Below, piece after piece: positions 1-46,557 of a stretch of DNA of 46,557 bases (positions within the stretch are counted from its first letter, which is position 1; each line of letters opens with the position of its first letter). The stretch lies in NCBI GenBank assembly GCA_030829955.1, contig JAURNY010000015.1, positions 1-46,557 of the forward strand, given 5' to 3'. Under the pieces are notes generated by a model. The model was not told where the DNA came from. It did no database searches and saw nothing but the letters and a program-made list of their open reading frames with translations. This DNA is from Gammaproteobacteria bacterium (GTDB lineage Bacteria; Pseudomonadota; Gammaproteobacteria; Eutrophobiales; Eutrophobiaceae). The translations under genes were made by a program, and so were the position numbers.

Positions 1-1029
1 ATAACCTTCAGTAAATAATTTAAAGTGATGAATTAATGATTCCATATCATCTTTCATCTCGGCACGTTTAGGTGGCACGAGCTTATGATCATCAATCATC
101 ACGGGGCCGGGATTATTTCTTAACCAGTTTATACATTGTTGAATAATACGATTGGATTGGCGCATCTCTTCTACACGCATGAGATAACGATCATAACAAT
201 CGCCATTTGTACCAACTGGAATATCAAAATCAATTTCGGCATAAATATCATAAGGTTGTTTCTTTCTTAGATCCCATTCAATACCCGAACCACGCAACAT
301 CGGGCCGGTAAAGCCTAATTGCATTGCACGTTCCGGAGACACAATACCAATATCAACAGTACGTTGTTTCCAGATACGGTTTTCCGTTAATAATGTTTCA
401 TACTCATCAACCCTATCAGGAAATTGATTAGTAAATGATTCAATGAAATCCAGCAAGCTGCCTTGTCTGTTTTCATTCATGCGATCAACTTCTTCCTGAC
501 TATGCCATTTTGATGCTTCGTATTGCGGCATTAATCCGGGCAAATCACGATAAACACCACCCGGACGAAAATAGGTAGCGTGCATACGTGTACCAGAGAC
601 TGCTTCATAACAATCCATCAGGTCTTCGCGTTCACGGAAGCAATATAGAAACATGGTCATTGCGCCACAGTCCAAACCATGTGCGCCTAACCACATTAAA
701 TGATTCAGGATGCGTGTAATCTCGGCATACATTACTCTTATATATTGCGCGCGCACTGGCGGTGTTACGCCTAACAGCTTTTCAATCGCCAAAACATAGG
801 CATGTTCGTTACACATCATTGATACATAATCGAGCCTATCCATATAACCAATACTTTGATTAAAGGGTTTGCTTTCGGCAAGTTTTTCAGTCGCACGATG
901 TAATAAACCAATATGCGGATCAGCACGTTCTATTACTTCTCCGTCCATCTCAAGCACGAGACGTAACACACCGTGCGCAGCAGGGTGCTGTGGACCGAAA
1001 TTCATTGTCATATTACGAATCTCAGGCAT
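1..1029 (-). CDS. nuoD: NADH-quinone oxidoreductase subunit D (partial, C-terminus outside window)
   Basis: Translating 1029 down to 1 gives 343 codons without a stop, beginning [20 protein letters not shown], the conserved start of the 49 kDa (NuoD) subunit of complex I. Family landmarks seen include [19 protein letters not shown] and GSGIEWDLR. NuoD sits in the peripheral arm beside NuoB and helps form the quinone site. The family is about 417 residues long, so roughly the last 75 are beyond the window edge. The ATG at 1029 overlaps the end of nuoC by 8 bases, showing an operon with likely translational coupling. nuoC and nuoD are separate genes here, unlike the fused nuoCD of enteric bacteria. 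Confidence 0.95.
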
Positions 1030-1708
1030 CCGGCTTTTCCTCATTTTTATTTACATAGCGATTATCATCACGGATAACGCGCGGCACCAGTACACGATTG
1101 GTAATACTTACTGGCTGATAAACTACACGTTTTTTATCGGGGTCATAACGCACTTCAACATTACCTTCGAGAGGAAAGTCTTTACGAAACGGATGACCAA
1201 TAAAACCATAATCAGTCAGTAAACGTCTTAAATCAGGATGACCATTAAACAAAATACCGTACAGGTCAAAAGCTTCTCGCTCATACCAGTCTGCACCACT
1301 CCAGATGGGAGTGACTGAATCAATACGTGGTGTATCAGCGTTTAGATAACAACGTATACGCAAACGAATATTGTTTTTAATTGATAATAAATGATAAACA
1401 ACTGCAAAACGGTGTTCGTCATTTGCTTCTATAGTGTGTTTTTGTTCTCGACCGCGACTAAAACCTGTGGATGTTTTTTCTTTTGTTGCCCAATCACTCT
1501 GACCATAACTTAAATAATCGATACCACATAAATCAGACAGCTGTTGAAAAGCAAAGTCTGGTTCATCTCTTAATGCTTTGGATACTGACAGGATTTGCTC
1601 TGACATTACTACCAACGTAACCTGACCACGATCACAGATACAATCTGTAATCTGATCCCGGAAGCGTTCCTCAAGCTTGGTCGCGAGTGATGCAGCAGTC
1701 GACGTCAT
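1022..1708 (-). CDS. nuoC: NADH-quinone oxidoreductase subunit C
   Basis: This is the 30 kDa subunit of complex I, part of the peripheral arm. The C-terminal half carries the family signature: [10 protein letters not shown], then [13 protein letters not shown], then [13 protein letters not shown] chose the ATG at 1708 ([10 protein letters not shown], 228 aa). A TTG two codons upstream (1714) is possible, but neither has a clear Shine-Dalgarno sequence. It lies between nuoB (18 bases upstream) and nuoD (8-base overlap), so it belongs to the nuo operon. The length is typical for stand-alone NuoC. Confidence 0.95.
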
Positions 1709-1726
1709 AAGCAATAAATAATGTAA

Positions 1727-2206
1727 TTAACGAATTATTGTATTCGTTCTTTTGATTTTATTTTGTAATTGAATAATGCCAAACAGCAGGGCTTCAGCTG
1801 TCGGTGGGCAACCTGGCACATAGATATCGACAGGCACTACACGGTCACATCCTCTGACAACCGAATAGGAATAGTGATAGTAGCCACCACCATTTGCACA
1901 AGACCCCATTGAAATCACCCAACGTGGTTCATTCATTTGGTCATAAACCTTTCTAAGCGCTGGTGCCATCTTGTTAACAAGCGTGCCCGCAACAATCATG
2001 ACATCAGACTGACGAGGGCTTGGACGAAATACCATACCAAAACGATCAAGATCATATCGCGATGCCCCTGCCTGCATCATTTCAACCGCGCAACACGCCA
2101 AACCAAAGGTCATGGGCCACATCGAACCGGTTCTGGCCCAGTTAACCAGATTATCAACCGTTGTGGTAACAATCCCGTGCTCGTGAATTTTCTCTTCCGT
2201 GCCCAT
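1727..2206 (-). CDS. nuoB: NADH-quinone oxidoreductase subunit B
   Basis: NuoB binds the terminal iron-sulfur cluster N2 that passes electrons to quinone. With the start at 2206 the protein is 159 aa. The tandem cysteines of [11 protein letters not shown] (residues 38-39), Cys103 in MGSCANGGG and Cys133 in [12 protein letters not shown] are the expected N2 ligands and all are present. A TTG at 2218 would add four residues, but the ATG at 2206 is preceded by GGGA at suitable spacing and starts two bases after the nuoA stop, so I prefer it. Confidence 0.95.
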
Positions 2207-2208
2207 GC

Positions 2209-2577
2209 TTATTCCCAATCCAGTGCGCCTTTACGCCACTCATATATAAAACCAATAACCAAAACCCCAAGAAATATCATCATCGCCCAAAATCCGACTA
2301 ACCCTATTCCATCCAACGCGACCGCCCATGGAAAAAGAAAGGCAATTTCCAGATCAAAGATGATGAAAAGGATGGCAACCAGATAATATCTAACATCAAA
2401 TTTCATTCTGGCATCTTCAAATGCCTCAAAACCGCATTCGTATGGGGATTGTTTTTCTGAATCCGAACGTGCGTGCCCCATTATCTTGCCCAGAACTAAT
2501 CCCAGTGACATTAACAAGACTCCGAGCACTAGCCCAACCAGTACAAATAAAAGAATTGGCAGATAATTTATTAGCAT
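2209..2577 (-). CDS. nuoA: NADH-quinone oxidoreductase subunit A
   Basis: NuoA is a small membrane subunit of complex I at the junction of membrane and peripheral arms. The 122 aa product has three hydrophobic segments (about residues 5-30, 64-85 and 90-112) and the family signature SPYECGFE followed by [22 protein letters not shown]. It is the first gene of the nuo operon on this strand. The promoter should lie in the gap upstream (2578-2950). No good Shine-Dalgarno sequence is visible before the ATG at 2577. Confidence 0.95.
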
Positions 2578-2950
2578 TAGTTTAGAAATAAGAGAAAAGA
2601 AATTAATACAAAATTAAGCGTTGAGTATACATCATGTTAAAAAGGTATCACATAAAAATTCATAGGGTTTTTAAAACTTTATAAATAACTTGTGTGGCTT
2701 TTTACAATGATGCATTTTCAGTAACAAATTCTCGAAATCTTATTTGTCATGAACAGATAACCGGTTAAAAAATAACATATCCATTTATTTGTAGCGGCTT
2801 TATCGACTAAAGCTTTAAATAATTGACGCTGAGATCGATGCAAAACCAGATATTCCTTATGCCATGCAGTCTATTACAAAAGCAAGTGACTGATGCTCTA
2901 TTGCCTGAATGAATTCATTATAAATATTTATTAATCATCAATAACATAGC
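2578..2950. other. 373-base intergenic region upstream of nuoA
   Basis: This AT-rich gap separates nuoA from the yqaA-like gene, both on the minus strand, so it must hold the end of the yqaA transcript and probably the nuo promoter. On the minus strand a TATACT hexamer occurs about 50 bases before nuoA, but I find no matching -35 at normal spacing. A weak stem (GGCTTTA with TAAAGCT, near 2795-2815) is the only hairpin noticed. No convincing gene or mobile-element end was seen. Confidence 0.5.
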
Positions 2951-3373
2951 TTATATGTAGTTCAAAACTCCAAGTAAAATCGCATAACGAGCGCCTTTTC
3001 CTATTGCTATTAACAAAATAAAAACACTAAATTTAACTCGCATTACTCCGGCTATAAACGTCAATGCATCGCCACCTATGGGCGCCCATGACATTAATAA
3101 TGTCCAAACGCCATATTTTTGAAACCAATGTTGTGCCCCTTTTAAACTGTTTTCTTTAAACGGAAAAAAACGATGTTGTTTGTAGCGCAACAGATATCGT
3201 CCAAGCAACCAATTCAGACATGCGCCCAACGTATTACCCACGGTGGCAAATAAAAATAGTTTCACGGGGTCATACCCATTCAGAAGCAGTCCAGCAAGCA
3301 TCACTTCAGAATAGGCTGGTAATAATGAGGCGGCCACAAAAGATACAAAGAATAGAGAAAAATAAACTTCCAT
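2951..3373 (-). CDS. yqaA: YqaA-family membrane protein (DedA/VTT superfamily)
   Basis: This is a 140 aa integral membrane protein matching the length and pattern of Escherichia coli YqaA (about 142 aa), a small member of the DedA/SNARE-associated (VTT) superfamily. The glycine-containing motif GNTLGACLNWLLGRYL (about residues 46-61) and the region WAPIGGDALTFIAGVMRV (about 96-113) are typical. Related DedA proteins are linked to membrane lipid transport and proton-motive-force homeostasis, but the role of YqaA is not settled. It stands alone between tRNA-Leu and nuoA, a gene pair that is often adjacent in gammaproteobacteria. Confidence 0.85.
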   Translation of the reverse strand: MEVYFSLFFVSFVAASLLPAYSEVMLAGLLLNGYDPVKLFLFATVGNTLGACLNWLLGRYLLRYKQHRFFPFKENSLKGAQHWFQKYGVWTLLMSWAPIGGDALTFIAGVMRVKFSVFILLIAIGKGARYAILLGVLNYI

Positions 3374-3454
3374 ATCAACAGGTAATACAGAGTTTGAATG
3401 ACTGATTATTGCTATGTTCCCGCCACAAAATCGTGTAATTGTACTGTGTCATTA

Positions 3455-3541
3455 TGGTGCCGATGGGGAGATTTGAACTCCCACGAGATTACTCCCACCA
3501 CCCCCTCAAGATGGCGTGTCTACCAATTCCACCACATCGGC
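3455..3541 (-). tRNA. tRNA-Leu (anticodon GAG)
   Basis: The minus strand from 3541 to 3455 reads GCCGATGTGGTGGAATTGGT and onward, folding as a class II (long variable arm) tRNA. The acceptor stem pairs GCCGATG with the CATCGGC near the 3' end, the T arm contains GTTCAAATC, and the anticodon loop TTGAGGG reads GAG. The 3' CCA is encoded (3455-3457). The sequence is close to the GAG leucine tRNA of Escherichia coli. The position just downstream of tpiA-secG is conserved in many gammaproteobacteria. Confidence 0.95.
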
Positions 3542-3557
3542 TTTTTGAAATAAATAT

Positions 3558-3932
3558 TTATTCAGCAGGTATTGCAGGTAAATCGTCGCTAAAAGTTTCT
3601 TCAGTCATGGCTGGCATATCTTCAACTGCGGCTTGTTCAACTGTTTCTTCAATCACTACTCTATCCATCAAACTTTCCGGTGCTGATTGAATACTTTGTG
3701 TTGCGAGATAACCGAGCAATAAACTATTCGCCAGAAATATTACTGAGAGAATGCTTGTTACTTTCACCATGAAACCACCAGAACCCTGACTACCAAAAAC
3801 AGTACCGGATGAACCGCTACCAAATGCTGCACCTGCATCTGCACCTTTACCCTGTTGTATCAGGATAAATACGATTAATGCTACTGCGACTAAAACTTGT
3901 AATACAAATAATAATGTATGAACTGTTGCCAT
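3558..3932 (-). CDS. secG: Preprotein translocase subunit SecG
   Basis: SecG is the small accessory subunit of the SecYEG translocon. The 124 aa product has two membrane segments (about residues 5-25 and 55-78) separated by a glycine-rich loop with QQGKGADAGAAFGSGSSGTVFG, the family hallmark. The C-terminal tail is acidic and variable. It begins 4 bases after the tpiA stop, so the two genes are co-transcribed, and tRNA-Leu follows 16 bases downstream. Confidence 0.95.
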   Translation of the reverse strand: MATVHTLLFVLQVLVAVALIVFILIQQGKGADAGAAFGSGSSGTVFGSQGSGGFMVKVTSILSVIFLANSLLLGYLATQSIQSAPESLMDRVVIEETVEQAAVEDMPAMTEETFSDDLPAIPAE

Positions 3933-3936
3933 GTTG

Positions 3937-4701
3937 TTACCTCATTGCTTTACAGATAGAGAGAAAATCATCAACGATTAACGAAGCACCGCCAATCAAA
4001 CCACCATCGATATCTGCCATCGAAAATAAATCTTGTGCATTGTTTGCATTTACACTGCCACCATACAAAATACGAATATCATTCGCGATAGCAACATCAT
4101 GTCTTGCTAAACGCAGACGAATAAACTCATGTACTTCCTGCGCCTGCTTCGGCGTTGCCGTTTTACCCGTGCCTATTGCCCAAACAGGTTCATAGGCAAT
4201 AATTGCATTTTTAAAATTCTCAATACCTGCCAAATCAATGACTGCATCAAGTTGTCTGGCAATGACGTCATTCGTATCGCACGCTTCACGTTCTTCCAGT
4301 AATTCGCCAACACATAATATTGGTATTAAATCCTGCTTAGTTACCGAAACAAATTTTTGTGCGACTAGTTGATCACCTTCAGCATAAAGACTACGTCTTT
4401 CAGAATGCCCTACGATCACATACCGGCAAGCCATATCTTTCAACATAGATGGAGAAACTTCACCCGTATAGGCGCCAATTTCCAGATGCGATACATTTTG
4501 CGCACCAAGTCGCACTTCACTATCAGCAAGTAATTGCCCTACGCTATCGATATAGACAAACGGCGGACATATCGCCACATCATTATTTACTGATTCAGCG
4601 TCACTGAAACCAGCAATGACACCTTTTATCAAGGTCTCATTTGCTACTTTTGAACCATTCATTTTCCAATTTGCAGCGACGAGCATGCGGCGTTTGGACA
4701 C
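3937..4701 (-). CDS. tpiA: Triosephosphate isomerase
   Basis: This glycolytic enzyme interconverts dihydroxyacetone phosphate and glyceraldehyde 3-phosphate. Catalytic residues are in place: Lys13 in ANWKMNG, His99 in VIVGHSERR and Glu171 in AYEPVWAIGTGKTA. The phosphate-binding ILYGGSVNANNA and GGLIGGASL segments follow. The 254 aa length is normal. The start given is a GTG (MSKRRMLVAANWK) with CAGG about 9 bases upstream; an ATG five codons in (4686) is the alternative. secG follows directly. Confidence 0.96.
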   Translation of the reverse strand: MSKRRMLVAANWKMNGSKVANETLIKGVIAGFSDAESVNNDVAICPPFVYIDSVGQLLADSEVRLGAQNVSHLEIGAYTGEVSPSMLKDMACRYVIVGHSERRSLYAEGDQLVAQKFVSVTKQDLIPILCVGELLEEREACDTNDVIARQLDAVIDLAGIENFKNAIIAYEPVWAIGTGKTATPKQAQEVHEFIRLRLARHDVAIANDIRILYGGSVNANNAQDLFSMADIDGGLIGGASLIVDDFLSICKAMR

Positions 4702-4780
4702 TATAAAATACCTGCTATAAAAGGGCGCAAAGGTTACAGAGGGATGACTGTTAAATCAATATATTGTCTGAAATTTAAGC

Positions 4781-5530
4781 TTATTTCTCAGGCGGCAGAG
4801 GTTTGACCGCTTGTTGTAATACCTCGATGTCATCCTCCTCTAAGCGCCAATGTTGTCCGGGCCGTTTTCTACGCGGCATGATATATGGCCCGTAACGTGT
4901 GCGAATTAATCTTGAAACAGCAAGCCCCTGTGACTCCCACAAACGTCTTACTTCACGGTTACGCCCTTCCATAATAACAACGTGATACCAATGATTAACG
5001 CCTTCACCACCGGAATCGACTATGTCAGTAAATTTTGCCAAACCATCTTCCAGTTCGACGCCATCGCGTAATGCCTGTAATTGTTCTGGTGTTGCCCTGC
5101 CCAACGTTCGAACAGCATATTCACGTTCTACCTGATTCGATGGATGCATCAGCTGATTTGCCAGTTCACCGTCATTGGTAAATAACAATAGACCCGTGGT
5201 ATTTAAATCAAGACGGCCTATGTTTATCCAGCGTCCATTTCTAACACGAGGAATATTTTCAAAGACAGTTGGACGACCTTTTTCATCTTTACGCGTGCAG
5301 ACTTCTCCTGCCGGTTTGTAATATCCCATAACCTTACATGTTTTTTCTTTCTCAAGATGTAAACGGATTGGTCTGTTATTGATGGAAATACGATCTTTCG
5401 CTGTGATTTGCTGGCCTAATTCTGCTGGTTTGCCATTGATGGTAATCAGACCATCCTTAATCTGCTGTTCGATCTTACGACGCGAACCTAAACCGGCATT
5501 CGCCAATACTTTTTGTATACGTTCTGCCAT
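4781..5530 (-). CDS. rluB: 23S rRNA pseudouridine synthase, RluB type
   Basis: This is an RsuA/RluB-family pseudouridine synthase, probably modifying uridine 2605 of 23S rRNA. An N-terminal S4 RNA-binding domain (about residues 1-60, RIQKVLANAGLGSRRKIE) is followed by the catalytic motif GRLDLNTTGLLLFTNDG with Asp108 as the nucleophile. The RNREVRRLWES motif is also present. At 249 aa it lacks the long basic tail of the enteric RluB. It begins 10 bases after the scpB stop, the usual scpA-scpB-rluB arrangement. Confidence 0.92.
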   Translation of the reverse strand: MAERIQKVLANAGLGSRRKIEQQIKDGLITINGKPAELGQQITAKDRISINNRPIRLHLEKEKTCKVMGYYKPAGEVCTRKDEKGRPTVFENIPRVRNGRWINIGRLDLNTTGLLLFTNDGELANQLMHPSNQVEREYAVRTLGRATPEQLQALRDGVELEDGLAKFTDIVDSGGEGVNHWYHVVIMEGRNREVRRLWESQGLAVSRLIRTRYGPYIMPRRKRPGQHWRLEEDDIEVLQQAVKPLPPEK

Positions 5531-5540
5531 GAAGGCTTAA

Positions 5541-6326
5541 TTAATGATTGAATGGAATGACTTCAGCATCAGCATCTTCTTCCAGTTCATTTTCATCAAA
5601 TTCGGATGCTTCTTGTGTGTCGGTAAGGCCACCCTCATCCTCTGCATCATCTTTTAATTCATTTTTAATGTTGACGTCGTAATCTTCTATAGCAGAATTG
5701 TCTTCAACATCCTGTTTTTCTAGTGTTTCATTATCACTGGTATCGACAGGTTTGTTTTCTTCTAGTGCCTCAAACAGATCAGGATTGATGGAATCAAAAT
5801 CCTTAATATCCGCCAATGCAGGCAAGTCGGATAATTTTTTCAGATTAAAATAATCAAGAAAGCCTTTAGTCGTTGCCAGCAATGCAGGTTTGCCCGGCAC
5901 ATCTCGATGACCTACAACTTTAACCCATTCACGTTCCTGCAGTGTTTTCACGATACCGCTGCTCACACTGACGCCACGAATATCCTCAATCTCTGCACGT
6001 GTAATCGGTTGACGATAGGCAATAATGGCTAATGTTTCCAATAGCGCTTTAGAATAACGTGGTGGACGTTCATCGAATAAACGATTTACCCATTCGGCAT
6101 AATCATTACTTACCTGTACACGAAAGCCACTCGCGACTTCAACAATTTCCATACCCCGACCCTCGTAATCAACCTGCAGCTTTTCAATAGCAGCACGAAT
6201 ATCATTTCGTTCAGGTTGTAACTCTTCACCTTCAATAAATAAATTCAGTAAGTGGTTAATAGTTAATGGTTGGTTTGCCACCATAATGGCGGCTTCAATA
6301 ATATTTTTTAATTTATTCTGACTCAT
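5541..6326 (-). CDS. scpB: Segregation and condensation protein B
   Basis: ScpB is the winged-helix (kite) partner of ScpA in the SMC-ScpAB condensin, which organises and segregates the chromosome. Typical segments are LLETLAIIAYRQPITRAEIEDIRGVSVSSGIVKTL (about residues 94-128) and the downstream VGHRDVPGKPALLATTKGFLDYF. The last 80 residues are highly acidic and low-complexity, longer than in many ScpB proteins. Its start overlaps the scpA stop by 4 bases (ATGA), so the pair is translationally coupled. Confidence 0.94.
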   Translation of the reverse strand: MSQNKLKNIIEAAIMVANQPLTINHLLNLFIEGEELQPERNDIRAAIEKLQVDYEGRGMEIVEVASGFRVQVSNDYAEWVNRLFDERPPRYSKALLETLAIIAYRQPITRAEIEDIRGVSVSSGIVKTLQEREWVKVVGHRDVPGKPALLATTKGFLDYFNLKKLSDLPALADIKDFDSINPDLFEALEENKPVDTSDNETLEKQDVEDNSAIEDYDVNIKNELKDDAEDEGGLTDTQEASEFDENELEEDADAEVIPFNH

Positions 6327-7135
6327 GATGCTGCCTTAACGTAAATAGGCCCATTAATTTCGTTCTGGACCAGTTGAATCAAAGAATCTTTAACTAATTG
6401 CAATATCGCAAGTAATGACACTACAACACCGGCACGACCTTCCTCAATCTGAAACAGATCGGCAAAATCAGTAAACGTATCCGGATTGACCTTATCCAAT
6501 ACAATACTCATGCGTTCTCTTACCGAAAGCGCTTCGCGCTTGATCTGATGATGACTAAACATATCCGCACGACGCATTACCTCTGCAAACACTTTTAATA
6601 CAGAGTCCATCGAAACATCTGGTGGTTTTTGATTGATCTTGCGACCAGTAAACTCAACCACGGCACCAAAAATGTCGCGTTCATAGCGGGGAATCTCATC
6701 CAGTTTTTCTGCAGCTTGTTTAAAACGTTCATATTCCTGTAAACGTCTGATCAGTTCAGCTCGAGGATCGTCTTCTTCCTCTTCGCTATCACGTCGTGGT
6801 AACAACATACGTGATTTTATTTCAGCCAACATCGCTGCCATCAATAAATACTCACCAGCAAGCTCTAACTGCAAGGATTCCATCAATTCGATATAACCCA
6901 TGTATTGTTCAGTAATTCTCGCTAGTGGAATGTCGAGAATATCAATGTTCTGTTTTTTAATCAGATACAGTAATAAATCCAATGGTCCTTCGAATGCCTC
7001 AAGAAAAACCTCAAGCGCATCAGGTGGAATATATAAATCCTTGGGTAACTCCGTAATCGGCGCACCCTGAACGATAGCAAAAGGCATCTCTTTTTGATCG
7101 ATACCTGTAGCCTGGCTTTGAGTTTCTTCGTTCAT
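6323..7135 (-). CDS. scpA: Segregation and condensation protein A
   Basis: ScpA is the kleisin that bridges the heads of SMC-type condensin. The N-terminal kleisin motif FEGPLDLLLYLIKKQNIDILDIPLARITEQY (about residues 48-78) is classical, and the C-terminal winged helix is recognisable (VVSLLAILQLVKDSLIQLVQ). The 270 aa length is normal. It precedes scpB with a 4-base overlap. Upstream, between it and trpS, lies an imperfect inverted-repeat element, so scpA may be transcribed from trpS or from a promoter within that element. Confidence 0.94.
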   Translation of the reverse strand: MNEETQSQATGIDQKEMPFAIVQGAPITELPKDLYIPPDALEVFLEAFEGPLDLLLYLIKKQNIDILDIPLARITEQYMGYIELMESLQLELAGEYLLMAAMLAEIKSRMLLPRRDSEEEEDDPRAELIRRLQEYERFKQAAEKLDEIPRYERDIFGAVVEFTGRKINQKPPDVSMDSVLKVFAEVMRRADMFSHHQIKREALSVRERMSIVLDKVNPDTFTDFADLFQIEEGRAGVVVSLLAILQLVKDSLIQLVQNEINGPIYVKAAS

Positions 7136-7157
7136 TTATAAATCGTATTTTAATTTA

Positions 7158-7295
7158 GAGAGCTTCGCACAGATAGAAATTTTGTTCTCAGACGAGGCAA
7201 AAATTCGCGCGGAAGCGGAGTTTATAAAAAATAAATGAGCATTCGAGCAAATTATTAACGAAGTATTGGGACAAAATAACATCTGTGAGAATCTC
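7158..7295. repeat. Imperfect inverted-repeat (MITE-like) intergenic element
   Basis: The space between trpS and scpA is an imperfect palindrome about 138 bases long. The left arm begins GAGAGCTTCGCACAGATAG (7158-7176) and continues into AAATTTTGT. The reverse complement of the right end (7295-7268) reads GGAGATTCTCACAGATGTTA then TTTTGTCCC. CACAGAT (7168-7174) and ATCTGTG (7281-7287) match exactly. The right end directly touches the trpS stop codon. No second copy was noticed in this window. It could be a dispersed palindromic unit or a terminator/processing structure. Confidence 0.5.
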
Positions 7296-8507
7296 CTAAC
7301 GATAAACTAGATGCATTGCATCTCTAACTTCTTCCAATGTTTCGCGCGCAACATCGCGGGCAGCTTCACAACCGTCCGCAATAATACCGCGTACAGTTTC
7401 AGGATCATTCATATATTCTTCCGCGCGCTCACGTATTGGACTCTGCTCTTTTAATACAGCATCTATTAAAGGTTTCTTGCAATCAATACAGCCTATTCTG
7501 GCATTGGTGCAACCATCTACTACCCATTCACGTGTTGATTCATCGGTGTAAACCTGATGAAAACTCCATACCGGACATTTTGATGGCTCACCCGGATCGG
7601 TTTTTCTAACCCTGGCTGGATCGGTTTGCATGGTGCGTAACTTTTCTTCGACGACTGCCGGATTCTCTCTCAATGAAATCGTATTACCATAGGATTTCGA
7701 CATCTTTTGTCCGTCCAGACCAAGTAATTTTGATGCCGGGGTTAATAGTGCCTGAGGCTCTGGAAAGATAGCCTTACCTAAACCATCAAGAAAGCCACTC
7801 AGACGTTCACGATCACCAATACTGATATTCTGTTGGGATTCTAGTAATGCCTTTGCCTTTTCCAGTGATTGTATATCGCCCTGCTCCTGATAACTCTTGC
7901 GCAGATTCTTATAAAGTTTCGCATTCTTTTTGCCCATTTTTTTCAGGGCAGCCTCGACCTTATCTTCAAAATCAGGTTCTTTTCCGTATAAATTATTAAA
8001 GCGACGAACTACCTCACGTGCCAACTCCACATGAGCCACCTGATCTTCACCGACGGGGACATGTCCTGCCTTATATATAATAATGTCAGCTGTCTGCAAT
8101 AAGGGATAACCTAAGAAGCCATAAGTTGTCAGATCTTTATTGGTTAATTTTTCCTGCTGATCCTTATAACTGGGCACACGCTCTAACCAGCTTAACGGTG
8201 TGCTCATTGACAATAATAAATGTAACTCTGCATGCTCGGGCACGCGGGACTGGATAAATAATTTGGCCGCACCCGGATTAACACCGACTGCCAACCAGTC
8301 AATGACCATATCCCAGACACTCTTCTCAATGATTGTGGGGTCTTCATATTCTGTCGTTAACGCATGCCAGTCTGCTACAAAGAAGAAACACTCGTATTCC
8401 TTTTGCAGTTCTATCCAGTTTTTGAGTACGCCATGATAGTGGCCGAGATGAAGTTGACCTGTTGGGCGCATGCCAGATAACACACGCTGCTTACCGCTTG
8501 ATGCCAA
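7296..8507 (-). CDS. trpS: Tryptophanyl-tRNA synthetase
   Basis: This class I synthetase charges tRNA-Trp. The HIGH-type motif is PTGQLHLGHYHG (about residues 16-27) and the KMSKS motif is GQKMSKSYGN. At 403 aa it is about 70 residues longer than the common 334 aa form, with extra charged helices between the Rossmann core and KMSKS (around residues 185-255); longer TrpS forms are known in other gammaproteobacteria. The start is a TTG at 8507: AGGGG lies 8 bases upstream, no in-frame ATG precedes it before a stop, and the first internal ATG would remove part of the HIGH region. Confidence 0.95.
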   Translation of the reverse strand: MASSGKQRVLSGMRPTGQLHLGHYHGVLKNWIELQKEYECFFFVADWHALTTEYEDPTIIEKSVWDMVIDWLAVGVNPGAAKLFIQSRVPEHAELHLLLSMSTPLSWLERVPSYKDQQEKLTNKDLTTYGFLGYPLLQTADIIIYKAGHVPVGEDQVAHVELAREVVRRFNNLYGKEPDFEDKVEAALKKMGKKNAKLYKNLRKSYQEQGDIQSLEKAKALLESQQNISIGDRERLSGFLDGLGKAIFPEPQALLTPASKLLGLDGQKMSKSYGNTISLRENPAVVEEKLRTMQTDPARVRKTDPGEPSKCPVWSFHQVYTDESTREWVVDGCTNARIGCIDCKKPLIDAVLKEQSPIRERAEEYMNDPETVRGIIADGCEAARDVARETLEEVRDAMHLVYR

Positions 8508-8585
8508 GAATTGTACCCCTGATGATGTGAAATTAGATTATCCGCGCATTATACCGATTGCGAACAAGACATATAGACTTTACGC

Positions 8586-9209
8586 TTAATTCATTGATAG
8601 ATTTTCGAATCCCTTACCTTCACGCAAGACAATTGATTCCGGGCCGGTCATATCAATAACCGTAGTAAAATCAAGGCCTCCCGGCCCGCCATCTATGATT
8701 AAATCGACTCTTTTTTCGAGTTTCTCAGCAAAGATTTCCGGATTATTTTCCGGTAATTCCTGATCCGGCAAGACCAGACTAATACTGATAATGGGCTCAC
8801 CAATAGCATCCAGTAAGCCCTGCGTAATCGGGTTATCCGGCACACGAATACCTATGACGCGGCGTTTCGAATCCTGCAGTCTTTTAGGCACATCATGCTT
8901 TGCCTTCAATATGAATGTATAAGGGCCTGGCGTCAGAGATTTCATGGTTCTGAAATCGGCATTGTTAATTTGTGCATAAGTTGATATCTCGGATAAATCA
9001 CAACATACCAATGTTAATGGTTTATTGCCGGGTAACTGTCTGATTTGGCGGATCCTGTCCAATGCATCCTTATCCCCCATCCGACATCCCAGGGCATAGG
9101 AAGAATCCGTAGGATAAATAATCACACCAGAATCTCTAAGTATGGCAGCGCTCTGTGTGAGAAGGCGCACCTGTGGATTTTCGGGATGAATCGTAAAATA
9201 CTGGCTCAT
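8586..9209 (-). CDS. yciO: YciO family protein (Sua5/YrdC domain)
   Basis: This 207 aa protein has one YrdC/Sua5 domain, with GVIIYPTDSSYALGC (about residues 28-42) and LTLVCCDLSEISTYA typical of the YciO branch. Family relatives make threonylcarbamoyl-AMP for the t6A modification of tRNA, but YciO itself is thought to differ and its physiological role is unclear. It matches Escherichia coli YciO (206 aa) in length. It lies upstream of trpS on the same strand with 78 bases between, and is divergent from yciB. Confidence 0.9.
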   Translation of the reverse strand: MSQYFTIHPENPQVRLLTQSAAILRDSGVIIYPTDSSYALGCRMGDKDALDRIRQIRQLPGNKPLTLVCCDLSEISTYAQINNADFRTMKSLTPGPYTFILKAKHDVPKRLQDSKRRVIGIRVPDNPITQGLLDAIGEPIISISLVLPDQELPENNPEIFAEKLEKRVDLIIDGGPGGLDFTTVIDMTGPESIVLREGKGFENLSMN

Positions 9210-9271
9210 GCTGTTTGCGGATCAAAATTAGGTTATAGTGTTTACTTACTGAATTAATTAACTATTTATAA

Positions 9272-9856
9272 ATGAAATTCCTATTCGACTTTTTTCCAAT
9301 CATTGCTTTCTTTATCGCCTTCTATATTCCGGAAGATCGCGAGCAAGGCATTTATATTGCGACTTACACCATCATCATTGCGACCTTTATACAGGTTGCG
9401 CTCTATTGGTTGCTATACAAAAAGTTCGAAAAAATGCATCTGATCACATTTGTTGTCGTTTTGATTTTCGGCGGTCTGACGATCTATTTACAAAACGAAG
9501 CCTTTATCAAATGGAAACCAACTATCGTTAACTGGTGTTTCGCTATTGCACTCATCGCTAGTCATTTTATTGGTGACAAGCCACTGTTCCAACGCATGCT
9601 TAATCTGGCAGATAATAAATTACAACTTCCGGATCATGTCTGGCGAAACGTCAATATGAGTTGGGGCATATTCTTTATTTTTCTTGGGTTCGTCAATCTT
9701 TATGTCGCCTTTAGTTTTTCAACTGAGTTCTGGGTAAATTTTAAAGCATGGGGAATGACAGGACTGAACTTTATATTTTTGATCGCAATTTTTATTTATA
9801 TATATCAATACCTGAAAGATATTGAACAACCTGAAAACGAAACCAATAACGAATAA
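9272..9856 (+). CDS. yciB: Inner membrane protein YciB (septation protein A family)
   Basis: This is a 194 aa integral membrane protein with about five hydrophobic segments spread over its length. [18 protein letters not shown] at the start and [38 protein letters not shown] in the middle are strongly conserved in YciB/IspZ. The family has been linked to cell-envelope synthesis and septation. It starts the plus-strand cluster yciB-yciI-bolA-dam-dapE; yciI begins 10 bases after its stop. Confidence 0.93.
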
Positions 9857-9866
9857 GAGAGCTAAT

Positions 9867-10172
9867 ATGTTTTACGCCATTATCAGTCAAGATGTAGAAG
9901 ATAGTCTGGAAAAACGAATGAGTGTGCGCACCGATCATATTGCGCGTTTACAAAATTTACAGGATGAAGGTAGATTGTTAATCGCCGGTCCTCACCCTGC
10001 TATCGATAGCGACGACCCTGGTCCTGCCGGATTTACCGGAAGTTTAATTGTTGCTGAATTTGATTCACTTGAAGCTGCACAAGCCTGGGCAAATGCTGAT
10101 CCTTATATTGCTGCCGGTGTTTATGAAAACGTTATCGTAAAACCATTTAAAAAGGTTTTCCCCAGTGTCTAA
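9867..10172 (+). CDS. yciI: YciI family protein
   Basis: This is a 101 aa small alpha/beta protein of the YciI (dimeric ferredoxin-like) family. The segments [34 protein letters not shown] and [23 protein letters not shown] are characteristic; the conserved His and Asp of GPHPAID form the putative active site of the family. Biochemical function is not established. The start at 9867 is preceded by AAGAGAG, and an upstream ATG in the same frame lies inside yciB and is disregarded. The bolA start overlaps its end by 8 bases. Confidence 0.9.
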
Positions 10173-10440
10173 AACTCGTGTCGACATGATTCGTGAACGT
10201 ATTGAAAAGGAATTAAATCCTGTTCAATTACAGATTATCGATGAGTCGCATTTGCATGCTGGGCACAGTGGTCATGGCGGTGCCGGACATTTTAAGGTGG
10301 AAGTTGTTTCGGAATTATTTAATGAACAGCCATTAATTAAGCGCCACCGTATGGTTTATGCTGCCGTTAATGATCTGATGCAAACGGAAATTCATGCCTT
10401 AAGTATTAATGCCACAACACCTGCCGAGGCAGATAAATAA
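10165..10440 (+). CDS. bolA: BolA family protein
   Basis: This is a 91 aa BolA-like protein, a class that pairs with monothiol glutaredoxins in iron-sulfur and redox handling and can also bind DNA. The core contains [26 protein letters not shown] and [13 protein letters not shown], including the conserved His of the RHR motif. The GTG at 10165 overlaps yciI by 8 bases; an ATG at 10186 ([10 protein letters not shown]) is the alternative start. Its stop codon is immediately followed by the dam ATG. Confidence 0.92.
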
Positions 10441-11265
10441 ATGCCCTCGCAAAAACCTTTTCTAAAATGGCCTGGCGGAAAGTATCGTATTATTGATCGT
10501 ATCCAGGATCATTTGACTGAAGGTAATCGTCTCGTTGAACCTTTCATAGGTTCAGGTGCAGTTTTTTTAAACAGTAATTATGACAATTATTTATTGGCTG
10601 ACACCAACCCGGACTTAATCAATCTCTATAAAACCTTGCAGAAAAATGGTCAGAAGTTTATCAACTATTGTAAGCCCTATTTTTCTGATGCTAATAATCA
10701 GGCGTCAATCTATTATGAATATCGAACACTATTCAATGAAACAAAAGATGTTCGTTTAAAATCTGCATTATTTATTTATCTGAATCGTCACTGTTATAAT
10801 GGTCTCTGTCGTTACAACTCCAAACATGAGTTTAACTCACCCTTTGGCCGTTATAAGAAACCGTATTTTCCGGAAAAAGAGATGCAGGCATTTCATCTGG
10901 CCTCACAAAATGCAGAATTTATTCATGCGAGTTTCGTTGAAACCATGCAAAAGATAAAAAAAGGCGATGTCGTTTATTGTGATCCTCCCTATACACCATT
11001 AAGCAAGACTGCCTATTTCACCGATTATTTTTCCGGCGGTTTTGACTGGCAGGAACAAATCACCCTGGCTAACTGGGCGGAGAAATTGAGTAAACAAGGT
11101 ATTCCTGTTCTGATATCCAATCATGACACACAGAATACGCGGCGACTGTATAAAGGTGTTGGGGCGCGAACCAAAGGTTTTAAAGTCCGCCGCAATATTA
11201 GCTGTGACACTAAAAATAGAAACAAGATTGGCGAAATCTTCGCTGTATTTCAGGCAGCTGTTTAG
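10441..11265 (+). CDS. dam: DNA adenine methylase (GATC-type, Dam family)
   Basis: This is a 274 aa D12-class N6-adenine methyltransferase expected to modify GATC. KPFLKWPGGKYRI (residues 5-17) and VEPFIGSGAVFLN (32-44) form the AdoMet pocket, and DPPY at residues 181-184 is the catalytic motif. Length and motif spacing agree closely with Escherichia coli Dam. No restriction enzyme gene is adjacent, which favours an orphan housekeeping methylase used in mismatch repair and replication timing. It starts directly after the bolA stop, an unusual genomic neighbour for dam. Confidence 0.93.
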   Translation: MPSQKPFLKWPGGKYRIIDRIQDHLTEGNRLVEPFIGSGAVFLNSNYDNYLLADTNPDLINLYKTLQKNGQKFINYCKPYFSDANNQASIYYEYRTLFNETKDVRLKSALFIYLNRHCYNGLCRYNSKHEFNSPFGRYKKPYFPEKEMQAFHLASQNAEFIHASFVETMQKIKKGDVVYCDPPYTPLSKTAYFTDYFSGGFDWQEQITLANWAEKLSKQGIPVLISNHDTQNTRRLYKGVGARTKGFKVRRNISCDTKNRNKIGEIFAVFQAAV

Positions 11266-11324
11266 GTTTTGCAGTCCTCAACATAAGTCCATACAATGCC
11301 GGACTTTAGATAATCAATAACCTT

Positions 11325-12458
11325 ATGTCTTCACCACTAGAACTCACAAAAGAACTGATACAACGTGCATCGGTCACTCCGACGGATGCCGGCTGTCAGC
11401 AAATGATTGCCGAGCGACTTGAGACCATCGGTTTCAAAGCAAAACATTTACGTTTTGATGATGTCGATAATCTCTGGATTACACATGGAGAAGGTGCGCC
11501 GCTATTTTGTTTTGCCGGGCATACTGATGTTGTTCCAACTGGTCCGGTTGAACAATGGCATAGCGATCCATTTGAACCTGTTATACGTGATGGTTTTCTA
11601 TTTGGTCGTGGCGCGGCAGATATGAAAGCGGGCATTGCTGGTATGGTTCTGGCTGCGGAGGAATTTGTAAAACAACATCCTGATCATCCGGGCACAGTCG
11701 CTTTATTGATTACCAGTGATGAAGAAGGACCTTCTATCAATGGCACCCGTAAGGTCATCGAATATTTAAATGATCAGAATATTAAAATTGATTGGTGTGT
11801 ATTGGGTGAACCATCGAGTGATAAAACTGTTGGCGATATTATTCGTACAGGTCGTCGTGGTTCATTAAACGGTGTCTTAACTGTTAAAGGGACTCAGGGA
11901 CATGTTGCTTATCCTGAAATTGCGAAAAATCCGGTACATATGGTTAGTCCATTCTTGTCAGAAATCACATCAATCGAATGGGATCAGGGTAATGAATATT
12001 TTCCACCAACAACATTTCAAATTTCAAACATCAATGCCGGAACTGGTGCAGAGAATGTGATACCGGGAGACATCAAGGTTGTGTTTAACTTTCGTTTCTC
12101 GACAGAGCAAACTCAGGAATCATTAACAACACGTGTTAACGATTTACTACAAAAACATCAGCTCAAACATCAACTGGATTGGAAATTATCCGGTCATCCT
12201 TTTATTACCGAGTCAGGCAAACTGGTAGAAGCTGCCAAAGCAGCGATAAAAACTGTTTGTGATCTCGATACCGAATGTTCAACTGGCGGTGGCACATCAG
12301 ATGGACGTTTTATTGCGCCAACTGGCGCAGAAGTGATCGAACTTGGTCCAGTCAATGATACGATTCATAAAATAAACGAATGTGTGAAAGTAGATGATCT
12401 CGATAAGCTATATGAGATTTATCTATTTATTCTTAATCAACTATTGAAGAAAAATTAA
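11325..12458 (+). CDS. dapE: Succinyl-diaminopimelate desuccinylase
   Basis: DapE removes succinate from N-succinyl-LL-diaminopimelate in the lysine/peptidoglycan pathway. It is a di-zinc M20 enzyme of 377 aa. Visible landmarks are [12 protein letters not shown] (His66, Asp68), [10 protein letters not shown] (Asp99), [12 protein letters not shown] (Glu133/Glu134), [11 protein letters not shown] and the distal [11 protein letters not shown] histidine. The length fits DapE rather than ArgE. The space between dam and dapE is only 59 bases, and a YqhA-like gene follows two bases after the stop. Confidence 0.95.
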
Positions 12459-12460
12459 AA

Positions 12461-12964
12461 ATGGAAAGATTGATAGAAAAAACTTTATTTGCCAGCCGAT
12501 GGTTATTAGCGCCAATATTTCTTGGGCTATCGTTAGCAGTTGTTGCACTAACCATAAAATTCTTTAAAGAACTCTTACATACGCTTATGCATGTTGTTTC
12601 AATGAGCGAAGCAGAATTGATTCTGCATATTCTTTCAATGATTGATATGGCACTTGTCGGCAGTCTTATAGTGATGGTAATGTTTAGCAGCTATGAAAAC
12701 TTTGTTTCCAAGATCGATCTTGATGAAGGCGATGAAAAACTGGATTGGTTAGGCAAGCTCGATTCCGGCAGTCTAAAATTAAAAGTTGCCGCATCTATTG
12801 TTGCTATTTCTTCAATTCACTTATTACAAAAATTTATGGAAGTTCAAAATATCGATAATGATAAATTACTCTGGTATGTTATTATCCATATGACTTTTGT
12901 TTTATCTGCATTAATGCTGGCGTTTCTCGATAAGATAGCGTTCGCCTCACATAGAGAACATTAA
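12461..12964 (+). CDS. yqhA: YqhA family (UPF0114) membrane protein
   Basis: This is a 167 aa membrane protein with about four hydrophobic segments. [24 protein letters not shown] at the start, [26 protein letters not shown] in the middle and [21 protein letters not shown] further on are hallmarks of the YqhA/UPF0114 family. The function of the family is unknown. It begins two bases after the dapE stop, so it is probably translated from the same message. It converges with a glycosyltransferase gene 20 bases downstream. Confidence 0.88.
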
Positions 12965-12984
12965 CGTAGTAGCTTTAAAATGAT

Positions 12985-13674
12985 TTAAGGGAATAAATTG
13001 TATTTAACAATACAATAGATAGCTCTAACGCCATCTTTCCAGTTGATCTTTTTACCTTCGGCATAAGTCCTGCCGTAATAGGAAATACCAACTTCATAAA
13101 TTCGAACATCCATTTTTGAAATCTTTGCCGTAATTTCTGGCTCCATACCAAAACCGTTTTCTTCAATCTCGATATTTTTAATGATGTCTGCCTTAAATGC
13201 CTTATAGCAGGTTTCCATATCGGTCAGATTCAGATTGGTAAACATATTAGATAAAAACGTCAGAAAGGCATTTCCCATGCTGTGCCAGAAATATAAAACA
13301 CGATGCGCATGACCCGAAATGAAACGTGAACCATATACAACATCGGCCTTGCCGGCGACAATCGGCACCATTAAACGATCATATTCTTTTGGATCATATT
13401 CAAGGTCTGCATCCTGAATCAAAATCACATCACCAGTAGCATGTTTAATACCGGAACGTATTGCGGCACCTTTTCCCTGATTGGTTTCATGCAGGACCAG
13501 TTGATTATATTTCCCCTTTAAGTCGCCTTGTAACAGTTCGCGACATCCATCAGATGAACAATCATCGACAACAACAACTTCAATATCAGACCAACTACAA
13601 TTAGCTACTGCATCCAGAATAGTTTCAATCGTAGGTCGTTCGTTATAACAAGGGATAATAACTGACAGTTTCAT
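12985..13674 (-). CDS. Family 2 glycosyltransferase (polyprenyl-phosphate sugar transferase-like)
   Basis: This is a 229 aa GT-A fold glycosyltransferase with no membrane anchor. It has the GT2 start [10 protein letters not shown], the nucleotide-binding [11 protein letters not shown], the [16 protein letters not shown] segment and the acidic metal site [10 protein letters not shown], followed by GSRF. The pattern resembles dolichyl/undecaprenyl-phosphate mannose or glucose synthases. No other envelope-sugar genes are adjacent, so donor and acceptor cannot be inferred. It is a single gene on this strand, preceded by two hairpins between it and aceA. Confidence 0.85.
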
Positions 13675-13770
13675 AATTATTTTTTTAAAAACTTAAACTG
13701 CTATTTAACTCAGCTAAAAGAAAATTAGCAAGTCGGCGTTTAGTGAAATGGGTCAGAAATTACAAATAAC

Positions 13771-13798
13771 CCCGGTTTTATGCTCCTGCAAAACCGGG
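13771..13798 (-). other. Strong hairpin upstream of the glycosyltransferase
   Basis: CCCGGTTTT (13771-13779) pairs perfectly with AAAACCGGG (13790-13798) around a 10-base loop. It lies beyond the aceA terminator hairpin and before the glycosyltransferase start. On the minus strand it is followed by GTTATTTGT, a poor U-tract, so it may be a backup terminator or a leader structure of the glycosyltransferase. Confidence 0.5.
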
Positions 13799-13821
13799 AT
13801 ACAGTACATCCTGTACATAAT

Positions 13822-13844
13822 AAAGCCGGGACAAGCCCGGCTTT
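13822..13844 (-). terminator. Probable intrinsic terminator of aceA
   Basis: AAAGCCGGG (13822-13830) pairs perfectly with CCCGGCTTT (13836-13844) around a 5-base loop, 25 bases after the aceA stop. On the minus strand the stem ends in TTTATTATG, a moderate U-rich tail. Confidence 0.75.
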
Positions 13845-13868
13845 AAATTACGGAGACTAAGTTTTGAC

Positions 13869-15182
13869 TTAGTGGAACTGCTCTTCTTCGGTAGAACCAG
13901 TCAGAGCGGTTACTGAAGATGCGCCACCTTGAATGACAGTGGTTACGTCATCAAAATAACCTGCACCCACTTCCTGCTGGTGAGATACGAAGGTGTAACC
14001 TCTTTCACGACCTTCGAATTCAGGTTCCTGAACCATTTCAGTGTAGTGTTTCATACCTTCGCCACGTGCATAGTTGTATGCAAAGTCGAAAGTACGATAC
14101 CAGTTCAAGTGAATACCAGCCAAAGTAATGAACTGGAACTTGTAACCAAGATCAGACAAGTCTTCCTGGAAGCTTGCAATTTGTGAATCGCTCAGATTTT
14201 TCTTCCAGTTGAATGAAGGTGAACAGTTGTATGCTAATAATTGACCTGGGCATGCAGCCTGAACAGCTTGTGCAAATTCACGAGCAAAACCAATATCAGG
14301 GGTACCGGTTTCACACCATACTAAATCAGCATATGGTGCATAAGCAATACCACGACTAATCGCTTGCTCAAGACCATTTTTCACACGGTAGAAACCTTCT
14401 TGAGTACGTTCACCAGTTAAGAATGGTTTATCGTTTTCATCGAAGTCACTGGTTACCAGATTAGCTGCTTCTGCGTCGGTACGTGCCAATACGATAGTTG
14501 GGGTACCCATTACGTCTGCTGCCATACGAGCAGCAATCAATTTTTGTACTGCTTCCTGAGTTGGAACCAATACTTTACCGCCCATGTGACCACATTTCTT
14601 AACAGCTGCTAATTGGTCTTCAAAGTGAGCACCAGCCGCGCCATTAGCGATCATGTTTTTCATCAATTCGTATGCGTTCAATACACCACCGAACCCGGCT
14701 TCAGCGTCAGCAACGATTGGTAGGAAGTAATCAATCGCATCTTTTTCAGCAACTTTACCATCAGCCATGTTTTTCCATTGGATTTCATCAGCACGTTTGA
14801 AAGTGTTGTTGATACGACGAACCATGGTAGGAACAGAATCGTATGCATATAGAGATTGGTCAGGATACATGGTTTCAGAGGTATTACCATCAGCCGCAAC
14901 CTGCCAGCCTGACAGATAAACTGCTTCAATACCTGCTTTTGCCTGTTGCATTGCCTGGCCTGCAGTGATTGCACCAAAGGCATTTACATAACCTTTCTTC
15001 GCAGTGCCGTTTACTTTTTCCCAAAGTATTTCCGCACCTCGTTTTGCAAGTGTGTATTCAGGCTGAACACTACCTCGCAGACGAACCACATCTTCAGCGG
15101 TATAACCACGTTTTACGTTTGCCCATCTTGGGTTTTCCGCCCAATCTTTCTCTAATTGCTTAATTTGCTCTTCTCTAGTCAC
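13869..15182 (-). CDS. aceA: Isocitrate lyase
   Basis: Isocitrate lyase splits isocitrate to glyoxylate and succinate, opening the glyoxylate shunt for growth on acetate or fatty acids. The catalytic [17 protein letters not shown] motif is present, with [25 protein letters not shown] and the C-terminal [12 protein letters not shown]. The protein matches the enteric AceA almost end to end. The open frame extends to 15227, but the true start is very probably the GTG at 15182: AGGAGG (15191-15196) lies 8 bases upstream and gives [14 protein letters not shown], 437 aa. It is transcribed away from a LysR regulator. Confidence 0.96.
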
Positions 15183-15190
15183 AGAATAAT

Positions 15191-15196
15191 CCTCCT
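15191..15196 (-). promoter_or_regulatory. Shine-Dalgarno sequence deciding the aceA start
   Basis: A perfect AGGAGG on the minus strand sits 8 bases before a GTG at 15182. This is the best ribosome-binding site noticed in the window and argues against the longer reading from the ATG at 15227. Confidence 0.85.
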
Positions 15197-15323
15197 GGTG
15201 ATTTAAAGCATTGAAAATTGAATTCACCTGAATCTTGGCTTAACAAAAATCAGGTACCTTTATATCGGGGCAGCAAAAGTAAAGATTTCTCAACTATTTA
15301 GCAAGCTAATTATGTTAATAATT

Positions 15324-15344
15324 AGTATTAATAAAATTAATACT
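15324..15344. promoter_or_regulatory. Perfect palindrome between aceA and lysR (operator candidate)
   Basis: AGTATTAAT (15324-15332) and ATTAATACT (15336-15344) are perfect inverted repeats around three bases. The palindrome lies in the divergent aceA/lysR intergenic region, ending 16 bases before the LysR start, immediately upstream of a TATACT hexamer (15349-15354). The position suits autoregulation by the LysR protein and control of aceA, though direct evidence is lacking. Confidence 0.6.
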
Positions 15345-15360
15345 TAGCTATACTGTTGAT

Positions 15361-16344
15361 ATGAGTCGTTTTTATTATAAACAGAACCGTCTCAAGCAGT
15401 TACGTGCTTTTTGCTACGCTGCACAATTCGGTAGTATGTCACGGGCTGCTGAGCATATGTTTCTTAGTCAGCCATCTATTTCCCTTCTTATTCAGTCACT
15501 CGAAAAAGACCTTTCGGAGCAATTATTTACCCGCAAAGGTCCCAGAATCACCCTGACTCATGAAGGCGAAGCCTTGTTCGAACTCGCGCTACCACTAGTA
15601 GAGGGTCTGGAGACACTACCAGAAAGCTTTATGGAGAAATGTAAAAAGTCTGTTTCAGGTAGCTTCAAGATTGCCGCGGTTGAATCCGCGATTCTGTATA
15701 TCTTGCCCGACATTATTAAACGGTATAACGCTGATTTCCCCGATGTACAAATCAAACTGGATAACTGTTCTGGCGCATTGGGTGTAGAAAAAGTCAGAAA
15801 TGGTGAAGTCGATTTTTCCGTCGGTTCAACCCTGAATGTGCCTGATGATGTGATTTATCTACCTTTATATACATTCGAGCCAGTACTCATCACGCCTGTC
15901 GGTCATCCGCTGGCGCAAAATAAACAAATTAGTATGCAGGATATTAGTAAGTACGGATTAATTCTCTCGCCACAGCATATGTCGACCTGGCAGATGGTGG
16001 ATTTAATCTTCAAACAGTACAACGTTGAATATCACGTTAAACTGGAAGCAGGTGGCTGGGAAGTCCTGAAAAAATATGTAGAGAATGGTTTAGGTGTTTC
16101 TATCGTCACAGATATTTGTTTATCTGGAAATGAACGGCTTGAAAGAGTCCCGCTCAGTACTTATTTTCCGAAAAGAAGCTATGGATTATTTTTAAGGGCC
16201 GGCAAAGTGTTGTCTCCTGCAGCACGAGAATTTATACATTACATGCATCCTGATGCAATGAACCAATTTAATGCGCGACAGGACAAATTACTAAATGCGG
16301 AAAATGTGAAAGCATCTTCAGTCAATATATCAAAAATGGCATAA
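15361..16344 (+). CDS. LysR-family transcriptional regulator, probable aceA regulator
   Basis: This is a 327 aa LysR-type regulator. The N-terminal winged helix-turn-helix is LKQLRAFCYAAQFGSMSRAAEHMFLSQPSISLLIQSLEKDL (about residues 12-52), followed by a two-lobed periplasmic-binding-like effector domain (about 100-300). It is divergent from aceA with 178 bases between, so control of the glyoxylate shunt is a reasonable inference. No Shine-Dalgarno sequence precedes the ATG and a TATACT -10-like hexamer is only 6 bases upstream, so the message may be nearly leaderless or start further upstream. The ligand is unknown. Confidence 0.88.
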   Translation: MSRFYYKQNRLKQLRAFCYAAQFGSMSRAAEHMFLSQPSISLLIQSLEKDLSEQLFTRKGPRITLTHEGEALFELALPLVEGLETLPESFMEKCKKSVSGSFKIAAVESAILYILPDIIKRYNADFPDVQIKLDNCSGALGVEKVRNGEVDFSVGSTLNVPDDVIYLPLYTFEPVLITPVGHPLAQNKQISMQDISKYGLILSPQHMSTWQMVDLIFKQYNVEYHVKLEAGGWEVLKKYVENGLGVSIVTDICLSGNERLERVPLSTYFPKRSYGLFLRAGKVLSPAAREFIHYMHPDAMNQFNARQDKLLNAENVKASSVNISKMA

Positions 16345-16403
16345 AACATGCGTTATTAAATTACTAAAAAAATAACTTGAAATTAACTGTATGAACGTAT
16401 CAT

Positions 16404-16409
16404 TATAAT
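16404..16409 (+). promoter_or_regulatory. Possible -10 element of the clpS-clpA promoter
   Basis: A consensus TATAAT lies 54 bases before the clpS start. No strong -35 occurs at ideal spacing (a TTGAAA is 21 bases upstream), so this is tentative. Confidence 0.35.
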
Positions 16410-16462
16410 AACAGTGAAATAAATGAGAAAACTTCACCAACACGTTTTAGATGGAATAATTG

Positions 16463-16783
16463 ATGTCAGATAATACTGACAAACATCATGATAGCGACTT
16501 GGCTGTTCAGGAAGCCGAGCCTAAACTCAAGCGCCCTCCGCTTTATAAAGTCATCCTTATTAATGATGACTACACACCAATGGAATTTGTTGTACACATC
16601 CTTGAAGCGTTTTTTTCTATCGACAGAGAAAATGCAACACGCATCATGCTGGAAGTACATACTCGTGGAAAAGGCGTTTGTGGAATTTTTACTCATGAAA
16701 TTGCAGAAACGAAGGTAGCAGAAGTCAATAACTATTCACGAGAAAACAATCATCCACTTTTATGCACCATGGAAAAAGCCTGA
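16463..16783 (+). CDS. clpS: ATP-dependent Clp protease adaptor ClpS
   Basis: ClpS delivers N-degron substrates to ClpAP. The product is 106 aa, as in Escherichia coli. The fold is recognised from [23 protein letters not shown] (Asn and Asp-Asp of the substrate pocket), the [10 protein letters not shown] helix and [23 protein letters not shown]. The first 25 residues form the flexible charged tail. I use the ATG at 16463; the frame can be extended by one TTG codon. clpA starts 12 bases after its stop, so the two are co-expressed. Confidence 0.95.
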
Positions 16784-16795
16784 GGGGTATTCACC

Positions 16796-19060
16796 ATGTT
16801 AGATAAAGAACTGGAACAAACACTTAATGAAGCATTTAGAGAAGCAAGAGAACAACGTCATGAATATATGACTGTTGAACACTTGTTACTTGCATTGCTG
16901 GATAATCCATCAGCATCACAAGTGCTAAAAGCGTGTGGTGCAAATCTTAATAGCCTGCATAGTGAACTGGTAAAGTTTCTGGTAGAAAACTCAACAATCA
17001 TGGACGATCAGGAAGATCGCGAAACACAACCAACAATGGGTTTCCAGCGTGTATTACAACGCGCAGTATTTCATGTGCAATCTTCAGGTAAAAAAGAAGT
17101 TGCCGGTGCCAATGTATTGGTCGCAATATTTGGTGAACGCGAATCACATGCTGCTTATTTTTTAAGCCAGGAAAATGTAACCCGTCTCGATGTAGTGAAT
17201 TTTATCTCACATGGTATTGCCAAGATTGAAGATAATGAAGAATCCATTAACGAGAATGAAGAAGAGGTTCAGGCGGAAGAAGCTGGTAGCAATCCACTTG
17301 AAAACTTTGCTGTTAATCTGAATGAACAGGCAATGCAAGGAAAGATCGATCCATTGATTGGTCGCCAAACCGAAGTCCAACGTACCGTACAAATTCTTTG
17401 CAGAAGACGAAAAAACAATCCACTTTATGTTGGTGAAGCCGGCGTAGGTAAAACCGCAATCGCAGAAGGTCTGGCAAAATTAATCGTAGATGGTGATGTG
17501 CCGGAAGTATTATTGGATGCTGTTATTTATTCACTGGATTTGGGTGCATTATTAGCAGGCACAAAATATCGCGGTGACTTTGAAAAACGTCTTAAAGGCG
17601 TTGTAAATCAAATGAAGAAACAAAAAGGCGCCGTATTATTTATTGATGAAATTCACACTATTATCGGTGCAGGCGCTGCATCTGGCGGCGTAATGGATGC
17701 GTCTAATATTATTAAACCTGTATTGGCATCCGGCGAATTGAAATGTATCGGTTCAACAACCTATCAGGAATATCGTGGCATCTTTGAAAAAGATCGTGCA
17801 TTGGCAAGGCGTTTTCAAAAGATCGATGTGAATGAACCCAGCATTGATGAAACAGTAAAAATATTACAAGGCTTAAAATCACGCTTTGAAGATCATCATC
17901 ATGTACGTTATACCAATCAGGCATTAAGAACGGCTGCCGAGTTAACCGAGCGCTACATTAATGATCGACAATTACCGGATAAGGCAATTGATGTTATTGA
18001 TGAAGCTGGTGCTGCACAACAATTGTTAACTCCTTCCAAACGTAAAAAAACAATCAGTGTGCATGATATTGAAAATATTGTAGCGAAGATCGCGCGTATA
18101 CCAGCCAAGACCGTCACCTCTTCTGATAAAGATGTGATCAAAAATCTTGAACGTAACTTAAAGATGGTTGTATTTGGTCAGGATGAAGCGATAGCGACAC
18201 TAGGTAATGCGATTAAAATGTCACGTTCAGGCTTAGGCAATCCGGATAAACCGATTGGTAACTTCCTTTTTGCCGGCCCTACCGGTGTGGGTAAAACAGA
18301 AGTGACAAAACAACTAGCGATTCAAATGGGTGTCGAACTGGTTCGCTTTGATATGTCTGAATATATGGAACGCCATACTGTTTCAAGATTAATCGGTGCA
18401 CCTCCAGGTTATGTTGGTTTTGATCAAGGCGGGTTATTGACTGACTCTATTAATAAACAACCGCATTGTGTATTGTTGCTGGATGAAATGGAAAAGGCAC
18501 ATCCGGACGTGTTTAATTTGTTATTACAAGTTTTTGATCACGGTACACTAACCGATACCAATGGCCGTAAAACAGATTTTCGTAATGTGATTATTGTCAT
18601 GACCACCAATGCCGGTGCAGAGAGAATGAGCCGTGCATCGGTTGGTTTTACACAACAGGATCATAGTGGCGATTCAATGGAAACGATTAAGCAGACCTTT
18701 AGTCCCGAGTTTCGAAATCGTCTGGATGCCATCATTCAATTCAAACCACTTGAACAACGTAATATTACCAATGTGGTTGATAAATTCCTGATCGAGCTAG
18801 AAGCACAACTTGAAGCGAAGAAAGTGACTGTTGAAGTCACCGACGAAGCACGTGAATGGCTGGCAGTAAATGGTTATGACAAGATCATGGGCGCAAGACC
18901 AATGGCAAGATTGATTCAGGATAATGTTAAACGACCACTTGCGGAAGAATTATTGTTTGGAAAACTCGAACATGGTGGTCATGTCATCGTTGAATTGAAG
19001 AACGATAATATCGCTGTTCGTATTGCTGAAGATGAAGTGTTGGAAGACTCTGTTAATTAA
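16796..19060 (+). CDS. clpA: ATP-dependent Clp protease ATP-binding subunit ClpA
   Basis: ClpA is the AAA+ unfoldase that feeds substrates to ClpP. The 754 aa product has an N-terminal Clp repeat domain (about residues 1-145), an acidic linker (about 146-165), and two AAA+ modules with Walker A motifs GEAGVGKT (213-220) and GPTGVGKT (494-501) and Walker B motifs LFIDEIH and LLLDEME. It lacks the ClpB middle coiled coil, and clpS lies upstream, both confirming ClpA. It ends by overlapping the argA stop on the other strand by 8 bases. Confidence 0.96.
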   Translation: MLDKELEQTLNEAFREAREQRHEYMTVEHLLLALLDNPSASQVLKACGANLNSLHSELVKFLVENSTIMDDQEDRETQPTMGFQRVLQRAVFHVQSSGKKEVAGANVLVAIFGERESHAAYFLSQENVTRLDVVNFISHGIAKIEDNEESINENEEEVQAEEAGSNPLENFAVNLNEQAMQGKIDPLIGRQTEVQRTVQILCRRRKNNPLYVGEAGVGKTAIAEGLAKLIVDGDVPEVLLDAVIYSLDLGALLAGTKYRGDFEKRLKGVVNQMKKQKGAVLFIDEIHTIIGAGAASGGVMDASNIIKPVLASGELKCIGSTTYQEYRGIFEKDRALARRFQKIDVNEPSIDETVKILQGLKSRFEDHHHVRYTNQALRTAAELTERYINDRQLPDKAIDVIDEAGAAQQLLTPSKRKKTISVHDIENIVAKIARIPAKTVTSSDKDVIKNLERNLKMVVFGQDEAIATLGNAIKMSRSGLGNPDKPIGNFLFAGPTGVGKTEVTKQLAIQMGVELVRFDMSEYMERHTVSRLIGAPPGYVGFDQGGLLTDSINKQPHCVLLLDEMEKAHPDVFNLLLQVFDHGTLTDTNGRKTDFRNVIIVMTTNAGAERMSRASVGFTQQDHSGDSMETIKQTFSPEFRNRLDAIIQFKPLEQRNITNVVDKFLIELEAQLEAKKVTVEVTDEAREWLAVNGYDKIMGARPMARLIQDNVKRPLAEELLFGKLEHGGHVIVELKNDNIAVRIAEDEVLEDSVN

Positions 19061-20372
19061 GCTGTTTTAGCATAACTTTTGAGTTACGCTGATAGTCGTA
19101 CAATTCTTTTTTCTTCACGGGTAACGATTCTGTTGCTATTTCTGCAAAACCTTTTTCGATAAACCAGTGTGATGTTTGCGTTGTTAACGCAATTAATTCC
19201 TTTGCCCCCTTTTCTACCGCAAGCATTTCCATATATTTATAAAGCTTGTCACCCATGGATTGGTTTTGATAATCAGGATGGACTGCCATACAGGCAATCT
19301 CCATAATATGTTCATCTGCATAATTATGTAATGCAGCACACGCGATCACAGTACCATCACGAACCAATACTTTATAATCCTGAATATCAGCTTCAATAGT
19401 TTCTCTTGTACGTTTGATTAATATGCCTTCTTGTTCCAGTGGAGAGATCAATTCGCAGATACCACCAATATCATTGGCATTTGCCTGTCTTACCATATCA
19501 AACGGCATGCTACTTAATAATGTACCGATACCATCACGGGTAAATAATTCCTGCAACAATGCACCGTCTACTTCATTATTGACATAATGAATACGCTCGA
19601 CACCGAATTCACAAGCTTTAATCCCTTGTGCCAATGCCGTTGCCGGTGTTTCATCCACATTATAATGTCCTGGCTCTAATAATGTTTTTGCCTGCTCGCA
19701 GGTTAATTGACGTATGATATTGTCTGCTTCGTCTTTTAATTCTCTTACGCTGCTGAGCATAATTAACTTGTCTGCTTTAATTTTAATTGCGACTTGTGCA
19801 GCCACTTCAATCGAACTCAAATTAAAGATTTCACCTGTCGATGAATAACCCAATGGCGTCACTAAAACGATGTCATTTGAATCTAGTCGTTTATTGATTG
19901 TGTCATGCTCTACACTTCTGACACGACCCGTTAATTTAAAGTCGATACCATTGACGACACCATAAGGTCTGCCCGTCACATAATTACCGGATGCAACAGT
20001 TATATCTGTACGTGGCATGGTTGAATTCTGCACGCCCATCGACAATAACGCTTCAATCTGAATCTTTGCTTCACCGACAGCCTGTTTCACACTGGTAATT
20101 GATGCTTCGTCAGTTACGCGTAAGGCTTCACAATATTGCGGTGTAATATTTTTTTCTTTTAATAAGGCATCGATTTGTGGACGCACTCCAAAGACCAGTA
20201 CTAACTTAATACCCAAACTGTGTAGCAAGGCAAGATCATGGATCAAATGCTGGAAATTATTCGAGGCAATAATCTCACCACCCATCTGGATGACAAAACG
20301 CTTGTCATGATGCGCATGAATATAAGGCGCTGCATCTCGGAATAATTCAACAAATGTTTGTTTATCACTCAT
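19053..20372 (-). CDS. argA: Amino-acid N-acetyltransferase (N-acetylglutamate synthase)
   Basis: ArgA acetylates glutamate with acetyl-CoA, the first step of arginine synthesis. The 439 aa product has an amino-acid-kinase-like domain (about residues 20-280, FVIQMGGEII, LHSLGIKLVLVFGVRPQID), which in relatives binds the arginine inhibitor, and a C-terminal GNAT domain (about 290-435, AVHPDYQNQSMGDKLYKYME). It aligns across its length with Escherichia coli ArgA. I choose the ATG at 20372, two bases after the argE stop; a TTG at 20387 would overlap argE. It is downstream of argE in one operon. Confidence 0.95.
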   Translation of the reverse strand: MSDKQTFVELFRDAAPYIHAHHDKRFVIQMGGEIIASNNFQHLIHDLALLHSLGIKLVLVFGVRPQIDALLKEKNITPQYCEALRVTDEASITSVKQAVGEAKIQIEALLSMGVQNSTMPRTDITVASGNYVTGRPYGVVNGIDFKLTGRVRSVEHDTINKRLDSNDIVLVTPLGYSSTGEIFNLSSIEVAAQVAIKIKADKLIMLSSVRELKDEADNIIRQLTCEQAKTLLEPGHYNVDETPATALAQGIKACEFGVERIHYVNNEVDGALLQELFTRDGIGTLLSSMPFDMVRQANANDIGGICELISPLEQEGILIKRTRETIEADIQDYKVLVRDGTVIACAALHNYADEHIMEIACMAVHPDYQNQSMGDKLYKYMEMLAVEKGAKELIALTTQTSHWFIEKGFAEIATESLPVKKKELYDYQRNSKVMLKQLN

Positions 20373-20374
20373 GT

Positions 20375-21532
20375 TTACTTGCCACAAAACTGCATTATTA
20401 ATTTTGAAAGTACATCGATCATCGGTTCGATTCGTTCTTGTTGTAAATATTCATTCGGTTGATGTGCCACATCAATATCACCTGGACCAAGGATAACGGT
20501 TTCCATGCCCATGTCATTAAAAAATGGTCCTTCAGTACAATACGTCACACAAGCAGAGTGATGACCGGTTAATGTCTCACTGTGTTTAACGATTTCACTA
20601 TGCATATCAGTATGCATTGGCGGCACGGGTAGAACCTTACTAGTGAAATCCAGTTTCAACCCAGTATTATCCAGTGCATCCTGAATTCTTTCTTTTAGTG
20701 ATTTTTGTAATTCAGTTGTATCCATACCAGGCATCACACGTAGATCCAGCGATAGTTCGCACTCGGCACAGATACGATTAGGACTATCGCCGCCGTGAAT
20801 TCTACCAAAATTCATCGTCGGCACAGGCACTTTAAAAGAATCATCATAAAAGCTTGCCTGTAATTCAGTTCGCCACTGCATCAACGAGGTCATCACCATA
20901 TGCATGCCTTCCATTGCACTATTACCAAATGCAGGGTTGCTTGAGTGACCTGAACGACCCGTTAATTTGAATGACTCAATAATAATACCCTTATGTGAAT
21001 GGATCGGATTAAGACCTGTCGGCTCACCAATAATACAGTAATCACCCTTCACACTCTCACGGGTTAATATTCTGGCACCATTCATAGTGCTTTCTTCATC
21101 TGCTGTCGCGACAATAGTTAATCGTTTTTGCAACTTCGCGATTTCAATTCTTTTTAATGCTTCAAGAATTATCGGAAAAAAACTTTTCATGTCGGCGGTG
21201 CCGAGTCCGTAATAATTTTCATCTTTACTGGTTAATTTAAATGGATCCGTATCCCAACCACTTTCATCAAATGGAACAGTATCGGTATGTCCAGATAACA
21301 CCAAGCCGGATCGTTGTTCTACAGAACCTAATGTCGCGATCAAATTAAATTTGTCGGGATTCTGACTGACGGCGACGATTTCACAGGCAAAACCGAGCCC
21401 ATGAAACCAGTTGGCAAGCGCGTCTATTACCTGCTGATTACTTTGATCGTGAGCAGGATCAATGCTGCTGACCGATGGAATCGCTATCAGATCGGCAAAA
21501 CATGACTCAAAATCCGGTGTTTTTATCATCAA
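20375..21532 (-). CDS. argE: Acetylornithine deacetylase
   Basis: ArgE releases ornithine from N-acetylornithine in the linear arginine pathway. This 385 aa M20 metallopeptidase shows the two-zinc ligands His82 and Asp84 (SGHTDTVPFD), Asp114 (GLGTADMKSF), Glu146/Glu147 (ADEESTMNG) and a distal His in IDVAHQPNEYL. Adjacency to argA supports ArgE over DapE, and dapE is present elsewhere in the window. It is divergent from ilvD with 72 bases between. No clear arginine-repressor box is visible there. Confidence 0.94.
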   Translation of the reverse strand: MMIKTPDFESCFADLIAIPSVSSIDPAHDQSNQQVIDALANWFHGLGFACEIVAVSQNPDKFNLIATLGSVEQRSGLVLSGHTDTVPFDESGWDTDPFKLTSKDENYYGLGTADMKSFFPIILEALKRIEIAKLQKRLTIVATADEESTMNGARILTRESVKGDYCIIGEPTGLNPIHSHKGIIIESFKLTGRSGHSSNPAFGNSAMEGMHMVMTSLMQWRTELQASFYDDSFKVPVPTMNFGRIHGGDSPNRICAECELSLDLRVMPGMDTTELQKSLKERIQDALDNTGLKLDFTSKVLPVPPMHTDMHSEIVKHSETLTGHHSACVTYCTEGPFFNDMGMETVILGPGDIDVAHQPNEYLQQERIEPMIDVLSKLIMQFCGK

Positions 21533-21604
21533 TATTCTTTATGAAACAGCTAAGTCCATGTATTCTAACGCACCTTTGCTAACCGACCGAAATGTAATTT
21601 AAAA

Positions 21605-23284
21605 ATGTCTAATAAACTCAATAAATATTCATCCGTTATCACACAACAAAAATCACAGGGCGCGTCACAAGCCATGCTTTATGGCACAGGCATGACAGAA
21701 GCCGATATGGACAAGGCGCAGGTAGGTATTTCAAGTGTCTGGTACGACGGAAATACCTGCAATATGCATCTGAATGACCTTGCTGTAAAAGTAAAAGAAG
21801 GTGTCGCAAAAGCAGGACTAGTTGGCATGCGTTTTAATACGATTGGCGTGAGTGATGGGATATCGAATGGCACAGATGGTATGAGTTATTCATTACAGTC
21901 ACGTGATTTAATTGCGGACTCAATTGAAACTGTCATGTCGGCACAATGGTATGACGCCAATATTTCTATCCCGGGGTGTGATAAAAATATGCCTGGCTGC
22001 ATCATGGCAATGGGTCGTTTAAATCGTCCTTCAATTATGATTTATGGTGGCACGATTAAACCGGGACATTATAAAGAACAGAAACTGGATATTATCTCTG
22101 CCTTTCAGGCCTATGGAGAATTTATCGCCGGAAGTATCAGTGATGATGAACGCATGGAAGTTGTAAAGAAGTCATGCCCTGGACCAGGTGCTTGTGGTGG
22201 TATGTATACCGCAAATACCATGGCATCTGCGATTGAAGCACTGGGTATGTCACTTCCTTATTCTTCTTGTACGCCGGCAGTAGATCCCGGCAAAGTCGAG
22301 GAATGTTTGAATGCCGGTGAAGCAATTAAAAATCTTCTCGAAAAGGATATTAAGCCGCGCGACATCATGACCCGTAAAGCATTTGAAAATGCCATGGTGA
22401 TTATTATCGCACTCGGTGGCTCAACCAATGCCGTATTACATTTAATTGCCATGGCCAGAGCAGTGGATGTTGAATTAACGATTGATGCCTTTCAGGCAGT
22501 TAGTGATCGTGTTCCGTTTATTGCTGACTTAAAACCAAGCGGTAAATATGTCATGGAAGATCTACATAATATTGGCGGTGTACCTGCAGTGATGAAATAT
22601 CTGTTGGAGAAAGGTTTGATTAATGGCGATTGTCTAACCGTCACAGGTAAAACCATAAAAGAAAATCTTGCTGATGTGCCCAGACTAAAAGAAGGTCAGA
22701 ACATCATTACAACGCTTGATAAACCAATTAAAGATTCGGGGCATATCCGAATATTAAAAGGTAACTTTGCTCCGGAAGGTTCGGTTGCAAAAATTACCGG
22801 TAAAGAAGGATTAACCTTTTCAGGGCCTGCCCGCGTATTTGATTCTGAAGAAGATATGATAAAAGCGCTGGAAGATAAAAAAATTGAAAAAGGCTGTGTG
22901 ATCATTATTCGCTATGAAGGCCCTAAAGGCGGTCCGGGTATGCCAGAAATGTTAAAACCAACTTCAGCTGTTATGGGCGCAGGTTTAGGTAAGGATGTTG
23001 CCATGATTACTGATGGTCGTTTTTCAGGTGGTTCACACGGTTTTATCATTGGACATGTTGCACCGGAAGCTCAGGAAGGCGGTCCCATCGCATTGGTTAA
23101 AGATGGCGACATCATCAGGATTGATGCAACTAAAAACTCGATTGATGTTGATATTACCGATGAAGAAATGCAAAAACGTAAAAGCGAATGGGTAATGCCG
23201 GCTTATAAGGCGACTCGAGGAACCTTATATAAATATATCAAGAACGTAAAATCTGCATCAGAAGGTTGTGTCACTGACGAATAA
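21605..23284 (+). CDS. ilvD: Dihydroxy-acid dehydratase
   Basis: IlvD dehydrates dihydroxy-acids to the 2-keto acid precursors of valine, leucine and isoleucine. The 559 aa product is of the shorter class, many of which carry a [2Fe-2S] cluster, rather than the about 616 aa enteric form. Cluster cysteines are seen at 52 (DGNTCN), 125 ([10 protein letters not shown]) and 197 ([16 protein letters not shown]). The C-terminal [20 protein letters not shown] is also typical. No Shine-Dalgarno sequence is evident before the ATG. The gene ends with a strong terminator. Confidence 0.96.
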
Positions 23285-23306
23285 CTTTTTATTAAACCTA
23301 AAGTTT

Positions 23307-23334
23307 AAAGAGCCGCTGTTGCGGCTCTTTTTTT
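23307..23334 (+). terminator. Intrinsic terminator of ilvD
   Basis: AAAGAGCCGC (23307-23316) pairs perfectly with GCGGCTCTTT (23321-23330) around TGTT and is followed by more T residues, 22 bases after the ilvD stop. It lies between ilvD and a convergent gene and could serve both strands. Confidence 0.93.
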
Positions 23335-23349
23335 ATTCATTAGAAATAA

Positions 23350-24024
23350 TTAACGCGGTGGATCAATATTATTATTAATTGAGGTATTGATTCGAAACCA
23401 ACCGGCGACGGCATATCGATCACGATTTGCCATCAATACCTCATGCGGAAACTCTTCACTTAGAAACGCCACAAATGTCCCCATTAATGGCACTACCTTA
23501 ACCCCTTCCTTGTCATGGTCATCTTTGTATATTACCAACTCACCACCATCATCAGCAGTCCAGTCAGAATTAAGATAAGCAACGACTGATAGAACGCGAT
23601 TTTCCTCACCTCGAAAGGCATCATAATGACGTTTGTAGTAATCACCACAACCATAATGAGAAAAGTGACTTTCAAATGAGAATAAACCCAGAAACAATCT
23701 TTGATTTAAATAGTGTTGCAATGCTGTTATCCATTTCAACCATTGCTTACCTGCATCAGAGTTACCCGCTATCCAGCAAATCTCATCCGTTCGAACAAAT
23801 TTATTTTTTATATAATCATCACTTCGCCCGATACCGGCATTTTTGAATTTATCAGCATCCATCTTTAGCAAATGCAGAAACAGCGAACTCGTTAAGTCCT
23901 CTGGTAAAACACCTAGATGAATACTATAACCTTGTCGCTCGATATCGTTTGCGATAAGTTCGAACAACACATCACAGTTATAATGATCTTTAGAATTCGT
24001 AAATATTGTTTCTACGCTAAGCAA
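23350..24024 (-). CDS. 2OG-Fe(II) oxygenase, prolyl-hydroxylase-like
   Basis: This 224 aa protein has a double-stranded beta-helix dioxygenase domain in its C-terminal half. The iron ligands are His133 and Asp135 (KRHYDAF) and His194 (EFPHEVL); Arg203 (RDRYAVAGWFR) would bind 2-oxoglutarate. Segments such as RVLSVVAYLN and DGGELVIY are typical of the SM-20/prolyl-4-hydroxylase group. The substrate is unknown. The start is a TTG at 24024 with AAGGA about 8 bases upstream; the first internal ATG is at residue 55. No partner gene is obvious; it ends against the ilvD terminator. Confidence 0.88.
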   Translation of the reverse strand: MLSVETIFTNSKDHYNCDVLFELIANDIERQGYSIHLGVLPEDLTSSLFLHLLKMDADKFKNAGIGRSDDYIKNKFVRTDEICWIAGNSDAGKQWLKWITALQHYLNQRLFLGLFSFESHFSHYGCGDYYKRHYDAFRGEENRVLSVVAYLNSDWTADDGGELVIYKDDHDKEGVKVVPLMGTFVAFLSEEFPHEVLMANRDRYAVAGWFRINTSINNNIDPPR

Positions 24025-24063
24025 ATTTCTGTCCTTCAGTTCACTAGCAGACGAATATATAGG

Positions 24064-24684
24064 TCAACTCATTGAGTCCTGATATTTTTTGTAATACTTC
24101 AATACCTTTCTAACATAGTTCTGGGTTTCCTTGTATGGCGGGATCTTTTTTCCATAACGAATTACAGCATTTTCGCCTGCATTATAAGCGGCAAGAGCCA
24201 ACGTCATATCGTTATTAAAAAGTTTTAATAAGTATTGTAAATATCGTGTACCCCCAAAAATATTTTCTTTCGGATTCTTGCGATTAACCACGCCATAGCG
24301 CTTGGCTGTTTCTGGCATGAGTTGCATCAATCCGACTGCACCTGCTCTTGAAATAGCGTTAGGATCGTACGAAGATTCAACAGTAATCACTGCATGTAAT
24401 AAGGCATGAGGGAGTTGGTAAAGTTTGGCTACACTGCGAATAGTTGGATCAAATTTTTTCTTATTTTTTAACAAATTAAAATTTTCAGGTAATTCTTTCG
24501 CCTCTTCCCAGCCCTTCCAAGTTTTTACCAATCGCTTGTAGCCTTCATGCGTTGGGTTATCAGTTAACATTAAATGCCCATGTTTATCGATATATTTATA
24601 GATATCAGCCTGCGCCAATGTGTTAACAAGGAAGAGCAGCATGATAACTATGGGAAAACAGTATAGACGTATTTTATTCTTCAT
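24064..24684 (-). CDS. Lytic transglycosylase with N-terminal DUF4124 domain
   Basis: This is a 206 aa exported enzyme that should cleave the glycan strands of peptidoglycan. A signal peptide (residues 1-26, ending LAQA) is followed by a short DUF4124 module (IYKYIDKHGHLMLTDNP) and an SLT family 1 domain. The catalytic Glu103 is in VESSYDPNAISRAGAVGLMQLMPETAKRYG, and ALAAYNAGENAV is the conserved distal motif. It lies downstream of pgpA on the same strand with 41 bases between and may be co-transcribed. Confidence 0.92.
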   Translation of the reverse strand: MKNKIRLYCFPIVIMLLFLVNTLAQADIYKYIDKHGHLMLTDNPTHEGYKRLVKTWKGWEEAKELPENFNLLKNKKKFDPTIRSVAKLYQLPHALLHAVITVESSYDPNAISRAGAVGLMQLMPETAKRYGVVNRKNPKENIFGGTRYLQYLLKLFNNDMTLALAAYNAGENAVIRYGKKIPPYKETQNYVRKVLKYYKKYQDSMS

Positions 24685-24725
24685 CAGTCGATAAATAATA
24701 AATTATTTCAGGTAACGCTTTAACT

Positions 24726-25217
24726 TTATAACAAATAGACGAAAAATTGAATTATCAACAAGGAAAAGATCGCGGCAACAATATCATCCAGCATAATTCC
24801 CAGACCACCTTTTACCTTGCTATCCAGCGCTGAAATCGGCCAGGGTTTTAAAATATCGAAAAATCTAAAAAGCAAAAATCCAACGACAATCCATTCCCAT
24901 GTTTTTGGAACCATAAACATCGTTATCCAAAACCCGACTATTTCGTCCCAGACAATGCTTGGGTGATCATGAACATCCATAGCGTTTGCTGATAAATGAC
25001 AAATAAAAACGCCAGCAATTATTGCTACCAGCAATATGATTCCATAGATACGCCAATCAAGCTGTGCCGGATACAAGAGATACAACAAGACACCCATAAC
25101 AGTCCCCATTGTTCCCGGCATTTTCGGCGACAAACCACTACCAAAACCAAATGCCAATAGATGCACCGGATTCAATAATAATTTTGCTGGAACTGCTTTA
25201 GGCTTCATGATGTCCAT
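24726..25217 (-). CDS. pgpA: Phosphatidylglycerophosphatase A
   Basis: PgpA dephosphorylates phosphatidylglycerophosphate to phosphatidylglycerol in the inner membrane. The 163 aa protein has the family start FGFGSGLSPKMPGTMGT, the acidic WDEIVGFWITMF motif, RFFDILKPWPI and the terminal GGLGIMLDDIVAA, plus several membrane segments. In many gammaproteobacteria pgpA follows thiL, but here it has a different neighbourhood. It is divergent from a secreted hypothetical gene with only 32 bases between. Confidence 0.94.
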   Translation of the reverse strand: MDIMKPKAVPAKLLLNPVHLLAFGFGSGLSPKMPGTMGTVMGVLLYLLYPAQLDWRIYGIILLVAIIAGVFICHLSANAMDVHDHPSIVWDEIVGFWITMFMVPKTWEWIVVGFLLFRFFDILKPWPISALDSKVKGGLGIMLDDIVAAIFSLLIIQFFVYLL

Positions 25218-25249
25218 AATTTATAAATAATTATCTATTATCCGAACCC

Positions 25250-25627
25250 ATGCGTACATTTTTTTTCATTATATCAGTCATCATATTCCAAAAATCATTG
25301 GCAAATGAAGCCGATGTAATTGCCGCAGAGGCAGAAGCTATTGATGGAGACTTTTATAAAATTACTGTAACAATAAGGCATAAGGATCAAGGTTGGGATC
25401 ACTTTGTAAAAGGTTGGCAAGTATTGGATAGTAACGGTAAGGTATTGGGAACGCATGGATTAAGACATCCTCATGTCAATGAACAACCATTTACCCGCTC
25501 ATCAACAATGATCATACCTGCAAATGTTAATGAAGTTACAATACGCGCAATAGATTCTGTACATGAAATTGGCGGCAACGAATTATTACTTTATATCAAT
25601 AAGGACACTAAAAATGAGACTGATTAG
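25250..25627 (+). CDS. Secreted conserved hypothetical protein
   Basis: This is a 125 aa protein with a signal peptide (about residues 1-18, cleaved near SLANEA). The mature part has the pattern TVTIRHKDQGWDHFVKGW, then LGTHGLRHPHVNEQPFTRS and VTIRAIDSVHEIGGNE, which I recognise as a recurrent conserved hypothetical in proteobacteria, probably a small beta-sandwich. The conserved HPHVNEQPF could bind a metal, but this is inference. The following gene starts inside its last codons (14-base overlap), so the two are expressed together. No function is known to me. Confidence 0.75.
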   Translation: MRTFFFIISVIIFQKSLANEADVIAAEAEAIDGDFYKITVTIRHKDQGWDHFVKGWQVLDSNGKVLGTHGLRHPHVNEQPFTRSSTMIIPANVNEVTIRAIDSVHEIGGNELLLYINKDTKNETD

Positions 25628-26414
25628 TACACTGATTTTTATATTAGGTTTTTCATCCATAGCCATTGCTGATTCAGGTAATGCGATTCAACAAGCTGTA
25701 AATGCTAAACATAGATCAGTTGAAAATGTTGCACGTGATCAATATCGCCACCCTGCAGAAACATTGGCATTTTTTGGAATCGAACCCAACATGAGTGTAT
25801 TGGAAATTTTGCCGGGCCGTGGTTGGTATACTGAGATTCTGGCACCACTACTGAAGGAGCAAGGCAAATTAACCATTGCTCATTTCGGCAGTAATAATCC
25901 TAATGAATATTTACGTGGTATTTATTTAAATCATGTTTCCTTGCTTGAAGCGAATTCAGATATTTATGGTGAAGTTAAAGTCGTTGATTTTCAGGATGGG
26001 GATAATTATCTGGAGATAATTCCAGATAATTCGCAGGATATGGTAGTTACTTTTCGCAGTGCACATAACTGGATTCGTTATGGCGGTATTGAAAAAATAT
26101 ATCCCGCTATATATCGCGTACTTAAAAAAGGCGGGATATTGGGTGTTGTACAGCATCGTGCCAGCGATGAAGATGATTACACACAATCTGCAGAAAAAGG
26201 TTACGTACCCGAACCATATCTAATTAAATTACTGGAAGACATCGGTTTTGAGCTGGTTGAAAAATCAGAAATCAACGCCAACCCAAATGACTTAAGGAAT
26301 CACCCTGATGGTGTGTGGAGTCTTCCTCCCAGTTTACGCACAAAAGGTAAAGAAGCTGAGTTTCTGGCTATCGGTGAAAGTGATCGAATGACCTTGCGTT
26401 TTATAAAATTATGA
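25614..26414 (+). CDS. Probably exported class I methyltransferase-fold protein
   Basis: With the start at 25614 (AAGGA 9 bases upstream) this is 266 aa. The first 19 residues are a signal peptide (MRLISTLIFILGFSSIAIA), so the protein should act in the periplasm or be membrane-tethered. The rest resembles a class I SAM-dependent methyltransferase: MSVLEILPGRGWYTEILAPLL (AdoMet loop), an acidic VVDFQDGDNY region and YRVLKKGGILGVVQHR (post-motif III). Exported members of this COG4798-like group recur in proteobacteria, although periplasmic AdoMet is not expected, so catalysis is doubtful. It overlaps both neighbouring genes. Confidence 0.82.
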   Translation: MRLISTLIFILGFSSIAIADSGNAIQQAVNAKHRSVENVARDQYRHPAETLAFFGIEPNMSVLEILPGRGWYTEILAPLLKEQGKLTIAHFGSNNPNEYLRGIYLNHVSLLEANSDIYGEVKVVDFQDGDNYLEIIPDNSQDMVVTFRSAHNWIRYGGIEKIYPAIYRVLKKGGILGVVQHRASDEDDYTQSAEKGYVPEPYLIKLLEDIGFELVEKSEINANPNDLRNHPDGVWSLPPSLRTKGKEAEFLAIGESDRMTLRFIKL

Positions 26415-26809
26415 TGGAGATGCATGCAACCGCTAGATGGTTTCTGGCACTTGGTGCCAGTAATGCGATGCTGGCAGTGATACTCGGCGCCTTTGGCGCA
26501 CATGCGTTAAAGTACAAACTTGATGAAGGAATGCTGGCCATTTACCAAACGGGCAATGATTATCACTTTTATCATGCACTTGGCTTAATATTTATCGGCA
26601 TTATTTCCATACTGATTCCGACGACTATCTGGATAAAAATATCCGGTTGGGCAATGTTGTCCGGGATTGTTTTATTTTGTGTTAGTCTTTATTGCCTGAG
26701 TATATTTAATGTTCGTTGGCTTGGCATGATTACCCCGTTTGGCGGTTTATTATTTATCATCGCCTGGGCTACATTATGTATTGCTGTATTTAACGCTGAA
26801 TTAGATTGA
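26411..26809 (+). CDS. DUF423 (YgdD-like) membrane protein
   Basis: This 132 aa protein has four hydrophobic segments and the family signatures GASNAMLAVILGAFGAHALK, TGNDYHFYHALGL and MITPFGGLLFIIAWATL, matching DUF423/YgdD (131 aa in Escherichia coli). The function is unknown. Its ATG at 26411 overlaps the preceding stop (ATGATG at 26411-26416); ATGs at 26414 and 26420 are alternatives that change only the first three residues. Confidence 0.9.
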   Translation: MMEMHATARWFLALGASNAMLAVILGAFGAHALKYKLDEGMLAIYQTGNDYHFYHALGLIFIGIISILIPTTIWIKISGWAMLSGIVLFCVSLYCLSIFNVRWLGMITPFGGLLFIIAWATLCIAVFNAELD

Positions 26810-26813
26810 AAAA

Positions 26814-27161
26814 ATGCAATATCGTTTATTGATTTTATTATTATCTTCGCCTGCTTTATTACAGGCTGAAGAAAAACTGGATAACCAGATTGATCAGGCC
26901 TGTATGCGTCATGCAGTAACTTTAGTTGCTCGCATAAAAGCAGAAGTGATTGACAATATAAATGAACAGCAGTCAAAGCAAATGCTGGCTATGGCAAAAG
27001 AATCATGTGAGGCTTATTACACGCACACCTTTGCAAACACAGATACTTTAAATGCTCAACCTCAGGATGATGAAGAAAAAAGTAACTGGTTAACGGAGAT
27101 AATCTTACGTGGAGAAACTGAACGAACAGCAGGTCACGATCGTTTAAAACGCATGAAGTAA
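26814..27161 (+). CDS. Small secreted hypothetical protein
   Basis: I do not recognise this 115 aa protein. It has a likely signal peptide (MQYRLLILLLSSPALLQAEE) and a mature part that is largely helical and charged, with two cysteines (Cys30 and Cys65, spaced for a possible disulfide) and an acidic linker QPQDDEEKS. It begins 4 bases after the DUF423 stop and is the last gene of this short plus-strand operon. Its final 18 bases overlap the end of the DUF1232 gene on the other strand. It could be a lineage-specific envelope protein. Confidence 0.6.
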   Translation: MQYRLLILLLSSPALLQAEEKLDNQIDQACMRHAVTLVARIKAEVIDNINEQQSKQMLAMAKESCEAYYTHTFANTDTLNAQPQDDEEKSNWLTEIILRGETERTAGHDRLKRMK

Positions 27162-27482
27162 ATAAGAAGCAGCAAGGTATATTAGTAATAACCAGACAGA
27201 TACCACGATAAAAATCCCAACAAACACAAAATGTTTACTATCTGTCAATTCTGACTCTTTATAGTCCTGTTTTACCTCTTCTGGTATCAAGGGATAAATA
27301 ATAGCAAACACGATTGGCACAAGTATGATTTCATCGAGTAATCCTAAAACCGGAATAAAGTCAGGAATAATATCAATCGGACTAATTATGTAAGCTATCA
27401 GCAAAAATAGGACAACTTTCACATACCAGGGTGTACGTTTATCCTTAAACGCATAATAAGCAATGAGGAGTTTTTCTCTCAC
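27144..27482 (-). CDS. DUF1232 (YkvA-like) membrane protein
   Basis: This 112 aa protein has the DUF1232 core TPWYVKVVLFLLIAYIISPIDIIPDFIPVLGLLDEIILVPIVFAIIYPLIP (about residues 17-68), in which PIDIIPDFIPVLG is diagnostic, and a C-terminal membrane segment. The function of the family is not established. Its start overlaps the batD stop by 4 bases (ATGA), so it is the last gene of the MoxR-Bat operon here, a position that suggests a shared membrane role. Confidence 0.85.
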   Translation of the reverse strand: MREKLLIAYYAFKDKRTPWYVKVVLFLLIAYIISPIDIIPDFIPVLGLLDEIILVPIVFAIIYPLIPEEVKQDYKESELTDSKHFVFVGIFIVVSVWLLLIYLAASYLLHAF

Positions 27483-29161
27483 GTCTTATAAAGTGGTTCC
27501 AGTTCCTGATAATTTTCTCTATCTGTCTTTTTCTCGAAAGTTGCCGGATTAAATACTTTAATAAAACTCTCACCATGCCATTGCTTGCCTGACCGTCCAT
27601 AGAGACTTTCATCGATCAAATCCATTTCTTTTTGTAATGCAGGATTCATTTTATATTTTAGTTGCCCCAGACTATTGAACGTTTCATCGTTCCAATGGCT
27701 ATTTGCCCATTCAAGTAACGCGGTTCGTGTTAATCCGGCATCATTTTGTTCTGCTGCTATAAATACTTTCTTTTTTAACCTCGATAACGTCTCAATACGT
27801 ATATTGTTATTCTTTAACGATCTGGTTCCTTTTGTCGAAACATACCAGGCAATTAATGTAAGTAACCACATTATTAGAAAACCCATTGCTATCCATCGCC
27901 AATAAGTTTGATTATTTTGCGACACGTTTTCCAACGTTGTTACGTTATTCGTTTTTTCCAAAGTTGGTTCAACTTGTGAAGGCATTATAGTAGGAGCTTT
28001 ATTTTCAGATGGTGATGGTGACACCAACAGTTTTCTCTCGGGTAATTCTGCATACTCCATAGTATCTGTCTCAGTATTCCACCAGGGAATTCTCAAAGCA
28101 GGTAATATCACCGTGCCACTAATTGTTGGCACGATTGCCATCTTTTGCTGACGTACACCAATCACACCATCATGATTAACTATTTCTTCAAACTCAGGTT
28201 GATTAGGATAGTGTTTCAGACCATCTGGCAAATTATTATCCAATGCAGGAAGATTACTTGATATTAAACCTGTTGCTTTCAGAATTACTGTACGAGTGAC
28301 TGCTTCACCTTGCCTTAATGTATCAGGTGATATAGCCCATTGCTCTTCAATGGTTAAATCTTTTGCGGGTAGCCATGTATCACCGGTATAAGCATCCGGT
28401 ATGGGTTGCACATCCAGATGAATAGCATCTGAACGTTTGATTATTGGATGATGTCGTGGACCAAATGGATCAAAAAGCATGTATTTATTGGCACCTAATT
28501 GCCCCTGAAATAACAGTGGATCGATAGTCACTGCGCCGCTGGTTTGAGGGAATATGACATAACTTCGCTCAAATATGCCATAACGTTTATTATTTATGAT
28601 TTTTTCATAACTTTTATCATTATCAAGTGCTTTTATGATCGCTTGACCATTAGTTATTACTGGGTCTGAAAGACTAGAGCTACTAGGAGTAATTGCCCGA
28701 TATAGTTTTACCGTGTAAATAACCTGAGATTGAACATAAGGTCTCTCTGTGTTAACTGAAACTTCCAGGAAGACATCATCTACGACATTTCCAAGTTGTG
28801 TTGAACTATTCTCTTCAACTTTTATTGTTAAAGGCTTGCTGGCATCATTATCAAACTTTATAGACGGTATAGTCAAATCACCAGTTTTATTAGGTAAAAG
28901 ACTTAACATCCATTCTTGAGAATGGTTGATTTCTCCATTGAGAATCTTTGTGTTACTACGTCGATTACTGCTTAAAACAATAAAATCTTTACTTAATGGA
29001 GAAAAATTCGGTTGCTTATCTACCTTTTTATCGCTTTCAAATAACAAATCAAACGATTCATCGATAGCTATTGTGTCACGATTGATACTGACAATAATCT
29101 CGGCCAAAACACATTGACTGAATTGAATTAATAAAAAAAATGTAATAATTCGTTTTAACAT
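27479..29161 (-). CDS. batD: BatD-like membrane protein (aerotolerance operon)
   Basis: This 560 aa BatD/oxygen-tolerance family protein has a signal peptide (residues 1-20, ending CVLA), a long periplasmic region of repeated beta-sandwich modules (about 20-415, for example VDDVFLEVSVNTERPYVQSQVIYTVKLYR), a single membrane span (about 420-440) and a C-terminal cytoplasmic helical tail. In characterised systems Bat proteins form membrane complexes with the vWA proteins. It begins 4 bases after the BatB-TPR gene stop and overlaps the DUF1232 gene by 4 bases. Confidence 0.88.
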   Translation of the reverse strand: MLKRIITFFLLIQFSQCVLAEIIVSINRDTIAIDESFDLLFESDKKVDKQPNFSPLSKDFIVLSSNRRSNTKILNGEINHSQEWMLSLLPNKTGDLTIPSIKFDNDASKPLTIKVEENSSTQLGNVVDDVFLEVSVNTERPYVQSQVIYTVKLYRAITPSSSSLSDPVITNGQAIIKALDNDKSYEKIINNKRYGIFERSYVIFPQTSGAVTIDPLLFQGQLGANKYMLFDPFGPRHHPIIKRSDAIHLDVQPIPDAYTGDTWLPAKDLTIEEQWAISPDTLRQGEAVTRTVILKATGLISSNLPALDNNLPDGLKHYPNQPEFEEIVNHDGVIGVRQQKMAIVPTISGTVILPALRIPWWNTETDTMEYAELPERKLLVSPSPSENKAPTIMPSQVEPTLEKTNNVTTLENVSQNNQTYWRWIAMGFLIMWLLTLIAWYVSTKGTRSLKNNNIRIETLSRLKKKVFIAAEQNDAGLTRTALLEWANSHWNDETFNSLGQLKYKMNPALQKEMDLIDESLYGRSGKQWHGESFIKVFNPATFEKKTDRENYQELEPLYKT

Positions 29162-29165
29162 ATTA

Positions 29166-30953
29166 CTACCAGTATTTATCAGTTGTAGTACGTCGACTTT
29201 GTTGTTGATATTGATATTTAAATTTCCTTCTCAATAAACCGGAAGGATCATCCGGAATTCGGCGCAACCATTGCTCAGAAGCCTGTTTTTCCTCATCTAC
29301 CTCATTAGACTGTGCCTGCATGGAAGGTTGCTGTTTATTTTCGCCTTCTTCTTCATCAGTTTTCTGTTCTTTTATATTGTCTTGTTCATCATTATCGCTA
29401 TTTTTTTCACCTCCCTGTTTACCACCATCAGACATTTCTTCCGATTTTTCTGATTGTCCATCTCCTTTCTGTCCGGATTCACCATGCGATCCTGAACGCT
29501 GCAAATTATAATCGGATTCAAAACCATCATCATTTTCGTTTTTATCCGTTCCTTCATTTGTTTGCTCTGGTTTTTTTGACTGCCCTTGTTGTTGTTTTTC
29601 TAATTCTTTTTCAAGCAATTCCTTGTTGAACTTTGCATCTTCGTGTTCGGCATCTTTATTCAAGACTTTATCATACATCGCTATTGCTTCTTCATAACGC
29701 CCCTGTTTTGCCAATGCATTACCTTTATTATAGAGACTACGTTTATCTTCCGCGTCCTGTAATAATCTTTCTGTAGCTGAATAATCTCCTGCTTTATATT
29801 TTGCTGCCGCTTTCCAATCCCTGTTTTCAAATAATTCCGAAGCCTTTTCATTTTCTTTATTTTCTAACGCACGCATCCCCAACTGGTCTTTATTAAACCA
29901 AAGTTCATTCCAGTCTAGTGCCAGAACATCATCTGGCTGAACAATAAAAAAACATAAAAGAAAACTTAAATAACCTTTACGAAAAACTAAAGCCATAAAA
30001 GGAATAATTAATAATACCAACCAAGGACCAAACTCATGCCACTGATCTGTATCAAAATCCGACTCAGTTTTGTTATCTGCTGATACTCCTTTATTAAAAA
30101 ATTGATTAAGTTGCTCAATATCCCTGTCATTGATTTGACTTGATTCATATAGTCCACCACCTGCTCTTGCAAGCTTTTGTAAACTCCTTACTTCAAGTTT
30201 TGGAATGACAATCGAACCAGTACGATCTTCCAATAAAGTGCCATCAGCTAATTTTACCGGGGCTCCTTCTTTAGTTCCTATTCCGAGAATTGAAACCTTA
30301 TAGCCATCACTTTTTAAATCCTTGATATGACTTTTATATTTATCGTCGATTTCATCAGTAATCAACAGAACATGTCCCAGACTTTGTCCTGCTTGCTTGA
30401 GTAATTCTTGCGCTTTTTTTAGCGTAAGTTCTATATTACTACCGGGAGCAGGCATGATCTCTGGTGATAATGCTGTTAACTGAGATTTGATAGTCTGTGT
30501 ATCATTTGTCAATGGCGTCACAGTAAAAGCATCGCCAGCATAGGCGATTAGTGCAGTCTGTCCTTCCTTGCGTAAATCAAGTAAATCTGAAATTTCAAAG
30601 CGTGCTCTCTCGAGACGACTTGGTTTAATATCGTCCGCGTACATGGAGTATGACAAATCCAATGCAATCACCAACGCTGACTCTTTTTGAAATACTGGTT
30701 GCGGCAACTTCTCCCAGGCAGGACCTGCTAATGCCATAATTGTGATCAGAAATATGCTTCCAATTAACGCAATATCGCGATACGACCTGACACCTGTACG
30801 TCCAACCAGAATATAGGGGAGCAAAGCCGGATCACAGACACTTTCCCAATGTCGGTTCACCAGTTTTTGTCTGGCCAGATACCATATGCACCCTGTCAAA
30901 GGTATCAATGCAAGAAACCAGTAAGGTCTTATAAAGTGAAGCTCAACTGGCAT
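29166..30953 (-). CDS. batB: BatB-like vWA protein fused to TPR repeats (BatB/BatC)
   Basis: This 595 aa protein has two N-terminal membrane spans (about residues 8-28 and 60-78), a von Willebrand A domain with the metal site DLSYS (Asp99, Ser101, Ser103) and LLITDEIDD (Asp200), another membrane span pair (about 308-345), TPR repeats (about 360-450, ALAKQGRYEEAIAMYDKVL) and a long C-terminal tail very rich in Gln, Glu, Lys, Asp and Ser (about 455-575). The tail reads as disordered. BatB and BatC are separate in Bacteroidetes; fusions are frequent in proteobacteria. It overlaps the batA end by 11 bases. Confidence 0.9.
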   Translation of the reverse strand: MPVELHFIRPYWFLALIPLTGCIWYLARQKLVNRHWESVCDPALLPYILVGRTGVRSYRDIALIGSIFLITIMALAGPAWEKLPQPVFQKESALVIALDLSYSMYADDIKPSRLERARFEISDLLDLRKEGQTALIAYAGDAFTVTPLTNDTQTIKSQLTALSPEIMPAPGSNIELTLKKAQELLKQAGQSLGHVLLITDEIDDKYKSHIKDLKSDGYKVSILGIGTKEGAPVKLADGTLLEDRTGSIVIPKLEVRSLQKLARAGGGLYESSQINDRDIEQLNQFFNKGVSADNKTESDFDTDQWHEFGPWLVLLIIPFMALVFRKGYLSFLLCFFIVQPDDVLALDWNELWFNKDQLGMRALENKENEKASELFENRDWKAAAKYKAGDYSATERLLQDAEDKRSLYNKGNALAKQGRYEEAIAMYDKVLNKDAEHEDAKFNKELLEKELEKQQQGQSKKPEQTNEGTDKNENDDGFESDYNLQRSGSHGESGQKGDGQSEKSEEMSDGGKQGGEKNSDNDEQDNIKEQKTDEEEGENKQQPSMQAQSNEVDEEKQASEQWLRRIPDDPSGLLRRKFKYQYQQQSRRTTTDKYW

Positions 30954-31938
30954 AGTGATATACCTTGTTACGTAACAGGAATACTGACACCATCAATACC
31001 AGAGCGATTGCCAATGGCCAATAGAAAAGAGCTGTCTGTGGACGGAATCGTTGTACATCTTTTTCTATGGGTTCAAGTTCATCCAGCAACTGATAGATTT
31101 GTTCAAGTTGTTCTGTGTCTCTTGCCCGAAAGTATCTTCCACCGGTTTTATCAGCTATCGCTTGTAATGTTTTTTCATCCAGATCTGCTGATGGATTAAC
31201 CTTGAGCGTACCAAATAACGAGCGCATGATGATTTCATCTGCACCAATACCTATTGTGTAAATTTTCAACCCTTCTCTGGCTGCAAGATTCGCAGCAGCT
31301 ATTGGTTCTACTGCACCTGCTGTGTTAGCGCCATCAGTTAATAAAATAAGTATCTTGCTTTGCTCATCCTGATTTCGTAGACGTTTAACAGCAAGACCAA
31401 TTGCATCACCGATAGCGGTAGATTGACCAGCAAGACCAATAGCTGACTCATATAAAAGTGTTTTCACTGTTTTACGATCAAAGGTCAAAGGTGTTTGCAG
31501 GTATGCTTGTTCACCAAACAATATCAAACCTAATCGATCACCGATGCGACGATCTATAAATTCACCAGCAACCCATTTTGTAGCCGTCAAACGATTCACT
31601 TGTTGATTTTTTAGAATGAAATCCTCTTGTTCCATACTTCCGGAAAGGTCTACTGCCAGCATTAAATCCCTGCCGCTCACTGGGATATCAATAAAATCAT
31701 CCATCCATTGTGGTCGCATTCCGGCAAAAATCAAAAGACACCAGGCGAGAGCTGCAACCCATAACAAACGATGTTTTACATCAATACGATGTTCACTTTG
31801 TGTATTTATTGAAAACTCATTCATAAAAGGTACACGTAGTGCGGCTTCATTTTCATTTACAACAGGACGTAGTAAATAATGAATCAGTAAGGGCAAAGGC
31901 AAACAAGCAGCGATCCATGGCCATTCAAAATGAATCAT
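30943..31938 (-). CDS. batA: BatA-like vWA membrane protein
   Basis: This 331 aa protein has an N-terminal BatA region with membrane spans (about residues 6-24 and 58-76), a vWA domain with an intact metal site DLSGS (Asp97, Ser99, Ser101), LILLTDGANTAG, and a C-terminal span (about 308-325). It is expected to be a membrane-anchored adaptor acted on by the MoxR ATPase. It sits between the DUF4381 gene (4-base overlap upstream) and the BatB-TPR gene (11-base overlap downstream), as in classical bat operons. Confidence 0.92.
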   Translation of the reverse strand: MIHFEWPWIAACLPLPLLIHYLLRPVVNENEAALRVPFMNEFSINTQSEHRIDVKHRLLWVAALAWCLLIFAGMRPQWMDDFIDIPVSGRDLMLAVDLSGSMEQEDFILKNQQVNRLTATKWVAGEFIDRRIGDRLGLILFGEQAYLQTPLTFDRKTVKTLLYESAIGLAGQSTAIGDAIGLAVKRLRNQDEQSKILILLTDGANTAGAVEPIAAANLAAREGLKIYTIGIGADEIIMRSLFGTLKVNPSADLDEKTLQAIADKTGGRYFRARDTEQLEQIYQLLDELEPIEKDVQRFRPQTALFYWPLAIALVLMVSVFLLRNKVYHYAS

Positions 31939-32435
31939 TTATTGCTTACCTCTTTTTCAACTCGACCAATCCAGTTAGTCACCAGTGATAACAATTCATC
32001 ATGATCAAAATTCACGGTAGCCTGATAGGGAGCTGTAATTAAAACACTGCCTATACCCTGACTAAATTCCCGGTTATCTATATATTCATCAAGAAACTGT
32101 AACCACTCTTTTCCTGTCATTGATGCCGTTTTATTTCTGTCGAATACACTGATACAGATTCGGCGTAATAAGACAGATAGATTTTGCGCCAGCTGTAAAT
32201 TGTTAGAATCTGACTGGTAATCATTTTTTATTTTTTCAAGCTCTTGTCTGGCTAGATAGAGCGAAGAATAACGATAGTCTTTTTTTCGTTTAAAAAAATA
32301 AACTGCACCTGCTATAAGTAGCAAAATAATCAGAAATAATATCCACCAGCCCGATGCAGGCGGCCACCATGATATTGCATCAGGCAAATGAATATCTCGT
32401 AGTGGCAGCTGCTCTGTATCTGGCTGAGCATTCAT
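31935..32435 (-). CDS. DUF4381 membrane protein of the MoxR/Bat operon
   Basis: This 166 aa protein has the conserved opening LPLRDIHLPDAISWWPPASGWWILF, one membrane span (about residues 30-47) and a cytoplasmic helical domain with LSVLLRRICISVFDRNKTASMTGKEWLQFLDE, typical of DUF4381. Such proteins occur almost only between DUF58 and BatA genes in MoxR operons, as here. The molecular role is unknown. It overlaps both neighbours by 4 bases. Confidence 0.87.
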   Translation of the reverse strand: MNAQPDTEQLPLRDIHLPDAISWWPPASGWWILFLIILLLIAGAVYFFKRKKDYRYSSLYLARQELEKIKNDYQSDSNNLQLAQNLSVLLRRICISVFDRNKTASMTGKEWLQFLDEYIDNREFSQGIGSVLITAPYQATVNFDHDELLSLVTNWIGRVEKEVSNK

Positions 32436-33361
32436 ATTACTTGCAGTCCCTGACGAATAGTTTTTTCCGGATCATCTTCAGTTCGGCAAATCAGAAAATT
32501 CATATGACTGGAGCGCGCTATCTTCAATAAATCCTGTTGATGTTCTTGGAATTTTTTCTGATGGTCATTCACCAGCTTTTTATTATGTGTATCAATCTCA
32601 AGTTCCTGCTCACCATCGGTCATACGATATTGACCTGCTGGAGGTAAAAAAGCTTCCAACCAATCATAAATATGCACCATGATGACCTCATTGTGTTGTC
32701 GCAGACGGATAATATGAGACCTTGCTTCTTCATTAAGTCCGCGATAATCACTTAACAGAATCACCAGACTACCAGGCCTGACTAATCGTCTTAATGTAAT
32801 CAATGAATATATCAGACTGGATTGTTGTGAAGATGCTTTTTTCTTTTCTTTCCAGGCTGGGTGTTCAGTCATAGTCATGATTAATCTCAACACAGACGAT
32901 TTTCCACGCTGAGGTTTCAATTCATGATGCACAGTATCGGAAAAAACCACTCCACCAACCCGGTCTCCCTGCCTGTTAGCTGTCCATGCAAATAATGCCG
33001 CCATCTCCGCTGCAATAACTGATTTGAATTTACCTTTAGTTGCGAAAAACATCGGATTACGAAAATCAATCCAAAAATGAACAGGACGTTCACGTTCTTC
33101 ACAAAATAATTTTGTATGCGCCTTGCCCGTTCTTGCTGTAACTCGCCAATCTATATTTCTGATATCATCTCCCGGTTGATAAAGGCGCGACTCGTTATAT
33201 TCCATGCCACGTCCCTTAAAGGCCGACTGATAATCACCCGACTGAATTGCACTGATTACACCAGACTTTAGTGACAAACCCTTACTCTTTTTATTTAGGG
33301 CAATAAGACCTTCAGTTGTAATTAATGCAGGGTGTTGGGCTGTTTCAGTAATAACTGACAT
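32432..33361 (-). CDS. DUF58 domain protein of the MoxR/Bat operon
   Basis: This 309 aa protein contains the DUF58 core GRGMEYNESRLYQPGDDIRNIDWRVTARTGKAHTKLFCEERE (about residues 50-91) followed by a degenerate vWA-like fold (FWIDFRNPMFFATKG, LVILLSDYRGL). No membrane span is apparent, so it is probably the cytosolic partner of the MoxR ATPase. It starts 6 bases after the moxR stop and overlaps the DUF4381 start by 4 bases. Confidence 0.9.
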   Translation of the reverse strand: MSVITETAQHPALITTEGLIALNKKSKGLSLKSGVISAIQSGDYQSAFKGRGMEYNESRLYQPGDDIRNIDWRVTARTGKAHTKLFCEERERPVHFWIDFRNPMFFATKGKFKSVIAAEMAALFAWTANRQGDRVGGVVFSDTVHHELKPQRGKSSVLRLIMTMTEHPAWKEKKKASSQQSSLIYSLITLRRLVRPGSLVILLSDYRGLNEEARSHIIRLRQHNEVIMVHIYDWLEAFLPPAGQYRMTDGEQELEIDTHNKKLVNDHQKKFQEHQQDLLKIARSSHMNFLICRTEDDPEKTIRQGLQVI

Positions 33362-33367
33362 AACAAT

Positions 33368-34330
33368 TTAGGGCACAGCAATTCTGGCAATCAATTCCGA
33401 GATAACCTTATCAGTTGTCATACCTTCAGCTTCGGCTTCATAGTTAAGGATTAAACGATGTCGCAACACATCATGTACTACAGCTTGTACATCATCTGGC
33501 CCCACATAATCGCGTTGTTCTAGCCACGCATGGGCGCGCGCGCAACGATCAAGTGTAATAGTCGCTCTGGGACTTGCTCCGTACTGTAACCATCTGGCTA
33601 AATCATCACCGTAAGCATTTGCCTTTCTTGTTGCCAAAACAATTTTTAATAAATACTGCTCAATATTTTCTGCCATATAGATTGACAATACTTCTTCACG
33701 AGCCTTAAAAATGACATCCTGTTTAAGTTGTTCCTCAATATTATGGGACGAATTGCTTCTAGCTTCCTGTCTCGCCAGTTTTAGAATGGCATGTTCTTCA
33801 GTATCATCAGGATAATCAATAGTGACATGCATCAGAAAGCGATCTAACTGTGCCTCCGGTAAAGGATAAGTTCCTTCCTGTTCTATCGGGTTTTGGGTTG
33901 CCATCACCATATACAATTCGGGTAATTGGTAGGTTTGTTTACCAACAGTGATTTGGCGTTCGGCCATAGCTTCCAGCAATGCTGATTGTACCTTGGCTGG
34001 TGCACGATTGATCTCATCAGCAAGTATGAGATTGTGAAATAAAGGCCCTTTTTGAAAAACAAACAACCCTTCCTGCTGTCGATAGATTTCTGTCCCGGTT
34101 AAATCAGCTGGCAAAAGATCTGGAGTAAATTGTACACGGTGAAAATCACCTTCAATTCCATCCGCTAATACTTTTACCGCACGTGTTTTAGCCAGACCAG
34201 GGGCACCTTCTACTAGTAAATGACCATCTGCCAATAAGGCAATTAATAGACGATTGACCAGTTTTTTCTGACCAATAATATGTTGACCAATATAGTCTTG
34301 TAATCGTTTGATTTCAGTAATGACCGCCAT
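33368..34330 (-). CDS. moxR: MoxR-family AAA+ ATPase
   Basis: This 320 aa ATPase is the first gene of the Bat operon. It has Walker A EGAPGLAKT (41-49), Walker B LILADEINRAPAKVQSALLEAM (Asp105-Glu106), the sensor segment VMATQNPIEQEGTYPLPEAQLDRFLM and the sensor 2 region GASPRATI. MoxR ATPases act as chaperones that mature or activate partner vWA complexes. A GCGGAG Shine-Dalgarno-like sequence precedes the ATG. The promoter should lie in the AT-rich stretch 34331-34488; no strong hexamer pair was found there. Confidence 0.93.
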   Translation of the reverse strand: MAVITEIKRLQDYIGQHIIGQKKLVNRLLIALLADGHLLVEGAPGLAKTRAVKVLADGIEGDFHRVQFTPDLLPADLTGTEIYRQQEGLFVFQKGPLFHNLILADEINRAPAKVQSALLEAMAERQITVGKQTYQLPELYMVMATQNPIEQEGTYPLPEAQLDRFLMHVTIDYPDDTEEHAILKLARQEARSNSSHNIEEQLKQDVIFKAREEVLSIYMAENIEQYLLKIVLATRKANAYGDDLARWLQYGASPRATITLDRCARAHAWLEQRDYVGPDDVQAVVHDVLRHRLILNYEAEAEGMTTDKVISELIARIAVP

Positions 34331-34488
34331 TGCACTCCGCTCTAAAGATAATTATTTAACAGACAGGAATAATTAGATAAAAATTCCATTTAATTAATAA
34401 GAAAGTATTTCACCTGACAAACAGGAAACATATCATGTAATTTTACAACTTATACAGTTAAAACAATATAAATGTTACGTCGAATAGT

Positions 34489-34807
34489 AAACTATTTGTA
34501 GACAAGTTACGCCGCCATGAAACACTTTATGGCAGGATATATTCATGGTTTATTGGAGAGCAATAATAGTCTCTGCCATTTACGTAATCCCAGTTTATCG
34601 AGCGGTATAGGCAAATTACCGATTAATGAATGTTGGCAAGAAATCTGGGTTAATGATGAGCAAGATGCAACAAATGTAAAATAGTTTATTGACGCCGCAC
34701 TTTCAGAACCCGATTTTCAATTCTCTTGGAAATGCCAATGTGGTGGGACCATAGATGGTCAGTTTGGTCTATGCTGGTCTTGTGGAAGTGAACGTCAACG
34801 AAGATAA
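34489..34807 (+). pseudogene. Broken DUF2007-zinc-ribbon protein gene
   Basis: The frame beginning with ATG at 34517 reads AGYIHGLLESNNSLCHLRN, then SGIGKLPINECWQEIWVNDEQDA, a TAG stop at 34682-34684, and continues in the same frame with FIDAALSEPDFQFSWKCQCG, GTIDGQFGLCWSCG, to TAA at 34805. This is the pattern of DUF2007 (putative signal transducing protein) with a C-terminal zinc ribbon. The normal first residues are missing in this frame; a related start (KLFVD) lies in another frame from about 34489, so a frameshift is likely as well. The gene appears inactive. Confidence 0.75.
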
Positions 34808-34812
34808 ATATA

Positions 34813-35673
34813 TTAATCTTCAAGCATTAATTTCAGTAATGCGACCATATCCTCTTCACCATAACCGGCCTGCTTTGCCTGACTATAAATTGCTTCGGTA
34901 TTTTTGAGTAACTTCAAACCGTGTTTGGATTTATCTGTTGCAAGTGACAAACGAATGTCTTTCAACATATTTTTTAATGCAAACTGAGGCTCGTAATCTC
35001 GTAGTCGCAGCTTGGGCTCTTTATACTCACATAAAAAATTCCAGCCTGTATTGTTTCTCAAAACCTGAAAATATTGATCGTCACTCAAACCGGATTCAAT
35101 TGCATAGGTATAACTTTCACATAATGCCGTGAGCTGTATGGCAAGATTCAAATTCATGGCCAATTTAGCTGAACAAGCCTTACCCACTTCGCCAACATGA
35201 ATAACTGAATGAGATAAAGTTTCCAGTAATGGCCTTAAATAATTAATGATGGCTACTTCACCACCAAGATATAATGGCAATTTACGCGTTTTCGCTGCAA
35301 GCTCACTTCCACCCATTAAAGCCTCGATATAATTTGCCCCGACAGACTCCACAAGCTTTTTAGTCTCTATACTTTCTTCCGGTTTTATCGTCGCCGTTTG
35401 TACCACAATATGTTCATTTGTCAGCATGGGTAAAAGTTGTTCAACAACATCCAATACTGCAGGACCATCTATCAAAACGATAAAGATAACTTTTGCTCCA
35501 TCTAACACATCTGAGAGAGAATTCTTAAAGTGTGGAAAATCCGGTTTGGGACTACGATTCCAGCACGCAGCCAAATGACCATCTGCATTTAAATTATCTG
35601 CCAAGGCCTTGCCCATGATACCCAACCCCAAAATGCCGACTTTTTTATCTTCAACTCTCCATGTCTTTGTCAT
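34813..35673 (-). CDS. NAD(P)-dependent beta-hydroxyacid dehydrogenase family protein
   Basis: This 286 aa protein belongs to the 3-hydroxyisobutyrate/6-phosphogluconate dehydrogenase superfamily. The N-terminal Rossmann motif is GILGLGIMGKALADNL (from residue 13) and the catalytic lysine is Lys170 in GEVGKACSAKLAMNL. The usual PVSGG substrate motif is altered to ALMGGSELAAK, so the substrate cannot be assigned. I choose the ATG at 35673, preceded by AGAGGTG at good spacing, over a TTG at 35697. It is followed within 6 bases by the broken DUF2007 gene on the other strand. The symporter upstream may supply its substrate. Confidence 0.82.
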   Translation of the reverse strand: MTKTWRVEDKKVGILGLGIMGKALADNLNADGHLAACWNRSPKPDFPHFKNSLSDVLDGAKVIFIVLIDGPAVLDVVEQLLPMLTNEHIVVQTATIKPEESIETKKLVESVGANYIEALMGGSELAAKTRKLPLYLGGEVAIINYLRPLLETLSHSVIHVGEVGKACSAKLAMNLNLAIQLTALCESYTYAIESGLSDDQYFQVLRNNTGWNFLCEYKEPKLRLRDYEPQFALKNMLKDIRLSLATDKSKHGLKLLKNTEAIYSQAKQAGYGEEDMVALLKLMLED

Positions 35674-35798
35674 GCTGACACCTCTTTTTTCGTACAATCA
35701 TTATAAGAATATGCATCAAATTCATAGAAATAATTTGTTAAATTAGACGATTATTTCGCTTTTTATAGATTGTGATTATCAAAATCAGGAGTAAATAA

Positions 35799-37181
35799 TC
35801 AATAAACTAGCCGGATATATTCAGTTTTTTCAAATTTTGCAGTCAGCAAATAACTTAAAAAAGCTGCCGATAAAGCATATATAAATGGCGTTTCCCAACC
35901 AACTACAAATTCACCTATTGCCCAAACACCTGCTCCTATAATCAGAGTTATAAACGCGGTTATTTCTCCCCCGATTCTTGTAAATAACCCCATAGTGCCG
36001 ACTACAAAAATTCCGGCAGTACCAAATGACACAGCTGTCCAGATTAATTCGTGAACACCACTGGCAGTGGTTGCAAATAAATATGCAAGCAAGCCAAGAC
36101 CAACAACACTGGCACGAGCCAGTTTAATCTTATCTTTATCATTAGCATTTTTCTTTAATGGAACAATAACATTATGTGAAATCAATGCAGCAGCCGCTAA
36201 TAGCGCACTATCGACTGTCGATAAAATAGCTGACACCAATGCACCACAAAAGATGACATACAAAAATGTTGATAAATATTGTTCTGCCAACAGAGGAATG
36301 ATCTGCTCTGAATCGTCCAGATCACTAATTAATTCTGGTCCAATCAATCCCAGATAAAAAGGAACTAATCCGATCACTATGTACAATAATCCTCCACCAA
36401 CCGCTGCCATTCTCGCTGTATTTTCACTTCTCATTGCCAAAATGCGCGCGATAGATTCCGCTGCAAGAGTCGCCCCACAGATGGGCACTGCCCACTTTTC
36501 GATAATTTGTAAAATGCTTGTATCTGTATCATTAAACCAGATACGTTCAGCAGGTATTTGTTGCCATGAAACTGACCATCCACCTGCTGCATTAACGATA
36601 ATAACAAGTAAGATAATTAACCCAAGTATTAATACTACACCTTGAATCAAATCAGTAATTGCCGTAGCTCGCATTCCGCCAACCATTGTATAAATGGTAA
36701 TTAAACAAGCTGCGCCAGCTATTGCCAGTTCAACATCAATCTGTGTTATGGCACTAACGATTTGTCCAAAAGCTCGGACCTGCGCAGCAGCCCAAAATAA
36801 AGATGAAGGGACAACAAGCAGTACGAATAATTTTTCAACTTTTGAAGAAAATCGTTCGCGAAAGAAATCACCAAAAGTCAAATATTGACGTCTCCACAAT
36901 GGGATTGCGAAAACAGCTCCAAGCACGATCAAACATAGCCCATAACCGAACGGATCACTGCTACTACCAGACAAACCATTACTGTAAATGTTACCTGCGG
37001 CACCAATCACCGATTCTGCACCGAACCAGGTTGCAAATACGGTCAATGTTCCAAGTAAAGGTCCAATCTTTCTGCCTGCAAGAATAAAATCCGCTTCATT
37101 ATCAGACTTGTGGCTAATAAGCATGCCGAATACAAACTGGATAACGATATAAAAGCTAACACCGATAAAGATAATATTCAT
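35799..37181 (-). CDS. Sodium:solute symporter (SSF family)
   Basis: This 460 aa transporter has about 12-13 hydrophobic segments. The LAGRKIGPLLGTLTVFATWFGAESVIGAAG region (about residues 34-63), GDFFRERF, YTMVGGMRATAITDLIQGVVLILGL and GALVSAILSTVDSALLAAAALISHN are classical SSF signatures. The solute cannot be predicted; the family includes proline, pantothenate, sugar and acetate carriers. It lies upstream of the hydroxyacid dehydrogenase gene (125 bases apart, same strand) and is divergent from a broken LysR gene that probably once controlled it. Confidence 0.9.
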   Translation of the reverse strand: MNIIFIGVSFYIVIQFVFGMLISHKSDNEADFILAGRKIGPLLGTLTVFATWFGAESVIGAAGNIYSNGLSGSSSDPFGYGLCLIVLGAVFAIPLWRRQYLTFGDFFRERFSSKVEKLFVLLVVPSSLFWAAAQVRAFGQIVSAITQIDVELAIAGAACLITIYTMVGGMRATAITDLIQGVVLILGLIILLVIIVNAAGGWSVSWQQIPAERIWFNDTDTSILQIIEKWAVPICGATLAAESIARILAMRSENTARMAAVGGGLLYIVIGLVPFYLGLIGPELISDLDDSEQIIPLLAEQYLSTFLYVIFCGALVSAILSTVDSALLAAAALISHNVIVPLKKNANDKDKIKLARASVVGLGLLAYLFATTASGVHELIWTAVSFGTAGIFVVGTMGLFTRIGGEITAFITLIIGAGVWAIGEFVVGWETPFIYALSAAFLSYLLTAKFEKTEYIRLVY

Positions 37182-37234
37182 ATCAACAAGAATTTATTAG
37201 TGTTTATAATGTAATTAATATGAGTGTAATTAAA

Positions 37235-37251
37235 TTTGAGTAACGCTCAAA
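37235..37251. promoter_or_regulatory. Palindrome between symporter and broken lysR (relic operator?)
   Basis: TTTGAG (37235-37240) and CTCAAA (37246-37251) flank five bases in the divergent intergenic region. Position and T-N-A style symmetry fit a LysR-type binding site. If the adjacent LysR pseudogene was its regulator, the site may now be unused. Confidence 0.4.
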
Positions 37252-37321
37252 CATTTATTAGGAAATAAATGAATCACAATAGGTTGCACAAGGTTTATAG
37301 CCATTATTTAATATTGAGATT

Positions 37322-38223
37322 ATGGACAGAATCACTAGTATGCGAGTTTTGCTGCCGTCGTCAGATTGGGTAGTTTTGCTGCGGCGGCTGAAGAAATGGA
37401 TATGTCTAATGCTATGTGTTCAAAGTATGTTCGTGGTCTTGAGGAAGAACTCGGAGCACGATTACTTAATCGCACAACCCGACAACTGAATTTAACGGAA
37501 GTGGGCAGTGAATATCACAGACGCGTGATCGATATCCTGACGGATATTGAAGATGCAGAACAGAATGTATCGGAAATGCAGCAACAACCAACCGGTACAT
37601 TACGAATTCTGGCACCACCCTCTTTTGGCTAATTTCATCTCGCTAGAGCAGTTAAGGACTATAAAGAAGCTTTTCCTGTATATAGCGATTGAACTTGTGT
37701 TATCTGAAGATTGCGACAATGTAATCGATCGTGGTGTCGATCTAGCGATACGGGTCGGTGAGTTACAAGACTCTACCATTGTTGCCTTACCCATAGCTTC
37801 TAGCCGTTTGTTGGTTTGTGGCTCTCCAAAATAGAGGACCTCGATAAGCACATCTGCCTAACAATGGGGCAGAATCTTATTTTTCCGCTTTACTGGAAAT
37901 TTAAAGTTGGAGGTAAAGAAGTAAAACTCGAACTCAAGAAGACCTATTTGAAAGCCAATATTGCAGATGCACTTAGGGTTGCCGCGATCAATGGTAGCGG
38001 GCTGACACAGTTGCCATCCTATATGATTGGACTCGACATACAGCAAAAGAAATTAATACCAGTACTGGAGAATTTCGAACCCAGACCATTACCAATAAAT
38101 CTTGTTTATGCTCATCGTAAACACATGTCTACCAAGGTACGAAGTTTTGTGGATTACATGAAAGATATTTTACCGATCCCCCATACTGGGATCAATGGAT
38201 GTATTGACTATAATATTTTTTAA
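37322..38223 (+). pseudogene. Broken LysR-family regulator gene
   Basis: The pieces add up to one LysR regulator of about 300 aa. Frame 1 gives MDRITSMRV, then a lost T in the run at 37347-37350 shifts the frame to AAVVRLGSFAAAAEEMDMSN, a normal helix-turn-helix. An in-frame TAA (37630-37632) interrupts between PPSFG and FHLARAVKDYKEAFP; a second shift near 37685-37692 leads into IELVLSEDCDNVIDRGVDLAIRVG; a third break at about 37831 (with loss of some residues) leads to DLDKHICL and the end of the effector domain at 38223. At least four lesions make it inactive. Confidence 0.88.
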
Positions 38224-38249
38224 GTTGTTGATTATAAATGCATTATATT

Positions 38250-38264
38250 TGTTGCATTGCAACA
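38250..38264. promoter_or_regulatory. Perfect palindrome over the phasin -35 (operator candidate)
   Basis: TGTTGCATTGCAACA (38250-38264) is a perfect palindrome around one central base. It covers the -35 hexamer of the phasin promoter, so a bound protein would block RNA polymerase. PHA-responsive repressors such as PhaR control phasin genes in other bacteria through GC-containing palindromes; linkage here is inference. Confidence 0.6.
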
Positions 38265-38279
38265 TATTACCTGTATACT
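38252..38279 (+). promoter_or_regulatory. Sigma70-type promoter of the phasin gene
   Basis: TTGCAT (38252-38257) and TATACT (38274-38279) are separated by 16 bases, about 30 bases before the phasin start, which also has an AGGAGAAA ribosome site. Confidence 0.65.
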
Positions 38280-38311
38280 ATTATCAATTCTAAAATTACA
38301 GGAGAAATATA

Positions 38312-38623
38312 ATGCAATACTCAATCGAACAATTTGTAGTTCCTATTAAGGAAATTAATGAACTTACCATGAAAAGCATTGAAAAGGTCTCTGCTATTCA
38401 GTTGAAAGTTATGCAGGAAAATGCAAAAGCCAGCATCGAAGCATTAAAAGCTTCAGCTAGTATCAAAGATCTGGATACATTGAATACTTATATGCAAGCT
38501 CAAATGAATTCTGCACAAAGCATATATGCTAAATCAGTTAAAGATTCTGAAAAAATTGCAAAAATGGCTGAAAGCTATGCGACTGATGTAAAAGCATTAG
38601 TCGAAAAATCAATGGCAGTATAA
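38312..38623 (+). CDS. Phasin family protein
   Basis: This 103 aa helical protein matches the phasin family, small amphipathic proteins that coat polyhydroxyalkanoate granules. The alanine-, lysine- and serine-rich helices (EKVSAIQLKVMQENAKASIEALKASASIKDL, then YMQAQMNSAQSIYAKSVKDSEKIAKMAESY) and absence of any membrane span or signal peptide are typical. A good ribosome site (AGGAGAAATATA before ATG), a promoter with a palindrome, and a terminator just downstream make it a self-contained unit. PHA synthase genes are not in this window, so granule storage is inferred. Confidence 0.85.
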   Translation: MQYSIEQFVVPIKEINELTMKSIEKVSAIQLKVMQENAKASIEALKASASIKDLDTLNTYMQAQMNSAQSIYAKSVKDSEKIAKMAESYATDVKALVEKSMAV

Positions 38624-38651
38624 TTTTATATAGTTAATCCTCCTAATAATA

Positions 38652-38679
38652 AACCGCTCTTCGGAGCGGTTATTTTTTA
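38652..38679 (+). terminator. Intrinsic terminator of the phasin gene
   Basis: AACCGCTC (38652-38659) pairs perfectly with GAGCGGTT (38664-38671) around a TTCG tetraloop, followed by ATTTTTTAT, 28 bases after the phasin stop. It lies between convergent genes. Confidence 0.93.
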
Positions 38680-38694
38680 TATAGGATGCACTAA

Positions 38695-39039
38695 TTAATG
38701 CCTTCTCACCCCAGCCTGAATCAATATCAAATCATCAAATCGCTTCAATAGCTTTAACAAATTTCTTCTAGACGGATCTTTTTTATGCAGACACTCTTCT
38801 GCATATTCATAAATTCCACTACGGGCGGGTAAAGGTCTTGTCTCTTCAATCGTGATTTTCATTCTGGGCAGGAAGATCCATTGTAACCATTGTTCAAAAC
38901 TCAAAGTATCCATGCAAAATGGAATACTACTATTAAGGTCACTCGCGTCAGGTCTTTCATCGCCCCATTTTCCATGTATTCTTAGACTAGCCTCTACTTC
39001 AAGGAGGACATCAGCGATACGTTCCGGAATATCGTGCAT
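38695..39039 (-). CDS. yqcC: YqcC family protein
   Basis: This 114 aa cytosolic protein matches YqcC (DUF446; 109 aa in Escherichia coli). Typical segments are ERIADVLLEVEASLRIHGKW near the start, the central IPFCMDTLSFEQWLQWIFLPRMK and PLPARSGIYEYAEE. The function is unknown; in enteric bacteria it sits beside the tRNA pseudouridine synthase truC, which is not seen here. It is a single gene that converges with the phasin gene and is divergent from the EF-G2 gene. Confidence 0.88.
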   Translation of the reverse strand: MHDIPERIADVLLEVEASLRIHGKWGDERPDASDLNSSIPFCMDTLSFEQWLQWIFLPRMKITIEETRPLPARSGIYEYAEECLHKKDPSRRNLLKLLKRFDDLILIQAGVRRH

Positions 39040-39119
39040 TTAATGGATTATACTTAGATGATACCAGCCTGTTCAACTATAGGCTAAAAAATCAAAAAGC
39101 TGCCATTTCGATATCAAAT

Positions 39120-39158
39120 TTGTGAAATTATTAAGTAAATACGCAGGATATTTCACAA
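39120..39158. promoter_or_regulatory. Widely spaced 9-base inverted repeat upstream of EF-G2
   Basis: TTGTGAAAT (39120-39128) and ATTTCACAA (39150-39158) are perfect inverted copies with centres 30 bases apart, close to three helical turns. The second copy covers the likely -35 of the EF-G2 promoter. This spacing suits a regulator binding two half-sites on one DNA face. Confidence 0.5.
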
Positions 39159-39181
39159 CAAATACCTTTCTGGTTTATACT
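39152..39181 (+). promoter_or_regulatory. Sigma70-type promoter of the EF-G2 gene
   Basis: TTCACA (39152-39157, one mismatch from consensus) and TATACT (39176-39181) are separated by 18 bases. The predicted transcript would start near 39188, giving a leader of roughly 118 bases. Confidence 0.6.
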
Positions 39182-39187
39182 CCGCCC

Positions 39188-39281
39188 GCGCCAGTTTCTT
39201 ACCCCGGAACTTCCCTGGTAATAATCCAGCATTAAATTTTGGATAGCGATATTAGATATGCGCTAACTGGCTGATTTTTTT
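39188..39281 (+). promoter_or_regulatory. Structured 5' leader with terminator-like end, before EF-G2
   Basis: Within the predicted leader, GCCAGTT (39190-39196) can pair with AACTGGC (39265-39271), enclosing a small stem CTGG/CCAG (39215-39229) and a stem TAGCG/CGCTA (39244-39248 with 39261-39265). The structure is followed by CTGA-like sequence and seven T residues (39275-39281), 24 bases before the ATG. This looks like a conditional terminator (attenuator), though a simple structured leader remains possible. Confidence 0.45.
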
Positions 39282-39305
39282 GATTAATAACCGAGTAGCT
39301 ATACC

Positions 39306-41396
39306 ATGACTGACTTAAGTAAGTATCGAAATATTGGCATCTTCGCCCATGTGGATGCAGGTAAAACAACAACTTCCGAACGTATCCTGAAATTAACAGG
39401 AAAAATTCATAAAACCGGTGAAGTGCATGATGGTGCTGCCACCACCGACTTTATGGAGCAGGAACAGGAACGAGGTATTACGATTCAGTCTGCAGCTACC
39501 AGTTGTTTCTGGAAAGACCACCGTTTAAATATTATCGATACTCCGGGACACGTTGATTTCACCATTGAAGTTTATCGTTCTCTGAAAGTATTGGATGGTG
39601 GTATCGGCGTATTCTGTGGTTCAGGTGGTGTAGAACCTCAATCTGAAACTAACTGGCGCTATGCTAACGATTCTGAAGTATCCCGAATTATTTTTGTTAA
39701 TAAACTCGACCGTACTGGCGCTGATTTTTATCGCGTAGTTGAGCAAATTAGAGATGTTTTGGGTGCGACACCGCTTGTCATGGTTTTACCTATTGGTATC
39801 GAAGATCAGTTTATTGGTGCCGTTGACCTGCTGACCAGAAAAGCCTGGGTTTATAATGATCCAAATGACCCTCTAAATTATGAAATCACTGAACCACCTG
39901 AAGATATGAAAGACAAGATAGAAGAGTGGCGTGAAAAATTAGTCGAAACCGCAGTTGAAGCTGATGACGACTTGATGGAAAAATATCTTGAAGGTGAAGA
40001 AATTTCTATTGATGAATTGAAAGCATGTATTCGAAAAGGGACTATCAATCTTAACTACTTCCCAACCTATTGTGGTTCAGCGTTCAAAAACAAATGTATT
40101 CAGATGGTTTTAGATGCTGTTGTCGATTACTTACCTGATCCAACCCAGGTACAGCCTCAACCAGAAGTTGATTTGGAAGGTAACGAAACTGGAGCAGTAG
40201 CTACAGTTGATGCGAATAAACCACTACGCTCATTAGCATTCAAGATTATGGATGATCGTTTTGGCGCATTAACCTTTATTCGTATTTACTCGGGCACACT
40301 GAACAAAGGCGATACTGTGTTGAATACCTTCACAGGTAAAACAGAACGAATCGGTCGTATTGTAGAAATGCATGCAAATGATCGTATTGAACTTGAATCT
40401 GCACAAGCAGGTGACATTGTTGCTGCCATCGGTTTAAAAAATGTACAGACCGGCCACACTCTTTGTGATCCAAACAAACCGGCCACATTAGAACCAATGA
40501 TATTCCCTGATCCGGTTATCTCGATTGCTATTGCACCGAAAGATAAAGGCGCATCTGAAAAACTGGGTATCGCGCTGGGTAAAATGATTAAAGAAGACCC
40601 TTCTTTCCGTATTGAAACTGATGAAGATAGTGGCGAAACCATTATGAAAGGTATGGGTGAGCTACATCTTGATATTAAAGTCGATATCTTGAAACGTACT
40701 CATGGTATTGAAGTAATCGTAGGTAGTCCGCAGGTAGCTTATCGTGAAACCGTTACTCAACGTGTTGAAGATAGTTACACCCATAAAAAACAGTCTGGTG
40801 GTTCTGGTCAATATGCAAAGATTGATTACATTATTGAACCAGGTGAACCAGGTAGTGGTTTCATGTTCGAATCTACCGTAACCGGCGGTAACGTCCCTAA
40901 AGAATTCTGGCCAGCAGTTGAAAGTGGTTTTAAGAAAAGTATGGTAAAAGGTGTTCTTGCCGGTTATCCATGCCTGGATTTCAAAGTGAATTTATTTGAC
41001 GGTGCTTTCCATGCGGTTGACTCATCTGCCATCGCGTTCGAAATTGCCTCACAGGCAGCTTATCGTCAAACAATGCCAAAAGCCGGTCCTCAGTTAATGG
41101 AGCCGATTATGAAGGTTGATGTTTATACACCAGAAGATCATGTTGGTGATGTCATTGGTGACTTGAACCGACGTCGCGGTATGATTAAGGCACAGGAATC
41201 AAATGCTACTGGTGTTCGTATCAAAGCTGAAGCACCTTTAAGTGAGATGTTTGGATACATTGGCACCTTACGCACCATGACTTCCGGGCGCGGTCAATTC
41301 TCTATGGAGTTTCTAAACTATGCACCATGTCCTAGAAATGTTGCGGAACAGGTGATTGAAGAAACCAAAGTAAGAGAAGAAGCAAAGAAGAAATAG
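39306..41396 (+). CDS. fusA2: Elongation factor G 2 (Vibrio-type second EF-G)
   Basis: This 696 aa translational GTPase has the five-domain EF-G layout. G1 is [15 protein letters not shown] (14-28), with [23 protein letters not shown] and [10 protein letters not shown] following. Its opening [23 protein letters not shown] and segments such as [23 protein letters not shown] match the second EF-G found in Vibrio and relatives, not the EF-G of the str operon. It stands alone, without rpsL, rpsG or tuf, supporting a paralogue. Its precise role (accessory translocation or ribosome recycling) is not known. A strong terminator follows. Confidence 0.9.
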
Positions 41397-41415
41397 GATT
41401 TATTTCCTAACAAAT

Positions 41416-41443
41416 AAAAAAGCCGGCATCGCCGGCTTTTTTT
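41416..41443. terminator. Bidirectional intrinsic terminator between fusA2 and the cyclophilin gene
   Basis: AAAAAGCCGGC pairs with GCCGGCTTTTT around ATC (41428-41430), with A-rich sequence on one side and T-rich on the other. It lies between two convergent genes, and its right end touches the cyclophilin stop codon at 41442. Confidence 0.93.
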
Positions 41444-41996
41444 ATTCATTGCTCTCTGGTACATAAATTTTCATTTCTATACGTTCAAAAGGATTGTCTC
41501 TGCCGTCTCTTTTCTGTGAAACAATCATATCAGCAACATCCATACCTTTTATCACTTCACCAAAAACAGTATATTGACCATCCAGAAAAGGAGCGTCTGT
41601 CACCACAATAAAAAATTGTGAGCCGGCACTATTTGGATTTTGTGAACGCGCCATAGATAAAATTCCGCGTTTATGCGAACGCTCATTAAACTCAGCATCA
41701 ATTGAATACCCCGGGCCACCCATACCATATTGAGACTTGTCTTCACTCTTGGTATTTGGATCGCCACCCTGAATCATAAAACCCGGAATAACTCGATGAA
41801 ATATCGTACCGTCGTAAAAACCTTCTTTTGCAAGTTTAGTAAAGTTTACTACATGTCCCGGCGCAACATCATTGAACAGGTGTAATTCGATATTGCCAAA
41901 TCTGGTTTCGATAATGGCGTCTACTTGATTCATATTTTCCTCCGCGGTTAGCCAGGTTGAAATCAAACAAAGGATTAAAAATATCAATTTATTCAT
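41442..41996 (-). CDS. Secreted peptidyl-prolyl cis-trans isomerase (cyclophilin type)
   Basis: This 184 aa cyclophilin assists folding of proline-containing proteins. A signal peptide (residues 1-18, MNKLIFLILCLISTWLTA) predicts a periplasmic location. The catalytic region FYDGTIFHRVIPGFMIQGGDP contains the active-site Arg, Phe and Gln, and LSMARSQNPNSAGSQFFIVV is the second core motif. The length and the signal peptide resemble PpiA. It begins 28 bases after the typA stop and probably shares its transcript. Confidence 0.93.
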   Translation of the reverse strand: MNKLIFLILCLISTWLTAEENMNQVDAIIETRFGNIELHLFNDVAPGHVVNFTKLAKEGFYDGTIFHRVIPGFMIQGGDPNTKSEDKSQYGMGGPGYSIDAEFNERSHKRGILSMARSQNPNSAGSQFFIVVTDAPFLDGQYTVFGEVIKGMDVADMIVSQKRDGRDNPFERIEMKIYVPESNE

Positions 41997-42024
41997 ATGT
42001 ATTTTCCTTTAGGCTTTTTAAAAT

Positions 42025-43842
42025 TTAACTCGCTTTTCTAGAAGCACTTTTGCGTTCATGCTCTTTTAATAGTTTCTTACGTAATCTTATCGATTTTGGT
42101 GTCACTTCAACCAACTCATCATCATCAATAAATTCGAGTGCTTGTTCAAGACTCATACGGATTGGCGGCGTCAGGATAATATTTTCATCAGAACCTGCTG
42201 CACGAATATTTGTAAGCTGTTTTGCCTTTAGTGGATTGACCACCAGATCATTATCACGCGAATGAATTCCGATCAGCATCCCCTCGTAGACTTCTTCGCC
42301 ATGCCGGAGAAATAACTTGCCACGTTCCTGCAGATTGAAAAGCGCATAACCAAGAGCCTTACCCTGACCATTGGCAATTAATACACCATTATTACGTTGA
42401 CCTATCATTTCATTAATATGCGGGCCATAGTGATCGAAGACGTTGTACATTAATCCACTACCAGATGTGAGCGTCAGAAATTCAGTACGAAAACCAATCA
42501 AACCTCTGGCAGGAATGATATATTCAAGACGAACCCTGCCCTTGCTGTCTGGCTGCATATTTTTTAAAGAGGCGCGGCGCTCACCCAGTTTTTCCATCAC
42601 AGAACCTTGGTGCTCTGTTTCGATATCTACAGTTAGCTGCTCATAGGGTTCTTCCTTTACGCCATCATATTCCTTAACAATAACCTGAGGACGACCTACT
42701 GCTAATTCATACCCCTCACGACGCATATTTTCAATTAATACTGATAGATGTAATTCACCGCGACCAGAAACCCTGAATTTTTCGGAGTCAGTAGTTTTTT
42801 CAACTCGCAAGGCAACATTGTGTTTCAGTTCCTGTTCCAGACGATCCCAGATATTTCGACTAGTAACATATTTGCCTTCTTTACCGGCAAATGGTGATGT
42901 ATTCGGCTGGAAGGTCATACTGATGGTAGGTTCATCAACCGTTAAGGCAGGTAAAGCCTCGATGTTATCCTGCGGGCAAATGGTGTCCGATATGTCAAGA
43001 GGTTCAAGTCCTGCAATAGCAACAATGTCACCTGCTTCAGCTTTTTCTACTTCAACACGTTCCAGCCCAAGGAAACTATATACTTGTAAAATTTTTCCCT
43101 TACGGGCTTTACCATCCCGATCAATCACGCTTACCGGCATGTTTCTATGGATGCTGCCGCGTTTGATTCTGCCGATGCCAATAATGCCAACATAATTATT
43201 GTAATCCAGTGTAGAAATTTGCATTTGCAATCCACCTTCACGATTAACATCGGGGGGTGATACCTGATTAATAATAGTTTCGAACAACGGTGTCATATCG
43301 CCTACCCGGACAGACTCATCCATACCGGCATAACCATTCAAGGCAGAGGCATAGACAACCGGGAAATCAAGCTGTTTATCATTTGCGCCCAGCTTATCGA
43401 ATAAATCAAAGGTTTGGTCCAGCACCCAATCTGGTCGCGCACCATCACGATCAATCTTATTTATTACCACTATCGGGCAGAAGCCCATGGCAAAGGCCTT
43501 CTGGGTCACAAAACGCGTTTGCGGCATAGGTCCATCTACAGCATCGACTAATAGTAATACTGAATCCACCATCGACAATACACGTTCAACCTCGCCGCCA
43601 AAATCAGCATGCCCAGGAGTATCTACAATGTTGATACGATAATCATTCCAGCGGATGGCCGTATTCTTGGAGAGAATAGTAATACCACGCTCTTTCTCGA
43701 TGTCATTTGAATCCATGACGCGCTCAGCCGGTTGGTTGCGGCTGTCCAATGTGCCGGACTGCTGTAACAGTTTATCGACCAATGTGGTTTTTCCATGGTC
43801 AACGTGGGCAATAATGGCGATATTTCGTAACTGCTGAATCAT
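42025..43842 (-). CDS. typA: Translational GTPase TypA/BipA
   Basis: BipA is an EF-G-like ribosome-associated GTPase involved in 50S assembly and in stress and cold responses. The 605 aa product has G1 [10 protein letters not shown] (12-21), the switch region [28 protein letters not shown] and [13 protein letters not shown]. The C-terminal BipA-specific domain contains [28 protein letters not shown]. Length matches the family. It is followed by the secreted cyclophilin gene on the same strand. Confidence 0.96.
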
Positions 43843-43871
43843 AATAATACGCTAGAGACTAAAAGCCGCGC

Positions 43872-43877
43872 ATTATA
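43872..43877 (-). promoter_or_regulatory. Possible -10 element of the typA promoter
   Basis: A perfect TATAAT hexamer occurs on the minus strand 29 bases before the typA start. No good -35 stands at 16-18 bases, so the call is tentative. Confidence 0.4.
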
Positions 43878-44066
43878 CAGATCGCGCGTATAAATAATGT
43901 TTTTTTTTCGAGCATGACTGGCATACTTTTAGTAATAATAAAACGCTGTATTTAAAGCGAAATTAAAACAAAAAATGTTTGCAAGGCTCTTTCAACAACT
44001 TAAACATCAGTTGCCACCAGTAACAACACATACAACAGCAATATAATCCTTATATTTTAAAAAAAA

Positions 44067-45536
44067 CTACCTTAAATATGTGTTCGTTAATAAATTAACG
44101 CTATAACGCACACCAAAACCAATAGTGTCAGTTGGAATATGTGCCAAACCACCTTTCTTATTACTACTTGAAAGATCAATATGTATCCAAGGCACATCAT
44201 TTTTAACAAATTTCTGTAAAAATCGAGACGCAAGAATATGATCAACACCACTTTCCTGTGAACATTGTTTCACATCAGCAATATCGCTTTTGATCATTTG
44301 ATCAAAATCTTCATCCAGAGGAAATGGCCAAACACGCTCACCGCAATCTTCACCTGATTTTATCAATAACGGATGCCATTCTTTTTTATTGGTAAATACA
44401 CCACTATATGACGTTCCGATTGCATACATACATGCTCCGGTTAATGTAGCAAAGTCAATTATCAAATCCGGTTTTTCTTTTGATGCTAATGCCAATGTAT
44501 CAGACAACACCATTCTACCTTCTGCATCGGTATGCACTATCTCTATTGTTGTCCCATCACATGCCGTGATCACATCATTAGGCTTATAAGCTTTAGGACC
44601 GATATGATTCATCGCCAATGCCATCCAACATTCCACAGGTCGATTAAAATTCATTTTTGTAAGCGCTAATAATGTACCCAGTGCCACTGCACTACCCTGC
44701 ATATCTTCATGCATGCCAAACATATAATTTGCCGGCTTAAGGTTGGTGCCACCAGTGTCATAACAGATACCCTTACCAATCAGAAATACTTTTTTGCCGC
44801 GAGCACTTTTTGGCGTATATCGCAAACGAACAATACCGGCATCAGCCTTTGGGCTGCCTTGTGCAACAGCTAGAAAAGCGCCAGCCCTTTTACGCTTCAA
44901 TGTTGATTCAGAATAAAACTCAAGTTTCCAATTATTTTGCTTTGCCAATACTTTTACTCTCTTTACATATTCAGTTGGCGTTAAATAATTCGATGGCAAC
45001 ATACTTAAGCTTCGAGTTAATGCATTACCTTCGGCTATAGCAAAACTTTGTTTGAAACCATGTCTTGCCTTGACTCCATACAACAGAATTTTAGTTAATT
45101 TTGATGCGGGAGATGCTTCACTTTTAAATGATGGCATTGTTGCAGATGCCGCCAAAATCGCTGAAATGATCGTTTCAGCGATACGTTCTTTCTCGACAGT
45201 CTCAAAGCCCTCTATCACAATGCCAATTTGTGCAGGATTACTCTCTTTATGTTGCGCCATTAACTTACGCGCTAATGTTAATAACTCAAACGTATTCATT
45301 TCATTTTCAATCGCTGCAAATGAAACATGAGTTTGTTTAGAATTCGGAAGATCCAATATGACAGGTGCTGTATCCGCTTTTTTATTACCGGATTGTTTTC
45401 GTCTACTAATTAATTGTGCGCTATAGGTGAAATCACTTTTATTAAAGGGATGTGCAAAAACCATAATCCAGTTTGATACATTATCTACTTGTCTTTTAGT
45501 TGGCAGATTATTGTTTTGTTGCAACGATATATTCAT
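44067..45536 (-). CDS. Leucyl aminopeptidase family protein (M17)
   Basis: This 489 aa M17 metallo-aminopeptidase cleaves N-terminal residues from peptides. The C-terminal catalytic domain has the metal and catalytic motifs FLIGKGICYDTGGTNLK (Lys and Asp), MHEDMQGSAVALG (Asp) and the signature HTDAEGRMVLSDTL (Asp, Glu, catalytic Arg). The signature begins with His instead of the common Asn, and the end of the protein (SGVDHILASRFLQKFV, WIHIDLSS) is normal. The N-terminal domain is divergent. It could be PepA-like or PepB-like; I leave the symbol open. It is divergent from aceE. Confidence 0.9.
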   Translation of the reverse strand: MNISLQQNNNLPTKRQVDNVSNWIMVFAHPFNKSDFTYSAQLISRRKQSGNKKADTAPVILDLPNSKQTHVSFAAIENEMNTFELLTLARKLMAQHKESNPAQIGIVIEGFETVEKERIAETIISAILAASATMPSFKSEASPASKLTKILLYGVKARHGFKQSFAIAEGNALTRSLSMLPSNYLTPTEYVKRVKVLAKQNNWKLEFYSESTLKRKRAGAFLAVAQGSPKADAGIVRLRYTPKSARGKKVFLIGKGICYDTGGTNLKPANYMFGMHEDMQGSAVALGTLLALTKMNFNRPVECWMALAMNHIGPKAYKPNDVITACDGTTIEIVHTDAEGRMVLSDTLALASKEKPDLIIDFATLTGACMYAIGTSYSGVFTNKKEWHPLLIKSGEDCGERVWPFPLDEDFDQMIKSDIADVKQCSQESGVDHILASRFLQKFVKNDVPWIHIDLSSSNKKGGLAHIPTDTIGFGVRYSVNLLTNTYLR

Positions 45537-45650
45537 ACTGCAATTCCTTAAGAACTAATATAATTAATTTAATTGTTTAACCATGCTTTAAAAAAGACAA
45601 TAGCTCAACTACTATTTAACAATAACAAGAATAATACTCATTTGTTCTGC

Positions 45651-45672
45651 AAATCCTGTGTTATTCGGATTT
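45651..45672. promoter_or_regulatory. Inverted repeat upstream of aceE
   Basis: AAATCC (45651-45656) and GGATTT (45667-45672) are perfect inverted copies around 10 bases, 21 bases before the aceE start. It could be an operator or a short leader hairpin; it does not resemble the known enteric PdhR operator. Confidence 0.35.
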
Positions 45673-45692
45673 AAATCAGGAAATAATAGCGT

Positions 45693-46557
45693 ATGTCTGA
45701 ACAAGATAAGGACCTGGATCAACAGGAAACACAAGAGTGGCTTGAAGCGCTGGATTCCGTTCTTGAACGTGAAGGGATAGAGCGTGGACATTTTCTATTA
45801 GAGCAGCTGGTTGCAAGGGCGCGTAAATCCGGCGCCTATCTTCCGTTCTCTGCCAATACGGCTTATATCAATACTATTCCTCCAAGCAGGGAAGAAAAGA
45901 CTCCGGGAGATCCTGCATTGGAATGGCGTATTCGATCTTTTGTGCGCTGGAATGCAATGGCAATGGTAGTTAAGGCAAACCAAAAAAATGATGGTTTAGG
46001 TGGTCACATTGCCAGCTTTGCCTCATCTGCAACGTTATACGATGTCGGCTTTAATCATTTCTGGCATGCCCCCTGTGAAGATCACGGTGGCGATTTGTTA
46101 TTCGTACAAGGGCACTCGGCACCTGGTATTTATGCAAGAGCATTTCTAACCAACCGTATCAATGAAGAACAAATGCTTAATTTCAGGCAGGAAGTTGACG
46201 GTAAAGGACTTTCATCTTATCCACACCCCTGGCTGATGCCGGATTACTGGCAATTCCCGACAGTTTCCATGGGATTAGGACCGTTAATGGCTATCTATCA
46301 GGCGCAATTTATGCGTTATCTGGAAAATCGCCAACTAAAGAAAGATACAAATCGAAAAGTCTGGGCATTCATGGGTGATGGCGAAATGGATGAACCGGAG
46401 TCACTTGGTGCCATTGGACTTGCAGCAAGAGAGAAACTGGATAATTTAATTTTTGTGGTTAATTGTAATTTGCAAAGATTAGATGGTCCAGTAAGAGGTA
46501 ATGGCAAGATAATTCAAGAATTAGAATCAAATTTTAGAGGTTCAGGTTGGAATGTAC
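45693..46557 (+). CDS. aceE: Pyruvate dehydrogenase E1 component (partial, C-terminus outside window)
   Basis: AceE decarboxylates pyruvate using thiamine diphosphate and passes the acetyl group to the E2 subunit. The first 288 codons are present, starting [20 protein letters not shown]; the family is about 885 residues long. [21 protein letters not shown] and [21 protein letters not shown] are conserved, and the thiamine-binding motif runs from [10 protein letters not shown] (228-237) to [14 protein letters not shown] (257-270). This is the homodimeric E1 type of gammaproteobacteria. AGGA lies a little far (about 12 bases) upstream of the ATG. It is divergent from an M17 aminopeptidase gene. 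Confidence 0.96.

Follow-up and report, generated by a model that had tools for sequence, protein, structure and literature searches.

ERIC, also called IRU or RU-1, is described in excerpts of a 2007 review as an intergenic hairpin of ~127 bp with TA at its ends (PMC2229807), and its hosts are given as Enterobacteriaceae and Vibrionaceae in part of another review (PMC10969869). Passages of both sources state that ERIC insertions at gene 3′ ends uncover an RNase E site and so alter the levels of transcripts. Correia/NEMIS, RUP, and YPAL are presented in the 2007 excerpts as short intergenic palindromic MITEs, some with TA termini, and are by this description similar to the element reported here; Pae-1, Ppu-1, and other stem-loop families of Pseudomonas, as described in part of PMC2267715, could in some cases belong to the family defined below. 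In the 2007 excerpts, the movement of ERIC-like repeats by transposases is a hypothesis for which there was no experimental support at that time (PMC2229807). Mobilisation of one bacterial MITE was reportedly shown in 2011 in work on Pseudomonas that is cited in PMC4853749.

The window, that is, the whole stretch of 46,557 nucleotides analysed here (contig JAURNY010000015.1 of a gammaproteobacterium), contains a 139-bp imperfect palindrome at 7158-7296, flanked by TA at 7156-7157 and 7297-7298, between two minus-strand genes that we take to be trpS and scpA. The interval 7158-7296 is very probably a non-autonomous transposon (MITE) that entered the trpS stop codon in the line leading to this genome and whose body belongs to a large folded family. 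On this reading, the element is a small passenger transposon with a body that is shared across many bacteria by fold more than by letters, and the class-wide family with its differing ends is not visible from the window alone. Two structure models of the family are used throughout, R1 built from 28 aligned copies and R2 from 108 sequences, with the window element in neither. The parts of the element and its neighbours are as follows.

6323-7135, minus strand: scpA, the downstream gene (matches in 43 of 52 genomes, own included)
7156-7157, no strand: left-hand TA, presumably one half of a target duplication (from the sequence)
7158-7172, plus strand: left terminal inverted repeat GAGAGCTTCGCACAG (similar ends in dispersed copies of relatives)
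7181-7274, plus strand: conserved folded body (matches models R1 and R2)
7191-7198, plus strand: outer internal loop, left motif GACGAGGC (alignment)
7199-7214, plus strand: variable covarying stem, left arm (covariation test)
7215-7224, plus strand: apex motif, left side, GCGGAGTTTA (pattern scan and alignment)
7225-7231, plus strand: apical loop, variable (pattern scan)
7232-7240, plus strand: apex motif, right side, TAAATGAGC (pattern scan and alignment)
7241-7256, plus strand: variable stem, right arm (covariation test)
7257-7265, plus strand: outer internal loop, right motif AACGAAGTA (alignment)
7283-7296, plus strand: right terminal inverted repeat CTGTGAGAATCTCC (arm complementarity)
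7296-7298, minus strand: trpS stop codon TAG (flanking TA plus outermost element base)
7296-8507, minus strand: trpS, the upstream gene, 403 aa (aligns almost end to end in most of the 29 loci from relatives)
7297-7298, no strand: right-hand TA, presumably the other half of that duplication (from the sequence)

The first-pass annotation had described inverted, related ends with an exact CACAGAT, and these are real: the arms at 7160-7174 and 7281-7295 (15 nt each) are 87% complementary, and each contains CACAGAT without a mismatch. The terminal repeat is an imperfect one, which reads GAGAGCTTCGCACAG at the left and, inward from the right end, GGAGATTCTCACAG. The predicted RNA fold of 7150-7300 has an energy of -42.1 kcal/mol versus -24.45 (sd 3.17) in 200 dinucleotide shuffles, none of which reaches the native energy (z -5.57). 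The earlier extent of about 138 bases, 7158-7295, was right on the left and one base short on the right, where the element ends at 7296. Its right end had been said to touch the trpS stop codon, and the relation is closer than contact, as the minus-strand TAG at 7298-7296 takes its TA from the flank and its G from the outermost base of the element. The element carries no transposase of its own; among ORFs of at least 80 aa, only trpS overlaps it, by the stop base 7296.

The MITE-like insertion reading of the window element is supported by the orthologous junctions. A search for scpA in 52 genomes gave a match in 43, own included, and 30 loci were examined. In 29 other loci (29 of the 42 other genomes with an scpA match), trpS adjoins scpA, and all 29 junctions, read by eye, lack the element; a search of the 30 scpA loci with R2 (limit E 1) matched only the own locus (E 2.6e-18). 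The empty sites that the first-pass annotation had proposed to look for in relatives were thus found at every other junction examined, in agreement with its suggestion of an insertion into a conserved gene string. Its proposed search for target-site duplications was answered in part: TA stands on both sides of the element, and the duplication is only a presumed one because the intergenic sequences of the relatives have diverged too far for the base-by-base alignment that a base-exact empty site calls for. Among eight copies of the window's subfamily read by eye, TA lies directly outside both ends in five (the window element, L005, L006, L007, and L116); L004 has no TA pair outside its ends, and L025 and L107 are not clearly readable. 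In two relatives (L178 and L197), trpS ends in CGT TAA, as would be expected if the element had inserted at the TA of a TAA stop and its terminal G had made TAG, and trpS is left intact because TA plus this G still reads as a stop. The ancestral trpS stop would then have been TAA, in an empty site predicted to read CGT-TAA followed by AATTAAAATACG.

A BLAST search with 7150-7300 found one copy in the own genome, with two further hits at chance level (E 0.46 and 0.86), and at E <= 0.01 gave matches in 22 of 96 genomes, own included, with up to 9 per genome; two of the 22 belong to other families of the class. The centre is common to these copies, and the outer arms differ. The dispersed repeat that had been expected from such a search is therefore present among relatives. 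The opposite outcome, a single copy with conserved orthologous sequence, was obtained only in that BLAST scores the element as single in its own genome; the junction is not conserved, and R1 adds four places there. These five R1 places are C12:7181 (the window element), C14:73109 (E 9.4e-14), C25:261 (1.4e-9), C9:2993 (2.4e-7), and C9:3112 (0.002). The discrepancy is a warning that BLAST can score an element as single copy where the fold alone is common.

Several individual copies may be mentioned here. The C14 copy (L350) follows directly on the stop codon of an ORF of 383 aa that looks like nrdB, and its arms differ from those of the window element, as do those of the two C9 copies (L352/L353), which lie ~120 bp apart. 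Extra internal segments occur in the arms of window-subfamily copies L116, L026, and L027 (G039, G029, and G007, respectively). At L114 (G039 C47, 16891), a lone end GAGAGCTTTGCACAAAT without a body stands shortly after an ORF and could be a footprint or remnant. The ends GAGCGCTTTGCACGAA of L372 (G151 C184) resemble those of the window element, and this genome is from another family of the class. Neither the plasmid nor the phage collection contains a match to the window element, and a source in either was accordingly rejected. A Pseudomonas member of the family matches 23 plasmid records and one phage record, and the apex pattern occurs in 11 viral stretches.

The recurring motifs of the body are an apex GCG[G/C]AG opposite TGAGC, an AGGC/AACG internal loop, and mostly a tandem G-A mismatch. 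Of the 369 class genomes, 46 have an exact match to the apex pattern used for scanning (GCGGAGTNTA, 5-9 bases, TANATGAGCA), and a reversed control pattern gave zero matches in the rows. When 31 class copies with 95-base flanks were folded, window element included, most formed one long hairpin with arms unrelated in sequence; L042, L049, and L057 are not cleanly one hairpin. A scan of genome contigs with the apex pattern gave at least 116 stretches, 80 of them named, and the named hosts among the matches listed include Pseudomonas, Halomonas, Chromobacterium, Nitrosomonadales, Mariprofundales, Rhizobium, several Bacteroidota, Paenibacillus, and Oceanirhabdus, among others. These stretches hold 123 pattern matches, 112 of them with 80 bases on both sides. 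At least 30 pairs form across the apex in 92 of the 112 copies versus 18 with shuffled flanks (a home-made shuffle), and at least 20 pairs in 99 versus 46; AGGC and AACG both stand on the expected sides in 62 of the 112.

Covariation was measured on 28 copies with arms less than 80% alike, drawn from 72 with the commonest arm lengths, in which AGGC and AACG lie 16 and 17 nt, respectively, from the apex, out of 201 distinct copies; the 129 with other lengths or motifs were excluded from the alignment. The 28 rows have gaps solely in the loop, and a 29-pair structure was written from the anatomy. Paired cells amount to 92.4% of 812, versus 71.2% (sd 1.0) after shuffling and 32.5-42.1% when slid by 1-3 columns. 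Both sides change in 22 of the 29 pairs versus 16.7 (sd 1.6) in shuffles, and 177 cells are changed on both sides versus 51.3 (sd 6.9); none of 500 shuffles attains the observed value on any covariation measure. The apex, AGGC, AACG, and an A bulge at column 62 are fixed by the selection of copies, the bulge by way of the scan pattern, and the arms and columns 29-30/67-68 are free. At these free columns, GA stands opposite GA in 22 of the 28 rows, and the unpaired motifs stay asymmetric between stems that change on both sides. Since the stems vary with compensatory changes, it is the folded strand rather than the letters of the arms that appears to be kept, presumably by selection. Copying between palindrome arms could explain part of the compensatory changes, but not the lasting asymmetric mismatches. 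The folded strand may be recognised by a transposase, a host protein, or RNA machinery.

Both models find the window element, R1 with 65.8 bits (E 5.1e-16) and R2 with 77.4 bits (E 1.1e-18). At E <= 0.001, R1 matched 160 of the 369 class genomes in a search whose filters were stricter and which scored no more than 11 places in any one genome. In 20 R1 hits picked from genomes without the exact pattern, TGAGCA is present in 20, AGGC in 19, AACG in 20, and the left apex GCGCAG in 16, counts to be read with the fact that the model itself favours these motifs. R2 gave from 5 to at least 150 places in each of 15 mostly non-class genomes, figures that show copy number and not frequency because the genomes were chosen from loci of the pattern scan, which also supplied the taxon names of 11 of the 15. 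Seven Bacteroidota have 8-56 places, Mariprofundales at least 150, Oceanirhabdus 39, and Rhizobium 35; Paenibacillus has 5, the best at just E 1.3e-4. The Mariprofundales genome (G430, 2 Mb) with at least 150 R2 matches holds three copies within ~360 bp at L238. A known RNA family as the identity of the element was tried and rejected: with Rfam 15, no family scored above its gathering threshold at the elements of the window and 35 loci, for which only rRNA, tRNA, and Atu_C8 are listed. A match to ceN69, a worm snoRNA, at 21.1 bits (E 0.094) versus a gathering score of 45 was taken as chance.

A 44-base sequence taken to be that of ERIC occurs in 5375 of 5426 E. coli genomes. R1 matched all four of four E. 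coli ERIC loci (79 kb) at E 0.089-0.69, and two E. coli stretches, 99.8 kb in total and each chosen for the single ERIC it contains, gave no match at E <= 10 apart from these two ERICs, whose scores are borderline (R1 E 0.11 and 0.87; R2 E 0.04 and 0.13). The ERICs of Vibrio, Rahnella, Kosakonia, and Citrobacter plasmids had no match at E <= 10. By eye, some ERIC copies have a similar layout, with AAGGC facing AACGC and a GGAG-stem-TGA; read post hoc, this layout is complete only in Citrobacter L359 of the four, and the copies from Vibrio (L356), Rahnella (L357), and Kosakonia (L358) have some of it. In contrast, the arms and ends of ERIC differ from those of the family. Given the borderline E. 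coli scores, the misses in other genera, and the incomplete layout of three of the four copies from these genera, the window element is described as built like ERIC and perhaps related to it, and it is not filed as an ERIC.

The end sequences differ between subfamilies, and a common body occurs in elements with unrelated ends. The 18-base sequence TAGCAGGCCGTTGAAAAA stands at both ends of an insertion sequence annotated as ISPst12, IS5-like (L346), with 0 mismatches each, and at both ends of ISDisp1 (L348) with 0 and 1 mismatch. It recurs with 0-2 mismatches per end at eight ends of the four elements L227, L211, L284, and L257, which in this respect resemble IS5-like MITEs; the ends of the L340 element have 2 and 3 mismatches. 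Unlike these insertion sequences, the elements have different letters just inside the ends, and their body also occurs with unrelated ends. Copies of G061 and Mariprofundales have ends that start with GTAAC, and GTAAC ends with 8-bp duplications presumably mark the IS66 family, to which these copies are likened from their ends alone. With the outer left end used, the 8-bp flanks agree at 8 of 8 positions in L089, L090, L094, and L268 and at 6 of 8 in L092 and L093; with the ends found, L091, L238, and L324 have no well-matching 8-bp flanks, and L323 lacks such ends. Duplications at ends of other types were judged by eye.

An autonomous insertion sequence with the window's ends was not found in 13 genomes or in plasmids. 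For other ends, no facing pair ~1 kb apart is listed in G217, G378, G073, G220, G165, G414, G213, and G377, with lists made at 0 or 1 mismatch in mostly draft genomes, and at four other plasmid places examined, no transposase lies directly at the match. An autonomous partner was thus found only for the ISPst12-type ends. The differing ends point to the insertion sequences that would move each subfamily: the IS5-like ISPst12 would move one and an IS66-like element with 8-bp duplications another, and the window's subfamily may be mobilised by a resident transposase that duplicates TA. Movement would in each case be in trans, by resident transposases. Two further loci bear on the ends. At L161 (G220 C24, ~14433), ends GGGCACCTCTAAAAAT surround a different palindrome, CCCGTCATTCCCGCGAAGGCGGGAATCC, so that the same type of end is seen with two different bodies. 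At L164 (G378 C13, 24779-24823), two facing ends nearly touch, forming a 45-bp remnant or minimal element. It is possible, though short of probable, that the replicating unit is a folded single-strand module (DNA or RNA) that has been re-packaged across phyla between the ends of unrelated IS5-like, IS66-like, and other transposons, with ERIC as an old branch; if true, this would be a selfish element that changes its transposase as well as its host.

Gene context was read for 102 copies that have 1 kb of sequence to either side, and 16 of them fall within naive ORFs. The 67 flanked left and right by a gene no more than 400 bases away comprise 17 sense, 24 antisense, 17 convergent, and 9 divergent copies, and there is no strand preference relative to the neighbouring genes (17 sense versus 24 antisense, P 0.35), which lends no support to a strand-specific RNA role. 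The 53 copies whose ends were located have 46 gene 3′ ends no more than 120 bases from an edge, and for 14 of these the distance is at most 4 bases; naive ORF ends may be made by the insertion, and trpS alone was compared with orthologues. A consensus scan found no promoter-like or terminator-like site inside the element and a terminator-like site at 7309-7323, inside trpS. By analogy with what has been proposed for ERIC, the likely present effect of the element would be a hairpin in the trpS-scpA transcript.

These observations weigh on what the fold is for. That the element is a transcribed RNA processing or stability element serving host regulation, as argued for Yersinia ERIC, would be compatible with its being a MITE and accords with its position between two same-strand genes and with the transcript changes reported for ERIC at gene 3′ ends in parts of PMC10969869 and PMC2229807, but the 29 other junctions do without it, no strand bias to genes is seen, and it contains no promoter- or terminator-like site, so that such a role is rather doubtful. 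Homogenisation of palindromes is a general phenomenon, and an ordinary palindromic MITE could have inherited its motifs and had its arms homogenised by template switching with the fold under no selection, to which the absence of orientation bias would also conform. However, the unpaired motifs remain asymmetric though the flanking stems change, the GA/GA mismatch of 22 of 28 rows is of the kind that homogenisation should erase, and the motifs reappear where the ends are unrelated and also in hosts of other phyla; a fold without selection is thus unlikely.

Two further explanations can be given very little weight. A local, immobile terminator or attenuator of trpS is suggested by the strong hairpin directly at the stop codon, but the only terminator-like site of the consensus scan lies at 7309-7323 within trpS and none in the element, related sequences are dispersed, and the examined orthologous junctions are empty; this candidate was rejected. 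If a RAYT/HUH single-strand transposase moved the element as a REP-like hairpin, a fold with conserved mismatches would be expected, as found here. Nevertheless, the 139 bp with terminal inverted repeats contrasts with the 20-40 bp of REPs given in an excerpt of PMC3733652, and some copies have 8-bp duplications, which makes a REP origin highly improbable. GTAG, one of the REP tags GTAG/CGTC, does occur inside some element ends. A MITE moved in trans, with a folded body kept across many bacteria, is the reading that we prefer.

A family with an ERIC-like layout whose ends name candidate transposases in some subfamilies offers concrete test systems, for example, ISPst12 in Pseudomonas, for the question of what moves such repeats and why they keep their fold. 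It also represents a strongly covarying structure without an Rfam entry. Elsewhere in the window, an ORF at 10441-11265 has a DPPY motif (by eye) and presumably resembles a Dam-type DNA adenine methylase. Among the open-access PMC papers listed, none describes this hairpin family by title or abstract start. One of five core strings of the family occurs in 65 papers; among the 20 of these that are listed, one on a sulfur bacterium (PMC3440390) has the string within a PCR primer.
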